From an uncultured Saprospiraceae bacterium (lineage in GTDB: Bacteria; Bacteroidota; Bacteroidia; Chitinophagales; Saprospiraceae): a stretch of 64,000 nucleotides of DNA. Shown piece after piece: positions 1 to 64,000 of this stretch. The stretch lies in NCBI GenBank assembly GCA_937928045.1, contig CALFWO010000057.1, forward strand, positions 62,001 to 126,000. The letters are read 5' to 3'. The position numbers were made by a program, and so were the translations under genes. Within the stretch, counting starts at the first letter, position 1; each line of letters starts with the position of its first letter. Under the pieces are notes generated by a model. It searched no databases. It was not told the origin of the DNA and saw only the letters and a list, made by a program, of their open reading frames with translations.

Positions 1-39
1 AAAGTAAAAGGTAAGATAGGCTTAGACATTTGGTTTTAA
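1..39 (+). CDS. Possible 3' end of an upstream gene
   Basis: Frame 1 is open from the window edge to a TAA at 37-39 and reads KVKGKIGLDIWF. The alternating hydrophobic pattern and a terminal phenylalanine are typical of the last strand of an outer-membrane beta-barrel protein, whose C-terminal aromatic acts as the assembly signal. Twelve codons are too few to be sure that this is coding, so the call is an inference from position and pattern only. Confidence 0.25.
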   Translation, partial: KVKGKIGLDIWF

Positions 40-78
40 TCCAATTCCGTAATTTCACCGATAGAAATTATACTATTC

Positions 79-417
79 ATGGGTACAGATCGCGTTTATT
101 ATCAACTACAAGAGGACATTAAGCCATTTAAGTCAATGTTAGGTAAGGCTACAACAACAATCCTAGACGAAGATGTATCAAAATATCCAATTATTGTAGC
201 GGCTCGTGAAGCTATCCAACTAGGTATACCCTTAATCGAGCAGTCGGCACCCAATGTAAATCTTCATGCTTCTACATTGGAAGAATTCGCCACCAAAGGC
301 CTTATCGAAGCAGCAAGAATTGATCGATTTCGTGAAGTATATAAAGATCCAACTGCATTTTTGTGCGTTTTTTTAATTGCTCCTCCAGATGGAACATTTG
401 TATTTATACCACGTTAA
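79..417 (+). CDS. Conserved hypothetical protein, 112 aa
   Basis: A small soluble-looking protein without signal peptide or membrane segment. It resembles a family of about 110-residue Bacteroidota proteins of unknown function that share an ASTLEEF segment (here residues 65-71) and a hydrophobic C-terminal stretch ending in FVFIPR. The ATG start at 79 is the first in frame and gives a compact protein. It lies just before the signal-transduction cassette on the same strand, about 190 bases from the kinase start, but nothing in the sequence ties it functionally to that cassette. Recognition as a family is from memory, and I can assign no function. Confidence 0.7.
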   Translation: MGTDRVYYQLQEDIKPFKSMLGKATTTILDEDVSKYPIIVAAREAIQLGIPLIEQSAPNVNLHASTLEEFATKGLIEAARIDRFREVYKDPTAFLCVFLIAPPDGTFVFIPR

Positions 418-611
418 CAATACAACTCCATACAACTTTATATTTTTTGGTCTTTTTTTTGCAATGCTTCAGGTATCCACCCCGGCAAATGCAAGGATTC
501 AATTGAACACCCCGTTAGCTGCTGGTTAACAGAAAATTAAATGATTTGAAGGATTTATCTAGCAACACCTCTGATGTAAATATTTCGGCTAATTTTGATG
601 GCCAGACATCT

Positions 612-2552
612 ATGGAAGCAAACGCAAATAATCAAGTTCAGGTCTCCAATAAAATTCTTCTTATTGAAGATAATCCAGGAGATGCCCGATTAGTAGAACT
701 GCTACTAATGGATACAGACCTTAGTGAATGTGAAATCACCAATGCTGTTAGTTTGGCAGAAGGTATGGGACATTTAGAAAAGGGCACAGATTATATCGCC
801 ATTCTACTAGACCTTACTTTACCAGATAGCCGTGGGTTTGAAACTTTAGAGCAATTAATCTCTAAATATCCAGACAACAATGTCATAGTACTTACTGGTC
901 TTTCTGATAAAAGTTTAGGCGTAAATGCGGTGAAAGCTGGAGCTCAAGACTTCTTGGTCAAGGGAGCATTTGAAGCGGAACAACTCGCAAAGACATTACG
1001 GTATTCTATTGAGAGAAGATCTGCGCTTAAGCGATTGGAAGAAACTCAAAGAATTGCTAGTATTGGAAACTGGGAATTCGATATCAGTTCAGGGGAAGTT
1101 TCGGCCAGCTCTGAAGTGTTTAGACTATTTGGTCTAAAGCCTAGAAAAGTTATTAAGCTTGAAGAAGTATTGCAAGATCCAGCTCATCCTTTTCATCAAT
1201 TTACAAAATGGCATGAAATAGCTCGGGCTACAGGAATCTTCAAAGAAGATGTTCAAATAAAAAAATTAGATGGAACAAAGCGGTACGCTTTTATTCAATG
1301 TAAATTGAAAAGACCATCTCAAAATGAATACCACATCCATGGAATTATACAGGATGTAACGGAAGCAAAACAAGCAGAAGAAATGCGTAAAGCAAGAGAT
1401 GTTGCTGAACGTTCTGCAAAAATGAAAGAATCATTCATTGCTAGTATCTCGCACGAAATGAGAACTCCGATGAATGCCATTCTTGGTATGAGTAATCTCG
1501 TAATTCAAACAGAATTAAGTCCAGAGCAATTTAAATACATCCATTCTATTCAGCAGTCTTCTGAAATCTTATTGGGAATCATCAATGATATTTTAGAAAT
1601 CTCTACGCTCGAAAATGGGAAAATTATTTTCGACAACAAGCCTTTCGACATTAAAACATTGATTGACAACTTAATGGATGTCATGCAATACAAGGCTACA
1701 GAAAAGCAACTAGAATTTAAATTTGACATTGGAGATGGCGTCCCTAAAACACTTTTAGGAGACAAGCTTAGATTAAACCAAGTGTTGTACAATCTAGTAG
1801 GAAACGCAGTTAAATTTACTGATTCTGGGCACGTTTATATCAGAATTTCTAACGTTGGAACTTCCAATGGTGTCAGTAAATTGAGATTTGAAGTTGAGGA
1901 TACTGGAATCGGAATACCTGAAGATAAATTAAACGATGTATTCGGGACATTTACTCGAATCAGAACAAAAGATAGAATATTTGAAGGTACCGGATTAGGA
2001 CTTTCTATTGCAAAAAATATTATCTACCAAAGAAACGGAAATATTGGCGTAACAAGTGAATTAGGAAAAGGATCTGTATTCTTTTTTGAATTAGACTTTG
2101 AACATAGTGATGCTGTTGTTGAAACCAATACTCCGATGATTAATGACACCGAGGAACTAAACTTGGACCGTCCATTGAAGTTACTTTTGGTGGAGGATCA
2201 TAAAATGAATCAGTTGGTGGCTAGAAAGACACTAGAGAAAAAATATGAAGGTGTCAATATTACCATTGCTGACAATGGACAAATCGGAGTTGACATTTTA
2301 AAAGAAGACGACTTCGATATTGTTTTAATGGATATTCAAATGCCGGTAATGGATGGCTACGAAGCTGTCTCTTATGTTCGGAAGAATATGCCAGAGAAAA
2401 ACAATTTGCCGATCCTAGCGATGACGGCACATGCGCATATCTCTAAGGATGAAAAATTCAAAGAGTATGGCTTTAATGACTTTGTACTAAAACCATTTGA
2501 ACCCAAACAATTATTTTCAAAAATCGCAAGTTATGTCAATGCAAACAACTGA
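612..2552 (+). CDS. Hybrid sensor histidine kinase (REC-PAS-HisKA-HATPase-REC)
   Basis: A cytoplasmic hybrid kinase without membrane segments. Counting from a TTG at 546, a receiver domain spans about residues 35-155 (E41, D42, phospho-acceptor D89, T117, K139). A PAS-like fold lies at about 170-275 (GNWEFD, GIIQDVTE). The HisKA helix carries H303 in SISHEMRTP, and the ATPase domain has an N-box at 416-420, DTGIG at 452-456 and GTGLG at 481-485. A second receiver has D596 in LMDIQMPVMDG. All catalytic residues are present. The start is uncertain: the TTG at 546 gives 668 aa, the in-frame ATG at 612 gives 646 aa and still precedes the first receiver, so I prefer 612. It overlaps the following Hpt gene, so the two are probably cotranslated. 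No input domain beyond REC and PAS is visible. Confidence 0.93.
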   Translation: MEANANNQVQVSNKILLIEDNPGDARLVELLLMDTDLSECEITNAVSLAEGMGHLEKGTDYIAILLDLTLPDSRGFETLEQLISKYPDNNVIVLTGLSDKSLGVNAVKAGAQDFLVKGAFEAEQLAKTLRYSIERRSALKRLEETQRIASIGNWEFDISSGEVSASSEVFRLFGLKPRKVIKLEEVLQDPAHPFHQFTKWHEIARATGIFKEDVQIKKLDGTKRYAFIQCKLKRPSQNEYHIHGIIQDVTEAKQAEEMRKARDVAERSAKMKESFIASISHEMRTPMNAILGMSNLVIQTELSPEQFKYIHSIQQSSEILLGIINDILEISTLENGKIIFDNKPFDIKTLIDNLMDVMQYKATEKQLEFKFDIGDGVPKTLLGDKLRLNQVLYNLVGNAVKFTDSGHVYIRISNVGTSNGVSKLRFEVEDTGIGIPEDKLNDVFGTFTRIRTKDRIFEGTGLGLSIAKNIIYQRNGNIGVTSELGKGSVFFFELDFEHSDAVVETNTPMINDTEELNLDRPLKLLLVEDHKMNQLVARKTLEKKYEGVNITIADNGQIGVDILKEDDFDIVLMDIQMPVMDGYEAVSYVRKNMPEKNNLPILAMTAHAHISKDEKFKEYGFNDFVLKPFEPKQLFSKIASYVNANN

Positions 2553-2913
2553 AAAAATGAATATGGTATTTGAATATATCAATCTAGATTATCTGGACAT
2601 GATGGCCGATGGCGATAACGAGATGAAAAAAGTTATGCTTGGAATGCTTTTCGAAGAAATGCCGTTAGAGTTAGAAAAAATGCAACAGCTTTGCAACGAT
2701 TCTAAATGGCAAGAATTAAGCGGGGCCTGCCATAAAATGAAATCTACATTGTCTTTTGTCGGAAACGACACAATGACAAATACCAATAAAACATTAGAAA
2801 TTATGTCTCAAGAAGAGACAGAAACAGAATCATTTCCAGCCATGATCAATACATTGATGGAAATGTGGCCAAAGGTGAAAGTCGAACTTCAAGGAGTACA
2901 TGATGGACTTTAA
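2533..2913 (+). CDS. Hpt domain phosphotransfer protein
   Basis: A small all-helical protein of about 126 aa whose centre reads GACHKMKSTLSFVGN, the histidine phosphotransfer signature H-x-(M/L)-K-(S/G) followed by a hydrophobic turn. The histidine is residue 67 counted from 2533. Hpt proteins shuttle phosphate between the receiver of a hybrid kinase and a downstream receiver. The frame is open upstream inside the kinase gene, with in-frame ATGs at 2533, 2539 and 2557; the first two overlap the kinase stop (2550-2552) and fit translational coupling. With the kinase before it and a receiver after it, it forms a complete phosphorelay set. Confidence 0.85.
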   Translation: MSMQTTEKMNMVFEYINLDYLDMMADGDNEMKKVMLGMLFEEMPLELEKMQQLCNDSKWQELSGACHKMKSTLSFVGNDTMTNTNKTLEIMSQEETETESFPAMINTLMEMWPKVKVELQGVHDGL

Positions 2914-2935
2914 AATTGAGTATAGTAGAAATACT

Positions 2936-2943
2936 TATCTTTG
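2936..2943 (+). promoter_or_regulatory. Candidate -7 promoter box (TATCTTTG)
   Basis: TATCTTTG matches the Bacteroidota -7 consensus TAnnTTTG and sits 33 bases before the receiver gene's ATG at 2976. A TTTA at 2909-2912, 23 bases upstream, is only a partial -33 element. This would give the receiver its own promoter apart from read-through from the kinase. Confidence 0.35.
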
Positions 2944-2975
2944 TCAATCTAATTTAATGATTGACAACATCTCCT

Positions 2976-3344
2976 ATGAAAATTTTAGTCTGCGAAAAGG
3001 AAGACGTCTTATTGACAGCCTTGGAATTCAGAATGAATAAGCATCAATTTAAAACGCTTAGAGCTCACAATGCGGAAGAAGCTCTAGATATATTGCATGC
3101 AGATCAACCAGATTTCTTGGTTACAGACGCAAAAGCCGGTTCGATGAGCGGATTGGAATTGATTAAAAAAGCGCGCAAAGCACGTCCAGATCTTCCGATC
3201 ATTTTAATCTCTCCAATGGATAATCCTGATGACATCTTGGCTGCGTTTGAAGCAGGAGCAAGAGACTTCATCACAAAACCATTCAATCCTGCCGAACTCG
3301 TACTTCGCATTCGCAAGGTATTTCAAGAGATTGAAGTCGGATAA
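2976..3344 (+). CDS. Stand-alone receiver domain protein
   Basis: A single receiver domain of 122 aa with no output domain. The phospho-acceptor is D51 (FLVTDAKAG), the conserved Thr position is S79, and the Lys is K101 (FITKPF). After strand 1 the sequence reads LVCEKED where most receivers have two adjacent acids. The second acid, normally a Mg2+ ligand, is replaced by K8, so metal binding may be altered. The ATG at 2976 is preferred over a TTG at 2961 because it begins directly at strand 1. Its neighbours make it the likely terminal acceptor of the kinase-Hpt relay; the output partner is unknown. Confidence 0.88.
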   Translation: MKILVCEKEDVLLTALEFRMNKHQFKTLRAHNAEEALDILHADQPDFLVTDAKAGSMSGLELIKKARKARPDLPIILISPMDNPDDILAAFEAGARDFITKPFNPAELVLRIRKVFQEIEVG

Positions 3345-3456
3345 TTCACTTTCGACAAGGTATTTTCTTCTTTTTGGTAACCTTTTTGCCTTAACTACAT
3401 AAGACAATAAAGCAACTTAGTCTGTGCAATTAAACTAAGCATTAAAGAACATCCCG

Positions 3457-4320
3457 ATGAAAGGAATAATTCTAGCTGGGGGCCTAGGCACCCGTTTGTA
3501 TCCATTAACAATGGCAGTTTCTAAGCAGCTTATGCCTGTTTATGATAAGCCCATGATCTATTATCCACTTTCGACGCTTATGAGCGCTGGAATCAAGGAT
3601 ATATTGATCATATCTACTCCTCATGATTTGCCTCACTTTGAGAAATTATTGGGTGATGGATCGGAAATCGGATGTAATTTCTCTTATGTGCCGCAGTACG
3701 AACCCAATGGTTTGGCCCAGGCATTTGTCCTTGGAGAACAATTTATCAATGGAGATCCTGCAGCACTTATCTTAGGAGATAACATTTTTTACGGAGCAGG
3801 GCTAAAAGAATTATTACAAAACAGCTTTGACCCTAAAGGTGGTGTCGTTTTCGCCTACCAAGTAGCAGATCCTGAACGTTACGGAGTAGTTGAATTTGAT
3901 AACAACTTCAAGGCTTTGTCCATTGAAGAAAAACCAGCCCAGCCAAAATCAAACTACGCTGTTCCTGGTCTGTATTTCTATGACAACAATGTGGTTGATA
4001 TCTGTAAGAACCTAAAGCCCAGTGCTCGAGGGGAATACGAAATCACTGATGTCAACAGGATCTATCTTGAAGCCGGAAATCTTCAAGTTGGTGTTTTGGG
4101 TCGTGGTGTAGCTTGGTTAGATACTGGAACCCACAAATCCTTGATGCAAGCAGGTCAATTCATCGAAGTAATTGAAGATCGTCAAGGTCTAAAAATTGGA
4201 TGTATTGAAGAGATTGCCCACGAAATGGGATTCATCGATGATGCTCAACTAGAAAAATTAGGACAAAAGTACATCAAGAGTGGATATGGGGAATACCTGT
4301 TGAATCTGTTGAAAAAGTAG
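3457..4320 (+). CDS. rfbA: Glucose-1-phosphate thymidylyltransferase RfbA/RmlA
   Basis: This enzyme makes dTDP-glucose from dTTP and glucose-1-phosphate, the first step of dTDP-rhamnose and related sugar synthesis for surface polysaccharides. At 287 aa it has the usual length. The nucleotide-binding loop [13 protein letters not shown] lies at the N terminus, followed by [18 protein letters not shown], the [10 protein letters not shown] metal-binding segment and EEKP near residue 168. The rest of the rml pathway (rfbB, C, D) is not in this window. The genes that follow (deacetylase, GNAT) would suit a polysaccharide locus, but the link is contextual only. Confidence 0.97.
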
Positions 4321-4371
4321 TCCCTCTCTTCCATAAAGTCATTTCAAATTAATTATCATTGTAGCAAACAT

Positions 4372-4398
4372 GCATACAAAAGCCATGCTTTGGTGTGC
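4372..4398 (+). terminator. Hairpin after rfbA
   Basis: GCATAC at 4372-4377 pairs with GTGTGC at 4393-4398 (one G-U pair), with an inner AAAG/CTTT stem around a short loop. It lies about 50 bases after the rfbA stop and just before the ATG at 4410. The following T-run is weak (TTCTATTT), so it may be a terminator or a structure affecting translation of the next gene. Confidence 0.35.
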
Positions 4399-4409
4399 TT
4401 CTATTTGCT

Positions 4410-5426
4410 ATGGCGGGTTTTCGCGACAAAATAATTCTTGGACTTAGTAATACGATTGGTATCATTCCACATCCGTTTTTCAGATGGCTTTCTGGTCAAC
4501 GAATGATTTTACCATTTTACCACAGTATTTCGAATCGCCCACTTCCACATATACAACATTTGTACGAAGTAAAAAATGAAGCTTCATTTATTCGTGATTT
4601 AGACTTCTTGCTTAAGCATTACGAAGCAATAGATTTAGAAAAATTTAGCAATTCAATTAAGCTGTCCAATTCAAATGACAAACCTTCTTTTTTATTAACA
4701 TTTGATGATGGATTAAAAGAATTTCATGACATCATAGCTCCAATACTTTTCAAAAAAGGAATTCCTGCTATTTGCTTTTTGAACAGTGACTTTATAGACA
4801 ACAAAGATTTATTTTTTCGGTATAAAGCCAGCTTGTTAATTGATCACTTGAAAAAATATCCTAAGCTCCGATCACAATCAGGTTTTTTTCCCAACAACCC
4901 TAAAAATATATTTTCTGAAATACTCTCAGTTAAATACGATCAAAAAACAAAATTGGACGACTTGGCCAAGGTTCTCCAATTTGATTTCAATGAATATTTA
5001 TCAATTCAAAAACCTTATATGACGTCAGATCAAATCGGTTCATTAATCAAAAAAGGATTTGACTTTGGCGCTCACAGTATTGATCATCCGGAGTATCAAC
5101 TTATTGAATTAACAGAACAAATTCGCCAAACAACGGAGAGTGTTACAACTATTCAAAAAAAATTCAACTTAAAGCAAAAAACATTTTCATTTCCTTTTAC
5201 AGATTACAAAGTGACTAAATCATATTTTAATCAAATCAATGAAAAAAAGGTGGTTGATTTTAGCTTTGGTTGTGCAGGTCAAAAAGAGGATGAAGTATCA
5301 AATCACTTCCAACGCATTCCTTTTGAAATGAAAAACTTGTCAGCACAGCAAATATTAAATGGGGAATTCCTCTATTATCTCCTAAAAATTCCTTTTGGTA
5401 AAAATAAAATCAATAGAAATGATTGA
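4410..5426 (+). CDS. Polysaccharide deacetylase family protein
   Basis: The protein has the NodB-homology (CE4) layout: an early LPFYHSIS strand typical of this family, LLTFDDGLKEF with the catalytic and metal Asp pair at about residues 99-100, and FGAHSIDH as the His-containing metal motif near residue 223. Such enzymes remove N- or O-acetyl groups from chitin-like, peptidoglycan or exopolysaccharide chains. No signal peptide is evident, as in many cytoplasmic members of polysaccharide clusters. The ATG at 4410 is preferred to a GTG at 4395 that lies in a hairpin. The next gene starts inside its stop codon (ATGATTGA), so the two are coupled. Confidence 0.85.
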   Translation: MAGFRDKIILGLSNTIGIIPHPFFRWLSGQRMILPFYHSISNRPLPHIQHLYEVKNEASFIRDLDFLLKHYEAIDLEKFSNSIKLSNSNDKPSFLLTFDDGLKEFHDIIAPILFKKGIPAICFLNSDFIDNKDLFFRYKASLLIDHLKKYPKLRSQSGFFPNNPKNIFSEILSVKYDQKTKLDDLAKVLQFDFNEYLSIQKPYMTSDQIGSLIKKGFDFGAHSIDHPEYQLIELTEQIRQTTESVTTIQKKFNLKQKTFSFPFTDYKVTKSYFNQINEKKVVDFSFGCAGQKEDEVSNHFQRIPFEMKNLSAQQILNGEFLYYLLKIPFGKNKINRND

Positions 5427-6522
5427 TATTAAGGCATTGAACAAAAAGGACTTACTGAAGCTCATCGATGATGAAAATTTTGGAGCAGGAAAATACATTC
5501 CGATTTCTCGACATCGTGCGAGGGCGCAGGCAATAAATCCACGTGCAGATGAGGATGACATTCTTCTTTTAATCGCCGTAGAAAAAGACACGATGCTTGG
5601 TTACCTGGGCATACTTCCTGACCTTCTTTTTTCCAACGGTAAAAAGCAAAAGGTGGGATGGTTCAGTTGCCTTTGGGTATCTCCAGAAGCTCGAGGGAAA
5701 AGCTTAAGTTCGATATTAATAAAACAAGCCTTACGGCACTGGAACAACAAGATTCTCTCTGCCGATTACGTGCCCTTTACTAAAAAAATATACGATAAAA
5801 CTAAAGCATTTAGTGACCAACCATATACTAAAACTGGCTTAAGGTTGTATTTAAGATCTGACCTCTATAGCTTACTTCCACCAAAAGCTAATTTTTTCAA
5901 GCAGATAAAATTGATATTAAAAATTAAGGACGCATTCTTCAATACATTCTTAGATTTAAAATTGAACCTATACAAAAACAACATTGGTCAATATGTTGTC
6001 GAAGAAGTTCATAATTTAAATACTGAACTCAAAGAATTTATTGTCCAATCTAATCCGTCAGTTGGATTTAATAGATCCCTTAAAGACCTTGATTGGATTC
6101 TAAAGAATCCTTGGATCATTGATAGTAAACAAGATGATGGTTTAAGTAAAAAATATCATTTTTCATCTGTCGCAAATGACTTTCAATACAAACCGGTAAG
6201 CGTCAAAAACAAGAAAGGAAGATTACTTGCAATACTAATTTTTGCAGAGAGAGATCAACAGCTAAAGTTACCTTACCTTTTTCATCGAGACAACATTGAT
6301 GCCGTAGCTGATGTGGTAAATCACTTACTGGTTGAATGGAAGATAAAGACTTTCACATGTTTCCATCCTTTGCTTTGCGAAGCGCTCAAGGGTAAGTCAT
6401 CTCCCTCGATTCACAAGAAAACGCAAACAAGATCCTATATGGTGTCATCTGATTTAGAATCAATAATTTTCGATGATAAAACCTTTGTTCAAGATGGCGA
6501 TGGAGATTGTTGTTTTACATAG
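5419..6522 (+). CDS. GNAT-family acyltransferase-like protein, 367 aa
   Basis: The N-terminal half looks like a GNAT fold: a beta-rich region followed by WVSPEARGKSLSSILIKQAL at about residues 92-111, which fits motif A (V-x-P-x-x-R-G-x-x-L) for acyl-CoA binding. The C-terminal half is unrecognised, and at 367 aa the protein is about twice the size of a single GNAT domain, so a second degenerate GNAT domain is possible. The ATG at 5419 overlaps the stop of the deacetylase, whereas a TTG at 5395 would overlap more. Coupling with a deacetylase suggests a role in modifying the same amino sugar or cell-envelope glycan, but this is inference. Confidence 0.7.
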   Translation: MIDIKALNKKDLLKLIDDENFGAGKYIPISRHRARAQAINPRADEDDILLLIAVEKDTMLGYLGILPDLLFSNGKKQKVGWFSCLWVSPEARGKSLSSILIKQALRHWNNKILSADYVPFTKKIYDKTKAFSDQPYTKTGLRLYLRSDLYSLLPPKANFFKQIKLILKIKDAFFNTFLDLKLNLYKNNIGQYVVEEVHNLNTELKEFIVQSNPSVGFNRSLKDLDWILKNPWIIDSKQDDGLSKKYHFSSVANDFQYKPVSVKNKKGRLLAILIFAERDQQLKLPYLFHRDNIDAVADVVNHLLVEWKIKTFTCFHPLLCEALKGKSSPSIHKKTQTRSYMVSSDLESIIFDDKTFVQDGDGDCCFT

Positions 6523-6540
6523 ATTTCACTAGTTTTGGCC

Positions 6541-8013
6541 ATGCGAAAATTACGACGGCTGTTACTTCGATTTTTGGGGCTCATCTTACTTGGAATATTG
6601 ATTGTGTTGGTCTACAATACTTTGACTTTTAATTCCAAACAATCTGAAGTCGAAGCATTTAACCCGCCGCCAATCCCACCCAATGCCGTTAGTCATTTAC
6701 AATCGGCTATTAGAATACCTACCATCTCTGAAGCCGGAAAAGTTGACAGCAGTGTATTTTTTCAATTCAATAAATTTCTACAAAGTACTTTTCCATTGGT
6801 AGATTCTCTTTTGGAACATCATACCATCAATGACTTTTCACACATTTATCACTGGAAAGGAAAAGATGAATCATTGGAACCAATATTGTTGATTGCTCAC
6901 TTAGACGTAGTGCCCGTTGAATCCTCTAGCGAAAAAGAATGGAAACAATCGCCCTTCGGTGGAGTTCTTGCGGATGGATACATCTGGGGCAGAGGAGCAC
7001 TTGATGACAAACTCAATGTCGTAGGTTTAATGGAATCTGCAGAATTACTTTTGGAGCAACAATATCGTCCTACCAGATCAATATATTTTGCCTTTGGTCA
7101 CGATGAAGAAGTAAGTGGAAAAAATGGGGCGATGGCCATGGCTGATTATTTTCAATCCAAAAACATCAACTTCAGTTACGTCATCGATGAAGGGTCTGTT
7201 GTAGTTGAAAAAGCGCTGAAAGGATTAGAGGCTCCAGCGGCTTTGATTGGTATTTCAGAAAAAGGATATGTTAGTCTAGATTTAAAAGTAAATCTTGAAC
7301 AAGGTGGTCATTCTTCAATGCCTCCAAAAACAACAGCCATCGGATTATTGAGTCAAGCTATTTCTAAATTAGATGAAAATCCTTTCCCTGCAAAAGTAGA
7401 TGGTCCAGTTGGAACAATGCTAAATTTTATTGGCCCTGAAATGGAATTTCCTTACAAAACTATATTTGCGAATCGCTGGTTATTTAGCGGTATTTTAGAA
7501 AATCAATTGGCCAATGCTACTGCTAGCAACGCCTTAATTAGAACGACAACTGCACCCACGATCTTGGAAGCTGGAGTGAAAGACAACGTATTGCCTTCAG
7601 AAGCCACAGCCACCATTAATTTTAGAATTATTCCTGGCGAAACCCCAGAGTCTGTTTTAGATTATGTTAAAACATTAATCGATGATGAACGTGTTGGAGT
7701 AATTTTTAATAATCCCAACTTTAAACAAGCTCCTGGAAAATTATCACCTACAGAAGGTTTTGGATTCAATGTATTATCAAATACCATTCGAGAGATTTTT
7801 CCAGAAACTGTTGTTGCCCCAAGTTTAGTTATTGCCGCTACGGATGCCAGACATTATGAAGCATGCTCTGATGCCATCTATCGATTTATGCCGGTAAGTT
7901 TGAAAAAAGAAGAGCTAGGAATGATTCATGGAATTAATGAAAAAATAGCTGTAAGCAGTTATGAAAAATTAATTCAGTTTTATATTCGCTTATTGCAAAA
8001 TAGTACGAGATAA
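6541..8013 (+). CDS. M20 family metallopeptidase (PM20D1 / carboxypeptidase S type)
   Basis: A membrane-anchored dinuclear zinc peptidase of 490 aa. A basic N terminus and one hydrophobic helix (about residues 8-26) are followed by the M20 motifs: AHLDVVPV (H120, D122), GRGALDDK with the bridging D155, and GHDEEVSG with the catalytic and metal acids E189-E190. Length and the long insert match the carboxypeptidase S / PM20D1 branch, which cleaves C-terminal or N-acyl amino acid bonds. The ATG at 6541 is chosen over an upstream TTG at 6535. The physiological substrate cannot be told from the sequence. Confidence 0.92.
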   Translation: MRKLRRLLLRFLGLILLGILIVLVYNTLTFNSKQSEVEAFNPPPIPPNAVSHLQSAIRIPTISEAGKVDSSVFFQFNKFLQSTFPLVDSLLEHHTINDFSHIYHWKGKDESLEPILLIAHLDVVPVESSSEKEWKQSPFGGVLADGYIWGRGALDDKLNVVGLMESAELLLEQQYRPTRSIYFAFGHDEEVSGKNGAMAMADYFQSKNINFSYVIDEGSVVVEKALKGLEAPAALIGISEKGYVSLDLKVNLEQGGHSSMPPKTTAIGLLSQAISKLDENPFPAKVDGPVGTMLNFIGPEMEFPYKTIFANRWLFSGILENQLANATASNALIRTTTAPTILEAGVKDNVLPSEATATINFRIIPGETPESVLDYVKTLIDDERVGVIFNNPNFKQAPGKLSPTEGFGFNVLSNTIREIFPETVVAPSLVIAATDARHYEACSDAIYRFMPVSLKKEELGMIHGINEKIAVSSYEKLIQFYIRLLQNSTR

Positions 8014-8160
8014 GATTTACTTATTTTCTCAAATTGATGTTTGTATTAGTATCATTTTGAATTAGAATTATCCTTTACATTTTTGTCGATGTAGCTAAAA
8101 GAAAGCTGGATGGCATAATTGTCAGAATCCTTTAGGCAAATCGATAAAGTGTAAACTTCA

Positions 8161-8203
8161 ATACATTCTTCAAATAATTAAATTAATTATTTGAAGAATG
8201 TAT
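8161..8203. repeat. Perfect 43-nt palindrome at the PadR gene
   Basis: Bases 8161-8181 are the exact reverse complement of 8183-8203, leaving a single central A at 8182. The outer ends read ATACATTCTTC and GAAGAATGTAT; the middle is almost pure A/T. It covers an in-frame ATG at 8198, and no T-run follows. It may be an operator for the PadR protein encoded directly after it, or an RNA hairpin. Confidence 0.95.
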
Positions 8204-8236
8204 CAATTATCCTTATTTTTCAAAAAAATTGAGTCT

Positions 8237-8536
8237 ATGGCTAGGAATATGTCACTTAATTCTATTTGTGTATTATCAGTACTAGTACAGGAGGATAGAT
8301 ATGGTCTAGAAATTATTGATAAAGTGAAGGAGAATTCTAACATCAAAATTTTGTTGGGAAGCTTGTATAATATTCTAAGTAAGCTTGAAAGAGATGGATT
8401 GCTTACTAGCTATTGGGGTGAAGAAACAGCTGATAGGGGTGGAAATAGAAGAAGATATTATAGGATAACGAAGAATGGAGAGTCCGTACTTAATGAAGTT
8501 CAATATGGGTTAAACAATATGTGGAAAATGGCTTAG
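8237..8536 (+). CDS. PadR family transcriptional regulator
   Basis: A small winged-helix repressor. The segments SLNSICVLSVL, RYGLEIID, LGSLYNILSKLERDGLL and the wing RGGNRRRYYRITKNGESVL match PadR proteins in order. Recognition helix and wing are complete, and the short C-terminal helix places it in the small PadR-s2 group. The frame is open from an ATG at 8198, but that codon lies inside a perfect palindrome, and homology begins around the ATGs at 8237 and 8249, so 8237 is preferred. The following membrane protein starts 20 bases downstream and is probably its target or partner, as PadR genes are usually cotranscribed with a regulated transporter. Confidence 0.88.
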   Translation: MARNMSLNSICVLSVLVQEDRYGLEIIDKVKENSNIKILLGSLYNILSKLERDGLLTSYWGEETADRGGNRRRYYRITKNGESVLNEVQYGLNNMWKMA

Positions 8537-8556
8537 GCTAATCAAATTAATGTCTT

Positions 8557-9108
8557 ATGAAGGTTTTAATACATCTTATTCGAAAATTTAGAATGAAGTT
8601 GTCCATGTTCCGTGAAAATTGGGAAAGGTGGTTAATTATAGGTCAATCGATTGCAGTACTTTTTCTTTTAACACTTTTTTTACTTGGTATTTCAGCTTTT
8701 GAAGATGGTTCAATTGGACAATTAGATCTTAATCCTAATTATTTGGTAATAATTTTAGTTCCGCTAATTATTCTTTCTCCGTTAATAGGTTATTTGATAT
8801 TTAATTTAGGAACATATTTGATAGAGACTCTTTTGTTCAAAGTTGAGTCTGTTCTGATCTATTTTGGAACCAATAATTTTGGAAATATTAATTTCTACAA
8901 ATATTTTTTGCCTAATCGATTTAGAGAAGAAGTAGAAGGTGATATAAAAGAAACAATTAAAAGAATGTATAGAAGTGGTTGCTCAAAGACACATGTGAAA
9001 ATTGTAGTTACTTTCCAGCTTATATTAGTTGCGTTAAGTCTTTTTAGAATTAAAGTTGCAGATTGGCGAAGTGGGGAAAATGATGACATTAAACCTAATG
9101 TGAGATAA
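8557..9108 (+). CDS. Membrane protein downstream of PadR
   Basis: I do not recognise the whole protein. It has a basic N terminus, two strong hydrophobic stretches (about residues 25-47 and 62-90) and a C-terminal hydrophobic helix near 146-160. Between them lies FLPNRFREEVEGDIKETIKRM, which resembles the EEVEGDL signature of permease prefix domain 2, a module found in PadR-linked MacB-like permeases. Here no permease follows; the protein ends at 183 aa. It may be a free-standing form of that prefix module. The segment has low GC compared with its neighbours. Confidence 0.65.
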   Translation: MKVLIHLIRKFRMKLSMFRENWERWLIIGQSIAVLFLLTLFLLGISAFEDGSIGQLDLNPNYLVIILVPLIILSPLIGYLIFNLGTYLIETLLFKVESVLIYFGTNNFGNINFYKYFLPNRFREEVEGDIKETIKRMYRSGCSKTHVKIVVTFQLILVALSLFRIKVADWRSGENDDIKPNVR

Positions 9109-9239
9109 GAAAGTAAATATTTTGTTAAAAGAATCTAACAGGCAAAGAGAACGCTATAGTCGCTATCGCGCCTACATCGTCTTTCGCTAAGCGATAATGT
9201 ACAAATTCTTAAATTGTGCAGAACTTTTAAATAGAACTC

Positions 9240-9971
9240 ATGAAAAATTATAGCCTACTTTTTTTATCCTTATTCATTACATCGATAACCTTCGCTCAGA
9301 TCACTAAGCCAGAAGTAACCGAAGTGTGGGAGCCTGAACCAAGAGTTGTAACACCTGGAAATGCAATTGGTGATGCACCTTCCGATGCTATTATTCTATT
9401 TGATGGAAAAAACTTGGACAACTTTGTTACTTGGGGAGATAAGCCTGCTACTTGGAAAGTCGAAGATGGAATGGTAACTGTTGTAAAAGATGCGGGATTT
9501 CTAATCTCTAAAGAACACTTTGATGACATTCAATTGCACTTAGAATTTAGAACACCCTCCGTGATTGATGGAGAAGGACAAGGACGAGGAAATAGTGGCG
9601 TTTTCTTCCAAGGAAAATATGAAGTTCAAATATTGGACTCTTATAAAAATCGAACTTATTCGAACGGACAGTGTGCGGCGATCTACAAACAATATCCACC
9701 GCTTGTCAATGCAAGCAAAGGGCCAGGAGAATGGCAGACCTATGATATCATCTTTAATTCCCCAGTTTTTAATAAAGATGGAATGCGCGTCAAGCCAGGC
9801 TATTTAACGGTCATCCATAACGGTGTTCTTGTGCAAAACAATGCCATGATTCTCGGAACAACTGAATATATCGGCATGCCGAAAAATGAAGCCCATGGTG
9901 CCGGACCAATCTGGATTCAAGATCACGGCAACCCAATGAGCTTTAGAAACATCTGGGTGAGAAAACTATAG
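9240..9971 (+). CDS. Secreted DUF1080 (3-keto-disaccharide hydrolase) domain protein
   Basis: A signal peptide (residues 1-19, ending SITFAQ) precedes one DUF1080 domain, a concanavalin-like jelly-roll fold. Typical features are ILFDGKNLDNFVTW, WKVEDGMV, the segment GRGNSGVFFQGKYEVQILDS and a terminal SFRNIWVRKL strand. Family members act on periplasmic glycans or oligosaccharides, and some hydrolyse 3-keto sugars. At 243 aa it is a single-domain form. It stands alone: the PadR pair lies upstream and uvrA downstream. The precise substrate is unknown. Confidence 0.9.
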   Translation: MKNYSLLFLSLFITSITFAQITKPEVTEVWEPEPRVVTPGNAIGDAPSDAIILFDGKNLDNFVTWGDKPATWKVEDGMVTVVKDAGFLISKEHFDDIQLHLEFRTPSVIDGEGQGRGNSGVFFQGKYEVQILDSYKNRTYSNGQCAAIYKQYPPLVNASKGPGEWQTYDIIFNSPVFNKDGMRVKPGYLTVIHNGVLVQNNAMILGTTEYIGMPKNEAHGAGPIWIQDHGNPMSFRNIWVRKL

Positions 9972-10154
9972 TTTTTGTAGTTTTAATTTAACATTTTTTG
10001 TTGTTTGTTGTACCTTCACTTTTCTTTCCATTATGGAAAAGAAACTAATTCTCTATAAGAATTGGTCAACTTATTCCTTATCGAAAGGTTGTAATATAAA
10101 TTTCTCGAACCAAGGTCTTCTGGCCATAGGTTTCATGAAAAATAAAAGGCAATA

Positions 10155-13001
10155 ATGGCGAAGCGGAAAAGCCCAGCGGCTAAAAAAGCTCAGAATTTTA
10201 TCGAGGTGATTGGTGCAAGAGAGCACAACTTAAAGAACTTCGATGTTTATATTCCGCGAAATCAGTTGGTCGTGGTTACCGGTCTCTCGGGCTCAGGGAA
10301 ATCATCCTTAGCTTTCGACACCATCTATGCAGAAGGTCAGCGCAGATACATGGAGACATTCTCCGCCTACGCACGCCAATTCATTGGCTCCATGGAAAGA
10401 CCAGATGTTGAACAAATTAATGGTCTTTCTCCTGTAATCTCCATCGAACAAAAAACAACTGGTCGCAATCCGAGGTCCACAGTTGGTACCATCACGGAGA
10501 TTTACGATTTCATGAGATTGCTTTTCGCAAGAGCAGGTGAAGCTTACTCTTTCAATACTGGAAAAAAAATGGTCAAATACACCGAAGACCAAATGGTGGA
10601 TCATATTTTTTCAACATTCAAAGGGAAAAAAATACTCCTACTTGCTCCACTTGTTCGTTCAAGGAAAGGACATTACCGGGAACTCTTCGACAATATCCGT
10701 AAACAAGGTTTTACTAAAGTTCGAGTGGATGGAGAAGTAGTAGACCTACTCCCGGACATGATGGTGGACCGATACAAAGTCCATGATATTGAAGTGGTGG
10801 TCGATCGCATTAAGATGAGCAAAGATCGGAAGGAGCGATTGCAATCGTCCCTCAGCATGGCGCTAAAAATGGGCGACGGATTATTGCAAGTCATGGATGT
10901 CGATACCAAAAATGTGATTCCATATTCCAAACACTTGATGGATGCAGACACGGGGCTCTCTTACGAAGAGCCTAGTCCAAATTCATTTTCTTTTAACTCT
11001 CCTTACGGAGCTTGCCAAACTTGTAATGGTTTAGGAAAGGTCAATGAGGTGGACATGGATAAGGTGATTCCGGATAAAAGCAAAACCATCAACCAAGTTG
11101 GAATTGTTCCATTCGGAGAAGTTAGAGACAATTGGACTTTCAAACAATTAAGAGCTGTTGCTAAAAAACACAAGTTTTCATTTGCGACTCCGATAAAAGA
11201 TATTCCGAAAAAAGCTTTAGAGATTATCCTCAATGGAGGAGACGACAGCTATAATGTAAACTTGCCGCATAGCTCGCATGACTTTACCTACAACCTTGCT
11301 TACGAAGGATTGATCAGCATGCTGCGTCGTTGGTATCAAGAATCTACTTCTGAAAGAATCCGTCGTTGGTCAGAAGAATTTATGATGATCGCCACATGTC
11401 CGGATTGTAACGGATATCGATTGAAAAAAGAATCGTTGCACTTTAAGCTTAATGAAAAACACATCTCCGAATTGACCCACATGGGAATTAATGAGCTGGG
11501 AGATTGGATGAAAAACTTAGATAAAAAATTAAACAAGCGACAAAAAGCCATCGCTAAAGATGTGCTTAAAGAAATAAATTTAAGAATAGGTTTTTTATTA
11601 CACGTTGGACTCGACTACTTGACCTTGGATCGTCCAGCGAGAACTTTATCCGGAGGAGAATCTCAACGAATTCGCCTTGCCACGCAAATTGGTTCGCAAT
11701 TAACAGGAATCACTTACATCCTTGATGAGCCAAGTATAGGATTGCATCAAAGAGACAACCAGAAGTTAATCCAAGCATTAAGGGAATTGACTGACATAGG
11801 GAATACTGTGCTAGTGGTAGAACATGACAAAGACATTATGCTGGCCTCGGACTACCTGATAGACTTAGGTCCGGGAGCGGGAAAACATGGAGGTCATTTG
11901 GTAGGAGAAGGTACGCCAAAAGTTTTTCTAAAAAACAACTCCATCACTTCCAAGTATTTGAAGGACACCTTAAAGATTGAGACACCGAAGAAAAGAAGAA
12001 AAGGAACTGGCGAATATTTAGAATTAAAAGGCGCAGCAGGCAATAACTTAAAAAAGGTAAATATAAAAATTCCATTGGGCACATTCGTGTGTGTAACTGG
12101 AGTTTCTGGCAGTGGAAAATCAACCTTGATTAATGAAACATTGTATCCAATTCTGAGACAGCATTTTTATAAAAGCATGCGACGTCCCTTGGAATACAAA
12201 AGTATTGAAGGGCTAGATCATTTAGATAAAGTTATAGAAATCAATCAAGCTCCTATCGGACGTACGCCTAGATCAAATCCGGCAACCTACACTGGCGTAT
12301 TCACAGACATTCGATCAATATTTTCTTCGCTACCAGAAGCTAAGATTCGAGGATACAAACCTGGAAGATTTTCATTTAATGTCAAAGGTGGCCGTTGTGA
12401 AGAATGTGGCGGAGGAGGAAAACGAATCATTGAAATGAACTTCTTGCCTGATGTAGCAGTAGATTGCGAAAAATGTTTGGGTAGAAGATATAACCGAGAA
12501 ACTTTAGAAATTCTTTACAAAGGAAAGTCCATATCCGATGTATTAGAAATGACCGTGGAAGAGGCTACTGAATTCTTCAAAAATATTCCTAACATTTTCC
12601 GCAAGATGAAAACTTTGCGTGATGTTGGCTTGGGATACATTACGCTGGGTCAACAAGCCACTACCCTTTCCGGAGGAGAAGCGCAACGAGTCAAACTCTC
12701 TGAAGAATTAAGCAAAAGGGATACTGGCCAAACGCTATACATCCTGGACGAACCCACCACAGGATTACACTTCCAAGATGTCAAAAGACTTTTGGATGTA
12801 CTGAACAAGTTGGTTGACAAAGGAAATACCATCATTGTGATTGAACACAACCTAGATGTCGTCAAGGTCGCTGATTATATCATTGATATCGGGCCGGAAG
12901 GCGGATTCAAAGGAGGTACTGTTGTTGCTAAAGGAACCCCGGAGCAAATTGTAAAAAGTAAAAAGAGTCATACTGGGATATTTTTGGCGAAAGAATTATA
13001 G
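10155..13001 (+). CDS. uvrA: Excinuclease ABC subunit A
   Basis: UvrA is the damage-sensing ATPase of nucleotide excision repair and loads UvrB at lesions. At 948 aa it has normal length. Both ABC halves are intact: Walker A GLSGSGKSS near residue 45 and GVSGSGKST near 652, signatures LSGGESQR and LSGGEAQR, and Walker B motifs ILDEPSIGL and ILDEPTTGL. The zinc-finger cysteine pairs CQTCNG, CPDCNG, CEECGGGG and CEKCLG are visible. The ATG follows an AAGGCAAT stretch. A potassium channel gene begins 16 bases after the stop. uvrB and uvrC are not in the window. Confidence 0.98.
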   Translation: MAKRKSPAAKKAQNFIEVIGAREHNLKNFDVYIPRNQLVVVTGLSGSGKSSLAFDTIYAEGQRRYMETFSAYARQFIGSMERPDVEQINGLSPVISIEQKTTGRNPRSTVGTITEIYDFMRLLFARAGEAYSFNTGKKMVKYTEDQMVDHIFSTFKGKKILLLAPLVRSRKGHYRELFDNIRKQGFTKVRVDGEVVDLLPDMMVDRYKVHDIEVVVDRIKMSKDRKERLQSSLSMALKMGDGLLQVMDVDTKNVIPYSKHLMDADTGLSYEEPSPNSFSFNSPYGACQTCNGLGKVNEVDMDKVIPDKSKTINQVGIVPFGEVRDNWTFKQLRAVAKKHKFSFATPIKDIPKKALEIILNGGDDSYNVNLPHSSHDFTYNLAYEGLISMLRRWYQESTSERIRRWSEEFMMIATCPDCNGYRLKKESLHFKLNEKHISELTHMGINELGDWMKNLDKKLNKRQKAIAKDVLKEINLRIGFLLHVGLDYLTLDRPARTLSGGESQRIRLATQIGSQLTGITYILDEPSIGLHQRDNQKLIQALRELTDIGNTVLVVEHDKDIMLASDYLIDLGPGAGKHGGHLVGEGTPKVFLKNNSITSKYLKDTLKIETPKKRRKGTGEYLELKGAAGNNLKKVNIKIPLGTFVCVTGVSGSGKSTLINETLYPILRQHFYKSMRRPLEYKSIEGLDHLDKVIEINQAPIGRTPRSNPATYTGVFTDIRSIFSSLPEAKIRGYKPGRFSFNVKGGRCEECGGGGKRIIEMNFLPDVAVDCEKCLGRRYNRETLEILYKGKSISDVLEMTVEEATEFFKNIPNIFRKMKTLRDVGLGYITLGQQATTLSGGEAQRVKLSEELSKRDTGQTLYILDEPTTGLHFQDVKRLLDVLNKLVDKGNTIIVIEHNLDVVKVADYIIDIGPEGGFKGGTVVAKGTPEQIVKSKKSHTGIFLAKEL

Positions 13002-13017
13002 TTGTATTTTCACATCA

Positions 13018-13947
13018 ATGGGCATCAAGAACTCCAACTTTGAATTAGATCCGGAATTATCTGAGTTAAAAGACTTCGGTAACCATAGGTTGATTAATAA
13101 AGATGGTTCTTTTAATATTCATCGAAAAGGCATAAGTCATTTTGCGCCTTACCAATATTTAGTGGAAATGAGTTGGAATATTTTTCTGCTCATTATTCTG
13201 GGTGCATATATATTTATCAATTTATTTTTCGCAATCATTTTCTTGTTGGCAGGCTATGAAAATCTTGCCGGAGTTCCGGAGACGGATTCTTTAATTCAAC
13301 AAATCGCCAATACCTTCTTTTTCTCTGTACAAACTTTTACAACCGTTGGATACGGATCATTGGCTCCGCTAGGATTTGCAACCAATATAATCGCTAGTTT
13401 GGATGCTTTGTGTGGCATGTTGTCCTGGGCGTTGGCAACCGGTCTGGTATTCGCAAGATTTTCTAAACCGCAAGCGCAATTTCTTTTTTCAAATATTGCA
13501 GTCATGGCTCCATACAAAGATGGATTGAGCATACAAATGCGCGTGGCCAATAAACGTTCCAATCGGATTATTGACTTACACTCCACGATGGTCATGACTT
13601 GGCTAGAAGAAGATGGCGATGAGGTCATGAGAAAATTTTCTCAGTTAACATTAGAAGTAAGTTCCATTTCTCTTTTCCCCTTAAATTGGACGATCGTTCA
13701 TAAAATAGATGAAAACAGCCCGCTCAATAATTGCGACAGAACAGCACTGAAGAAAATGAATGCCGAGTTTCTTATCATGATCGATGGACATGATGAAACT
13801 TATGCTCAAAAAGTTCATGCTGCCACTTCTTACCAGTTCAGCGAGGTTCAATGGTTTTATCAATTTGCCAGAATGTATAAGCCAGATAAGGACAAGGGGA
13901 CAATTTTTGATTTGGGGAAGATTGATGAGACTGTTGCTGCGGAGTAA
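13018..13947 (+). CDS. Inward-rectifier (Kir-type) potassium channel
   Basis: The layout is that of bacterial KirBac channels: a cytoplasmic N terminus with a slide-helix region, TM1 (about residues 53-77), a pore helix ending in the selectivity filter TVGYG at 109-113, TM2 (about 120-147), and a C-terminal immunoglobulin-like domain of about 160 residues beginning FSKPQAQFLFSNIAVMAPY. All core elements are present and the length (309 aa) is typical. It conducts K+ across the inner membrane. The 16-base gap to uvrA suggests cotranscription without an obvious functional link. Confidence 0.93.
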   Translation: MGIKNSNFELDPELSELKDFGNHRLINKDGSFNIHRKGISHFAPYQYLVEMSWNIFLLIILGAYIFINLFFAIIFLLAGYENLAGVPETDSLIQQIANTFFFSVQTFTTVGYGSLAPLGFATNIIASLDALCGMLSWALATGLVFARFSKPQAQFLFSNIAVMAPYKDGLSIQMRVANKRSNRIIDLHSTMVMTWLEEDGDEVMRKFSQLTLEVSSISLFPLNWTIVHKIDENSPLNNCDRTALKKMNAEFLIMIDGHDETYAQKVHAATSYQFSEVQWFYQFARMYKPDKDKGTIFDLGKIDETVAAE

Positions 13948-14012
13948 TAGGTTTTGAAGTTACATCTTGGTTGAACTATTGCTGAGCGATCGTTGATCAG
14001 TTGGTTTTGAAT

Positions 14013-14055
14013 ATTGAAAATATTTATGGGCTTTGAGCCCAATACGATTTTCAAT
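14013..14055 (+). promoter_or_regulatory. Nested hairpin before the mutase gene
   Basis: ATTGAAAAT at 14013-14021 pairs with ATTTTCAAT at 14047-14055. Inside it TGGGCT (14027-14032) pairs with AGCCCA (14036-14041) around a TTG loop. The structure contains the in-frame TTG at 14014 and ATG at 14026, which argues against their use as start codons. No T-run follows, so it is more likely a leader structure than a terminator for the channel gene. Confidence 0.4.
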
Positions 14056-14142
14056 TATGAAATTTCTTCAATAACGGCTCAACCTACTGACTGCTCCGCT
14101 GGTGGCCTTGAAGGCATAAATCAAAAACCTTATCTTGCAGGC

Positions 14143-16281
14143 ATGCAACCAGATTTCAAAAATATTCCATTTAGAAGAGTACTACCTAAAAATGCTGAGA
14201 TTCAGGATTCGTCATCTCCTTGGATGAGTCCGGAAGGAATTGCAATTCAAAATAAATATACCATGGCTGATTTGGCCGAAGTTCAACATATGAACTTTGC
14301 AGCTGGGGTTCCTCCTTTTCTTCGAGGCCCCTACTCCACCATGTACCTCGGGAGACCTTGGACGATTCGTCAATATGCTGGGTTTTCCACAGCTGAGGAG
14401 AGTAACGCTTTCTATAGAAACAATCTGGCGCAAGGACAAAAAGGATTATCGGTTGCATTTGATTTGCCAACGCATAGAGGTTACAACTCTGATCATCCAA
14501 GAGTGGTTGGTGATGTCGGAAAAGCCGGAGTTGCTATAGATACTGTTGAGGATATGAAAATCCTTTTCGATCAAATTCCTTTGGATAAGATGTCCGTATC
14601 AATGACAATGAATGGAGCTGTTATTCCTATCATGGCTTTTTACATTGTTGCTGGTTTGGAATCAGGAGCGCCGCTCGAAAAATTAAGTGGTACCATTCAG
14701 AATGATATCTTAAAGGAATTCATGGTTAGGAATACCTATATCTATCCTCCTGCCACTTCTATGAGAATTGTCGGAGATATTTTTAAATATACTTCCACCA
14801 ATATGCCCAAATTCAATTCCATCAGTATTAGTGGTTACCACATGCATGAAGCCGGTGCTTCAGCTGATATTGAATTGGCTTACACTTTGGCCGACGGATT
14901 GGAATACATTCGAGCTGGACTAGCAGCAGGATTGGAAATTGATCAATTCGCTCCGCGGTTATCATTCTTCTGGGCAATTGGAATGAATTTTTTCATGGAA
15001 GTGGCTAAGCTTCGTGCCGGTAGGATTCTTTGGGCAAAATTGGTAAAACAATTTAACCCCAAGTCTCCAAAAAGTATGGCGCTAAGAACACATTGCCAAA
15101 CTTCTGGCTGGAGTTTAACAGAGCAAGATCCTTACAATAATATTTCTAGAACTTGTATTGAAGCCATGGCTGCGGCCTTTGGTGGGACACAATCTTTGCA
15201 CACCAACTCTTTGGACGAGGCAGTCGCATTGCCCACAAAATTTTCAGCAAGGATCGCGAGAGAAACACAAAAATATTTGCAGAACGAAGCGAACATAACC
15301 AAGGCCATAGATCCGATGGGTGGAAGTTATTATGTTGAGAAATTAACAGCTGACTTGGTTGATCGCGCTTGGGAATTGATTCAAGAAGTAGAGGAGCTTG
15401 GCGGAATGACCAAAGCGATCGAAAACGGTTTGCCTAAATTGAGAATCGAAGAAGCTGCGGCGAAGAAACAAGCTAAGATTGATTCTGGTCAAGATAGCAT
15501 CATTGGCTTGAATGTATTTAAAGTAGATTCTGATACGGATTTAGATCTTTTGGAAGTTGACAACACGGCGGTCAGAGAATCTCAAGTAAAAAGATTGAAT
15601 GAGGTAAAAGCCAATCGTGATGCTGATCAGGTGAAAAAAACTTTGGATAATTTAGCAGCCATTGCTGCGGGAGCAGAAGGGAATTTATTAGGTGCTGCCG
15701 TTGAAGCTGCAAAAGCGCGGGCAAGCTTAGGAGAAATTTCTGACGCGATGGAAACTTCGTTTGGAAGATTCAAAGCTTCCACTAAAATTATTTCTGGCGT
15801 CTATTCAAAAGCCATAAGTATGGATAAAAAATTCATAAATACTCAAGCCTTATCCGATAAATTTGCTAAGCTCGAAGGACGTCGAGCAAGAATAATGGTT
15901 TGCAAACTGGGACAAGATGGTCATGACCGCGGAGCGAAAATTATTGCGACTAGTTTCGCTGATTTAGGATTTGATGTGGACATTGGACCACTGTTCCAAA
16001 CACCGGAAGAAGCTGCCACACAGGCAGTAGAAAACGATGTGCACATTTTAGGAATTTCGTCTTTAGCTGCCGGACATAAAACTTTGGTTCCGCAAACCAT
16101 TGAAGCCTTGAAAAAATTAGGGCGTGACGATATTATGGTAGTTGTCGGTGGGGTTATTCCTCCGGCTGATTATGATTTCTTATATGAATCTGGTGCTTTG
16201 GGAATATTTGGTCCAGGTACCGTGATCGCCGAAGCGGCGGCGGAGATTCTGGAATTATTGATTGCCAGGATATCGGCTTAA
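14143..16281 (+). CDS. scpA: Methylmalonyl-CoA mutase, large (catalytic) subunit
   Basis: This cobalamin enzyme interconverts methylmalonyl-CoA and succinyl-CoA in propionate and branched-chain amino acid metabolism. The N-terminal TIM barrel contains [43 protein letters not shown] and the long conserved block to [11 protein letters not shown]. The C-terminal B12 domain has the D-x-H-x-x-G motif at D592-H594-G597. The frame is open from 14014, but family homology begins at [10 protein letters not shown], and the ATG at 14143 gives 712 aa, the normal size, so that start is chosen. No small subunit gene is adjacent, whereas many Bacteroidota have the two subunits side by side. Confidence 0.96.
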
Positions 16282-16471
16282 GTGATAAAAATGACGGGTG
16301 CGTATTTGACTGGTTAATTAATCACCACTTATAATTATGCCACTACATGGGGGTTTACTACTCTAATCCTATTAACTTAACTCTATGTCCATTTATTTAT
16401 AAAACGAAGAAATCACAAAACAATCACACAATTTCTGGTTAGCTAAAAATTAAATTATACTCAATGATATA

Positions 16472-16495
16472 ATCCCGAAGGAATGACATTTTTAC
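16472..16495 (+). repeat. REP-like repeat, copy A (diverged)
   Basis: ATCCCGAAGGAATGACATTT: same core as copy B 49 bases downstream (CCCGAAGG, then TGACATT), but the palindromic core is degraded (TCCC-GAA-GGAA). Confidence 0.6.
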
Positions 16496-16520
16496 ACCCC
16501 TCGCCATTTTGCGTAGAAAA

Positions 16521-16545
16521 ACCCCGAAGGGGTGACATTATCTGC
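16521..16545 (+). repeat. REP-like repeat, copy B
   Basis: ACCCCGAAGGGGTGACATTA: an intact CCCC-GAA-GGGG mini-hairpin followed by TGACATTATCTGC. Sequences of this kind are frequent dispersed repeats in Bacteroidota genomes near IS200-like (RAYT) transposases; one lies directly downstream here. Confidence 0.65.
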
Positions 16546-16564
16546 ACCATCTCAATCGAAAATA

Positions 16565-16800
16565 ATTGCCGGATCTTATTTTCAAATTTAAATTCAAAAT
16601 GTTTTTTCGGTAAAAAATCTTGAAGCGATTCTGCGAAAACCATGGAGAACTGAAGTCTTTAAATATATTTCTGGAATTATAACTTTTAAAGGGTAGAAGC
16701 CAATAATTGTGAACGGAGTTGAAGACCATTTACATGTTTTTGTTGATCTTAAAATTAAAACATTAGATAAAATTAAGAACTACAGCTTTAAACAAGAAAG
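16565..16800 (+). pseudogene. Decayed REP-associated (IS200-like, HUH) transposase fragment
   Basis: Reading from 16565 in one frame gives an N-terminal part that matches RAYT/Y1 transposases: AGSYFQI, stop, IQNVFSVKN, then RKPWRTEVFKYISGIITFKG, stop, then KPIIVNGVEDHLHVFVDLK. The metal-binding HUH motif is H55-L-H57 (16727-16735). In-frame stops are TAA at 16589-16591 and TAG at 16694-16696, and the expected start codon is ATT. Similarity fades after about 75 codons, about half of the usual 150, so the catalytic tyrosine region is lost. No frameshift is needed, which suggests decay by point mutation plus a 3' truncation, perhaps at the hemW boundary. It is not functional. Confidence 0.8.
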
Positions 16801-16832
16801 CCCTCACGATAAGTCACAATCAATGTTTTCCC

Positions 16833-17963
16833 CTAATCATTCACGACAAAAAATTCCGAAGCTACTCCGTCGGCAATAAACTTCGCGGCATCTGCTAAAA
16901 CAAAACTTGAAGTTTTTTCTACTAATGCTCCAAGTTGTACTTGCGCTGCTAGTTCCTTTTCAAAAGTATTATTGAATTGAGGAAAATGTTTTGCGATGTA
17001 AGCTTTTGAAATTCCCCAGTCGCATCTTAACCCCGTCATGATATATTCATTAAATAAATCGGATTCACTCAACGCTTCTTTTTCCATTTCCAATCGGCCC
17101 TCGTTTAAGGCTTGAATATATTTTGCATTATTATTAATATTCCATTGACGATTTTTTCCATCAAAAGAATGAGCGGCAGGACCAATCCCTAAATATGGAA
17201 TTCGCTTCCAATAATTACTATTGTGAACAGCCTCAAATCCCTCCAGCGCCATGTTCGAAATTTCGTAATGCCGATAGTGATTTTTTTGAACAAACTGTTG
17301 AAGCATTTCAAAATGTTTCAAAGATTTCGCAGGATCGACGTCTGGCATTTTTCCTTTTTTAACCCAACTCCCCAGCGCGGTTCCTTCTTCGACTGTCAGA
17401 GCGTAAGACGACAAATGTGGAATTTTCAATGCTCTAATCTTCTCCAAATTTTTCTCCCACATTCCGTTGCTGGTACTTGGCGAACCATAAATCAGGTCTA
17501 CAGAAAAATTCTCAAAGCCTGCCTTTCTTGCTTCATGAATACAATCTATTGCTTGGTTGGCATCGTGTGCCCGATTCATCCATTTCAAATCTTCTTCGAA
17601 AAAAGATTGCACCCCGATACTCAAACGATTAACCGGACTTTTTACGAGGGTTTGTAAGTAAGCCGATGTTAAGTCATCTGGGTTCGCTTCAAAAGTAATT
17701 TCGGCAGTTTTGCCAATCTCGAAGGATTGATGAAGGGTAGAAAAAATATCCATCAGTTCCATTTCCGTCAACATAGAAGGAGTGCCTCCGCCAAAGTAAA
17801 TACTCTCGATGGTCGCTCCTAAGAGAAAATTCTTTTGCAATTTGATTTCCTTTTGCAAAGCTTCTACCAAAGCAGTCTTGTGATTCAGCGAAGTCGAAAA
17901 ATGGAAATTACAATAGTGGCAAGCTTGCTTACAGAACGGAATATGGATATAAATGCCTGCCAT
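16833..17963 (-). CDS. hemW: Radical SAM heme chaperone HemW
   Basis: HemW binds a [4Fe-4S] cluster and S-adenosylmethionine and delivers heme to acceptor proteins; it is often mislabelled as oxygen-independent coproporphyrinogen oxidase. The start MAGIYIHIPFCKQACHYCNF carries the C-x3-C-x2-C cluster motif (C11, C15, C18), followed by YFGGGTPSML and TFEANPDD. The C-terminal HemW domain contains RHYEISNMA and YLGIGPAAHSF. At 376 aa it has the usual length. It is transcribed divergently from the Omp85 gene and runs towards the transposon remnant. Confidence 0.95.
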   Translation of the reverse strand: MAGIYIHIPFCKQACHYCNFHFSTSLNHKTALVEALQKEIKLQKNFLLGATIESIYFGGGTPSMLTEMELMDIFSTLHQSFEIGKTAEITFEANPDDLTSAYLQTLVKSPVNRLSIGVQSFFEEDLKWMNRAHDANQAIDCIHEARKAGFENFSVDLIYGSPSTSNGMWEKNLEKIRALKIPHLSSYALTVEEGTALGSWVKKGKMPDVDPAKSLKHFEMLQQFVQKNHYRHYEISNMALEGFEAVHNSNYWKRIPYLGIGPAAHSFDGKNRQWNINNNAKYIQALNEGRLEMEKEALSESDLFNEYIMTGLRCDWGISKAYIAKHFPQFNNTFEKELAAQVQLGALVEKTSSFVLADAAKFIADGVASEFFVVND

Positions 17964-18064
17964 TTTTACGGATGTTTTAAAAAGTCGCTGTAAAGTTCGT
18001 CTTTTTACTACAATAAGCGCTTAGATTTACACCCATCTTAGCTTTTTCTCGTTAATAATTGAAG

Positions 18065-19876
18065 ATGCTATCTAAGTCAAAAAAGCAATTGCTCCGATTT
18101 TTACTGCTACTGTGCGCTTGCACCGTTGCGATAGACCTTTGTGCTCAAGACGGATACCAACTAAAGATTGATTATACCGAAGAGATTTCTGTCCCAAAGG
18201 AAATCCAATCCATACCTACAATTTTTGCTGATAGTCTCAGTGTTGTGCAAGCTGCTATAAACCACATTCAAGAATTAAGAGCCTCTTCCTATCTGATGGC
18301 CGAGCCTCTAGAAGGTTCTTGGGAAGAGAATATTTTCAAATATGTTGTGCATCCGGGACCTGCTTTCACTTGGGCCCAAATTAGAAATGGCAATATCGAT
18401 GAGTTTTTAATCCAGCAATCCAATGTTCTACTAAAACGTCAAGAAAAAAAAGCGGTAAGCCCCGCTGGCTTGGTAGAACTAGAATCGCGAATTTTGAAAG
18501 CAGCCGAAAATTCTGGCTATCCCTTCGCCAAAATTTTTATGGACAGTCTGACCATCACTACTGATCAAATTTCCGGAGTGCTTCAAATGGACAAAGGGAC
18601 CTATATCAAATTTGATGAGGTAAAAATTATTGGTGATGTAAAAATCTCGCCGAAGTATCTACAAGAATATTTAGGTATTGAATACGGAGCGCCATACAAT
18701 GCTGAAAAAATAAATTCCATTGGAAACCGAATGAGAGAATTGGTTTTCTTAGAAGAAAGCAAACCAGCCACCGTTACCTTCCGTGGAAAATCTGCAATTG
18801 TAAATCTCTTTCTCAAGAACAAAAAGGCATCTAAAACCGATCTTATCTTTGGTGTACTTCCTAGAGACAATAGTCTAAACCCAGAAGACAGGCAACGACC
18901 ACTTTTCACTGTGGACTTAACCTTAGATTGGAATAATAGGCTTGGGCTTGGTGAGCGCATATTTTTTCAATTCGAACAACTCCGTCCGCAAAGACAAGAG
19001 GGAGAATTCTCTATTACCTACCCATATATTTTAGGACTACCCTTTGGCGTCAATGCTGACTTATCTATATACCGACGGGATTCACTATTTCTTGAAGTCA
19101 ATAGTGAAATTGGTTTACAATATCTTTTCGAAGGAAATAATTATGTCAAAGCATTTTGGGAAAACAGATCCACGAATCTTTTGCAAGTGGACACCAATAG
19201 CATTATTGCCAGTCAACGGCTACCGGCTCAGTTAGATTTCAACAATGCCTTATTCGGTATCGAATGGCAAAACCAACAATTGAATTATCGATTCAATCCT
19301 CGTAAAGGTTGGGAGACTAAACTAAGAGCGGGTTTTGGTAATAAAAAAGTAATTGAAAACAATGACATCCTGGCGCTGGCAAGGGAATCATTTGAGCCCC
19401 AGATTGTATATGACAGTTTGAATGAAAAAAGTTGGCAAGTCAGAATGGAAGGTTCCATTGCAGGGTATCTGCCATTGGGAAAAATTAGTACGATAAAAAC
19501 CTCGCTGAGCGGCGGCGCCATATATTCCCCGGCAAAGATTATTAGCAACGAGCAGTTCAGACTTGGTGGAAATCGAATACTTCGTGGGTTTGACGAAGAG
19601 AGTTTTACCGCATCTGTATATGCCATAGGAACAGTTGAATACCGCTTGCTAATTGGCACCAATTCTTATATTTTCCTTTTTGGCGATGTTGGATATATTG
19701 AAGATAGTAGTGGAGAAAAAAAGGTGTTTGATCAACCTACCGGATTTGGAGGCGGAGTAACATTAGAAACCAAAGTTGGAATATTTGGAATTAGTTTGGC
19801 TTTTGGATCACAAAATGCGGCGCCTTTGGATTTAAGAAAATCAAAGATTCATTTTGGTTATCTCAGTTTGTTCTAG
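18065..19876 (+). CDS. Omp85-family outer membrane protein (BamA/TamA-like)
   Basis: A signal peptide (ending about DLCAQ, residue 28) is followed by a periplasmic part with at least one POTRA-like segment (KFDEVKIIGDVKISPKYLQEYL, about residues 185-205). A 16-strand-type beta-barrel then runs to the final strand IHFGYLSLF. The barrel contains the Omp85 motif RGFDEESF (consensus R-G-[FY]), which lies in the lid loop. BamA-type proteins insert barrels into the outer membrane, and TamA-type proteins help autotransporters. With one or two POTRA units and 604 aa it is shorter than BamA, so I call it only to the superfamily. The ATG at 18065 is preferred to a TTG at 18059. Confidence 0.85.
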   Translation: MLSKSKKQLLRFLLLLCACTVAIDLCAQDGYQLKIDYTEEISVPKEIQSIPTIFADSLSVVQAAINHIQELRASSYLMAEPLEGSWEENIFKYVVHPGPAFTWAQIRNGNIDEFLIQQSNVLLKRQEKKAVSPAGLVELESRILKAAENSGYPFAKIFMDSLTITTDQISGVLQMDKGTYIKFDEVKIIGDVKISPKYLQEYLGIEYGAPYNAEKINSIGNRMRELVFLEESKPATVTFRGKSAIVNLFLKNKKASKTDLIFGVLPRDNSLNPEDRQRPLFTVDLTLDWNNRLGLGERIFFQFEQLRPQRQEGEFSITYPYILGLPFGVNADLSIYRRDSLFLEVNSEIGLQYLFEGNNYVKAFWENRSTNLLQVDTNSIIASQRLPAQLDFNNALFGIEWQNQQLNYRFNPRKGWETKLRAGFGNKKVIENNDILALARESFEPQIVYDSLNEKSWQVRMEGSIAGYLPLGKISTIKTSLSGGAIYSPAKIISNEQFRLGGNRILRGFDEESFTASVYAIGTVEYRLLIGTNSYIFLFGDVGYIEDSSGEKKVFDQPTGFGGGVTLETKVGIFGISLAFGSQNAAPLDLRKSKIHFGYLSLF

Positions 19877-20523
19877 TTTTTTCGAGCCACCATCAGTCCA
19901 TCCCGCATAGGAAGAATCAAGGAAGTCACTCTTGGATCTGCATTCACTTTTTTGTTAAATAAATCGATCATTTTCGTGCCTTTGTCAGTAGCTCCAAATG
20001 CTACTTTTCCAGACCAAAGTACATTGTCGACAATCAGTAAACCCCCTGGTTTTATCTTATCCATAAGCATATCAAAAATCACCGGATAATCGGCCTTGGC
20101 TCCATCTAAGAAAACGATATCCAAAGGTCCTTCGATATTAGGAATGATATTTTTCGCATCTCCCCAATGTTGTTCTATTCGATCTGATAATCCAGATCGT
20201 TCAAAAAAATCTCTAGAAATGTATCCTAGTTCTTTGTTAATTTCAATGGTATGAACTTTTCCAGTTGGCTGAATTCCCTTGGCTAAGCAAATTGTTGCGT
20301 AGCCAGTAAATGTTCCTACTTCGAGCACAGTTTTAGCATTTGCTGTTTGACAAAACAAGGTTAGCAATTGTCCTTGTACTGCTCCAGAAATCATTTGTGG
20401 CGCTAAAGTTTTAAGATAAGTTGTCCGCTCCAATTCCTGCATCAACTCATCGGTTGGTTCAGAATTTGTCTGACAATATTTCATCATTAAGTCATAATCT
20501 CGATTGATTATTTTCTCACTCAT
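19873..20523 (-). CDS. Class I SAM-dependent O-methyltransferase
   Basis: A catechol-type O-methyltransferase (Methyltransf_3) of 216 aa. Motif I is VLEVGTFTGYATICLAKG, followed by VHTIEINKELGYISRDFF, the metal-binding VFLDGAKADY and VDNVLWSGKV. Members methylate hydroxyl groups on small molecules with a divalent metal. The ATG at 20523 begins one base after the stop of the upstream EamA gene, so the two are an operon; a start at 20541 would overlap that gene. Its stop codon shares CTAG with the stop of the convergent Omp85 gene. The substrate is unknown. Confidence 0.9.
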   Translation of the reverse strand: MSEKIINRDYDLMMKYCQTNSEPTDELMQELERTTYLKTLAPQMISGAVQGQLLTLFCQTANAKTVLEVGTFTGYATICLAKGIQPTGKVHTIEINKELGYISRDFFERSGLSDRIEQHWGDAKNIIPNIEGPLDIVFLDGAKADYPVIFDMLMDKIKPGGLLIVDNVLWSGKVAFGATDKGTKMIDLFNKKVNADPRVTSLILPMRDGLMVARKN

Positions 20524-20524
20524 A

Positions 20525-21406
20525 TCATTCTGTTGTTTCAAACTTCCTTTTTAAATATGGATAACTAAACACAGCCAATAGAATAATGGCACAACCTAAA
20601 TAAAAACCCAAAGTCAATTCTTCGCTATCCCCAAGAAGCAAGGCGGCCAAAATGATTCCATAGATGGGTTCAAGATTCACAGTAAGGTTAGAGGCAAATG
20701 CTGTCAAGTGTTTCAACGCTCGTAAAGAGAGTACATATGCCAGGGTGGTACAAAGCAAGGCAAGAATTAATAAATACAACCAATCTAAACCTTGAGGCAA
20801 GAAGGACGCTTCTTTATTCACTAAGAGAGGTAAAAAAAGTGTTATGAATATAAGCGCGGAGCTTAGCTCGACAAAGGTAATGTCTATTGGATCCGCATCA
20901 TCAATATATTTTTTATTGATACTGGAAAAAAGTGCTGCCAAAAAAGCGGAAGTCAATCCCAACACGACGCCCATCATCATACTCGGATCCAAATTCGTAA
21001 CCACTAATGCCATTCCTGGGATGATCATAAATCCGAGCAATATTTGATAGCGCTGAATTTTGGTTTTCATGATCATAGGTTCCAACATCGAAGTAAAGAA
21101 CGACGCTGTTGCCATACACACTAAACAAACGGAGGCATTAGAATATTTAATAGCTCCGAAAAAAGTAATCCAATGCACTGCAACTAATACTCCAACTCCT
21201 GCATAGATTAATATTAATCTTTTAGGAATCGTTCTAATATTTTTTACGATCGGAGCGAAAAAGAAAAAACTAATGCAAGTGATCAAAACTCTCCACCAAA
21301 CCAGCAAGGTTGCAGGCAAAGATATCAAGTCACCCAAGATCGCAGTAAAACCAAAAAGGAAAACTGCTAGATGCAATTCTAAATATGCTCGTTTTTCTTG
21401 ATTCAT
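20525..21406 (-). CDS. EamA/DMT family transporter
   Basis: A 293-aa inner membrane protein with about ten hydrophobic helices in two EamA repeats, as in drug/metabolite exporters of the RhaT/YdcZ kind. The N-terminal half includes VHWITFFGAIKYSNASVCLV, and the second repeat ends with the conserved ASNLTVNLEPIYGIILAALLLGD segment. Members export amino acids, nucleotides or other small metabolites. The O-methyltransferase gene starts immediately after the stop, so the pair may handle one metabolite. A 6-bp hairpin (CACCTT/AAGGTG, 21409-21424) lies just upstream of the ATG. Confidence 0.93.
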   Translation of the reverse strand: MNQEKRAYLELHLAVFLFGFTAILGDLISLPATLLVWWRVLITCISFFFFAPIVKNIRTIPKRLILIYAGVGVLVAVHWITFFGAIKYSNASVCLVCMATASFFTSMLEPMIMKTKIQRYQILLGFMIIPGMALVVTNLDPSMMMGVVLGLTSAFLAALFSSINKKYIDDADPIDITFVELSSALIFITLFLPLLVNKEASFLPQGLDWLYLLILALLCTTLAYVLSLRALKHLTAFASNLTVNLEPIYGIILAALLLGDSEELTLGFYLGCAIILLAVFSYPYLKRKFETTE

Positions 21407-21491
21407 TTCACCTTAATAAAGGTGCAAAATAGAGAAAGTTCTACCAATGGTTCTTGATCTAGCAAGATAATTCACTGGCCACTAAAATATA

Positions 21492-21523
21492 TAATACTTA
21501 CATGACTAATATTTTAAGTATTA
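21492..21523. repeat. Inverted repeat in a divergent intergenic region
   Basis: TAATACTT (21492-21499) and AAGTATTA (21516-21523) are exact inverted copies 16 bases apart, between the divergent EamA and peroxiredoxin genes. A second pair, CATGACTA (21501-21508) and TAGTCATG (21558-21565), overlaps the same stretch. They may be operator halves; chance in A/T-rich DNA is not excluded. Confidence 0.4.
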
Positions 21524-21582
21524 CAAAACACATACATACAAAAATGAGTGATTTCTCTAGTCATGAAACCACGTATATTCCG

Positions 21583-21590
21583 TATATTTG
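21583..21590 (+). promoter_or_regulatory. Candidate -7 promoter box before the peroxiredoxin gene
   Basis: TATATTTG fits TAnnTTTG and lies 28 bases before the ATG at 21618. No clear -33 TTTG is seen at the right distance. The position suits a promoter for the peroxiredoxin-clpS pair. Confidence 0.4.
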
Positions 21591-21617
21591 AGTTCTTAAA
21601 CCACAAACCGTTATAGT

Positions 21618-22088
21618 ATGAGTTTATCAATCGGTGATAGGGCCCCAAGCTTCACCCTTCGCGCTTCAGACACTAAAGAGGTATCATTAGAAGATCACTT
21701 AGGTCGTAATGTAGTCCTGTTATTTTTCCCACTAGCTTTCACCGGTGTTTGTACTACTGAACTTTGCAGCATGAGAGATGATATCGCAAGTTATCAAAAT
21801 CTCGATGCTGACATCATTGCGGTTTCTGTTGATTCTCCATTTGTATTGGCCAAATTCAAAGAAGAACAGAATTTGAATTTTCCAATGCTTTCGGATTTCA
21901 ATAGAGATGTTTCCCGTGCTTACGGTTCTCTATATGAGGAGTTTGTACTAGGGTTAAAAGGCGTTTCAAAACGTTCTGCTTTTGTAATTGACAAAAATGG
22001 AACTATTCAGCACATGGAGGTGTTGGAATCGGCGGGAGACTTACCGAACTTCGAAAAAGTAAAATCAGCGTTGAACGCATTAAATTAG
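21618..22088 (+). CDS. Peroxiredoxin (AhpC/TSA family, redoxin domain)
   Basis: A thioredoxin-fold peroxidase of 156 aa. The peroxidatic cysteine is C45 in FFPLAFTGVCTTELC; C50, five residues on, could act as an intramolecular resolving cysteine as in some atypical 2-Cys enzymes. Other family features are the N-terminal IGDRAPSFTL and the later KRSAFVIDKNGTIQHMEVL. It reduces hydrogen peroxide or organic hydroperoxides in the cytoplasm. clpS starts four bases after the stop, so the two are cotranscribed. Confidence 0.93.
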   Translation: MSLSIGDRAPSFTLRASDTKEVSLEDHLGRNVVLLFFPLAFTGVCTTELCSMRDDIASYQNLDADIIAVSVDSPFVLAKFKEEQNLNFPMLSDFNRDVSRAYGSLYEEFVLGLKGVSKRSAFVIDKNGTIQHMEVLESAGDLPNFEKVKSALNALN

Positions 22089-22092
22089 TACT

Positions 22093-22419
22093 ATGGAAAT
22101 TTTCAATGAATCTATGATCGCACCCATCTGGAATGCACAAGTAGAAGAACTTGAGGAAGTATTGGTGGCCGAACACACGGACACTGGTAACCATGCACAC
22201 TTAATAGTCCATAATGACGAGGTAAACACCTTTGATCATGTGATTGAAACTTTTATGGACATCCTTCAACACAATCCTGAGCAATCTGAGCAGTTGGCAT
22301 TGATCATCCACTTTAAAGGAAGAGCTACAGTAAAAACTGCTCCTTTCGATGTATTACGTCCTCTAAAAGATGGGCTAGTCGATAGAGGATTGTCAGCAGT
22401 GATTGAAGAAGAAAATTAA
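22093..22419 (+). CDS. clpS: ATP-dependent Clp protease adaptor ClpS
   Basis: ClpS hands N-degron substrates to ClpAP or ClpCP. The conserved core LIVHNDEVNTFDHVIETFMDIL (about residues 37-58) carries the Asn-Asp pair that recognises the N-terminal residue. LALIIHFKGRATVKTAPFDVLRPLKDGLVDRGLSAVIEE completes the fold. At 108 aa it has the normal length, with a roughly 30-residue acidic N-terminal extension. It sits directly after the peroxiredoxin gene and runs towards rnhB with only 11 bases between the stops. Confidence 0.95.
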   Translation: MEIFNESMIAPIWNAQVEELEEVLVAEHTDTGNHAHLIVHNDEVNTFDHVIETFMDILQHNPEQSEQLALIIHFKGRATVKTAPFDVLRPLKDGLVDRGLSAVIEEEN

Positions 22420-22430
22420 ATTCACCTATT

Positions 22431-23036
22431 CTATTCGAACAATTCGAGTTGCTCTCGTTCTGGAAGCAGCCTAAAACTCATGCGATGGTGTTTGCATGGG
22501 CCATGACACTCTATGCCTGCACGATGGGCTTTGGTGGGATAACCCTTGTTCGATTCCCAATGGTATTGAGGAAAGCGCTTGGCCAACTTTTCCATGTATT
22601 CATCTCTGTAAGTCTTCGCTAAAATACTGGCCGCCGCAATGGACAAATATTTTCCATCTCCTTTGATCACACATTCATAGGGAATGTCTTTGTACGGAAT
22701 AAAACGATTGCCATCGATGAGTAAAGCTTCTGGCGAAGTTTTCATTTTCTTCACAGCACGATGCATCGCTAGGAAAGAAGATCTTAGAATGTTATGTTTA
22801 TCAATTTCTTTTGGACTCAACGAAGCAACGCCGTAAGCCAAAGCCTCTTTTTCGATGATCGGTCGCAGTTCATTTCTTTGCGCTTTTGTCAACTGCTTAG
22901 AATCCGTCAACAGTTCATTCTTGAAACCTTTCGGCAAAATAACAGCGGCCGCAAATACTGGACCTGCCAGACAACCTCGGCCTGCTTCATCACAGCCCGC
23001 TTCAATTCTACCTTTCTTGAAATATGGTAAAAGCAT
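22431..23036 (-). CDS. rnhB: Ribonuclease HII
   Basis: RNase HII cuts RNA in RNA-DNA hybrids and removes single ribonucleotides misincorporated in DNA. The N-terminal AGCDEAGRGCLAGPV carries the catalytic Asp-Glu pair; further acids lie in ALLIDGNRF and around VIKGDGKYLSIAAASILAKTYRDEYM. At 201 aa the protein is complete, and WESNKGYPTKAHRAGIECHGPCKHHRMSF forms the usual C-terminal substrate-binding segment. It lies 46 bases downstream of the OmpA-family gene on the same strand and converges with clpS. Confidence 0.97.
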   Translation of the reverse strand: MLLPYFKKGRIEAGCDEAGRGCLAGPVFAAAVILPKGFKNELLTDSKQLTKAQRNELRPIIEKEALAYGVASLSPKEIDKHNILRSSFLAMHRAVKKMKTSPEALLIDGNRFIPYKDIPYECVIKGDGKYLSIAAASILAKTYRDEYMEKLAKRFPQYHWESNKGYPTKAHRAGIECHGPCKHHRMSFRLLPEREQLELFE

Positions 23037-23082
23037 GAGCGCAAGATACCGAAAAGAAAAAGATGTAGCTAACTTCAGCGTT

Positions 23083-24189
23083 TTACTTTGACAGAATTAA
23101 AAATTCAACCCGCCGATTTTCTTGGCGGCCAATTTCTGTATCGTTTTCGGCAATCGGCATGGATGCACCGTAGCCTTGATGGTGTAATCTGTTCGTAGAA
23201 ATTCCTGAATTCAACAAATAATCTACCACAGCTTTTGCCCTTTTTTCAGATAATGGCAAATTATAACTTTGTTCTCCTACAGCATCGGTATGTCCACGCA
23301 CTTCAATTTGCATCGTTGGATTTTGCTTCAACAAATCATAAAGTTTATCCAGTTCGAAAAAAGACCTCGGCAACAATTCCGCTTTGTCATGATCGAAAAA
23401 AATATTTTTCAACCTCACCACTTTTCCAGGCTCCATCTTTATTTGAGACCATTCATTTGAAGGCAAGGGAACATCGATTATCGGCTCCATCTTTTTGACT
23501 TCAATTTTATCAATATAGTAATAGCCAAAATTTAGGTGATTTACTACATCCCTAGTTTTAACCATTTCATCCGGATAAAAATTACCAATCAAAATATAGT
23601 TTTCAGTTTTGTCTGCTTGGAATTCTCCACTAACTTCTTGCCATCCATTTGTGCCCACAGCTAACAGTTGATCAGCTTTTACATGTGGATTGAAAAAAAG
23701 TGGATCATCGGTTGGTTCTCGGATTTCTTCTTCACTAAAATAGACGCCTAGTTTATCGCATCGCAGAGACCTATGAATTGGAGCAACCCAAAAACTCACT
23801 TTGTATCGCTGACCAATAACAAGTGGTTCTGTTAGCTGAATTTGCGCATACTCCCGGCAATGAGGTTTGCCACCTTCGCATCCATAAGTTGTAACGCCAA
23901 TCATTGATTCTCCGTCATAAGGCTTGGTTTCTCCAAATCCTTTTTCAGCCCATTGTCTCGGTATTCTTACTTTAGGGCCAAAGACATCAGGACTTGCGGC
24001 TGTTGGAGAGCTCCAATATTTTATAACCCTTGAAAAGTCAGAACCTTTATAAAACCAACCTAATGGATAGTTGGAATATTCTTCAAAACTTGGATTTGGG
24101 ACAATATTTTGTTGGGCAGCTACGTAGGAAATGCCGAGCATTAAGCATAGCATCAAATTAGCCGTCCTTTTAGCTTTAATATATCGCAT
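23083..24189 (-). CDS. OmpA-family outer membrane protein
   Basis: A signal peptide (MRYIKAKR, then a hydrophobic stretch ending SYVAAQQ) leads into an N-terminal carbohydrate-binding-like or DUF-type region (NIVPNPSFEEYSNYPLGW, about residues 30-240). The C-terminal OmpA domain (about 265-365) binds peptidoglycan: IFFDHDKAELLPRSFFELDKL, VRGHTDAVGEQSYNLPLSEKRA and GRQENRRVEFLIL. The NPSFE start is typical of Bacteroidota surface proteins that have a jelly-roll module. The ATG at 24189 is preferred to one at 24213 because it puts the signal peptide at the N terminus. Confidence 0.88.
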   Translation of the reverse strand: MRYIKAKRTANLMLCLMLGISYVAAQQNIVPNPSFEEYSNYPLGWFYKGSDFSRVIKYWSSPTAASPDVFGPKVRIPRQWAEKGFGETKPYDGESMIGVTTYGCEGGKPHCREYAQIQLTEPLVIGQRYKVSFWVAPIHRSLRCDKLGVYFSEEEIREPTDDPLFFNPHVKADQLLAVGTNGWQEVSGEFQADKTENYILIGNFYPDEMVKTRDVVNHLNFGYYYIDKIEVKKMEPIIDVPLPSNEWSQIKMEPGKVVRLKNIFFDHDKAELLPRSFFELDKLYDLLKQNPTMQIEVRGHTDAVGEQSYNLPLSEKRAKAVVDYLLNSGISTNRLHHQGYGASMPIAENDTEIGRQENRRVEFLILSK

Positions 24190-24375
24190 AATCTGGGTTA
24201 AGAGTTCTTTCAATATAACTCTGATTTCGTTACCAAATTTTTAGAAGACTCTATAATTTACTGACAATTGATCAACTTTCTCCATAATTGAGTCAAATCC
24301 TCAATTTGGTTGTAAAAAAGCGACCAAACACTCAACTCATATTCTTCCACAGGGTTATATTTCGAGAATACTTTT

Positions 24376-26610
24376 ATGGAAAAAATACGGAAAATCGTCT
24401 TAGTTGTCTTTGGAACACTAACTGTTGCTAGCATATACTTTGCATTAAACCTCCAATTCAAATTTTCTTTTGAAGACTTCTTCCCAAAAGACGATCCTGA
24501 CTTGGCTTTCTATGAAGCTTTCATTGAAGACTTTGAAACAGATATTAACTTCTTACTAGTCGCAGTAAAAAGAAAAGAAGGTGTATTCGAACAAAAATTC
24601 TTAGAAGACTTCGATGATTTTTCAACTAAGGCACTTCGACTACCATATATAAAAAATGCGAATAGTCTGACCCAAGTATCATATCCGGTAAAAACACCAT
24701 TTGGAATCACAAGTATTCCTGCGATTCACATTGATGATCCTTCCAAGTATGAAAAGGATAGGGAAAAAATATTGGGAGATGATCGCTTCAAAGGAAACCT
24801 GATTACCGATGATGCCACTGCATTGGTCGTTGCCTTAAAAACGCAGGACAGCGTTTTATTTAAGAAATCAAATACCCTAATTACAGCACTAGACAGTCTT
24901 GCCTTGACCTACAACTTTGAAGATTACCATGTCTTAGGTCCTGCTTATTTTCAAAAGGAAATGGTAGATATGCAAAAAAGGGAAGTAGCTGTTTCAGCTA
25001 TTGTTTCTGGTATCTTGGTGGCTTTGGTAATGTTCTGGATATTTAGAAAACCTTGGGGAATATTTATTTCTCTTGTTTCGATTGGACTAGGATTGTTACT
25101 TTTTCTTGGAACATTAAGTGTCCTTGGACGATCCTTAAATGCCATGGCTGCGCTCTACCCAGTATTGATGATCATCGTTGGCACTTCAGATGTCGTCCAC
25201 ATCATGACCAAATATATTGATGAATTAAAAAAAGGATTGAGCAAACGCGCAGCAATAACTATTGCCATTAAAGAAATTGGAATGGCCACTTTCTTGACTT
25301 CAACAACTACGGCTATTGGTTTTGCAGCCTTACTCACTTCTAAAATTGGTCCTATTCGTGAGTTTGGTGTAAATGCAGCTATTGGTGTAATGGTCGCTTA
25401 TGTTACCGTCATTTTTTTTACTACCGCTTGTCTTTCCTTTTTCGATAAAGAGCAATTGATAAAACTAGGCAGAGGAGAAGCTTTTTGGGACAAGTTAATG
25501 ACCCGATCCTATTCATTTACAAAAAAATATAGCCGACAAGTTTTGGCTGGTTTGATTCTAACCGGAATGATTGCCTTTTGGGGAATTTCAAAAGTTACCA
25601 CGAACTATAATCTTTCTTCCAATCTTCCTCGCGGGGAAAAAATCACTAGAGATTTTGCCTACTTCGAAAATAACTTTGCGGGATTTAGGCCATTTGAAAT
25701 TGCAGTTATTTCTAAAGACAAGCAACCAATCGAATCTTATGAACATTTGCAGTCGATCGAGAAAGTAGAAAATAGGTTGAAAAAACTAGAGGGTATTGAA
25801 GGCGTAAATTCTGTAACTTCCTTGTACAAGTCCGTACATCAAATGATGAATAGAAACAAACAAAGTTTCTATGTACTTCCTGAGGAAGAAAAGACTTATA
25901 ATAAATATAAAAAGTTCGTTGATCAAGTTCCCGCTAATACTAAAAACATCTTAGTTAGTCAAGATGGCAAAAAAGCTCGTATTACAGCACGGGTAAAAGA
26001 CTTAGGAGCAGATAATGTAACCGCCTTAGGAGAACAACTCAAAGGTTGGATAAATACTAATCTTGATACCACCAAGTTGGCTTTTCATCAAACGGGAATG
26101 GGTGTCATCATTGATAAAAATGCCACGTACATTAGACAAAATCTTTTGCAGGGCCTAGGAATTGCAATTTTGATTATCAGTCTGCTTATGGTCCTACTGT
26201 TTAGAAATTGGCGAATGGTCATTATCTCAATAATTCCGAATGTTTTCCCGCTAGTCATGGCAGGGGCACTATTAGGCTTTCTTGGAATAGAATTAGACTC
26301 CGGAGTGGCCATCGTATTTGCAATTGTATTTGGAATTGCAGTGGACGACACCATTCATTTCTTGAGTAAATTCAAACTCGCAAGGGACAAAGGATTGTCT
26401 ACTGAAGAATCGCTACTGATAACATTTAGAGAGACTGGGAAAGCCATTTGCTTGACTTCCGTCATTCTTTTCTTTGGATTCTTAGTGATGCTTTTTTCTA
26501 TACATCCCCCAAGCGTAACGATAGGTTTACTCATTAGTCTAACTTTGGTTTCAGCACTGCTGGCGGATTTACTTTGTATTCCATTATTGATTCGTTGGTT
26601 GATGAAATAA
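24376..26610 (+). CDS. RND superfamily (MMPL-type) exporter
   Basis: A 744-aa inner membrane protein with the two-fold RND layout: TM1 near residues 8-24, a periplasmic domain to about 195, five helices to about 360, then TM7 (about 387-405), a second periplasmic domain and five helices to the end. Conserved segments include LMIIVGTSDVVHIMTKYIDELKKG and the matching IVFGIAVDDTIHFLSKFKLARDKG, whose Asp residues relay protons. It belongs to the MMPL/HpnN-like branch, which exports lipids or hydrophobic molecules. A hairpin terminator follows. No membrane fusion protein or outer membrane factor is adjacent. Confidence 0.9.
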   Translation: MEKIRKIVLVVFGTLTVASIYFALNLQFKFSFEDFFPKDDPDLAFYEAFIEDFETDINFLLVAVKRKEGVFEQKFLEDFDDFSTKALRLPYIKNANSLTQVSYPVKTPFGITSIPAIHIDDPSKYEKDREKILGDDRFKGNLITDDATALVVALKTQDSVLFKKSNTLITALDSLALTYNFEDYHVLGPAYFQKEMVDMQKREVAVSAIVSGILVALVMFWIFRKPWGIFISLVSIGLGLLLFLGTLSVLGRSLNAMAALYPVLMIIVGTSDVVHIMTKYIDELKKGLSKRAAITIAIKEIGMATFLTSTTTAIGFAALLTSKIGPIREFGVNAAIGVMVAYVTVIFFTTACLSFFDKEQLIKLGRGEAFWDKLMTRSYSFTKKYSRQVLAGLILTGMIAFWGISKVTTNYNLSSNLPRGEKITRDFAYFENNFAGFRPFEIAVISKDKQPIESYEHLQSIEKVENRLKKLEGIEGVNSVTSLYKSVHQMMNRNKQSFYVLPEEEKTYNKYKKFVDQVPANTKNILVSQDGKKARITARVKDLGADNVTALGEQLKGWINTNLDTTKLAFHQTGMGVIIDKNATYIRQNLLQGLGIAILIISLLMVLLFRNWRMVIISIIPNVFPLVMAGALLGFLGIELDSGVAIVFAIVFGIAVDDTIHFLSKFKLARDKGLSTEESLLITFRETGKAICLTSVILFFGFLVMLFSIHPPSVTIGLLISLTLVSALLADLLCIPLLIRWLMK

Positions 26611-26612
26611 AA

Positions 26613-26644
26613 AAACAGATCTGCACGACTCAACAGATCTGTTT
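26613..26644 (+). terminator. Hairpin terminator after the RND gene
   Basis: AAACAGATCTG (26613-26623) pairs perfectly with CAGATCTGTTT (26634-26644) around a 10-base loop, beginning two bases after the stop. The T-run continues only as TTTATAT, so its strength is uncertain. Confidence 0.75.
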
Positions 26645-26737
26645 ATATCAGATGACTCGGGGAACAAGCCATCTTGTGTATGAAACTCTCGCCTATATAA
26701 CAATAGAGGCAAGCCAATTAGTATCTACTTATAGTTA

Positions 26738-26765
26738 AAGAAAGTTTAAGAAAGTTTAAGAAAAT
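26738..26765. repeat. Short tandem repeat (10-base unit)
   Basis: The unit AAAGTTTAAG occurs twice in full (26741-26760), with partial copies on each side. It lies between the RND terminator and the 3' end of the 2TM gene. No function is apparent. Confidence 0.6.
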
Positions 26766-26780
26766 ATTAAAGAATTTAAT

Positions 26781-27194
26781 TTAGATGAAATCTTCATCTT
26801 TCCATTGTCGTTCTATTTCGCCTTTAGATCTTTCAGGTCTCCGCTCATGAAGGTCCAATTCCTCCTCGTCTAATTCATCCAATTCCAATTGGTCATCTCT
26901 GCGAAAATTCTTTAGATCATAACCTTCTCTTTCAAGTTCCTTTTCGATTTCCTTTTCTTCCCAATCTTTTCCTCCAATTCCACCAAAAGGAAATCCAAAA
27001 ACCCTTACGTAATGAGAAAATAATCCTATACCCCAGCCTAATGCAGGAATTATCCAACCAAAAGGTTCTCCGTCTGCAATAGTCATTAGAATCATCATAA
27101 AGATGTTCACAGCAATATATACAGCTAAGTGATTATAAAATCCCTTTTTCATTTGGACTCTTTTCTTTGCCCTAGTATATGGATTGTCAGACAT
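26781..27194 (-). CDS. 2TM domain-containing protein
   Basis: A 137-aa membrane protein of the Bacteroidota 2TM family: a basic N terminus (YTRAKKRVQMKKGFYNHLAVYIAVN), two hydrophobic helices (about residues 22-41 and 47-64) and a highly charged, coiled C-terminal tail. A domain of this kind is also found attached to LytTR regulators and histidine kinases in this phylum, but its role is unknown. It starts eight bases after the metalloprotease stop, so the two are probably cotranscribed. Confidence 0.85.
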   Translation of the reverse strand: MSDNPYTRAKKRVQMKKGFYNHLAVYIAVNIFMMILMTIADGEPFGWIIPALGWGIGLFSHYVRVFGFPFGGIGGKDWEEKEIEKELEREGYDLKNFRRDDQLELDELDEEELDLHERRPERSKGEIERQWKDEDFI

Positions 27195-27202
27195 AATTGC
27201 GT

Positions 27203-29617
27203 TTAATGTTGAACATGATTACAAGTCGGAGTTCCGATTGGAGAACCATCAGGCATATTAACCGTAGGTTCTGATTCCCATTTCATAGGAGATTCAAAAA
27301 ACTTGTTCATTTTATAAGCTATAAAACTATCTTGAGCATTTTCTTTATTCAAAGCATTGAGAATTTGCTGAGCGGCTGCCATACATTCCGCTTTTGAGCT
27401 ACTATGCAAGTTGTCATTCTTAATCGCCAAAAGCAAATGATCCACTAGCCGTTGTCGAACCAATTGATTCATAGGATTTGACCTTCCAGAAGAACTTTGC
27501 TGCCAGAAAGCATTGATCAATTTCCCAATAGTCAATGTACTAGAACCATTAGCATGTTGCAAATAAATTCGATTCAATCGTTCTGAATTTAAGACCAAAG
27601 CAAAAGTTTGATCTACCAAGCCTTGAGCAGCAGCTAAAGGATCCAATACAGGCCCAGTTTTACTTGGGAAAGATTCTCTAGAACGACTATAACCAAGTGG
27701 CTTGGGAGGTATCATATCTAAAACACGCTGTGGAATACTTAAAGATTCTGATTCCAAGGTTTTAACCAAACTATTCAAAGCATTTTCTTGAATTGACGAT
27801 TCTACTGGAGACGGATTATCATATGATTGATCATTAATACTGTACTCGTAATTCACACCCCCAATTAACTTGGCAACTGCTTCTATTTGAAATCGATGGG
27901 CATAATAAACAGGAACCAATACTTCCTCCAAGCTTGCCAATGGCAATCCGGGGGCTAAGTTTTCTAGACCAAAGTTTTCTAAACTTTTTGCCCTAACCGA
28001 AAGTATTCTGTTCAATTCTGTAATAACATTTTTTCCATTGTCCCACAAATGGGCACTAGGATGTGCACCACTAAACGGTCGAGCATCTCTATCCGAAATG
28101 AATTGCAAACCCATTGCTCGGTTTTCCTCCAATATTTTTTTCAACCCTTCAGACTCATTTTCAAATTCTGAATATCCATACATAATGGAACGCTTATCCC
28201 ACACTCCAATTACTCCATCGTTATAAGCTTCAGAAATATCTAGTTGGCCGTTATCATTAAGTTGTAAAAACGGATAAGGGTAATCCATTACTGATGTTCT
28301 ACCATCAGAACTCGCCGCAAAATTATGTGCCAAGCCCAAAGTATGACCGACTTCATGAGCCGATAATTGTCGAAGTCTCATCAGTGACATTTCTAGCAAC
28401 CTTTCATCCACATCTTTTCCTTCTTGATAAGCATTGACCAATCCTTGCGCGATTAAAAAATCTTGACGTACCCGAAGACTTCCTAGACTCACATGGCCTT
28501 TAATAATTTCCCCAGTTCTTGGATCCTGAATTGTGCTTCCGTAAGACCAACCTCTAGTGGAGCGATGTACCCATTGTATAGTATTGTATCGGCAATCCAA
28601 CATGTGCGCATCCGGAGGGAGCATTTTGATTTGGAATGCATCAATGTATCCTGCTGCTTCAAAGGCTTGATTCCACCAAGCGGCTCCTTCCAGCAATGCT
28701 GTTTTCACAGGCTCTGGTGTCCCACGATCCAAATAGTAGACAATTGGTTCTACTGCCTTTGATTTAGTAGCACCGGCGTTTAATTTTTTTAAACGATGTC
28801 TAGGTGTAAATTTTTGTGCAATCGGTGATCCAATTGGACTTGAATAATCAAAATAGCTCATCTCGAAAAACCCAGATCGAGGATCAAATTTTCTTGGTTG
28901 ATAATCATCATCTGGAAGTTCCACAAAGGAGTGGTGCATTTTCAAACTAAATTCTTTTTCGCTGGCAACAACTGATTTTAAATATGCACCTTTTGCTTCA
29001 CCGGTAAAAGTAACTATTGCTTCGAGTTCAGTATTCTTTGGAAAGTTTAGGATATCCTCAGGCAGTATTGCCGATCTCGTTTTATCTAACTTAAAACTTC
29101 CTTGATTGTCAGATTTTAATCTCGAAGTCACACCGTGAGCATCTCTGGTAATAAAGTCTGTAATATCGATTAAAATCCCAGAACCCTTTTTACCTAAAAT
29201 TGGAAAACCCGCTAGTACTGAAGAGGCAAAGGCTTGTTCAATGGAAGCGATTTCTTCTTGATTGGGACTACTTCCTCTAAACTTCATGTTGGGTTGCATC
29301 AACAAAAGTTTATTCCCTGCTTTTACAAATTTCACAATTCTACTATCACCTATCTGCCCTCGATCCAATCCTATATCGTTAGAGCCTAATCCATGAGCCA
29401 GGTAATTGATGTATAAAAATTCTTGATTAAGATCTTCAACAGACAACATCAAACGACCTTTGTCGTCATTCCAGTAAGTTTTAATAAATCCTTCTTTTGC
29501 TATAGCGCCTGACGTAGCTTTTGTAAAAGGATCAACCTTTGGCGTAATTGAGGATTTTGTCGTTGTGCAAGCAGCAACTAATAAAATTAGCGAAACGAAT
29601 GGTATCAGTTTTTTCAT
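27203..29617 (-). CDS. Zinc-dependent metalloprotease lipoprotein (DUF5117/DUF4953 type)
   Basis: A lipoprotein signal (MKKLIPFVSLILLVAAC) precedes a DUF5117-like region, a metzincin-like catalytic core and a C-terminal DUF4953-like part. The zinc site is HEVGHTLGLAH with H421, H425 and H431; a Met-turn candidate is SVMDYPYPF about 15 residues later. Family members are large secreted or surface-anchored Bacteroidota proteases with poorly known substrates. The frame is open to 29683, but the ATG at 29617 places the signal peptide at the N terminus and avoids overlap with the upstream gene. The protein is 804 aa. Confidence 0.92.
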   Translation of the reverse strand: MKKLIPFVSLILLVAACTTTKSSITPKVDPFTKATSGAIAKEGFIKTYWNDDKGRLMLSVEDLNQEFLYINYLAHGLGSNDIGLDRGQIGDSRIVKFVKAGNKLLLMQPNMKFRGSSPNQEEIASIEQAFASSVLAGFPILGKKGSGILIDITDFITRDAHGVTSRLKSDNQGSFKLDKTRSAILPEDILNFPKNTELEAIVTFTGEAKGAYLKSVVASEKEFSLKMHHSFVELPDDDYQPRKFDPRSGFFEMSYFDYSSPIGSPIAQKFTPRHRLKKLNAGATKSKAVEPIVYYLDRGTPEPVKTALLEGAAWWNQAFEAAGYIDAFQIKMLPPDAHMLDCRYNTIQWVHRSTRGWSYGSTIQDPRTGEIIKGHVSLGSLRVRQDFLIAQGLVNAYQEGKDVDERLLEMSLMRLRQLSAHEVGHTLGLAHNFAASSDGRTSVMDYPYPFLQLNDNGQLDISEAYNDGVIGVWDKRSIMYGYSEFENESEGLKKILEENRAMGLQFISDRDARPFSGAHPSAHLWDNGKNVITELNRILSVRAKSLENFGLENLAPGLPLASLEEVLVPVYYAHRFQIEAVAKLIGGVNYEYSINDQSYDNPSPVESSIQENALNSLVKTLESESLSIPQRVLDMIPPKPLGYSRSRESFPSKTGPVLDPLAAAQGLVDQTFALVLNSERLNRIYLQHANGSSTLTIGKLINAFWQQSSSGRSNPMNQLVRQRLVDHLLLAIKNDNLHSSSKAECMAAAQQILNALNKENAQDSFIAYKMNKFFESPMKWESEPTVNMPDGSPIGTPTCNHVQH

Positions 29618-29664
29618 ACTAATTATTTGATGCATTAAATTTAGATAAATGTAGTTTTGTTTTA

Positions 29665-30243
29665 TTATTTCAGGTCTTCCCATTTTGGGTTCAAAACCAT
29701 ATCCATAGCATCGGAAAAAGATTGAATAAATACTTCTTTTGGTAATCTAATTTTCCTGACCGCAGCTTCAACCATTTCCGTGTTTAAGATGACTTTTTCA
29801 AAAGCACTTTCTACCGCTTCAGGTTCTTCACTGGTCCAATATTCCGTAGCATCTTTTACCTCAAAATTCTCTAAGTATTTTTTCGCTACATATTTTATCA
29901 ACTTTACTACAGCGACATGAATGTCTGGACCAGCGAATTGTGTTTTAGTAGATGCTTGATACTCTTCCTCCAAGACTTCTTCTACTTGATCTAAAAGAAT
30001 TGTTGTTGGAGTCATCAGGGTACCATCTTGTAAAAAAGTAAAATAGACAGATTCTGACTTGGGAGGAGTAAGTGAAATACCAAATAAATCAATATACAAT
30101 TTGTACTTCTTTCGGGAACTGTACTCTTGGGCCATTTTTACTTTCCAGCCCAAAATTTTACCGATCTCATCAACTTCATCAATTAGGCTATTTACCAATT
30201 TAATGTCTTTAATTTTTCCTCGGTATTCGATCTTGATCGCCAT
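29665..30243 (-). CDS. Hypothetical protein, 192 aa
   Basis: I do not recognise this protein. It has no signal peptide or membrane segment. The N-terminal half looks like an alpha/beta fold (IKIEYRGKIKDIKLVNSLIDEVDEI, then YKLYIDLFGISLTPPKSESVYFTFLQDG). The C-terminal half is helical and acidic (YWTSEEPEAVESAFEKVILNTEMVEAAV). It begins an apparent operon with the metalloprotease, 47 bases upstream of that gene's ATG. The codon use and composition look like those of its neighbours, so it is probably a genuine gene. Confidence 0.7.
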   Translation of the reverse strand: MAIKIEYRGKIKDIKLVNSLIDEVDEIGKILGWKVKMAQEYSSRKKYKLYIDLFGISLTPPKSESVYFTFLQDGTLMTPTTILLDQVEEVLEEEYQASTKTQFAGPDIHVAVVKLIKYVAKKYLENFEVKDATEYWTSEEPEAVESAFEKVILNTEMVEAAVRKIRLPKEVFIQSFSDAMDMVLNPKWEDLK

Positions 30244-30350
30244 AAAACTATTTATTGTCTTAAAATTACAGCTTTAGTTTCAAAGACATGAATCCAAGTC
30301 AATAACTTTTGATTTCTTAGGTCTTAGGATTATACCTTATCTTGCTCACA

Positions 30351-31466
30351 GTGAAAATTGCAATCAATACAAGGTTTTTATTGCCCAACGGGTTAGAAGG
30401 TATTGGCCGATATACTCAGGAGATTTCCAAAAGATTAGTAGCACTTTGTCCTGATGATGAGTTCATCTTCTTATTCGATCGCAAATTTGAGCATCGTTAT
30501 ATTTTTGGCGAAAATGTATCTGGAGTCGTGATTCATCCTCAGGCCAGACATCCCATACTATGGTATTGGTGGTTCGAAAAATCATTGCCTTCTTTTTTTA
30601 AAAAAAACAAGGTCGATTTATTTATTTCCATGGATGGATATTGTTCTTTGAAAAGCCCTGTCCCAACGATTATGGTCATCCACGACTTGGCGTATGTCCA
30701 TTATCCAGATCAAATCAAAACGGCTGCAAGAAAATACTATCAAAAGTGGGTTCCCAGATTTTGTAAGCGAGCGGACAAATTGGTGACAATATCTAGAGCC
30801 AGTCAAGCTGATTTGGTGGAACAATACCAGATGGAAAAAAAAGAGATTGGAATTATTCCGAATGGTTATAATCCCAAATTTTCTCCACTTACCCCTGAAC
30901 AAAAGTTAGCTACCAGAATACAATTTGCAGATGGTGAAAAATACTTTTGCACATTAGGGGCAATTCATCCTAGAAAAAATATTGAAGGAACAATTCATGC
31001 CTTTGATAAATATAAGTCCATATCTAAAAGTAAGGACAAACTTTTGATCATTGGCAGAATGGCCTGGAAGAACGAAAAGCTCAAAAACACTCTTGACAAT
31101 TCTCCTAACAAGAGCGACATCAAATTATTAGGTTATTTACCTGACGAAGAGGTTCGCTTTATTTTAGGTTCTTCAAAGGCACTTTTGTTTTTATCATTTT
31201 TCGAAGGGTTTGGTGTTCCACTTTTAGAAGCCATGCAATTGAAAATTCCAACTATTTACAGCAACTTATCAGTGATGCCAGAGATAGCTGGAGACACAGG
31301 AATTCCAGTCAATCCAAAAGATTTAAATGAAGTTTCAAATGCTATGATGGCACTGAAGGATTTCGAAACTGAGACAGTTCAAAAATTAAGAGAAGAAAAA
31401 CTGAAAGCTTACAATTGGGATCGCGCCGCTCAATTAATGAAGCGTTATGTCGATGCCGTTCGTTGA
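30351..31466 (+). CDS. Glycosyltransferase family 4 protein
   Basis: A GT-B fold glycosyltransferase of about 371 aa. The N-terminal domain begins KIAINTRFLLPNGLEGIGRYTQEIS (glycine loop), and the C-terminal domain has TLGAIHPRKNIEG and the nucleotide-sugar E-x7-E motif in FEGFGVPLLEAMQ. VHDLAYVHYPDQ and TISRASQADLV are typical of mannosyl- or rhamnosyl-transferases of family 4. A GTG at 30351 is preferred to a TTG at 30342 as it starts at the first beta strand. It overlaps the 3' end of lgt by 22 bases on the opposite strand. Confidence 0.92.
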   Translation: MKIAINTRFLLPNGLEGIGRYTQEISKRLVALCPDDEFIFLFDRKFEHRYIFGENVSGVVIHPQARHPILWYWWFEKSLPSFFKKNKVDLFISMDGYCSLKSPVPTIMVIHDLAYVHYPDQIKTAARKYYQKWVPRFCKRADKLVTISRASQADLVEQYQMEKKEIGIIPNGYNPKFSPLTPEQKLATRIQFADGEKYFCTLGAIHPRKNIEGTIHAFDKYKSISKSKDKLLIIGRMAWKNEKLKNTLDNSPNKSDIKLLGYLPDEEVRFILGSSKALLFLSFFEGFGVPLLEAMQLKIPTIYSNLSVMPEIAGDTGIPVNPKDLNEVSNAMMALKDFETETVQKLREEKLKAYNWDRAAQLMKRYVDAVR

Positions 31467-32623
31467 TTTTTACCTTTTACCCAAAGAACAATCGTTCCTA
31501 TAATTCCTGTAATAATTAAACCAGCAGCAATGAATTGTGCTTGAGAATATTGCCCACCAAGGAATTCATAAGTATCATTTATTCTGATGTATTCCACAAA
31601 CCATCTTTCTATTCCATTGAAAATTAAAAAGATGAAAAACAACATTCCTGGAATGGTAATTTTCTTTCTAATGCTCCAAAGAAATGCTGCTATCAATAAG
31701 GATGCGGTAATCTCCCAAATAGGAGTTGGAAATACTGGAGTGGGTAATTCGTAACAATATCGATAAGCACAGTCGGCCATTCTTTGCCCAGCATCTGCAA
31801 CATTGTTTGGATAAGTTTGGCCCCAAAACCAGTCTGGCATCCAGCCTGGCTTTGTCCACGGCAATTGATCAATCGGAATTCCCCAATCACCATCTCCACT
31901 CAATTGACATCCCATTCTTCCAACTGCATAGGAAACCATGTAAGCCGGAGCAAAGGAATCCATGATGTGGATCGGATTGATTTTTTTCCATAACAAGTAA
32001 GAGAATACACAAACAAAACCAACCAGCAAGCCGCCATAAATAGCCAATCCTGCTCCAGAGAAAAATTGAGTCATAATTTGCTCCCAAGTTAGCTCTCCGA
32101 ATCCCTCGGCTAATGCAAAGATCTTAGCTCCTATAACTCCGGAAATGGCCGCCAACATAGTTATGTCCGCCATTCTTTCATGAGGATATACTTTCACCTT
32201 TCGAACTTCCGGACTTGGCAAGACTGTTTTCTGCTTCTCGGCATATTTTAAATACCCAAAAATCCCTGCACCTAATATTCCTAAAATCCAATTCCCTTTC
32301 GTCGAAAAAACAATCGCTGCAGGATCAAACTTGAAGGCTTCAAAATTCACAGCAATGTATGCGATCTTGAAGAAGAGTAGAAAACCAACGATTGCATTTA
32401 CTATCATCTCTCCAATAGAAGCAGGTTTTCCTACGACATGTTCTTCTATGGAAGGCTCCAATAAACCAAGCGCCTCTTTTCTTTTCATCTCTTTGACCAT
32501 TATCGCAGCTGCGGAAAGAATGGCAAGCACCAATAACAATCCAAAAGTTTTTACAATTGAAAATGCATTATCTGGCTGAGTTCCAATGGTCTTAAAGAAA
32601 AAGTAGGATAAATCAGGATACAT
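31445..32623 (-). CDS. lgt: Prolipoprotein diacylglyceryl transferase
   Basis: Lgt moves a diacylglyceryl group from phosphatidylglycerol to the lipobox cysteine of prolipoproteins, the first step of lipoprotein maturation at the inner membrane. The signature GRMGCQLSGDGDWG with the essential Arg is present, as are IYGGLLVGF and a helix-rich layout of about seven membrane segments. At 392 aa it is longer than the roughly 270-290 aa of most Lgt; the extra length is an N-terminal helical extension and a cytoplasmic loop (residues about 30-145), usual in Bacteroidota. Several lipoprotein substrates lie nearby (metalloprotease, Omp28). Confidence 0.93.
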   Translation of the reverse strand: MYPDLSYFFFKTIGTQPDNAFSIVKTFGLLLVLAILSAAAIMVKEMKRKEALGLLEPSIEEHVVGKPASIGEMIVNAIVGFLLFFKIAYIAVNFEAFKFDPAAIVFSTKGNWILGILGAGIFGYLKYAEKQKTVLPSPEVRKVKVYPHERMADITMLAAISGVIGAKIFALAEGFGELTWEQIMTQFFSGAGLAIYGGLLVGFVCVFSYLLWKKINPIHIMDSFAPAYMVSYAVGRMGCQLSGDGDWGIPIDQLPWTKPGWMPDWFWGQTYPNNVADAGQRMADCAYRYCYELPTPVFPTPIWEITASLLIAAFLWSIRKKITIPGMLFFIFLIFNGIERWFVEYIRINDTYEFLGGQYSQAQFIAAGLIITGIIGTIVLWVKGKNQRTAST

Positions 32624-32692
32624 GTAGCTAAATTATGAGGCTAAAAATAACAATTATTAACGGTGGGTGGCTTTCCAAAAGTGGCAGTTCGT

Positions 32693-33337
32693 CTATTGTA
32701 AAAATGAATTCATCTTTTTTTCATCACCAACTGTAGTACTCGGACCATGTCCAGAATAAACACGCACCTCATCTCCCAACGGCAAAATTTGTGTTTTAAT
32801 GCTTTGAATCAAGGTATTAAAGTCTCCTCCAGGTAAATCTGTTCGTCCAATTGAACCTTGAAACAGTACATCACCAGCTATTACGTATCGATCTTTTTCG
32901 TTGTAAAAAGAAATACTTGCTGGACTATGTCCAGGAGTGAATAACACTTTCAACACCGTTGACTTTCCAAATGAAATCAGATCATTTTCCTTTAAAAAAC
33001 CCGTTGGGCTAGGTGAAGGAACAACATTTGGAATACCATACATCTCAGATACTCTTGGTACCGCTTCCAAAACAGGCAATTCTCCTTCGTGTATTTCTAA
33101 GCCTAAACCATATTTATCCATGACAAATTTGTTCCCAAAAACATGATCAAGGTGACAATGCGTATTTATTAAACGAACAGGAGTTAGCTCCGCATGCTCA
33201 ATAAAATCAGTCAATTGTTCCCTTTCGGACTGGGTATAACATCCTGGATCAACAATAATACACTCCCCTTTTTCCTCATAGATGACATAAGTGTTTTCTT
33301 GAAAAGGGTTAAAACTAAATTCAGCAACAACTGACAT
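32693..33337 (-). CDS. MBL-fold metallo-hydrolase (glyoxalase II-like)
   Basis: The metallo-beta-lactamase motif THCHLDHVFGN (about residues 59-69) supplies H-x-H-x-D-H. Further metal ligands lie in TPGHSPAS and in YSGHGPSTTVGDEK near the C terminus. The N terminus (FNPFQENTYVIYEEKGECIIVDPG) is the YcbL/glyoxalase II-like subgroup. The likely reaction is hydrolysis of a glutathione-type or other thioester, but Bacteroidota often lack glutathione, so the substrate is open. The gene lies 69 bases upstream of lgt on the same strand. Confidence 0.92.
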   Translation of the reverse strand: MSVVAEFSFNPFQENTYVIYEEKGECIIVDPGCYTQSEREQLTDFIEHAELTPVRLINTHCHLDHVFGNKFVMDKYGLGLEIHEGELPVLEAVPRVSEMYGIPNVVPSPSPTGFLKENDLISFGKSTVLKVLFTPGHSPASISFYNEKDRYVIAGDVLFQGSIGRTDLPGGDFNTLIQSIKTQILPLGDEVRVYSGHGPSTTVGDEKKMNSFLQ

Positions 33338-33472
33338 AAGAAATACGTTGAAAAATAGATAGGCTAGTTAAAAATCGTCCAAATTTAGCAATAGGTTTCT
33401 TTGTGTTTGATTTTATGGACAAAAATGTAGAATTTCATCGAACTAGCAGGGCCCAAAACCATTATTTACTGT

Positions 33473-36400
33473 ATGATTAGAATCTATACCACACTCGCTC
33501 TTTTGTTTTTCTGTGGCTCTGTATTTCTTTATGGGCAAGGAACTGAGGTGGAATTCGGTAAAAATAGGGTCCAATTCCACAAAGATTTTGAAGATTGGAG
33601 CTTTTATGAATCCCAAAATTTCATCACCTATTGGTATGGAGAAGGGAGAAGGGTTGGTCAATTGTCTGTACAATTGGCTGAACTTGACTTTTTAGAGATT
33701 CAAAGTCTGTTAGAACATCGGATTAATGAAAAAACAGAAATAATCGTTTATACCGATGTCAGTGATATAAAGCAAAGCAATATTGGATCTGAAGAAACCT
33801 TCATTAATTCAGGAGGTCAAACAAAGATTGTAGGGAATAAGATATTCGTTTTTTTCGACGGAAATCACCAAAATCTGAGACGTCAAATTAGGGAAGGGAT
33901 CGCAACTGTATATCTGAATGCGATGTTATTTGGATCAAATATTCAAGAAATCGTTCAGAATGCTGTTTTACTAAATTTACCGCTTTGGTTCAAAGATGGA
34001 TTGATATCATATGCTGGAGAAGAATGGAATTCCGAAATTGATGTTCAACTTCGCACCCTCCTTCAAGATGAGTACTACCAAGATTTTGAAAAATTAACAG
34101 AAGATTACCCAATTGTGGCTGGGCATGCCATGTGGTATTTTATTAGTCAGAATTATGGTCGGTCTACCGTTTCGAATTTATTGTACCTCACTCGAATCAA
34201 TCGTTCGATTGATGCCGGTTTGTTATATGTGCTTGGTACTTCTTATGACAAAATGGTTGATAATTGGAAAATCTTTTTTACCAACAGATACAAACAAGAT
34301 ATTCAAGAGCTTTCTCAGGAAAATAGAACGGCGCTGGAAATAAAAAATCGTCGAAACGCTAAGATTTCGAATTTCAAAATAAGTCCGGATGGTTTGAAAT
34401 TGGCTTATGTGCAAAATGAAATTGGCAAGACAAAAATATTCATTCAAGATATTGAAACTGGAGAACGCAAACGAATATTAAAAAATGGTTTTAGAAATCC
34501 ATTTCAAGAAACAGATTATGGATATCCGCTCTTAGCATGGAATCCTAATAATCAACAGCTGGGAATTATCTACGAAAAAAGAGACATCCCATATTACTTG
34601 TCTTATGATCTGGCCTCAGAGGAATCCGTTGTAGAGCCATTAGATCCTCAAATTCAAAGAGTCTATTCCATGGACTTTATCAATCCAGGTAAAATTTTAT
34701 TCTCTGCTTCAACACGTGGTATCGGAGATTTATTTATTTACCGGCCATCTGTTAGGCAAACAGAAAGAATTACAAATGATTTTTGGGATGACCTTGATGC
34801 AGTTGTGGTTAATTTAAGAGGGAAAAAAGGAATTGTATTTGCTTCGAATCGGACGGATACTTTGCTGACGACTCAACGACCAGACAGCATTTTACCAATT
34901 AACAATTTTGATTTATTCTATTACGATTTAGAAAACAAACCTGGGGCACTGGTTCGATTGACAAATACTCCGTTGGCCAACGAAAGATCACCATATGCAA
35001 TTGATAGTTTGTATTTTGGATACCGCTCCGATGTCAGTGGCGTGTATAATCGCTATGTCGGCTTTATGGATGAAGTATTTCATTACAATGAACGTGTAAT
35101 CGTTTTTAAAGATTCTTCAGAATTGGTAATGCACGAAGATTCTTCTTATGCTGAAATTGATTCTACTTCCATCTTAGATATATTCCTAAGAGAAAAAGAT
35201 TTAACCATCGGCTTTGTTCATCCGACGACAAACTTTTCTAACAATATTTCTCAAGTCCATACGACCCAAAAGAAACACTTTGGTTATGATCTTTTCTATG
35301 AAAATGATGCACCAGTTTTATATCAATTTAATGTTGATCCATTGGTAATTACAAAGCCATGGACAACATCTTTCAAAAAGAAACAAGCAAGAAAATTTGG
35401 AATAGCGCTACCTTCAGATTTTGGTACAACAAGTGCCAACATGGAAACAGAAAAAACTACAGAAGAAATAGCTGACAATCTAGATGAAAATGAGATTGTA
35501 GAAGAAGGGTTGCTTTTTCAATCAGAATTTGAAGATCCAATTAAAAGCGGCTTTTTGTTGGATGATTCTGAAAAGAAAATGGAAGTAGAAACAGATGACT
35601 CGGAAATATTAAAAAGAAACGCCTCCGTAGCCACTGAAGAAATCAGCACACGAAGCACTCCTAGTGAACAATACGTCGGAGTTCGTTTTAACCCTTCTAG
35701 AATAGTCCCATATCGATTAAAATTTCGTACAGATTTATTGACAACAAAGATGGACAACAGTCTTCTCTTTGGAGGCTTGGATAACTTTGCAGCAACACCG
35801 CAAGCGGGAAATCAGAATGGACAACAAGCTGGTTTCAATTATCCGCCTTTAGGTATACTATTGAAAGCTAGTATAAAAGATTTATTTGAAGATTATATTT
35901 TAGAAGGAGGAATTAGAATACCAACAACTTTTAATGGTGCTGAATATTTTGTGACTTTCGATAATAGAAAAAACAGATTGGATAAGAGGATTGCCCTTTA
36001 TCGAAGAAATATTCGTGTCGATGATCCGCCGACCAACAATTTCATTCAAAGAAGTCGTTCTGAGGAATCTACTCATTTAGGCCAGTACCAAGTGCGATAC
36101 CCTATTGATATTTTCACAAGCCTGAGAGGTATCGGAACGATAAGATTTGATAAACGAACAAAGCTAGCAACGGACAGTATTGCTTTTGAAGTTCCAACAA
36201 CAAGGTCCCAGCGATTCGGATTTCGAGTAGAATACGTTTTCGACAACACCCTGGATGTGATGATTAATATTAAGAATGGAACGCGATATAAAATCTTTGC
36301 GGAAGCGGTTAAAAAATTCTCCGTTGACCTGACAGATAATTTCAGCTTTAGTTTTAACGAAGGCTGGATGGGAGTTGTAGGTTTCGATGCTAGACATTAT

Positions 36401-36973
36401 CAACGATTAGATAAAAGATCAATATTAGCGTTTCGCGCTGCGGCAACAACAACATTTGGTGCAGAAAAAATTCTATATTATCTAGGTGGCGTAGACAACT
36501 GGCTATTTAATAAATTTGACAATTCGATCCCAACACCAACCGAGGGAGATTTTGCATTTGAAACCATTGCCACCAACTTAAGAGGATTTAGAAATAATAT
36601 TAGAAATGGTAATTCCTATGCTTTGGCAAACGTTGAACTTAGAGTTCCTGTTTTGAACTATCTTTTCAAGAGAATACAATCTCCATTTTTAAAGAATTTT
36701 CAAGTCGTTGGATTCTTCGACGTTGGTACAGCCTGGGAAGGACCTACTCCTTTTGATATTAGCAATCCAATCAACTCGACAGTTGTATCTCCTGAGAATA
36801 CAGGCATAGAAGTTAATATTAACTATTTCAGAGATCCAATAGTCGCTGGATATGGATGGGGACTAAGAACTACACTTTTTGGATACTTTATCCGCTTTGA
36901 TTGGGCAAGAGGAATAGAAACCAGACAAGTCAGAGATCGAATGTTATACTTTTCTTTAGGAAAAGATTTCTAA
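33473..36973 (+). CDS. TolB-like propeller and outer membrane barrel protein, 1166 aa
   Basis: A signal peptide (ending YGQG, about residue 23) leads into an N-terminal alpha/beta domain resembling peptidase-MA gluzincins (IREGIATVYLNAML, LPLWFKDGLISYAGE). The zinc-binding HExxH is absent. A WD40/TolB-like propeller follows (about residues 290-520; ISPDGLKLAYVQNE, ETGERKRIL), then a linker and a C-terminal Omp85-like beta-barrel (about 740-1166; RVPVLNYLFKR, VVGFFDVGTAWEG, final strand MLYFSLGKDF). Proteins of this build are common in Bacteroidota and often labelled TolB. The function is unknown; scaffold or assembly factor is a guess. The gene ends four bases from prfA. Confidence 0.85.
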   Translation: MIRIYTTLALLFFCGSVFLYGQGTEVEFGKNRVQFHKDFEDWSFYESQNFITYWYGEGRRVGQLSVQLAELDFLEIQSLLEHRINEKTEIIVYTDVSDIKQSNIGSEETFINSGGQTKIVGNKIFVFFDGNHQNLRRQIREGIATVYLNAMLFGSNIQEIVQNAVLLNLPLWFKDGLISYAGEEWNSEIDVQLRTLLQDEYYQDFEKLTEDYPIVAGHAMWYFISQNYGRSTVSNLLYLTRINRSIDAGLLYVLGTSYDKMVDNWKIFFTNRYKQDIQELSQENRTALEIKNRRNAKISNFKISPDGLKLAYVQNEIGKTKIFIQDIETGERKRILKNGFRNPFQETDYGYPLLAWNPNNQQLGIIYEKRDIPYYLSYDLASEESVVEPLDPQIQRVYSMDFINPGKILFSASTRGIGDLFIYRPSVRQTERITNDFWDDLDAVVVNLRGKKGIVFASNRTDTLLTTQRPDSILPINNFDLFYYDLENKPGALVRLTNTPLANERSPYAIDSLYFGYRSDVSGVYNRYVGFMDEVFHYNERVIVFKDSSELVMHEDSSYAEIDSTSILDIFLREKDLTIGFVHPTTNFSNNISQVHTTQKKHFGYDLFYENDAPVLYQFNVDPLVITKPWTTSFKKKQARKFGIALPSDFGTTSANMETEKTTEEIADNLDENEIVEEGLLFQSEFEDPIKSGFLLDDSEKKMEVETDDSEILKRNASVATEEISTRSTPSEQYVGVRFNPSRIVPYRLKFRTDLLTTKMDNSLLFGGLDNFAATPQAGNQNGQQAGFNYPPLGILLKASIKDLFEDYILEGGIRIPTTFNGAEYFVTFDNRKNRLDKRIALYRRNIRVDDPPTNNFIQRSRSEESTHLGQYQVRYPIDIFTSLRGIGTIRFDKRTKLATDSIAFEVPTTRSQRFGFRVEYVFDNTLDVMINIKNGTRYKIFAEAVKKFSVDLTDNFSFSFNEGWMGVVGFDARHYQRLDKRSILAFRAAATTTFGAEKILYYLGGVDNWLFNKFDNSIPTPTEGDFAFETIATNLRGFRNNIRNGNSYALANVELRVPVLNYLFKRIQSPFLKNFQVVGFFDVGTAWEGPTPFDISNPINSTVVSPENTGIEVNINYFRDPIVAGYGWGLRTTLFGYFIRFDWARGIETRQVRDRMLYFSLGKDF

Positions 36974-36977
36974 TAAG

Positions 36978-38045
36978 CTACTGCATCTCCTCCGAAGCAC
37001 TCATCTTATCAGCATTCTCTGCCATTTGTAGTGCTTGTACTATTTCATCAATATCACCTTGGATAATTTTATCCAAACTATAAAGTGTCAAGTTAATTCG
37101 GTGATCTGTAACTCGATTTTGAGGATAATTGTAAGTTCTAATTTTGTCAGAACGATCACCAGAACCTACGAGGGATTTTCGTTGACCAGAAACTTCGCTT
37201 TCGTGTTTTTCTCTTTGGATATCATGAATCTTAGCCGATAACCTCTGCATCGCAATATCTCGGTTTTTAAACTGCTGCCTAGAGTCTTGAGATTCCGCAA
37301 CGACACCAGTCGGCAGGTGAGTGATCCGAACTGCAGATTCCGTTTTGTTTACGTGCTGTCCACCAGCTCCAGAAGCTCGATAAGTGTCTATCTTAAGATC
37401 TGCTTTATTAATATCTACATCTTCCAATTCGAACTTGGGCATCACTACCACTGTAGCTGCCGAAGTATGTACCCTACCCTGTGATTCTGTCTTTGGAACT
37501 CTTTGAACCCGATGTGCTCCTGATTCAAACTTCAGCAAACCATACACATCATTGCCACTTATTTCAAGCACTATTTTATTGTATCCTCCGACGGTACCCT
37601 CATTAACACTTACAACTTCTGTCTTAAGACCCTTCGTATCAAAGTACTTCATATACATTTTATAGAGATCACCAGCAAAAATACTCGCTTCATCTCCCCC
37701 AGCTCCAGATCGAATTTCAAATATCACATCTTTTGAATCTTCTGGATCTTTAGGTATCAATAATATTTTTATCTGTTCCTCTAGCTCAGTCTTTTTTGGA
37801 TTTAATTCCGCTAATTCCATTTCTGCCATTTCTTTCATCTCGGCATCTGCTAGCATCTCATTAGCAGTTTCAATATTCCCAATTGTTTCTTTGTAGACAT
37901 TGTAGACATCGACGATCTCCTTAAGGTCTTTGTATTCCTTAGAAATTTTCTTAAACCGCTTCATGTCGGTGATCACCTCAGGATCTGAGAGTTGTTCCTC
38001 TAAGTAAAAATATCGATCCTGAATTGCCCCTAATTTGTCTAACAT
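36978..38045 (-). CDS. prfA: Peptide chain release factor 1
   Basis: RF1 recognises UAA and UAG and triggers peptide release. The tripeptide anticodon region is PKT (residues 184-186, in RVPKTESQGRVHTS), a variant of the P-x-T motif that marks RF1 rather than RF2, and the catalytic GGQ is at 228-230 in SGAGGQHVNKTES. At 355 aa it is full length. It converges with the TolB/barrel gene, with four bases between the stops, and no terminator is visible there. Confidence 0.98.
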   Translation of the reverse strand: MLDKLGAIQDRYFYLEEQLSDPEVITDMKRFKKISKEYKDLKEIVDVYNVYKETIGNIETANEMLADAEMKEMAEMELAELNPKKTELEEQIKILLIPKDPEDSKDVIFEIRSGAGGDEASIFAGDLYKMYMKYFDTKGLKTEVVSVNEGTVGGYNKIVLEISGNDVYGLLKFESGAHRVQRVPKTESQGRVHTSAATVVVMPKFELEDVDINKADLKIDTYRASGAGGQHVNKTESAVRITHLPTGVVAESQDSRQQFKNRDIAMQRLSAKIHDIQREKHESEVSGQRKSLVGSGDRSDKIRTYNYPQNRVTDHRINLTLYSLDKIIQGDIDEIVQALQMAENADKMSASEEMQ

Positions 38046-38274
38046 ATATCTTGAATTGGCTGCAAAATTACTAAGAATTGAGCAAACAGCGGTAGGTCAG
38101 TTATGTTGAAGTTTACTGAAAGAACGCTTTCAGCGGCTCATTCAATTTTATATTCAAAATAATTCAAGTTGGTTTTTAACTCCTTCAACCAATTTCATCG
38201 GCTTATCTGCCTCTAACGGGCGGCCGTTCAATCTGATTGCCGGCAAAGGCTGACAGATTTCAACTTAATATAAT

Positions 38275-38523
38275 TTAAGAAAGATTAGATTTTATATGAG
38301 ACTTTAGATTCTTAAGAAATTGATCCGAAGGTTTGTGCTTATTGATCTTGGCTTTTACGAATTGCTTGAATTGCTTTTCCTCCTCTAAGATTGGATTGTA
38401 AGTTTGAGGAGCATCTATATCGTTGATTAATTGGGATTGGTCTTGAAGTAGAGATTGATTTTCTTTTAACATCTTCGCTCTTTTGATAACTTTTGTTCTA
38501 TTATCTTTTTCTTGAGAACCCAT
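38275..38523 (-). CDS. Small protein, probable cysteine-less anti-sigma-like factor
   Basis: An 82-aa, very hydrophilic protein following the ECF sigma gene by 79 bases. Its C-terminal half (EEKQFKQFVKAKINKHKPSDQFLKNLKSHI) resembles the C terminus of Bacteroidota zinc-binding anti-sigma factors, in which a helix is followed by a basic linker and a P-x-x-F/L-x-x-x-(I/L)-K helix. No cysteine is present, so the zinc site of that family is lost. The position after an ECF sigma gene supports an anti-sigma or regulatory role; the similarity is short and the call tentative. Confidence 0.6.
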   Translation of the reverse strand: MGSQEKDNRTKVIKRAKMLKENQSLLQDQSQLINDIDAPQTYNPILEEEKQFKQFVKAKINKHKPSDQFLKNLKSHIKSNLS

Positions 38524-38602
38524 TGATCTAAGGTTTTAAAGATCGAGCATAAGCGCTCAACCCAATGTTTTTAAATTAAATACTTAAAGTACTATTCATC
38601 AT

Positions 38603-39199
38603 TTATGAACGCTTATTCTCGAATCCCATTGATTCGGCATAAGCCATTAATTTTTCTTTCAAAAGATTTCTAGCTCTATGTAATCTAGAGCGAACCGTTC
38701 CAATCGGTGCACCTATGATTTTAGAAATTTCCTCGTATGTAAAGTCTTCTACATCACATAAGAGAATGACTGTTCGGTAATCTACTGGCAGTCCATTCAC
38801 CGCCGCAGTTACTTCGTCCCCCATCATATTTTGGAAAATCTCTTGTCTCAAATCTACAAACCCAGAGAGTGCCCCAGCGTTTTCATCTTCTTTGTATCCT
38901 GAAATGTCATCGATATCTATCTTGGTAGGTGCTTTGGCTTTTTTTCGATAGTTGTTAATGAACGTATTCTTAAGAATCTTAAATAACCAAGCTTTGGCAT
39001 TTGTACCAATTTCGTATTTCTCAATAAACCTAAAAGCCTTGGTATAGCATTCTTGCACAAGATCAGCAGAATCTGCATCATTATGGGTTAGGCTATATGC
39101 AAAGTTGTACAATGCATTCGCCTGAGGATAAAACTCCTTATTAAAGATCAGATCCTTTTCTTCGTCTGTCAATGTTAGTATTGCTGAGTTGGTTTGCAT
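38603..39199 (-). CDS. ECF (RpoE-like) RNA polymerase sigma factor
   Basis: A 198-aa two-domain sigma factor. Region 2 covers ALYNFAYSLTHNDADSADLVQECYTKAFRFI with the core-binding and -10-recognition helices, and AWLFKILKNTFINNYRKK ends it. Region 4 is GLPVDYRTVILLCDVEDFTYEEISKIIGAPIGTVRSRLHRARNLLKEKL, a complete -35-binding helix-turn-helix. An acidic linker of about 35 residues lies between them. The downstream 82-aa protein is a probable regulator. The regulon cannot be told from this sequence. Confidence 0.95.
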   Translation of the reverse strand: MQTNSAILTLTDEEKDLIFNKEFYPQANALYNFAYSLTHNDADSADLVQECYTKAFRFIEKYEIGTNAKAWLFKILKNTFINNYRKKAKAPTKIDIDDISGYKEDENAGALSGFVDLRQEIFQNMMGDEVTAAVNGLPVDYRTVILLCDVEDFTYEEISKIIGAPIGTVRSRLHRARNLLKEKLMAYAESMGFENKRS

Positions 39200-39374
39200 A
39201 TTAGCTATTCTTGTACTAATAATAACTTTAAAACCAGCGATTTTTGAAATTAGTTCCCTATTGTAAAATTTTCACCTCTATTGGTTGAATTTGACGAAAT
39301 GTAGGTCCGTTGGTTGTAAGCAAACGAACAGTTGTTTGGTGATGATTTAGGGGAAAACATTGAAGGTTATCATT

Positions 39375-40370
39375 CTAAGAGAAATCAATCTCCGTGTTGT
39401 CTCCAATATTCAAGCTTTGCCTAATTCCTTTTATTGAAGTATCTGATCCGATAAGAGATTCCTTAAGGACGACCTCATCGATCGAGGCATAACTACCAAT
39501 AATAGACTGGCTAACAATAGAGTTTTCAATCTTGGTATTGCTTCCGATGGATACATGAGGCCCTACGATTGAATTTTTTATCACACAATTTTTTCCAATA
39601 CTTACTGGATGAATAATAATGCTATTATCAAATGGAGGCAGATCAGTACTAGCATAGCCTTCTTTATCCAATAAGGTCGCATTGGTCTCTAGTAAAATCT
39701 CTTTTTTCCCACAATCAAACCAATTATCAACAGAAGCAGTAGAAAACTTGGTTCCATTTTCAATCAGCTTCATGATCGCATCTGTTAATTGGAATTCATC
39801 ATGGTTTGAGATATGCTGCTCTACGTTGTCGCTTATGGCTTTCAAAAGCTCATCAACTTCCTTTATTTTATAAAGACCAACCATCGCTAAGTTGGACTTC
39901 GGAATATTTGGTTTTTCGACGACTTTGGTCACCAATTGATTTTCTCCAAGCTCTACTACACCAAACTCTCTTGGATCCTTAACCATTTTTACACCTAAGC
40001 AAGAATTCGGATCATCAATAATTTTCTTTAGATCAACATCAACGATCGTATCTCCAAAAACAATAAATATCTCTTTAGCCTCTTTGATTACTTCTCTAGC
40101 CGTCCAAATTGCATGTGCAGACCCCAGCCTATTATTTTGAGTGACAAACTCTTTTTGCAGATCAGGATAATGCTCTTCAACGTAACCTTTTATTTTTTCT
40201 CCCATGTATCCAATTATGAATACAAAGTCGTTGACACCTACTTCAAGCAATGAATCGATGATAAAAGAAATAATGGTTTTTCCCGCTACCGGGATCAACG
40301 GCTTGGGTTGCGTGTAGGTGTGAGGTCTTAGTCTAGTTCCGGCGCCGGCTACTGGTATTATCGCTTTCAT
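39375..40370 (-). CDS. Sugar-phosphate nucleotidyltransferase with left-handed beta-helix
   Basis: The N-terminal catalytic domain has the loop PVAGAGTRLRPHTYTQPKPLIPVAGK and FIVFGDTIVD with the metal-binding Asp. The C-terminal part (about residues 240-331) consists of hexapeptide repeats, visible as repeated I-x-N-S-I-V and I-G-S units, and forms a left-handed beta-helix. This is the long-form glucose-1-phosphate thymidylyl- or mannose-1-phosphate guanylyltransferase-like group; the nucleotide and sugar cannot be told from sequence. It lies downstream of the atp operon but is separated from it by a terminator. It is a second nucleotidyltransferase besides rfbA. Confidence 0.9.
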   Translation of the reverse strand: MKAIIPVAGAGTRLRPHTYTQPKPLIPVAGKTIISFIIDSLLEVGVNDFVFIIGYMGEKIKGYVEEHYPDLQKEFVTQNNRLGSAHAIWTAREVIKEAKEIFIVFGDTIVDVDLKKIIDDPNSCLGVKMVKDPREFGVVELGENQLVTKVVEKPNIPKSNLAMVGLYKIKEVDELLKAISDNVEQHISNHDEFQLTDAIMKLIENGTKFSTASVDNWFDCGKKEILLETNATLLDKEGYASTDLPPFDNSIIIHPVSIGKNCVIKNSIVGPHVSIGSNTKIENSIVSQSIIGSYASIDEVVLKESLIGSDTSIKGIRQSLNIGDNTEIDFS

Positions 40371-40430
40371 ATGGATTTATCTGGTATAGAGAACCGTAAG
40401 ATAATGGATTGGTTCATAAGGCACAATAAA

Positions 40431-40460
40431 AAAGCCATGCTCTATTTCTAAAGCATGGCC
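40431..40460 (-). terminator. Terminator of the atp operon
   Basis: GCCATGCT (40434-40441) pairs with AGCATGGC (40452-40459) around a 10-base loop, about 20 bases beyond the atpG stop. On the minus strand the stem is followed by TTTTTTATTG, a proper T-run. Confidence 0.85.
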
Positions 40461-40480
40461 TCTTATTCGTTTTATATCTA

Positions 40481-41383
40481 TTAAGCACCTTCCAATGCAG
40501 CTGCACCACCTACGATCTCTGAAAGTTCGCTGGTAATCGCTTCTTGACGCGCTTTGTTGTATAATATCTTTAATCCTTTTACCAAGTCTTCGGCGTTTTC
40601 TGTTGCCTTATCCATAGCTGTCATACGAGCACCATGTTCTGATGCATGTGTATCTAAAAGGTACTTTTGAAATTTGGTTTGAAGTATACTTGGAATTAAA
40701 TGCTCCAATAAACTTTCTTGGTCTGGTTCGAAGATGTAATCTGCATTCAGATTTTCTTCCTCCGCTCCTTCTTCAACTTCCATAGGAGGGACTGGCAAAA
40801 ACTGATCGGCCTCAGCAAATTGAGTCGCTGCATTCTTAAATCTTCCATAAGCTACCTCAACAACGTCTGTGTATTCCTTAGAAAACCCATTCATCAAACG
40901 CTTAGAAACTTGAGCCACATTATCAAAACTCAAATCTTCAAATATGTTTACATATTCATCAATATGCTTACAATCCGAATGATGTTTTTTGAAGTATTCG
41001 TTTCCTTTTTTACCAATGCAAAGGATCGTTACATTTCCAGCTGCTCTTTGCGCTGAATATTTATCTTCTATTAGCGCAACTGCAGCTTTAATAACATTCG
41101 TATTGAATGCTCCACACAATCCTCTGTTAGATGTTACCACAACAATGGCTACTTGTTTGATTGCTCTGGCCGTTCCAAAGCTTGAAGAAGCATCGCCATC
41201 CAAGTTACCAAGGATATTGGTCAACATGTGATTCAGCTTATTTGCATATGGTCTCAAGCGCGTAATTGCTTCTTGTGCTTTTCTCAACTTTGCAGCCGAA
41301 ACCATTTTCATGGCTTTCGTAATCTGCTGTGTTGATTTCACAGAAGTAATACGTTCTCTAACCTCTTTTAAATTTGCACCCAT
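40481..41383 (-). CDS. atpG: ATP synthase F1 subunit gamma
   Basis: Gamma is the central rotor shaft of the ATP synthase. The N-terminal helix (NLKEVRERITSVKSTQQITKAMKMVSAAKLRKAQEAI) and the C-terminal helix (RMTAMDKATENAEDLVKGLKILYNKARQEAITSELSEIVGGAAAL) form the coiled shaft, with the Rossmann-like middle between. At 300 aa it is slightly longer than the E. coli protein, with an acidic insert VEEGAEEENL. It is the last gene of the operon, 46 bases after atpA; atpD and atpC are elsewhere. Confidence 0.98.
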   Translation of the reverse strand: MGANLKEVRERITSVKSTQQITKAMKMVSAAKLRKAQEAITRLRPYANKLNHMLTNILGNLDGDASSSFGTARAIKQVAIVVVTSNRGLCGAFNTNVIKAAVALIEDKYSAQRAAGNVTILCIGKKGNEYFKKHHSDCKHIDEYVNIFEDLSFDNVAQVSKRLMNGFSKEYTDVVEVAYGRFKNAATQFAEADQFLPVPPMEVEEGAEEENLNADYIFEPDQESLLEHLIPSILQTKFQKYLLDTHASEHGARMTAMDKATENAEDLVKGLKILYNKARQEAITSELSEIVGGAAALEGA

Positions 41384-41429
41384 TGTTGGCGTTTAATTCC
41401 TAAAAGTTAATTGCTAAATCAGCTAAAAA

Positions 41430-43031
41430 TTATTTGTACTGAGCGCTTAACTCTGCAGCCAATTTGGTTACAGCGTTAATGGCCTCATCAGTTAACTTAC
41501 CTCCTTTGAAATCTTTCAATGCCTCAGGATGTCTTTGCTCCAATGATGTCAAGAACATTTCTTCAAATTCCTTCACTTTGTTCACTGGCACATCTTTCAA
41601 CAAACCTTTAGATCCTAGGTAGATAATTGCTACTTGCTTTTCTACAGATACTGGAGAGTATTGTGGCTGCTTCAAGATTTCAACGTTACGTTGACCTTTA
41701 TCCAAAACCCCTTGTGTAACTGCGTCAAGATCAGAACCGAATTTTGCAAACGCTTCCAATTCACGGAATTGTGCTTGATCCAATTTCAATGTTCCAGATA
41801 CCTTCTTCATTGATTTTATCTGAGCAGATCCTCCTACACGCGATACAGAGATACCCACATTAATTGCTGGTCTTACACCGGCATTAAATAGATTAGATTC
41901 CAAGAAGATTTGACCATCAGTAATCGAAATTACGTTAGTCGGAATATATGCAGAAACGTCACCCGCTTGCGTCTCAATGATCGGCAAAGCAGTTAATGAT
42001 CCTCCACCTTTTACGATTGGATTGCCATCCGCGTCCTTTGCGTTCTTCAAACTATCTGGAAGATCGTTCATGTTTCTTGCGATCTCATCGTTGTTGATCA
42101 CCTTTGCTGCACGCTCTAATAAACGCGAGTGTAAGTAGAAAACATCTCCAGGATAAGCCTCACGCCCCGGAGGTCTTCTCAAAAGCAATGATACCTCACG
42201 GTATGCAACTGCTTGCTTTGACAAATCATCATAGATGATCAAAGCTGGTCTTCCAGTATCACGGAAAAATTCTCCAATAGAAGCTCCTGCGAAAGGTGCG
42301 TAAAATTGAAGTGGTGCAGGATCTGCAGCAGAAGCAGCAACGATTACTGTGTAAGCCATTGCTCCAGCTTCTTCTAAAGTAGCTGCAACGTTTGCAACTG
42401 TAGAAGCCTTCTGTCCAGAAGCTACATATATACAGAATACAGGCTCACCTGCATCGTAAAATTCTTTTTGGTTGATGATCGTATCAATCGCGATAGCTGT
42501 CTTACCAGTTTGTCTATCACCAATGATTAACTCCCGCTGTCCTCTTCCGATTGGAATCATCGCATCGATTGCTTTGATACCTGTTTGAAGTGGCTCAGTT
42601 ACAGGCTCTCTAAAGATTACCCCAGGTGCTTTACGCTCCAATGGCATCTCGTAAGTTGTACCTTGGATATCGCCTTTACCATCGATTGGTTGACCCAAAG
42701 GATTAACGATACGTCCAACGTAACCTTCACCTACATTAAGAGAAGCAATACGGTTTGTTCTTCTTACAGTAGAACCTTCAACGATTCCGTCAGAAGCTCC
42801 AAGAAGTACTACCCCAACATTGTCTTCTTCTAAGTTAAGTACGATTGCTTGCACACCTGTTTCGAATTCCACCAATTCCCCTGCTTGGGCTTGAGTAAGT
42901 CCGTAAACACGCGCAATACCGTCTCCTACTTGAAGTACAGTTCCAACTTCTTCTAGTTCAGCAGAAGTTCTAAATCCAGAAAGCTGTTGCTTTAAGATCG
43001 CTGAAATTTCATCAGGTTTGACATCAACCAT
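41430..43031 (-). CDS. atpA: ATP synthase F1 subunit alpha
   Basis: Alpha forms the non-catalytic nucleotide-binding part of the F1 hexamer. The Walker A loop is [11 protein letters not shown], the C-terminal signature [17 protein letters not shown] is present, and [43 protein letters not shown] covers the nucleotide-site segment with the catalytic Arg near VGGSAQ. It is 533 aa, about 20 longer than the usual length because of an insert around residue 330 ([23 protein letters not shown]) of a kind common in Bacteroidota. It lies 52 bases after atpH. Confidence 0.99.
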
Positions 43032-43083
43032 TTTGTACCTGTTTTATATGATTCAAAAACATTCCGGACGCATCCGGAACAAA

Positions 43084-43623
43084 TTATTTTGCAAATTCTT
43101 TTTTAATCTCGGCTAAACGATGCGCAACTGAAGCGTCGTAAAGCCTGTCGCCAAATTCAAACATAAAACCACCAATTAAATCTGGATTTACTGCAGTTTC
43201 AATTTCAATAGAACTATTGGTTTGAGAACTACCTTCTAGTTTGGCTTTTATTGTATTCAATACCTCTTCGCTCAAAGGAGTCGCTGTAATTAATTTTACA
43301 GAAGTGATTCCTTTTAATTCTCGGTATTGTTCTTCAAAGGCATCTGCTATTTCTGGCAGATAAGACTCTCTTCCTTTTGTTAAGACAATATTGAAGAAAG
43401 CCATGGTTAATTTATCAACCTTACCTTCAAAAATGCTAGTTAAAATAGTCTTCTTTTTTCCACCAGGAATAATAGGACTTTTTAAAAGCAAGTATAGATC
43501 TCTCACCTTGGTCGCTTTTGCAAAAGCGAGCATATCCTCTCTGACTGTCTCAAGATTGTCTTGTTCCTGAGCTAAGTCAAGTACAGATTTTGCGTAACGT
43601 CCGGCTATTCTAGAAATCGACAT
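43084..43623 (-). CDS. atpH: ATP synthase F1 subunit delta
   Basis: Delta joins F1 to the peripheral stalk. The N-terminal helical domain (ISRIAGRYAKSVLDLAQEQ) and the C-terminal segment (KGITSVKLITATPLSEEVLNTIKAKLE, then PDLIGGFMFEFGDRLYDASVAHRL) are the family's conserved blocks. It is 179 aa, the normal length, and lies 24 bases after atpF in the standard order. Confidence 0.96.
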   Translation of the reverse strand: MSISRIAGRYAKSVLDLAQEQDNLETVREDMLAFAKATKVRDLYLLLKSPIIPGGKKKTILTSIFEGKVDKLTMAFFNIVLTKGRESYLPEIADAFEEQYRELKGITSVKLITATPLSEEVLNTIKAKLEGSSQTNSSIEIETAVNPDLIGGFMFEFGDRLYDASVAHRLAEIKKEFAK

Positions 43624-43647
43624 AATGCTTAATTATAGCGCCTTTAA

Positions 43648-44172
43648 TTAATTCAATTTAATTTCGTTGGCCAAAGTATTGGCGAAGCTAGCTTGCTCAG
43701 GATTTGATTTCAATTCCTTACGAATCACTTTCTCAGCAATTTCTAAAGCAAGATTACCAGCTGAAGCTTTTACCGCAGCCATAGCTTCGTTCTTCTGATT
43801 TTCAATTTCTGACTGAGCAGCATTGACAATCTTCTGAGCTTCTTGCTTAGCTTTTTCTTTCGCCTCTTTGATAATTTCGTTCTTTGTATCTTTTGCTTCT
43901 TGAAGAATCTTCGCGCGTTCAGCTCTAGCTTCAGCCAAAAGTTTTTCGTTTTCAGAATTCATCTTCTCCATTTCCTGACGAGCCAATTTAGACTCATCCA
44001 AAGCAGATTGGATATCATACTCTCTGGTCTTCAGTGCATCCCGGATAGGACCGAAAGCAAATCTTGACATCAAGAACCAAAAAATACCGAAAGCAATAAC
44101 GGTCCAAAAGAACAAACCAAAGTCAGGCTTGATTACTTCGAAACCAGAAAGAAATAAAATATTATTCATCAT
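43648..44172 (-). CDS. atpF: ATP synthase F0 subunit b
   Basis: The b subunit is the peripheral stalk. It has one membrane helix near the N terminus (LFFWTVIAFGIFWFLMSRFAFGPI, about residues 20-43) and a long charged coiled coil to residue 174 (AREMEKMNSENEKLLAEARAERAKI style heptads). Length and layout are standard. A second in-frame ATG at 44169 is equally possible as the start. It lies 72 bases after atpE. Confidence 0.95.
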   Translation of the reverse strand: MMNNILFLSGFEVIKPDFGLFFWTVIAFGIFWFLMSRFAFGPIRDALKTREYDIQSALDESKLARQEMEKMNSENEKLLAEARAERAKILQEAKDTKNEIIKEAKEKAKQEAQKIVNAAQSEIENQKNEAMAAVKASAGNLALEIAEKVIRKELKSNPEQASFANTLANEIKLN

Positions 44173-44244
44173 TACAATTCAATTAAAAGTTTGGTAAAAA
44201 CAACAGCGCAAGCCAACCGCTGCGCCGTTGTTTTAAATTGCTTT

Positions 44245-44472
<228 letters not shown>

Positions 44473-45738
44473 TTAATGATGTTCTTCCTCTACAGCTGCT
44501 CCAATATAAGAGGCTGTCAAAATAGTAAATACAAATGCTTGAATGAATGCTACCAACAACTCAATAGCCATCATAAACATGGTCAATAAAATTGACCCTA
44601 CTGCTGTTCCATAACTTAGACCAGCATATTGCCCTGACTTACCAAAAACGAAAATCAATCCCACGAAAATTACCATTACCATGTGACCTGCTGTAATGTT
44701 TGCAAACAAACGCAGCGTCAATGTTAATGGCTTTATAAGTACTCCCACCAATTCAACTGGTGTCAAAATAAGTAATACCCACTTTGGTACACCTGGCATA
44801 GCGAACAAGTGTCCCCAATAATTTTTGTTACCATTTAAGTTCACAACGATAAATGTGAACAAGGCTAAAACAACTGTTACTGATATGTTTCCTGTAACGT
44901 TGGCGTTTCCGAAAAATGGAATCTGACCGAAAAGATTTAGACCTAAGATAAAGAAGAAAAGAGACATTAAGAATGGTAAAAACTTTTCCCATTTATGTCC
45001 CAAGAATGGCTTTGCTACTTCATCCTGAATAAATACGAATATTGGTTCAATAAAACCCTGAAGGCCTTTTGGTGCCTTTCCTGCTCTAGCAGCATAAGCT
45101 TTAGCAACACGAATAAAAATGAATATCATAAAAAATGTCATGAGCAACATGGCTACAACATTCTTCGTAAGCGAAAAATCGTAATATGAAGTAATTCCTC
45201 CTCCGAACAATCCGCCATCACCTGTACTTTTTGAATCTAATAAATATTCTTTGTGATCGTATTCGAAATAACTTACTTCTTTTCCATCAATTTTTTTATG
45301 GTGAAAAGGATGCATAGCATGACCCGCTTCAGCATCTTTTTCAAAAGCTTCAACTGAAAACAACTCTACTTCGCCGTCAGGGAATCCTTGACCTGGCTTG
45401 ATTCGATTTACACTACCTCCATTCAACACATACCCATCGACTGCCTTATGACCATCTCCGTGGTGACCAACTACTCCAAATTTACTGGAAGAAAAAATTG
45501 ACCATCCTTTATCGGGAGCGTATAAAATACATGGAAGTGGAATTGACCAGGGTCCGATACTGTAGACATTTGCATCAGCGATATGATGAAAGGCGGTAGC
45601 ACCAGCATCAAATTCGTTGACATCGTGTCCATCATGATGATCATCATGGCCGTCCTTGTCACTCTTTGCATGAAGCGCAAAAGAAAGCGTCAAAACTGAC
45701 AAAAAAACGAGGAAAGTTTTACCCAAATTTTTACCCAT
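44473..45738 (-). CDS. atpB: ATP synthase F0 subunit a with long N-terminal extension
   Basis: The membrane part (residues about 190-421) is the usual subunit a: helices, and the essential arginine R343 in LTLTLRLFANITAGHM. In front of it stands a signal-peptide-like stretch (residues 1-25) and about 165 residues that are extra-cytoplasmic by inference, rich in His and Asp near the start (H31, H34, H35, H38, H51, H52). Extended AtpB proteins are usual in Bacteroidota, so the length is real, but the role of the extension is unknown. A well-formed promoter lies about 50 bases upstream. It is the first gene of the operon. Confidence 0.95.
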   Translation of the reverse strand: MGKNLGKTFLVFLSVLTLSFALHAKSDKDGHDDHHDGHDVNEFDAGATAFHHIADANVYSIGPWSIPLPCILYAPDKGWSIFSSSKFGVVGHHGDGHKAVDGYVLNGGSVNRIKPGQGFPDGEVELFSVEAFEKDAEAGHAMHPFHHKKIDGKEVSYFEYDHKEYLLDSKSTGDGGLFGGGITSYYDFSLTKNVVAMLLMTFFMIFIFIRVAKAYAARAGKAPKGLQGFIEPIFVFIQDEVAKPFLGHKWEKFLPFLMSLFFFILGLNLFGQIPFFGNANVTGNISVTVVLALFTFIVVNLNGNKNYWGHLFAMPGVPKWVLLILTPVELVGVLIKPLTLTLRLFANITAGHMVMVIFVGLIFVFGKSGQYAGLSYGTAVGSILLTMFMMAIELLVAFIQAFVFTILTASYIGAAVEEEHH

Positions 45739-45786
45739 TGTACACCTTTTAGAAGTCGAGATTTAACCCTTTTCTCAAATCGAGTG

Positions 45787-45817
45787 CAAAGATAGCCGAT
45801 TAAAGGAATAATTCAAA
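45787..45817 (-). promoter_or_regulatory. Promoter of the atp operon (TTTG-N19-TATCTTTG)
   Basis: On the minus strand TTTG (45817-45814) is followed after 19 bases by TATCTTTG (45794-45787), a full match to the Bacteroidota -33/-7 pattern. The -7 box is about 48 bases from the atpB ATG. Confidence 0.8.
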
Positions 45818-45885
45818 GCCGATTTCATTGATTTTTCAGGTTTTTTTGCCTGAATATGAGGCAGTTAGTTTTGATTTGCTTCAAA

Positions 45886-45924
45886 AAAGAAATGTCCCGA
45901 AAAGAACAATTCCTTTTCGGGACA
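45886..45924 (-). terminator. Terminator after rny
   Basis: TGTCCCGAAAAG (45893-45904) pairs perfectly with CTTTTCGGGACA (45913-45924), an 8-base loop between. On the minus strand it is followed by TTTCTTTTTT. It separates rny from the atp promoter. Confidence 0.9.
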
Positions 45925-45955
45925 CAATAATGTGAAATGCTATACTGTAAAGCGA

Positions 45956-47614
45956 TTACCGAGCAAAAGAAACGGCTCGCTTTTCGCGAATTACAGTTAC
46001 TTTAATTTGCCCCGGATATTGCATCTCATCTTGAATCTTTTGAGAAATCATAAAGCTCAAATCATCTGCATATTCATCAGAGACCTTTTCACTTTCAACA
46101 ATTACTCTTAATTCTCGACCAGCTTGCATTGCATAAGCTTTCATTACTCCATCATGAGACATGGCAATTTCTTCCAACTCCCCGATTCGTTTCATATAGC
46201 TTTCTAATATCTCTCTTCTTGCTCCTGGTCTTGCTCCTGATATGGCATCACAAGCTTGCACTAGAGGCGAGATGATATTATTCATTTCTATTTCATCATG
46301 GTGCGCTCCAACTGCATTGCATACTGCGGCATGTTCACCCGCTTTTTCACAAATCTTCATTCCTAAAATCGCGTGACTCAATTCAGACTCCTCTTCTGCT
46401 ACTTTTCCAATATCATGCAAAAGTCCTGCACGCTTAGCCATTTTAGCTTGCTTTGGAGTTAATCCAATTTCAGCAGCCATTACTGCACAAAGATTAGCAG
46501 TTTCTATAGAGTGCTTCAATAGGTTTTGTCCATAAGATGAACGGAAACGCATTCTACCTACCATCTTCACGAGGTAAGCATCTAGTCCGTGAATGTCTAA
46601 TTCGATAACAGTACGTTCTCCTATCTCGACAATTTGCTCATCAAGTTCTTTTCTAGTCTTGGCCACCACTTCTTCAATTCTAGCCGGGTGGATTCTTCCA
46701 TCCGCAACCAAACGCTTCAGCGAAAGACGGCACACTTCCCTTCTGATCGGATCAAAACTTGAGATGACAATTGCCTCTGGGGTATCATCTACTACGATTT
46801 CAGCTCCAGTGGCAGCTTCTAGCGCACGAATATTTCTACCTTCTCTACCTATGATTTGGCCTTTAAGATCATCAGAATCTAAATTGAAAACAGATACCGT
46901 ATTTTCAATTGTATACTCCGCGCACATTCTCTGAATGGTTTGGATTACAATTTTCTTGGCTTCTTTGTTCGCTGTCTGTTTTGCCTGAGCTACAGATTTT
47001 TTCACCAGGGCCATAGCATCTGTTTCTGACTTTGCTTTTACTGCAGCAAGCAACTGTTCCTTTGCATCAGCCTCTGTTAATCTAGCAATACTCTCCAAAG
47101 CTTTAATGTGTTCTTCATTAGCTTTTTCAAGTTCTTGCTTTTTCTTATTCAGGATTTTTTGCTGAGTTGAAAGATTGTCCTTCATATCTTTTACCTCTGC
47201 TTCTCTTTCATCTAAAGACTGAATCTTCGCATTAAATTTCTGTTCCTTTTGCTTGAAGGCATTCTCTTTCTTTTGGATGACCATTTCTCGATCCTTAAGA
47301 TCTACTTGGTGCTGCGCTTTGTAACTTTCGAATTCAGATTTAAAGTTTGAGAATTTCTCTTTTGCTTCCCTGATTTTCTTCTGCTTTATGCTTTCATTTT
47401 TTTGCTCCGCTTTGTTGATCATTTTATCTGCCTTAGATTCCGCTTCATCAACTACCTTTTTGGCTGTTAACTTGGCTTCTTCTAGCATCAAATCTGCTTT
47501 GCGATTGAGCTCATCGGTTTTGCCTTTATTGACACTTCCCTTGAATGCAGCGAAGCCTCCAATTCCAGCAATGAGGCCGACGACTGCCCCTATTATTATG
47601 TTTACAAAGTCCAT
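45956..47614 (-). CDS. rny: Ribonuclease Y
   Basis: RNase Y is a membrane-anchored endonuclease that starts mRNA decay. It has an N-terminal membrane helix ([19 protein letters not shown]), a long coiled coil to about residue 240, a KH domain ([43 protein letters not shown]) and an HD domain with [12 protein letters not shown]. At 552 aa it is about 30 residues longer than in Bacillus, within the coiled coil. It follows zapA by about 100 bases, as in many Bacteroidota. Confidence 0.98.
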
Positions 47615-47668
47615 AGTGATATATGGTTTATAGTGATTTAATTATTTTCTACCTGACCCAACGCACAA

Positions 47669-47689
47669 AGCCCAGCAAATCGCTAGGCT
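47669..47689 (-). terminator. Weak hairpin after zapA
   Basis: AGCC-c-AGC (47669-47676) pairs with GCT-a-GGCT (47682-47689) around a 5-base loop with one mismatch. No strong T-run follows on the minus strand, so rny may still be read through from the pheT-zapA operon. Confidence 0.3.
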
Positions 47690-47714
47690 CCAAAACACAT
47701 CATTAAGTAAACTA

Positions 47715-48032
47715 TTAAGCTTCAGAAGGCTGCAACAAAGTATCTATCAAGGATTCGAGTTGATGAATACTATCCGATATCCCATTATCTATGGTGGTAT
47801 CAGTAGCTGGTTCCTTTTTAGATTTATGCAAATCCACAGCATAGGTCAATAATACCATTGCCAGGCAATCTTGCTTGTCTTTCTTTGTATAAGCGGTAGA
47901 AAAGGAATTGACCTTTTCATTCACTTCTTTTACAATCTTTTTGATTGTCGGCTCGTCCGACGCACTTATCTTAAGCGGATAAGATCGGCCGGAGATCATC
48001 ACCGTAGTACTGATTAAGCCTTTATCATCCAT
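47715..48032 (-). CDS. zapA: Cell division protein ZapA
   Basis: ZapA binds and bundles FtsZ filaments at the division site. The 105-aa protein has the ZapA fold: an N-terminal beta strand pair (ISTTVMISGRSYPLKISASDEPTIKKIVKEVNEKV) and a long C-terminal helix (KQDCLAMVLLTYAVDLHKSKK). The ATG at 48032 is preferred over one at 48053, which overlaps the upstream gene. It lies just downstream of a coiled-coil protein gene whose stop is a few bases away, so the two are coupled. Confidence 0.9.
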   Translation of the reverse strand: MDDKGLISTTVMISGRSYPLKISASDEPTIKKIVKEVNEKVNSFSTAYTKKDKQDCLAMVLLTYAVDLHKSKKEPATDTTIDNGISDSIHQLESLIDTLLQPSEA

Positions 48033-48034
48033 GA

Positions 48035-48313
48035 TTAAGATTTTTGCAACCACTCAATACATTTATCAATTTCCTTGATGTATTGATCGATTTCCTTTTT
48101 AAGCTTTTTGACTTCCGCCGTTTGCTTGAACGAATTAGTTTTAGCTGGGGAAGCGCTTTCCTCTAATGTGTTTTGGGCACCAAATAGGCCCCCGTCAAAT
48201 TGCTTTTGGCTCTGTCGAAGCATTTTATTCTCAGCCCTAAGGCTTATTAGCTCCTGTCCTAACAGCTTGACTTTATCCTCAATATTAGTGATTTTTTTGG
48301 ATAATCCTTCCAT
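48035..48313 (-). CDS. Coiled-coil protein upstream of zapA, 92 aa
   Basis: The N-terminal half is a clear heptad coiled coil (ITNIEDKVKLLGQELISLRAENKML). A low-complexity Ser/Thr/Ala linker follows, then a second helix (VKKLKKEIDQYIKEIDKCIEWLQ). No signal or membrane segment is seen. It lies between pheT and zapA, 29 bases after the pheT stop, and is probably cotranslated with zapA. The coiled-coil build and position recall ZapB, the partner of ZapA in other bacteria, but there is no sequence match I can claim. Confidence 0.75.
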   Translation of the reverse strand: MEGLSKKITNIEDKVKLLGQELISLRAENKMLRQSQKQFDGGLFGAQNTLEESASPAKTNSFKQTAEVKKLKKEIDQYIKEIDKCIEWLQKS

Positions 48314-48342
48314 CAGTATTATTGAGCGGAGTGCTTTCCAAC

Positions 48343-50787
48343 TTAGCGTCGGATCACTGCTCCTAGTTTTGTTTCGTAGGTATTGATCATTTGATTGATC
48401 AACTTTTCTACGTCCTTATCTTTAAGTGTTTTATTATCGTCAGAGAAGAGCAAACTAATCGCATAAGACTTTTTACCGGCGCCAACATGTTCATCGTTCT
48501 CATAAACGTCAAACAAATTAATTTCGCTCAATAATTTCTTGCCCAGCTTCTTAGCTATGCCTTCAATATCCTGAAAGGTAACAGATTTTTCAATAACTAA
48601 GGCCAGGTCTCTGCGAACAGTAGGATATTTATTCAGGTCTACAAAGTTGATTTTATGCTTTTTCAAGCTTTTCAGGATAACATCCCAATTGAAATCAGCT
48701 GCAAACACTTCATTTTTAATCCCAAAATCTCTGGTCATTACCTTTCTAAGTCTACCAAAGCTCACGATTGGATTGGGGCCCCTGAAATACTTCATTCCAA
48801 AGTCAAAAGCCTCATTGTCCAATTCCGCCATTTGATATCCAGAGATACCTAGTCTAGACAAAGTATTATGAACCATTGCTTTTAAGCTATAGAAAGATTC
48901 GCCTGCTGTTTTCTCTTGCCAGCCCTCACCTTGTTGTTGGCCTGTCATGTATAAAGTCAAGTGTTGATCTTCAATGAAAGATTCGGGCTCTTCATCATTC
49001 ATGTAGGTTCTTCCGAATTCAAACAATCGCAAATCAGGATGCTGCCGATTTTGATTGTGCAAAATAGATTCCATTCCATTGAAGAACATAGTTGGACGCA
49101 TAATGTCCAAACCAATATTTGAGGTATTAGAAATGAAAACCAATTTTTCTTTGTCAAATGGAAGAACTGATTCTGCATATTTCGATTGAGAGATAGACAT
49201 TCCCATCATTTCGAAAAAACCATTTCCGACTAAGACCTCTGAGATAATATTCCTCAAGTGGTCTGGATCTGGTTTTGGAGAAAGACTTAATGTTGATTTA
49301 ATCTGGTCTCCAATTTCAATTTCATTGAAACCATAAATTCGCAATATCTCCTCAATAACGTCGACCTCACGCAAAACATCCGGTTTGTCTGTCGGAATTC
49401 GTACAATGACATGATCTTCAGCGCTTTCAATCATTTCAAAATCCAGGGCTTGATATATTTCCAAAACTTTCGCTTTTGGAATATCCACACCTATCACTTC
49501 ATTAATTTTTTGAAATCGGACTTTTATTGGACTTGCTTGAATGACATTCGGATACAAGTCTATAACCGGACCTTGGATCATACCTTCTGCCAATTCTTGC
49601 AAAAGCAAAGCAGCACGCTTTAAAGCATACAATGTACCATTCGGATCAACTCCTTTTTCAAAGTGCGTCGCCGCATCAGTTCTTAAAATATGATGCATAG
49701 AAGATCTTCGAACAAATTTTGGATTGAAGTAAGCAGACTCAAGAAAAATAGAAGTCGTACCTTCCGTAACCCCGGATGTCATTCCACCAAAGACTCCTGC
49801 AATACACATCGGAGTACTTTCTCCATCGCAGATCATTAAATCCAAATCCGTCAATTCTCGTTCGACTTCATCCAAAGTAGTAAACTTACTTCCTTTGGCC
49901 AGGGTCTTTACTCGAATAGTTTTATCCTTTATCTTCTCTAAATCAAAAGCGTGTAAAGGTTGACCGGTTTCATGTAAAACATAGTTTGTTATGTCCACAA
50001 CATTATTAATCGGTCTTGAACCTATTGCATTGAGATAATTTTTCAACCACTTTGGTGATTCGCCTACCTTTATATTATTAATTACAACACCAGCATATCT
50101 TGGACAAGCTTTTTCATTTTCAACAACAACCTTAACACCTGCTTCGCCCTCAGCTTTAAATCCATCGATAGAAGGAATATTAAACGCAGTATTTGCTCCT
50201 TTGGTCATTCTTAACGCCGCCAACAAATCTCTAGCTACTCCCAGATGCGAGTTCGCATCCGCTCTATTAGGTGTCAAGCCTATTTCGTAAATAATGTCGG
50301 TTTCTAAGGAAAAATGCTCCGCAGCGGTAATTCCAGTTTCGGTAGCTTCGGGAAGTACCATGATTCCATCATGACCAGTTCCAAGGCCGATTTCATCTTC
50401 TGCGCAGATCATACCTTCTGAAACTTCACCTCTGATTTTCCCTTTCTTGATTTTAAATGGCTCACCGGATGAAGGATGTAATTGAGCTCCTACTGTCGCC
50501 ACCAAAACTTTTTGGCCGGCTGCAACATTGGGTGCGCCACACACAATCTGAACGGGTTCTCCTGACCCTAGATTAACTGTGGTTAAAGACAACTTATCTG
50601 CATTTGGATGCTTATCGCAAGTCAGGACCTCTCCTACAACGATACCCTTAAGTCCTCCAGGTACAGATTCCTTTTCTTCCATACCTTCAACTTCTAACCC
50701 AATGCTTGTCAGAATTTCCCCGATAGTTACTGGATCAAATTCATCCAGATTAATATACTGCTTGAGCCAGCTCAACGAAATATTCAT
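48343..50787 (-). CDS. pheT: Phenylalanine-tRNA ligase beta subunit
   Basis: PheT with PheS charges tRNA-Phe. Domains in order: the tRNA-binding (OB) region GIVVGEVLTCDKHPNADKLSLTTVNLG (about residues 45-71), the B3/B4 editing domain, B5 (about 400-475), a core catalytic-like domain and the C-terminal anticodon-binding FDX-ACB domain (PTVRRDLALVIEKSVTF, about 715-810). At 814 aa it is full length. pheS is not next to it in this window. It heads a likely operon with the coiled-coil gene and zapA. Confidence 0.98.
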   Translation of the reverse strand: MNISLSWLKQYINLDEFDPVTIGEILTSIGLEVEGMEEKESVPGGLKGIVVGEVLTCDKHPNADKLSLTTVNLGSGEPVQIVCGAPNVAAGQKVLVATVGAQLHPSSGEPFKIKKGKIRGEVSEGMICAEDEIGLGTGHDGIMVLPEATETGITAAEHFSLETDIIYEIGLTPNRADANSHLGVARDLLAALRMTKGANTAFNIPSIDGFKAEGEAGVKVVVENEKACPRYAGVVINNIKVGESPKWLKNYLNAIGSRPINNVVDITNYVLHETGQPLHAFDLEKIKDKTIRVKTLAKGSKFTTLDEVERELTDLDLMICDGESTPMCIAGVFGGMTSGVTEGTTSIFLESAYFNPKFVRRSSMHHILRTDAATHFEKGVDPNGTLYALKRAALLLQELAEGMIQGPVIDLYPNVIQASPIKVRFQKINEVIGVDIPKAKVLEIYQALDFEMIESAEDHVIVRIPTDKPDVLREVDVIEEILRIYGFNEIEIGDQIKSTLSLSPKPDPDHLRNIISEVLVGNGFFEMMGMSISQSKYAESVLPFDKEKLVFISNTSNIGLDIMRPTMFFNGMESILHNQNRQHPDLRLFEFGRTYMNDEEPESFIEDQHLTLYMTGQQQGEGWQEKTAGESFYSLKAMVHNTLSRLGISGYQMAELDNEAFDFGMKYFRGPNPIVSFGRLRKVMTRDFGIKNEVFAADFNWDVILKSLKKHKINFVDLNKYPTVRRDLALVIEKSVTFQDIEGIAKKLGKKLLSEINLFDVYENDEHVGAGKKSYAISLLFSDDNKTLKDKDVEKLINQMINTYETKLGAVIRR

Positions 50788-50819
50788 AAATGATTATTGG
50801 CACATTCTAAAAATAGGCG

Positions 50820-50827
50820 CAAAGATA
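50820..50827 (-). promoter_or_regulatory. Candidate -7 promoter box before pheT
   Basis: On the minus strand TATCTTTG (50827-50820) matches TAnnTTTG and lies 32 bases before the pheT ATG at 50787. A -33 TTTG is not seen at the expected distance. Confidence 0.4.
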
Positions 50828-50868
50828 GTGAAAATGAATTGGGCGCGCATGCGGATATTTAACAACGT

Positions 50869-50904
50869 AAAAAGCCAATCAAAATCGATTTTGATTGGCT
50901 TTTT
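50869..50904. terminator. Perfect palindromic terminator between the Omp28 and pheT genes
   Basis: A 36-base perfect palindrome centred on TCGA (50885-50888). The stem AAAGCCAATCAAAA pairs with TTTTGATTGGCTTT, and A/T runs at both ends make it work on either strand; it lies 22 bases beyond the Omp28-gene stop and terminates that minus-strand unit before pheT. Confidence 0.9.
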
Positions 50905-50925
50905 GAAAGGTTCTAGAAAGATGAA

Positions 50926-51750
50926 TTACTCCATCAATTTCTTTGTTGCCGCCTGTAACACGACTTGTCCTTCTGGAGTATCCTCTGTAGCAAAAACAAC
51001 CAACTCCAAATTCTTAGCTACCCATAGATCATTCTCTTCCGCTGGAATCGTATAAGCAAAAGATTCCATCAAAGGTTGTGAAATGTTACTTCCTAGTGCA
51101 GTTCCGCTCAGCGTAGAAATATAATCTCTCATAATATGATTGTGTTCCCAATCCTCTACTAAACCATTAGGAGTATCTTGCTTATCGATGATGTGACTTT
51201 CTGTTATCAGCGCTTTTAATTTTACTTCACCAGAAATATTTTGCGTCGGAACCATGGTTACATCCAAGGTAAGTTCTCTTGTAGCATCATTGAAATCAAA
51301 ATCTAGATTGATATTCATTTTAGTATCTCCTCTTTGAGCCGCAATATTTCCAGTCCATTTATCTTTTCTGAGCAACACATCATTTTCTCCATCAAATAAG
51401 ACACGATTTACAGATGCATTTGGAATACCAGAAAAGGCTCCTGTAGAAATATTTCCTTTTACCTCTGTACCCTTTTCTGTTCTAAAATCATGTTTAGAAT
51501 CCGGATAAGGGTCTGATTGTCCACCTTCATTAATATGCATCGTAACTACGACCAATTTTCCTTGGTTTTCGATCAGTTCATTTTCCAAAATAATTGCACC
51601 ATCCGCGCAAGGAACACAAGAAGTTCCAGAAAATTCTTCAACTAATATGACTCTTTCGCCCTCTATATCTCCTCCTCCAATAGTTGGTGGAATTTCTTCA
51701 CAGGCTGTTACAAAAAGTAAGCTAACGAATACAAAAAATATATTTTTCAT
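50926..51750 (-). CDS. Omp28-related outer membrane lipoprotein
   Basis: A lipoprotein signal peptide (MKNIFFVFVSLLFVTAC, lipobox cysteine C17) precedes a thioredoxin-like domain. It contains LVEEFSGTSCVPCADGAIILENE with a C-x-x-C pair, as in the Omp28 family (PF11551), named from a Porphyromonas outer membrane antigen. The C-terminal part is a beta-rich domain (KLKALITESHIIDKQ and following). It lies nine bases after a DUF6029 barrel gene, which it follows in the operon. The thiol pair suggests a redox role, not shown. Confidence 0.9.
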   Translation of the reverse strand: MKNIFFVFVSLLFVTACEEIPPTIGGGDIEGERVILVEEFSGTSCVPCADGAIILENELIENQGKLVVVTMHINEGGQSDPYPDSKHDFRTEKGTEVKGNISTGAFSGIPNASVNRVLFDGENDVLLRKDKWTGNIAAQRGDTKMNINLDFDFNDATRELTLDVTMVPTQNISGEVKLKALITESHIIDKQDTPNGLVEDWEHNHIMRDYISTLSGTALGSNISQPLMESFAYTIPAEENDLWVAKNLELVVFATEDTPEGQVVLQAATKKLME

Positions 51751-51759
51751 AACTAATGA

Positions 51760-53406
51760 TTAAAAAGTTGAACTAACATTTAAACGAACACCAGAGAAGG
51801 CAGGTTCCAATCGGCAAATACCTCCTGTACAAACGATTCCTTCCACTTGCTTAATAAAGCTCAATCCAAATCTATTGGCATTTCTAATATAAGTAACGTC
51901 TACTCTTGGATAATGATGCGGTGCTGTTTTTTTATCATCCAAATTATACATATCTGAAATGGTAAATATCCAGTTTGGAGCCACGGAGAATTCAGCTAGT
52001 CCAAAGACCCAAGATCCAAAATCTTCGTCGGTATTCATGTATTGAAATTCGGTACGCAAAGATTTTTTACGATCAAATTTATACAAGAATTCCACATAAG
52101 GTGTTAAGGCTTCCACAATTGGAACTCCCGGTTTGTTTTCATAAATATCCTGATTGTAATTCTGGAATTGAATTCCCCCTGTCAAATTCCATTTTCGTTT
52201 ATATTTATAAACAACTTCTGTGTAGGCTTCTCTATAAAGTAGTTCTCCATCTAGTCTCGTGATGTTTGAGAAATTGACATTGAACCCTAATTTTCGAGTT
52301 GGATTGTACCTAAGATCAATTTGAAAAGCTTGCTCTCCCAATTCTTGAGTAGCCGGTGCATATCTAGCTGTCAATCGATAAGTATTGACACGAGACATTG
52401 GTGGTAAGAAATTGATTTGACCTTGGGTTAACAAAGCGAAAGGATCCGTTCTAAGCGTAAAATTTTCCGTTCGTTTGAATTCTACATTGGCTCCAAATCC
52501 TTTTTTGCTGAAAGACAAGCTGGTATAAAGCACAGATCCTCCTTCAGATACCAATTTACCTAGAACCGTTTGTCCAGTTTGAGTTACTCTTTCCAAGAAT
52601 GGGTTGAATACGACATCCTTTGATTTAAGGGCACCTTCTACATACCATGAAAAATCACCATATGTTAGCGTGTTGTACAAAGACATTGCATAATTATTAT
52701 AAGTCGGTGTTATGCTGTCTTGAGGCAAGTAAGAGCCTAGCGCTCCAGTCACTTGCATCATGGTAACATCGTCAATGGTTCTATTTACAATTCCAAACCC
52801 AGGTGCCAATGACCAATTGGTTTTTCCTTCTTCTAACTCTTTCGGGGCAATGAATCCATCAATGGCAGCTCCTTTAATGATCGCAGGATAAAGTTCAAAT
52901 TGTCTTTTTTGTCTTCCTGTGAAGGCCTTTGCTGTCCAATTTTCTCCTAAGTCATAAGTCAATCGAAGACCAGTCAAGGCATTATCGATCAATAAAGTTC
53001 GATCTTCAAATGCCCTGAAAATGATTCCTGATCCAATTTGATCGTATAAGAATCCTGCTGAAATCCCTAACTCTTTAATTTTTTTCTTGATGTACCATCT
53101 GCCAATTCCTTGAGCCGAATATGATTCTTGTCTGTTTAATAGATTGGAATTATGGAAGGCATCAAATCTCACTCCTACATCAAATCCATATCCAGAATAA
53201 TTCAATTGCAACCAAGACTCCGCTCCATATAGTTGATGATCGTATTGAGGAGTTTTATCTGCATCGATAATTGAATCTCTAATGAAAAAATTACCTGTTA
53301 GCTGTAAATTTCCAGAAAGTATATGCTGGTTGTCAGATTGTGCATTGATTGTCGCCGAAAAGAGGAAAATCATTCCAAAAAGGAATAATTTTGGTGAATG
53401 ACCCAT
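51760..53406 (-). CDS. DUF6029 family outer membrane beta-barrel protein
   Basis: A signal peptide (MGHSPKLFLFGMIFLFSATINAQ) and then alternating amphipathic strands over 525 residues (LNYSGYGFDVGVRFDAF, LGYNVNFSNIT-like turns, WNLTGGIQFQNYN), ending in VRLNVSSTF, the aromatic C-terminal strand of an outer membrane barrel. It matches the DUF6029 type often found next to Omp28. The ATG at 53406 gives the signal peptide at the N terminus. It is probably cotranscribed with the Omp28 gene. Its cargo or role is unknown. Confidence 0.85.
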   Translation of the reverse strand: MGHSPKLFLFGMIFLFSATINAQSDNQHILSGNLQLTGNFFIRDSIIDADKTPQYDHQLYGAESWLQLNYSGYGFDVGVRFDAFHNSNLLNRQESYSAQGIGRWYIKKKIKELGISAGFLYDQIGSGIIFRAFEDRTLLIDNALTGLRLTYDLGENWTAKAFTGRQKRQFELYPAIIKGAAIDGFIAPKELEEGKTNWSLAPGFGIVNRTIDDVTMMQVTGALGSYLPQDSITPTYNNYAMSLYNTLTYGDFSWYVEGALKSKDVVFNPFLERVTQTGQTVLGKLVSEGGSVLYTSLSFSKKGFGANVEFKRTENFTLRTDPFALLTQGQINFLPPMSRVNTYRLTARYAPATQELGEQAFQIDLRYNPTRKLGFNVNFSNITRLDGELLYREAYTEVVYKYKRKWNLTGGIQFQNYNQDIYENKPGVPIVEALTPYVEFLYKFDRKKSLRTEFQYMNTDEDFGSWVFGLAEFSVAPNWIFTISDMYNLDDKKTAPHHYPRVDVTYIRNANRFGLSFIKQVEGIVCTGGICRLEPAFSGVRLNVSSTF

Positions 53407-53436
53407 ATTTTGTATCAATTGGTTAGTCTATGGGGT

Positions 53437-53469
53437 TAAAGATACGTTAAAGCTTTGCTTTGAAGCAAA
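53437..53469 (-). promoter_or_regulatory. Candidate promoter of the DUF6029-Omp28 operon
   Basis: On the minus strand TTTG (53469-53466) is followed after 21 bases by TATCTTTA (53444-53437), which has one mismatch to TAnnTTTG. It lies 31 bases before the ATG at 53406. Confidence 0.4.
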
Positions 53470-53549
53470 GAAGGTGTGTACTTTGAACTCGAAGAATCGT
53501 CTAATTGATGTATAGCGGTCAATAATTAATGAATAAATAAAAAAACGAG

Positions 53550-54035
53550 ATGAAATATTTAGTACTACTTGCCTTTACCCTTAGCTCTTTTGGATTGATG
53601 GCTCAATCTATTCCATCAGTAGAAGTGAAGACTTTGAGTGGAGAAACAGTAAACATACAAGATTATGCAAAAAATGGCAAGATCACTGTGTTGAGCTTTT
53701 GGGCCACCTGGTGTTCTCCTTGCAAAAGAGAATTAGATGCCATCGCTGATGTATATGAAGAATGGCAAGAAGAGTACAATGCAGAACTAGTAGCTATCAC
53801 TATTGACGACGCACGAGCTTTGCCAAAGGTGAAGCCTATGGTTCAGTCCAAGCGGTGGGATTACACAATTCTTTCAGATGTAAAACAAGACTTGATGAGA
53901 GGGCTAAACTTCCAGAATGTTCCGATGACATTTTTAATCAATCAAGCTGGAGAAGTGGTTTATACACATTCAGGATATGCTCCTGGTGATGAATATGAAT
54001 TGGAGGATAAAATAAAAGCATTGGCAGGTAAGTAA
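53550..54035 (+). CDS. TlpA-like thioredoxin domain protein
   Basis: A signal peptide (ending LMAQS, about residue 20) precedes one TlpA/ResA-type thioredoxin domain with the active site WCSPC (FWATWCSPCKREL, about residues 51-63). The cis-proline loop is at VPMTFLINQAGEV. It is a periplasmic thiol-disulfide oxidoreductase, usually a reductase. It is divergent from the DUF6029-Omp28 operon, whose Omp28 protein also has a C-x-x-C pair. It ends with a strong terminator. Confidence 0.92.
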   Translation: MKYLVLLAFTLSSFGLMAQSIPSVEVKTLSGETVNIQDYAKNGKITVLSFWATWCSPCKRELDAIADVYEEWQEEYNAELVAITIDDARALPKVKPMVQSKRWDYTILSDVKQDLMRGLNFQNVPMTFLINQAGEVVYTHSGYAPGDEYELEDKIKALAGK

Positions 54036-54056
54036 TTTATTCTGCTTTAAGATATT

Positions 54057-54092
54057 AAAAGGGTGATTGGCTTGGGCCGATTGCCCTTTTTT
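54057..54092 (+). terminator. Terminator after the thioredoxin gene
   Basis: A 15-base arm at 54057-54071 pairs with 54076-54090 (three wobble pairs) around TTGG, followed by a T-run to 54092. It ends the thioredoxin transcript. Confidence 0.85.
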
Positions 54093-54144
54093 GATTGTTT
54101 TAGGAAATGGAAGATAATTGGTAGTTGAAGTTGGTTGAAAACTT

Positions 54145-54161
54145 GTTCGCTGAAGGCGAAC
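54145..54161. repeat. Small inverted repeat in the convergent gap
   Basis: GTTCGC (54145-54150) and GCGAAC (54156-54161) flank TGAAG. A second imperfect hairpin (GTTGGA/TCCAAC, 54189-54214, with an inner GAAG/CTTC) lies 27 bases on. The surrounding gap also has several scattered GTTGAA words. No gene is visible here. Confidence 0.5.
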
Positions 54162-54294
54162 ATTGTGTTGAAATTAGTTGAAATTTGTGTTGGAAGAAGA
54201 CAAGCTTCTCCAACGTGGAACGTGAGCTCTGCAGTAAGTCCAACCTGAAAACATTGCTAATTGAAATGAATACAAACTTCAACCAATTTCAAAG

Positions 54295-56184
54295 CTAAGC
54301 TTGGTCGGCCAGTTCCATCCAGCGCATTTCTTTTTCTTCGATTTGCTCTTTGACTGCGCCGAGAGATTTTGACAGTTCCTCGATTTTCTCTGGAGTTAAA
54401 TTTGGTTCGTTGAATTGAGCTGTGATCTTTTCTTTCTCTGCTTCCAGCTTTTCAATTTGTCTTTCAAGTCTTTTGACTTCCTTTTTGTCTTCTCTGCTTA
54501 GACCTTCTGCTTCTTTCGCTTTTTGTTCGATAGCTCTGGTGGCTTTTTCTTCTTGCTTTCGAACATCTCTGTCTGCTCGCTGTTGTTCTAGTTCTTTTTT
54601 CTTTTTGTCTTTTCTGTAATCACTATAATTCCCCAGATAATCTTTAATCTTTCCATTGCCTTCAAAAACGAAAAGGTGGTCCACAATTTTATCCATGAAG
54701 TACCTATCATGAGAAACAACTAGCAGACATCCATCAAACTCTAATAGAAATTCTTCAAGAACATTTAAAGTCAAAATATCCAGATCATTTGTTGGCTCAT
54801 CGAGAATTAAAAAATTGGGATTCTCCATTAAAACTGTTAGCAAATACAACCTTCTTTTTTCTCCACCCGACAACTGGGACACATAGACTTGTTGCTGTTT
54901 TCTTGAGAAAAGAAATCGTTCTAACAAGGATGCTGCGGTTAGCTTTTGCCCTTTTGCTAAAGGAAGAAATTCTGCAATGTCTCTTATTACATCGATGACT
55001 CTTTTGTCTTGCTTCAAATTGATGCCTGCTTGAGTATAGTATCCAAAGACTATTGTTCCTCCGACGATTAACTTTCCGCCGTCCGGTCTGATTTGCTGAG
55101 TAAGAAGTTTTAGAAAAGTTGTTTTACCCACACCGTTAGGACCAGCGATTCCAACTTTTTCTCCTCGGTTGAATTTATAGAAAAAATTATCGACAAGCTT
55201 TTTGTCGCCATAAGATTTACTAATGTACTGCGCTTCTAATATTTTACTTCCCAGACGACGACCTTTTACTTCGATTTGAATCTTATCGTCTAGTTTAGTT
55301 TTATGAGCTTTTTCCTTAATGGTATCGAATTTATCGACCCTAGATTTGGCCTTTGTCGTTCTAGCCTGCGGCATTCTGCGAATCCATTGTAATTCCTTTT
55401 TAAAGAGTTTCTTACTCTTGTCCAATTCAATGGCTTCGTTTTCTTCCCTTACCGCCTTCTTTTCTAGAAAATCAGAATAATTTCCTCGATAGCGATAAAG
55501 ATTACCTTGGTCTAATTCTACGATATGATCGCAAATATTTTCAAGAAAATATCTATCGTGAGTAACCATGAACAAGGTTAGCGAACTTCGTTTTAAATAT
55601 TCTTCTAGCCATTCTATCAATTCTAGATCTAAATGATTGGTTGGCTCATCAAGAATTAGAAAGTCGGGTTCATCGATTAAAAGTTGTACCAACGCCAAGC
55701 GCTTCTGTTGACCTCCGGAAAGTGATCCTACAAGTTGTTCGAAAGCGCCGATTTCAAATCTTGACAGCATCTCTTTAACTCGAGCTTCGAAATCCCAAGC
55801 TTTGAGATCATCCATAGCTTGAAGCGCATCTTGCATTTGCTTTTCGCGATCAGGAAACAACATAGCTTCTTGGTAATCTCGAACGGCCTTAATCATTGGA
55901 TTTTCTGTTCTATGAAAAACAGACTCAAGAATGGTGTGAGCGTCATTAAAATCAGGATCTTGGTTTAAGAATCCAATGCGAATGTCTTGGCGCGTCTCAA
56001 TCTTAGCATTTTCTCCTTCAGGAGATTCTATTCCCGCGATAACACGAAGCAGCGTGGACTTCCCACTTCCATTTCGCGCCACTAAAGCGATCTTCTGGCC
56101 CTTGGCAATAGTCAAGTTGAGATTTTTGAATAGGGTCTTCTCTCCGTAAGACTTGGATATATTTTCTAAGCTCAGATAATTCAA
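54295..56184 (-). CDS. ABC-F family ATPase (Uup-like)
   Basis: A soluble twin-ATPase protein without membrane domain. The first domain has Walker A VARNGSGKST, signature LSGGQQKR and Walker B FLILDEPTNHLDL; the second has GPNGVGKTT, LSGGEKRR and FLILDEPTNDLDI. A C-terminal coiled coil (about residues 530-629) is typical of Uup, which binds DNA and the ribosome. The frame is open to 56214, but a TTG at 56184 gives NYLSLENISKSYGEK, the expected start of the family, so it is preferred. A -7 box lies at 56203-56210. Confidence 0.9.
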   Translation of the reverse strand: MNYLSLENISKSYGEKTLFKNLNLTIAKGQKIALVARNGSGKSTLLRVIAGIESPEGENAKIETRQDIRIGFLNQDPDFNDAHTILESVFHRTENPMIKAVRDYQEAMLFPDREKQMQDALQAMDDLKAWDFEARVKEMLSRFEIGAFEQLVGSLSGGQQKRLALVQLLIDEPDFLILDEPTNHLDLELIEWLEEYLKRSSLTLFMVTHDRYFLENICDHIVELDQGNLYRYRGNYSDFLEKKAVREENEAIELDKSKKLFKKELQWIRRMPQARTTKAKSRVDKFDTIKEKAHKTKLDDKIQIEVKGRRLGSKILEAQYISKSYGDKKLVDNFFYKFNRGEKVGIAGPNGVGKTTFLKLLTQQIRPDGGKLIVGGTIVFGYYTQAGINLKQDKRVIDVIRDIAEFLPLAKGQKLTAASLLERFLFSRKQQQVYVSQLSGGEKRRLYLLTVLMENPNFLILDEPTNDLDILTLNVLEEFLLEFDGCLLVVSHDRYFMDKIVDHLFVFEGNGKIKDYLGNYSDYRKDKKKKELEQQRADRDVRKQEEKATRAIEQKAKEAEGLSREDKKEVKRLERQIEKLEAEKEKITAQFNEPNLTPEKIEELSKSLGAVKEQIEEKEMRWMELADQA

Positions 56185-56202
56185 TGCGCTACAAATTTGC
56201 CT

Positions 56203-56210
56203 CAAAAATA
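56203..56210 (-). promoter_or_regulatory. Candidate -7 promoter box of the ABC-F gene
   Basis: On the minus strand TATTTTTG (56210-56203) fits TAnnTTTG and lies about 19 bases before the proposed TTG start. It abuts the upstream terminator hairpin. Confidence 0.35.
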
Positions 56211-56249
56211 TCAAAAGGTCTCTCAGTAATGAACTGAAAGACCTTTTGA
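56211..56249 (-). terminator. Terminator after the Prc/Tsp protease gene
   Basis: TCAAAAGGTCT (56211-56221) pairs with AGACCTTTTGA (56239-56249) and an inner TCAGT (56223-56227) pairs with ACTGA (56233-56237) around AATGA. On the minus strand the stem is followed by TATTTTTGAG. It lies 28 bases beyond the protease stop. Confidence 0.9.
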
Positions 56250-56277
56250 TTAAGATTTAATATTTATCTAGGAGCTA

Positions 56278-58380
56278 CTATTTCATCTCAGACATGATTC
56301 TCATAGCTTCTTCTAAGTAAATATCCTTATGTAGATTTTCTAACCAATCGTCATTTCGAGCCTGTTTGGCTTCATCCATTTTGATGTCTTCCATATCCAC
56401 ATCAAGATTCGTGATCTTAAGTCCATCAATTGGAGTAAAGATATCTTCAAACTCTTTGGCGATTGCCTCTCTCTCTTTTCGTTCTGCACTATAGGTCTCA
56501 AGGTCGATAGCAAACTGCGTTTCGTCTCTTTGCGCTTTTAACCTTGCAGCATCATCCTTCACCAATTTGAAAGTTGGGTGATTAGCGATTCTTCCAAAAC
56601 TTGACTTAGATAAGATTTCTTTCCCGTTTACTCTGTATACTTTTTGGTCGTGATTAACTGGCTCAATTTCACTCCAAGACATTGGATATTCTTGATCCTG
56701 CTCTCCAAGCTTTAAGTAAAAGTATCTGTCTGGTAAAATGATGTCTGGTTGAACTCCTTTCAGTTGAGTTGAACCACCATCTACCCTATAGAATTTTTGA
56801 ATAGTAAGCTTTACATCACCAAGAGGTTTAATTTCGTTGTATCCTCTTATCGCTCTATCTAGATCGAAAAAACGTTGGACAGTACCTTTTCCAAAAGTTG
56901 TCTTACCTGTACCAATGATTATTGCTCTTCCATAATCTTGTAAAGCTGCCGCTAAAATTTCAGAAGCTGAAGCAGAAAATGAATTTACCAAGACTATTAA
57001 TTTGCCATCGTATTGAACAGTAGGATCAGTATCAGATAAAACATCTGGTGATTGGTTCCTTGTTTTAACTTGGACGATTGGACCTTCCTCAATAAATAGT
57101 CCAGTCATTTTCACAACATCTCTTAGCGAACCTCCACCGTTTGATCGCAAGTCAAGTATAATTCCATCGACGTTATTAGCCTTCAACTTTTCAACTTCCA
57201 TAGCTACATCCTCTGCACAAGATCTTCCTCCTGATCTTTGGAAATCAGCATAAAATCTAGGTAAATGTATGTAACCGATATTGTTTGACGCTCCTTCTAA
57301 ATTTACGATTGCGGACTTTGCATATCCTTCGTCTATTTCAACTACATCACGTGTGATGCTGATCACTTGCTCGGTACCATCAACTTTTTTAACTGTAAGA
57401 TTTACAATCGTACCTTTCTTTCCACGAATGTTTTTTACAACATCATCAATTCTAAATCCAGTAACATCTAGTGGTTCTTCGCCGTCCTGAGCTACCTTAG
57501 TAATCAAATCGTTTGCTTCCAACTCTTTTCCTTTCCAAGCCGGTCCCCCTGGTATGATTTCAGAAACTTTCGTGTAATCTCCATCAGTTTGCAATCTTGC
57601 CCCGATGCCTTCTAGCGTTCCAGACATGTTAATGTCAAAGTTTGCTTTGTCCTTTGGCAACAAGTAACTGGTATGCGGATCGTAAATATTTGTCAATGCG
57701 TTGATATAATCTGAAAGATAATCTGAGCGACGATCTTTAGACATTCTATCATACCAGTCGTTAAAAGTTTTTAATACTTCTTCTCTGGACTTTTCTTCCA
57801 TTTCAGCGAAAGTCTTCTTTTCAACTTCCTCACCTTTTTCAATTTTATCATTTTGAGACTTTTGTTTGTTGTAAACTTTATTCAATGTCTCATACTTCAT
57901 TGCCTTTCTCCAATACTCTTTCAACTGAGCATCGTCTTTCGCAAAAGCTTTGTCTTCATTCCCTAACTCCACAGCCTCATCTACTGAAAAATCAAATGGT
58001 TTGCTTAAAATATCTTGGTAATAGGATTGGGTTTTCTTCAAACCAGCTTCGATTCGCTCAATCGCTACATCCAATAGTTGGAAAGTTCCTTCTTCTAACT
58101 GATTGTCAATCGATTTTTCGAAAGGCTTAAGAAGTGCTATGTCTTCTTGAGTCAACCATCTCCTTCCTAAATCGATTCGATCTAGATAGAGATCAAAAGC
58201 TTTCGCAGAAAAGTCATCATCAATGGCTGCTGGCTTATAATGCAATTGCTCAAGGCCTTGCATTATCGTTTGAATTAGAATAGCCTCTTTCTGGCTATTG
58301 TCTTGATTAAATGGAAAATATGCACCTCCAACAAGGATTGCTAGGGCTACTATAAAAATCAATGCTCCTTTATTCTTCAT
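56278..58380 (-). CDS. Carboxy-terminal processing peptidase (Prc/Tsp, S41)
   Basis: A periplasmic protease of 700 aa that trims or degrades envelope proteins. An N-terminal hydrophobic helix (ALIFIVALAILVGGAYF) serves as signal or anchor. After a long N-terminal domain comes a PDZ domain (LEGIGARLQTDGDYTKVSEIIPGGPAWKGKELEANDLI), then the S41 core with the Ser-Lys dyad: Ser in NSFSASASEILAAALQD and Lys in GKTTFGKGTVQR. The length and C-terminal domain are those of the E. coli Prc type (carboxy terminal-processing peptidase). Confidence 0.94.
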   Translation of the reverse strand: MKNKGALIFIVALAILVGGAYFPFNQDNSQKEAILIQTIMQGLEQLHYKPAAIDDDFSAKAFDLYLDRIDLGRRWLTQEDIALLKPFEKSIDNQLEEGTFQLLDVAIERIEAGLKKTQSYYQDILSKPFDFSVDEAVELGNEDKAFAKDDAQLKEYWRKAMKYETLNKVYNKQKSQNDKIEKGEEVEKKTFAEMEEKSREEVLKTFNDWYDRMSKDRRSDYLSDYINALTNIYDPHTSYLLPKDKANFDINMSGTLEGIGARLQTDGDYTKVSEIIPGGPAWKGKELEANDLITKVAQDGEEPLDVTGFRIDDVVKNIRGKKGTIVNLTVKKVDGTEQVISITRDVVEIDEGYAKSAIVNLEGASNNIGYIHLPRFYADFQRSGGRSCAEDVAMEVEKLKANNVDGIILDLRSNGGGSLRDVVKMTGLFIEEGPIVQVKTRNQSPDVLSDTDPTVQYDGKLIVLVNSFSASASEILAAALQDYGRAIIIGTGKTTFGKGTVQRFFDLDRAIRGYNEIKPLGDVKLTIQKFYRVDGGSTQLKGVQPDIILPDRYFYLKLGEQDQEYPMSWSEIEPVNHDQKVYRVNGKEILSKSSFGRIANHPTFKLVKDDAARLKAQRDETQFAIDLETYSAERKEREAIAKEFEDIFTPIDGLKITNLDVDMEDIKMDEAKQARNDDWLENLHKDIYLEEAMRIMSEMK

Positions 58381-58603
58381 AGGTAAAAGCGGCTTTTCAA
58401 AAATTAAATTTTGCTATCCCAACAAGGATTTGGCAAAATGAGAAGACGTATAATAAATATACTGTCTTTTAACAGTAAAGTTCGGCTATAATCCTGCCAA
58501 AAGGGCAGTTTAACGAAACAATAACGAAAAAATGGCCAAAAACTTATGAAGTGTCACATCGTTGGTTGTTTAGTCTGTTTTTGATGCATCAATTACCGAA
58601 AGT

Positions 58604-58641
58604 AAAAAAGCCGATTGAATCGAGTTCAACCGGCCTTTTTT
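58604..58641 (-). terminator. Terminator after the pyrophosphatase gene
   Basis: AAAAAAGCCGATTGAA pairs with TTCAACCGGCCTTTTTT with a small internal mismatch, between 58604 and 58641; A/T runs on both ends give a T-run on the minus strand. It is 18 bases beyond the hppA stop. Confidence 0.85.
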
Positions 58642-58658
58642 CGTCAAATTCTAATGTA

Positions 58659-60845
58659 TTAACTTATAAATGGTGCGATCACCAAAGCTACAACAGACAT
58701 CAATTTCAAGAGGATATTCAATGATGGACCTGAAGTATCCTTAAATGGATCCCCAACGGTATCACCAACAACGGTTGCTTTGTGCGCCTCCGATCCTTTG
58801 TAGTGCATTTCGCCATCAATCTCAACTCCTTCTTCAAACATCTTCTTAGCGTTATCCCATGCTCCTCCTGCGTTAGACTGGAAGATTGCCATAAGTACAC
58901 CACAAACGGTAACACCAGCAAGAAGACCTCCTAGCATTTCTGCTCCACCTCCGAATCCAATAATTACAGGAGAGATTACTGCGATCAATCCTGGAAGAAT
59001 CATTTCACGGATAGAAGCTTTAGTGGAAATATCAACACATTTGTCATATTCCGCTTTTCCATCTGCAGCATCGAATGTAGCTCGATCAGCAGCAGACCAT
59101 TCGCTGGATTCTTTTCCTTCATTTCTTTTCATTACTTCCAAAGCAGCTTTTAACTCAGGAATAGTTTTGAATTGTCTTCTAACTTCGTTGATCATATCCA
59201 TCGCTGCTCGCCCTACGGCATTCATTGAAAGTGCAGAGAACAAGAATGGCAACATACCACCGAGTAATAATCCAGCCATTACTTTTGGTTGAGCAATATC
59301 AATCGAAGTGATTCCAGCTGTAGCCATGAACGCTGCAAACAAAGCTAATGCAGTTAAAGCTGCAGAACCAATTGCAAATCCTTTTCCAATTGCTGCAGTT
59401 GTATTTCCTACTGCATCCAGTTTATCTGTTTTTTGTCTTACTTCTTTTTCTAGTTCAGCCATTTCAGCAATTCCCCCTGCATTATCCGCAATAGGTCCGT
59501 AAGCATCAACAGCCAATTGGATTCCTGTATTAGAAAGCATCCCGACTGCCGCAATTGCAATACCATAAAGTCCACCAAAATAGTGTGCTCCAATAATTGC
59601 AGAAGCTAAAATTAAGATTGGAATAGCTGTTGAAATCATACCAACTCCTAAACCTGCGATGATGTTCGTTGCTGCCCCTGTTAAAGATTGTTTTACAATT
59701 GAAACAACTGGCTTAGTGCCTGTTCCTGTGTAGTACTCTGTAACCATCCCGATTAAAACCCCAGCAACAAGACCGATTATAACTGCTGCGAATATTCCAA
59801 GAGGAGTATAAGTTTCACCATTGAACGTCCAAGATTCTGGGAGCATCCAATTGGCAATTGCATAAGTTGCAGCGATCATAATTCCACCAGCTATAAATTC
59901 ACCTCTGTTTAATGCCTTTTGAGGATCTCCCCCTTCTCCAACTTTTACAAAGAAAGTTCCGATGATTGAAGTAATAATTCCAACAGAAGCTAAAACTAAA
60001 GGAAGCATAACTGCTGAAAGACCATTGAATCCATCAGTCCAAGCTGCGCCATTAACCGTAGCTCCACCGATAAATACCGCTCCTAATACCATAGTTCCAA
60101 TGATAGATCCAACATATGATTCGAATAGATCTGCTCCCATCCCTGCAACATCTCCTACATTGTCTCCAACGTTATCAGCAATAGTCGCTGGGTTCAATGG
60201 GTGATCTTCAGGAATCCCTGCTTCCACTTTTCCAACCAAATCCGCTCCAACATCCGCCGCTTTAGTGTAGATACCTCCACCTACTCTTGCGAAAAGAGCG
60301 ATAGAAGAAGCCCCAAAAGAAAAACCGGTAAGTACCGTAATCACCTTTGATACATTTGCTTGGGTATCAACTCCAAACATAGAAGTATAAACAAGAAACA
60401 AAGTACCTAGTCCTAAAACTCCAAGACCAACTACTCCCATTCCCATAACTGCTCCACCACCAAATGCAACTTCTAGTGCTTTTCCGAGACCAGTTCTTGC
60501 AGCATTTGTTGTTCTAACATTTGCCTTCGTAGCCACTTTCATACCTATGAATCCAGCCAATCCAGAACAGATTGCACCCAACACGAAAGACAAAGCCACT
60601 AAAACAGAAGATCCTTCTTGAGTTCCACTCCATGCCATTAAAGCCGCAACTACCGCCACAAAAATGGCTAGCACTTTATATTCAGCCCTAAGAAAGGCCA
60701 TCGCGCCATCTGCAATGTTATCGGCAATCCTGCCCATCTTTTCTGTTCCCACCTCTTGTCTTGAAACCCATGCAGATTTCCAAAAGGTGAAAAGAAGTGC
60801 CACTAATCCAAAAAATGGAATGGCGTAAATGATATTTTGACTCAT
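58659..60845 (-). CDS. hppA: Membrane-bound, K+-dependent ion-pumping pyrophosphatase
   Basis: This pump couples hydrolysis of pyrophosphate to H+ or Na+ export. It is 728 aa from the ATG at 60845, with about 16 membrane helices and the catalytic segments [50 protein letters not shown]. The K+-dependence position reads [10 protein letters not shown] with Ala, the K+-dependent type, where K+-independent enzymes have Lys. Na+ versus H+ specificity cannot be decided here. The open frame reaches 60941, but the promoter at 60912-60942 lies inside it, so the shorter start is right. It has its own promoter and terminator. Confidence 0.95.
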
Positions 60846-60911
60846 GTTCTCGTTTAGTTTTGATTTTAAAAAAGTTAATCTGAACAGCACATACGTTGCT
60901 GAACAAGGCCC

Positions 60912-60942
60912 CAAAGCTAAGTAAATTCGGATTTTATACAAA
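60912..60942 (-). promoter_or_regulatory. Promoter of hppA (TTTG-N19-TAGCTTTG)
   Basis: On the minus strand TTTG (60942-60939), then after 19 bases TAGCTTTG (60919-60912): a full match to the Bacteroidota pattern and the same 19-base spacing as at the atp operon. The -7 box is about 67 bases from the ATG at 60845. Confidence 0.8.
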
Positions 60943-60976
60943 AAAGGATTTTTATCATTTTTGAGGATTTTGATTT

Positions 60977-61558
60977 CTAGCTATTCATCCATTCTACTTT
61001 TGAAGCAATTGGAGTTCTTTTCCCTTCTTGAGGTGCATGGTCATAATAGCCCATATAAAACAATCCTAGACAACTTTCTCCTTCCTTCAAGCTTAGAAAT
61101 TCCTTGAATTGCTTAGAATTAATCGTGCCGGGGCTACTCCAATAAGATCCAATTTTTAAGGCCGTACAGGCCAACCACATATTTTGAACAGCACAGGCTA
61201 CAGCAGCAATTTCTTCCCATTCAGGCACAGATAAATTAGGATCCCTTTGCATGCAAATAGCAATAACACACGCAGACTGCCTTGGTTTAAGCCCTTTTTT
61301 GGTCATTTTTTCAGCTGAAAATTTTTCTTCCGGGGTATTATCCTGATAAAGCTTCTCAGACAAATCTCCAAGTCTTGACAACGCTGCTCCTCTAATTATT
61401 CTAAATCTCCATGGTTCCGTAAGACGATGTGTAGGAGCCCAGTTCGCTTGGGTTAAGACATCCATTATTACATTGGTCGGAATAGGTTTTCCATTGTATT
61501 GCTTCGGAAAAATAGAACGTCGTTTTGCTATAAGTTCAAAAAGTGCTTTGGTATCCAT
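60977..61558 (-). CDS. Nitroreductase family protein
   Basis: An FMN-dependent oxidoreductase of 193 aa. The N terminus [20 protein letters not shown] gives the R-R-S phosphate contact of [19 protein letters not shown] and the later [27 protein letters not shown] are typical of the YdjA-like single-domain branch. It reduces nitro or other electron-poor compounds with NAD(P)H. The natural substrate is not told by the sequence. It is divergent from the metal-transporter fusion gene; two -7-like boxes (CAAAnnTA on the plus strand) lie at 61573-61593. Confidence 0.9.
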
Positions 61559-61625
61559 ATGCTAAATTTTCACAAAAGTAGAAGTCAAAAATACAAATCT
61601 TAAGTTTCGAGAATTAAAGCCCACT

Positions 61626-61659
61626 TAACAAAATTTGTTAGGTGCGTCTAAATGCCTAA
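61626..61659 (+). promoter_or_regulatory. Candidate DtxR-type operator before the metal transporter gene
   Basis: TAACAAA-A-TTTGTTA (61626-61640) is a perfect 15-base palindrome. It runs into TTAGGTGCGTCTAA (61638-61651) and CCTAA (61655-61659). The second part resembles DtxR/MntR boxes (TTAGGTnAG..CTAACCTAA) with a 3-base shift. A direct repeat CTAAAT also occurs (61648, 61656). It ends ten bases before the ATG. Confidence 0.4.
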
Positions 61660-61668
61660 ATTTACATT

Positions 61669-63441
61669 ATGAAAAAACAGCTGATATTGTTGATTTGTTT
61701 TGCTTGGGCCATTTCCACTTTTGGCCAAGATCGTCCAAAGGTTTTGGCAACGGCATCAATGATTTCAGACATGGCCCAAGTCATTGCTGGTAATAGACTT
61801 GAGATAGACTGCATAGTTCCTATTGGTGGAGATCCACATTTATACGAACCTACTCCACAGGATGCTTCAATGATTTACAAGGCTGATTTAGTTTTAAAAA
61901 ATGGAATGACCTTCGAGGGCTGGATTACTGAACTCATAGAAACTTCTGGAACCAAGGCAGAGGTCGTTTTGGTAACCAACGGAATCAATGCTATTCAAAG
62001 TTTGGATTATGAAAACTCAGTTGATCCTCATGCATGGATGGATGTTCAAAATGGCTTGACTTATATTAAGAATATCAACGCTGCATTAAAAAGACTGGAC
62101 CCCGAAAACGCAAACTACTTTCAGAACAACTATGAACAGTATAGAAAAAAGTTAGCGGATCTAGATCAATATATTAAAGATAGAGTCAACGAAATTCCGG
62201 AGAAAAAAAGGGTGCTGATTACTTCGCATGATGCATTCCAGTATTACGGTCGCGCTTATGGTCTAACTTTAAAATCTGTTCTTGGTACATCAACTGACGC
62301 AGAAGTACAAACCTCCGATATAACAGCATTGCATAAAGCAATACAAGAGACTCAAGTTCCAGCAATTTTTGTGGAAACCACGATCAATCCAAAATTACTG
62401 GAACAGGTAGCCGCGGACAATGGAATTTCTATTGGCGGTAAATTATATGCGGATTCTATTGGTGATGAGGAAAGTGATGGGAACTCTTATCACAACATGC
62501 TCAAATCAAATACTGACAAAATTGTAAATGCTTTAACCGGTAAAATAAACGAAGGCTATTTTGAAGCGAAGCAAGAAGATAGTCTTTTGAAAAAGTTACT
62601 ACTTTTTGGTTTAATTGGATTTCTTTTTATTGGAGGGTTCTTAATGATGTTACTGAGATTGAGAAAAACTGCTACTAGTGAAATTCCACCTGACCTCCCA
62701 GATCATGAGGCTATTTCTATAAATGGACTTTCCGTTTCTTATGATAAAAAAGTTGTCCTAAGTAATATCTACTGTGAAATTGCATCTGGAAAAGTCTACG
62801 GTGTGCTAGGGCCAAATGGAGCTGGAAAATCTACTTTGTTTAAATCAATTCTTGGGTTAATTGAACCTAGTTCTGGAACAATCAAATTGCATGGGTTTCC
62901 ACCTCATGTTCAAAAAAGACGAATTGCTTATGTCCCGCAGAAAAACGATGTTGATTGGAGTTTTCCGGCAACAGTAAAAGACATTGTAGAGATGGGACGT
63001 TACCCACATTTGAAACCATTGTCGAGGTTGAGTAAAGCAGACAGTGAAATTGTGGCGAAATCATTATCGGAATTGGGAATTGAACACTTGGCCCAGCGTC
63101 AAATTGGGGAGTTATCTGGGGGACAGCAACAAAGAGTATTTTTAGCTAGAGCCCTAGCCCAGCAAGCGGACATCTTTCTATTGGATGAACCATTCGTTGG
63201 AGTGGATATTACAACGGAAGGAAAAATAATTGACTTGTTAAAAAAACTAGCAGCTCAGAATAAAACGTTGTTGGTAGTGCATCACGATTTATCTACTGTG
63301 AAAGATTATTTCGATAGCGTTATTCTGTTAAATCAAAGATTAATTGCAGCAGGGCCAACAGCACAAACATTTACAGAGGAGAATTTATCAACAGCGTACC
63401 GAGGGCAATTACCAATATTGCATAAGACCGTTGGAGAATAA
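61669..63441 (+). CDS. Fused metal-binding protein and ABC ATPase (Zn/Mn/Fe transport)
   Basis: One 590-aa chain joins two ABC transporter parts that are normally separate. Residues 1-19 are a signal peptide; about 20-300 is a cluster A-I (ZnuA/MntC type) binding protein with ligand candidates H57 (GGDPHLYEPTP), H121 (VDPHAWMD), H187 (TSHDAFQYYG) and D262 (LYADSIG). Residues about 309-330 form one membrane helix. From about 345 to 580 it is an ABC ATPase with Walker A GPNGAGKST (381-389), LSGGQ (482-486), Walker B FLLDEP (503-508) and H-loop H538. The topology is consistent: receptor outside, ATPase inside. No permease gene is adjacent. Confidence 0.9.
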   Translation: MKKQLILLICFAWAISTFGQDRPKVLATASMISDMAQVIAGNRLEIDCIVPIGGDPHLYEPTPQDASMIYKADLVLKNGMTFEGWITELIETSGTKAEVVLVTNGINAIQSLDYENSVDPHAWMDVQNGLTYIKNINAALKRLDPENANYFQNNYEQYRKKLADLDQYIKDRVNEIPEKKRVLITSHDAFQYYGRAYGLTLKSVLGTSTDAEVQTSDITALHKAIQETQVPAIFVETTINPKLLEQVAADNGISIGGKLYADSIGDEESDGNSYHNMLKSNTDKIVNALTGKINEGYFEAKQEDSLLKKLLLFGLIGFLFIGGFLMMLLRLRKTATSEIPPDLPDHEAISINGLSVSYDKKVVLSNIYCEIASGKVYGVLGPNGAGKSTLFKSILGLIEPSSGTIKLHGFPPHVQKRRIAYVPQKNDVDWSFPATVKDIVEMGRYPHLKPLSRLSKADSEIVAKSLSELGIEHLAQRQIGELSGGQQQRVFLARALAQQADIFLLDEPFVGVDITTEGKIIDLLKKLAAQNKTLLVVHHDLSTVKDYFDSVILLNQRLIAAGPTAQTFTEENLSTAYRGQLPILHKTVGE

Positions 63442-63453
63442 TATTCTAAAGTA

Positions 63454-64000
63454 CTATTCTACATTTTTCTTTTCGCCAAATGCAGCGCTAAGTCCTACCC
63501 TCAGATTGGTGGACTCCCTACCTACTAGATTAGATATATTTATCAAATTGTTGGTTCCTGCAAAAATTTGAACAGGACCTAATTCCAATAAAAAATTTAC
63601 TCCAACGTGATTCCATTGGTTGTAGTGAGCACCGTAAGTTACACCTATGGAAAGAAGGTTTCCTGTTTTAACTCTGAAATTAAGCGCAAAGGCTGGTTCT
63701 ATTTTTCCGTTGAAAAATTCTCCATAAAATATTCCTCCCGTCTCAACAAATTCATTGATTTGGTATCTCGCATTCAAGTATACCTTCTTCGCAGTTTCAG
63801 TTTTAAAATCAGCTATTTCTTCTTGATTGAGTTGAAATGATTCGACCACATCATCAACCACATTCTCAATGTTTATACTATCTCCATCGATAATGCCATT
63901 TAAGTCAATTCCTTTGAAAGCAGCTATTCCGTTAGAGGAAAAAGCCTGTACATTTTGATTCCAAGTTATCTGACCAATTCCAACCAGACTCAATCCTAGG
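63454..64000 (-). CDS. 3' part of an outer membrane barrel gene (DUF5723-like), cut by the window
   Basis: The reading frame is open to the window edge, so the 5' end with any signal peptide is missing. The visible 182 codons show alternating strands typical of a beta-barrel or porin-like protein: VYLNARYQINEFVETGGIFYGEFFNGKIEPAF, LLSIGVTYGAHYNQWNHVGVNFLLELGPVQIFAGTNN. It ends in FGEKKNVE rather than an aromatic residue. The build resembles the C-terminal region of DUF5723 family proteins in Bacteroidota; this is pattern-based. It converges with the fused transporter gene, 12 bases apart. Confidence 0.65.
   Translation of the reverse strand, partial: LGLSLVGIGQITWNQNVQAFSSNGIAAFKGIDLNGIIDGDSINIENVVDDVVESFQLNQEEIADFKTETAKKVYLNARYQINEFVETGGIFYGEFFNGKIEPAFALNFRVKTGNLLSIGVTYGAHYNQWNHVGVNFLLELGPVQIFAGTNNLINISNLVGRESTNLRVGLSAAFGEKKNVE

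Follow-up and report, generated by a model that had tools for sequence, protein, structure and literature searches.

A perfect 43-nt palindrome upstream of a PadR-family gene in Saprospiraceae as a candidate double autoregulatory operator

The PadR locus and its palindrome

The window (the whole stretch of DNA that was analysed, 64 kb) contains an M20 peptidase gene (6535–8013) followed by a gene for a PadR-family regulator of most likely 99 aa (8237–8536, forward strand), a gene for a 183-aa protein (8557–9108, forward strand) and a gene with a 3-keto-disaccharide hydrolase domain. The assignment of the regulator to the PadR family, made earlier from the sequence, is borne out by a match to PF03551 (67 bits against a curated cut-off of 27, E 1.5e-18). 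Its 183-aa partner, which has hydrophobic segments and a C-terminal stretch with a conserved GD and is fused to PadR in two relatives, matched nothing in Pfam at E values up to 10. Both genes, together with the palindrome described below, lie in a low-GC segment of 1226 bp (8014–9239, forward strand; GC 30% versus 38%) that is missing in a genome of the same genus (G001). There, the peptidase and the hydrolase are 74% and 69% identical to those of the window and their genes are about 13 bp apart, indicating that the segment was either gained here or lost there. When 20 other hydrolase loci were searched by tblastn, the flanks covered did not contain the peptidase in any of them. A plasmid origin of 8014–9239 was rejected, as plasmid DNA gave no match to it, and mobile-element ends were rejected by eye, neither repeats nor target duplications being seen at 8014 and 9239.

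Between the peptidase and PadR genes lies a perfect palindrome of 43 nt (8161–8203), in which the left arm (8161–8181) and the right arm (8183–8203), both annotated without strand and proposed below as operator halves 1 and 2, are 21 nt each, 100% complementary, and separated by a single A. Comparison of the arms thus confirmed what the sequence-only reading had described, and its claim that the palindrome is far longer than chance would give also held, the longest perfect arm in 2000 dinucleotide shuffles of 8014–8236 being 13 against the 21 observed. The GC content is 14%. By inspection, the hexamer ATTCTT was spotted at 8165–8170 in the left arm, with AAGAAT at 8194–8199 in the right. The palindrome was the longest perfect short-loop palindrome in the 64-kb window and in 390,961 bases of the same genome (20 other stretches), the runner-up having an arm of 18. 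Most other long short-loop palindromes of this sample have the look of intrinsic terminators, with a GC-rich stem and A/T tracts, which 8161–8203 does not share; a perfect 36-nt palindrome at 50869–50904 of the window, for instance, is flanked by A and T tracts and is terminator-like. Immediately upstream of the palindrome, an imperfect hairpin is found at 8074–8155 on the forward strand (z −2.3; 6 of 200 shuffles of 8060–8160 fold equally well).

No second exact copy of the arm is present in the 5.18-Mb assembly, and a dispersed repeat family was rejected on this basis; one match with three mismatches was found, as was one for a backwards control pattern. The arm had no match in viral contigs, and Rfam 15 gave no match in the window at the gathering score. 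A family-wide DNA search with 8010–8260 returned, besides the window itself, only short chance-like matches (best 2.3e-5, in one genome of 398). The palindrome is internal to a 132-kb contig and its 43 nt fit easily inside an ordinary sequencing read; with one assembly available, a sequencing artefact at this place may still be conceivable. Long palindromes of another kind were observed in the family genome G060 (L171–L174), where eight perfect ones with arms of at least 18 nt (up to 37), unrelated to 8161–8203, lie in 44 kb, among them L172:8618–8692, 8507–8562, 7756–7811 and 10435–10489; four of the eight are inside about 2.7 kb and differ in sequence. A 144-kb sample of three further PadR-rich genomes had no palindromes with arms of at least 18 nt.

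The palindrome covers an in-frame ATG, as had been pointed out: the longer version of the PadR ORF opens at ATG 8198, within the right arm. The part of that observation concerning the start of the gene did not stand, however, since the N-termini of clade members, MIRLTMPQVYVLS (L034), MVNLSFNQMCVLS (L182) and MNLTKNQMTVLS (L183), align with MARNMSLNSICVLS from ATG 8237, suggesting that PadR probably starts at 8237 and not at 8198. With this start the palindrome lies wholly upstream of the coding region, 34–76 nt before the ATG. Using the −7/−33 consensus (−7 element TAnnTTTG) given in an excerpt of PMC7366714, the best predicted promoter of the window is TTTG-N20-TATTTTTC at 8190–8221 on the forward strand, a score that 7 of 200 shuffles equal. 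Its −33 element TTTG (8190–8193) is inside the right arm, and its −7 element TATTTTTC (8214–8221) has 5 of 6 consensus positions. The palindrome therefore extends from −53 to −11 relative to the first base of the predicted −7 box, and a transcript from this promoter would begin downstream of it. In terms of operator membership, the palindrome is an inverted repeat overlapping the −33 element of the predicted padR promoter.

Relatives of this PadR and their upstream sites

The closest PadR in a contig search was that of L034 (Saprospiraceae MAG JANQQI010000048.1; 56% identity). A profile search of 396 genomes of the order returned six matches at E 1e-15 or better, the window's own included, the others being in G163, G458 (L182), G512 (L183), G018 and G203. 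G163 is probably the same record as L034, because the match coordinates are identical; the PadR of G018 is decayed and has lost its N-terminal part, and that of G203 is another PadR type by sequence. Searching 395 genomes of the class at E 1e-18 added just two further, more distant PadRs, and viral contigs contained one relative of 43% identity. The three usable clade-mates (L034, L182 and L183) have PadRs 55–57% identical to that of the window. Those of L182 and L034 are 56–57% identical to it, and their 12-residue recognition helix is the same or differs by one residue. In L182 (865–1794, minus strand) and L183 (1501–2328), PadR forms a single chain with a membrane segment and a conserved C-terminal stretch that resembles the one in the 183-aa protein, suggesting that the gene pair of the window is a split form of this arrangement. 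At a Pyxidicoccus locus, a membrane-like gene also follows directly after PadR.

Repeats lie across the promoter in two of these clade-mates as well. L182 has a 21-bp site in three copies; two of them, dyads of the AATTCTT-N7-AAGAATT type, abut at −49 to −8 and the third lies at −1 to +19, both counted from the first base of the −7 box TATCTTTG. L034 has two sites, at −56 to −36 and −18 to +2 from its −7 box. The layout CTTG/TTTG-N20-TAnnTTT is common to L034, L182 and the window; the promoter score was matched by 2 of 200 shuffles in L182 and was ordinary in L034 (39 of 200). Upstream of L183, neither a clear repeat pair nor a promoter of the TTG-N20-TAnnTTT kind was found. L182 and L034 thus resemble the window in their PadR, its helix and the placement of repeats across the promoter, but they differ from it in the sites themselves, which have other sequences and are arranged as tandem dyads or as direct repeats, and L182 also differs in having PadR and the membrane partner in one fused protein.

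Whether relatives carrying the same PadR conserve the arms had been put forward as the check on the operator reading. When the letters of the palindrome were compared with the upstream regions of the clade-mates, 136 (L034), 44 (L182) and 97 (L183) of 200 shuffles did as well. This absence of a significant sequence match in three clade-mates of 55–57% PadR identity speaks against the operator reading, short of settling the matter. The pair ATTCTT/AAGAAT is common to the L182 dyad and the window arms, a likeness that was noticed post hoc. With a matrix made from the L182 and L034 sites, the best site in the palindrome ranked 32nd among 127,960 placements in the window, which by our arithmetic corresponds to about 0.06 expected in the region searched and is suggestive only. 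L034, L182 and L183 were not among the five best partners of the window in operator likeness.

Paired repeats upstream of PadR genes in the family

PadR genes are numerous in some genomes of the family, with 32 hits in G016, 41 in G047, 18 in G057 and 18 in G060, and in these four genomes (loci L120–L153) we observed groups of PadR genes that have group-specific paired direct or inverted repeats just before the start. For a survey, 76 PadR upstream regions were extracted and three duplicates dropped, leaving 73 non-redundant regions; a repeat pair was defined as a direct or inverted pair with a score of at least 11 that was matched by 0 of 60 shuffles. Such pairs were found in 32 of 73 PadR upstream regions, compared with 14 of 90 genes of PadR-rich and related genomes (Fisher p 9.7e-5) and 7 of 193 genes of the window's own genome (p 9.7e-15), while 41 of the 73 had none. 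Among the 32, one (L009) is a simple tandem repeat and about five (L006, L007, L011, L133 and L148) are hairpins that resemble terminators, and the control counts are likewise mostly hairpins and simple repeats. Direct pairs at a distance of at least 26 were present in 20 of 73 PadR regions versus 3 of 90 and 2 of 193 controls (p 1.7e-5 and 1.0e-10), in counts that were sorted by hand with the simple repeat L009 dropped on the PadR side only. Distances between the repeats of PadR pairs were mostly 32–35 or 43–47 bp. Since direct pairs cannot form hairpins, a role in DNA binding is the natural reading.

The repeats go with the recognition helix of the PadR encoded next to them: ACTGCAATTACGAATAA with VGSVQSALKRME, TTTGCAAAAGTGAA (inverted) with ISAVHAALRRLE, and TTCTACAAGTATTGA with ISAIHAVMSRLE. 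Across 76 proteins (the 73 plus those of the window, L182 and L183), operator likeness correlated with helix identity (rho 0.246) and with whole-protein identity (rho 0.294), and in each case 0 of 500 permutations reached as high a value; the correlation partly reflects descent, because PadR relatives share ancestry. A strong operator match was seen in 38% of protein pairs with a helix identity of at least 0.9 and in 1.2% of those below 0.3. The groups K, Y, R, Q, NF and S were assigned by eye, and the permutation test is independent of them. Altogether, the six group motifs had a single match in 155 control upstream regions; groups K and Y cross-match, and the short NF motif also matches five other PadR upstream regions. 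In one group, the repeat copies are 89–91% conserved versus 43–51% for spacer and flanks. Another observation concerns a group in which L129, L143 and L019 have an inverted pair of 42–44 bp directly ahead of the start; a weaker one was seen by eye in L157, so that four genomes are involved in all. The other PadR of the window's own genome (L113) has the dyad TAGTACTATGTATTGCATAGTACTA upstream, and a similar dyad is present in L115 of the same genus; these dyads are of the TAGTACTAT...ATAGTACTA type and look close to the motif of cdPadR1.

A limited literature search found no description of family-wide paired PadR operators and no paper joining PadR with the 'permease prefix domain'; for PadR together with Saprospiraceae, the titles and opening lines of abstracts pointed only to unrelated work.

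The proposed operator, its rivals and known PadR systems

On balance, and with moderate confidence, we read the palindrome as a double PadR operator over the −33 region, through which PadR would repress its own operon. In the scheme that we infer from the sequence, two sites of about 21 bp, adjoining each other as mirror images, would each probably take one PadR dimer, and the bound protein would cover the stretch between −53 and −11, counted from where the predicted −7 box begins, including the −33 element. RNA polymerase would thereby be blocked from the putative promoter of the gene pair encoding PadR and the membrane protein, and both genes would be switched on once PadR is released, by some signal or via the partner membrane protein. 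The earlier suggestion that two dimers may bind the palindrome as an operator is in line with the paired operators of relatives, their tracking of the recognition helix and the adjacent dyads of L182, whose position relative to the promoter is nearly equal. The perfect symmetry over 43 bp is more than dimer sites need and is a point against an operator.

The same symmetry makes for strong folding of either strand (z about −6.8 and −6.9), the terminator scan shows no terminator-like site between the peptidase gene and PadR, and a promoter-like pair is present upstream (TTTG at 8056 and TACATTTT at 8076), all of which would suit a role of the palindrome as RNA: transcribed from further upstream, either from the promoter of the M20 peptidase gene or from the one at 8056–8083, it would form a hairpin that insulates or tunes translation or stability of the PadR mRNA. 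We consider such a function unlikely, given that the pairs upstream of PadR relatives are more often direct repeats, which are unable to fold, that the best-scoring promoter would start its transcript past the palindrome, and that the start codon at 8237 sits 33 nt beyond the hairpin; RNA roles may nevertheless arise in read-through transcripts. A hairpin masking the upstream start, as the sequence-only reading had proposed, fares poorly, ATG 8198 being probably not a start and the best predicted promoter lying too far downstream to include the palindrome in its transcript. A terminator of the peptidase gene could also fold as a hairpin and would be rightly placed, between the two forward-strand genes, but the palindrome is only 14% GC, has no T tract directly after it, was not called by the terminator scan and does not resemble the terminators of this genome, which are GC-rich and flanked by A/T, making this very improbable.

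It is also conceivable, if doubtful, that the palindrome is an unselected by-product, that is, either a near-palindrome that template switching turned into a perfect one or a remnant left by the event in which 8014–9239 was acquired. It has no counterpart in the 398 family genomes searched, sits in a low-GC segment absent from the same-genus genome, and has unrelated parallels in the eight long perfect palindromes of G060; against this, it is placed over the predicted −33 element, and its position agrees with that of the tandem sites of L182. A binding site for another regulator or a recombinase would accommodate the absence of a significant match to the clade-mates' sites, and binding of the neighbouring PadR is itself a proposal; as neither a second copy in the genome nor an adjacent integrase-like ORF was recognised, we give this hardly any weight.

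Taken alone, the double operator favoured here would be an ordinary, though unusually symmetric, autoregulatory operator; of more interest is a by-product of the analysis, the wider pattern in which PadR-rich genomes have paired operators specific to PadR groups. A tentative extension, which we put forward as possible at most, is that the family holds a large set of self-contained PadR switches. Every PadR, whether it is one of many paralogues in its genome or is linked to a small membrane protein by coupling or fusion, would have a paired operator of its own that diverged together with its recognition helix. Dozens of mutually insulated circuits might then exist per cell, and in the window's own module the task of sensing, and of detaching PadR from its DNA, would fall to the membrane partner. 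As a natural data set in which operators have changed along with PadR recognition helices, drawn from genomes where PadR hits number up to about 40, the survey could serve to read the rules of DNA recognition by PadR and to identify pairs of repressor and operator that are insulated from others.

Operators with two sites are already known for PadR regulators, and the window site would on this account be a known sort of switch. According to an excerpt of PMC5050560, cdPadR1 of Clostridioides difficile R20291 binds its own promoter at two inverted-repeat sites with a 21-bp motif, which lie 25 and 52 bp ahead of the ORF. The site proposed here is similar in being a pair of AT-rich inverted-repeat sites in the promoter of a PadR gene; in contrast to the two separate, imperfect cdPadR1 sites, as they appear in that excerpt, its 21-nt halves abut as one perfect palindrome and contain no TACT/AGTA. 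LmrR of Lactococcus lactis, which acts on the lmrR and lmrCD operators, is an autoregulated PadR repressor for which two dimers were suggested on the lmrR operator (PMC4534193, in excerpt), and its site, as told in the excerpt of PMC5050560, is of the ATGT/ACAT type with a spacer of 8–10. The window differs from LmrR, so described, in that ACAT and ATGT stand in reversed order at the outer ends of the palindrome, exactly as had been noted before. The classic ATGT-N8-ACAT motif does not occur in the palindrome, TGTA-N8-TACA is found at 8150–8165, overlapping the edge of the left arm, and a motif like ATGT-N8-ACAT was present in just 2 of 31 other PadR upstream regions scanned. By analogy, the proposed window site is of the same kind as the cdPadR1 and LmrR operators, with a layout that is tighter and perfectly symmetric.
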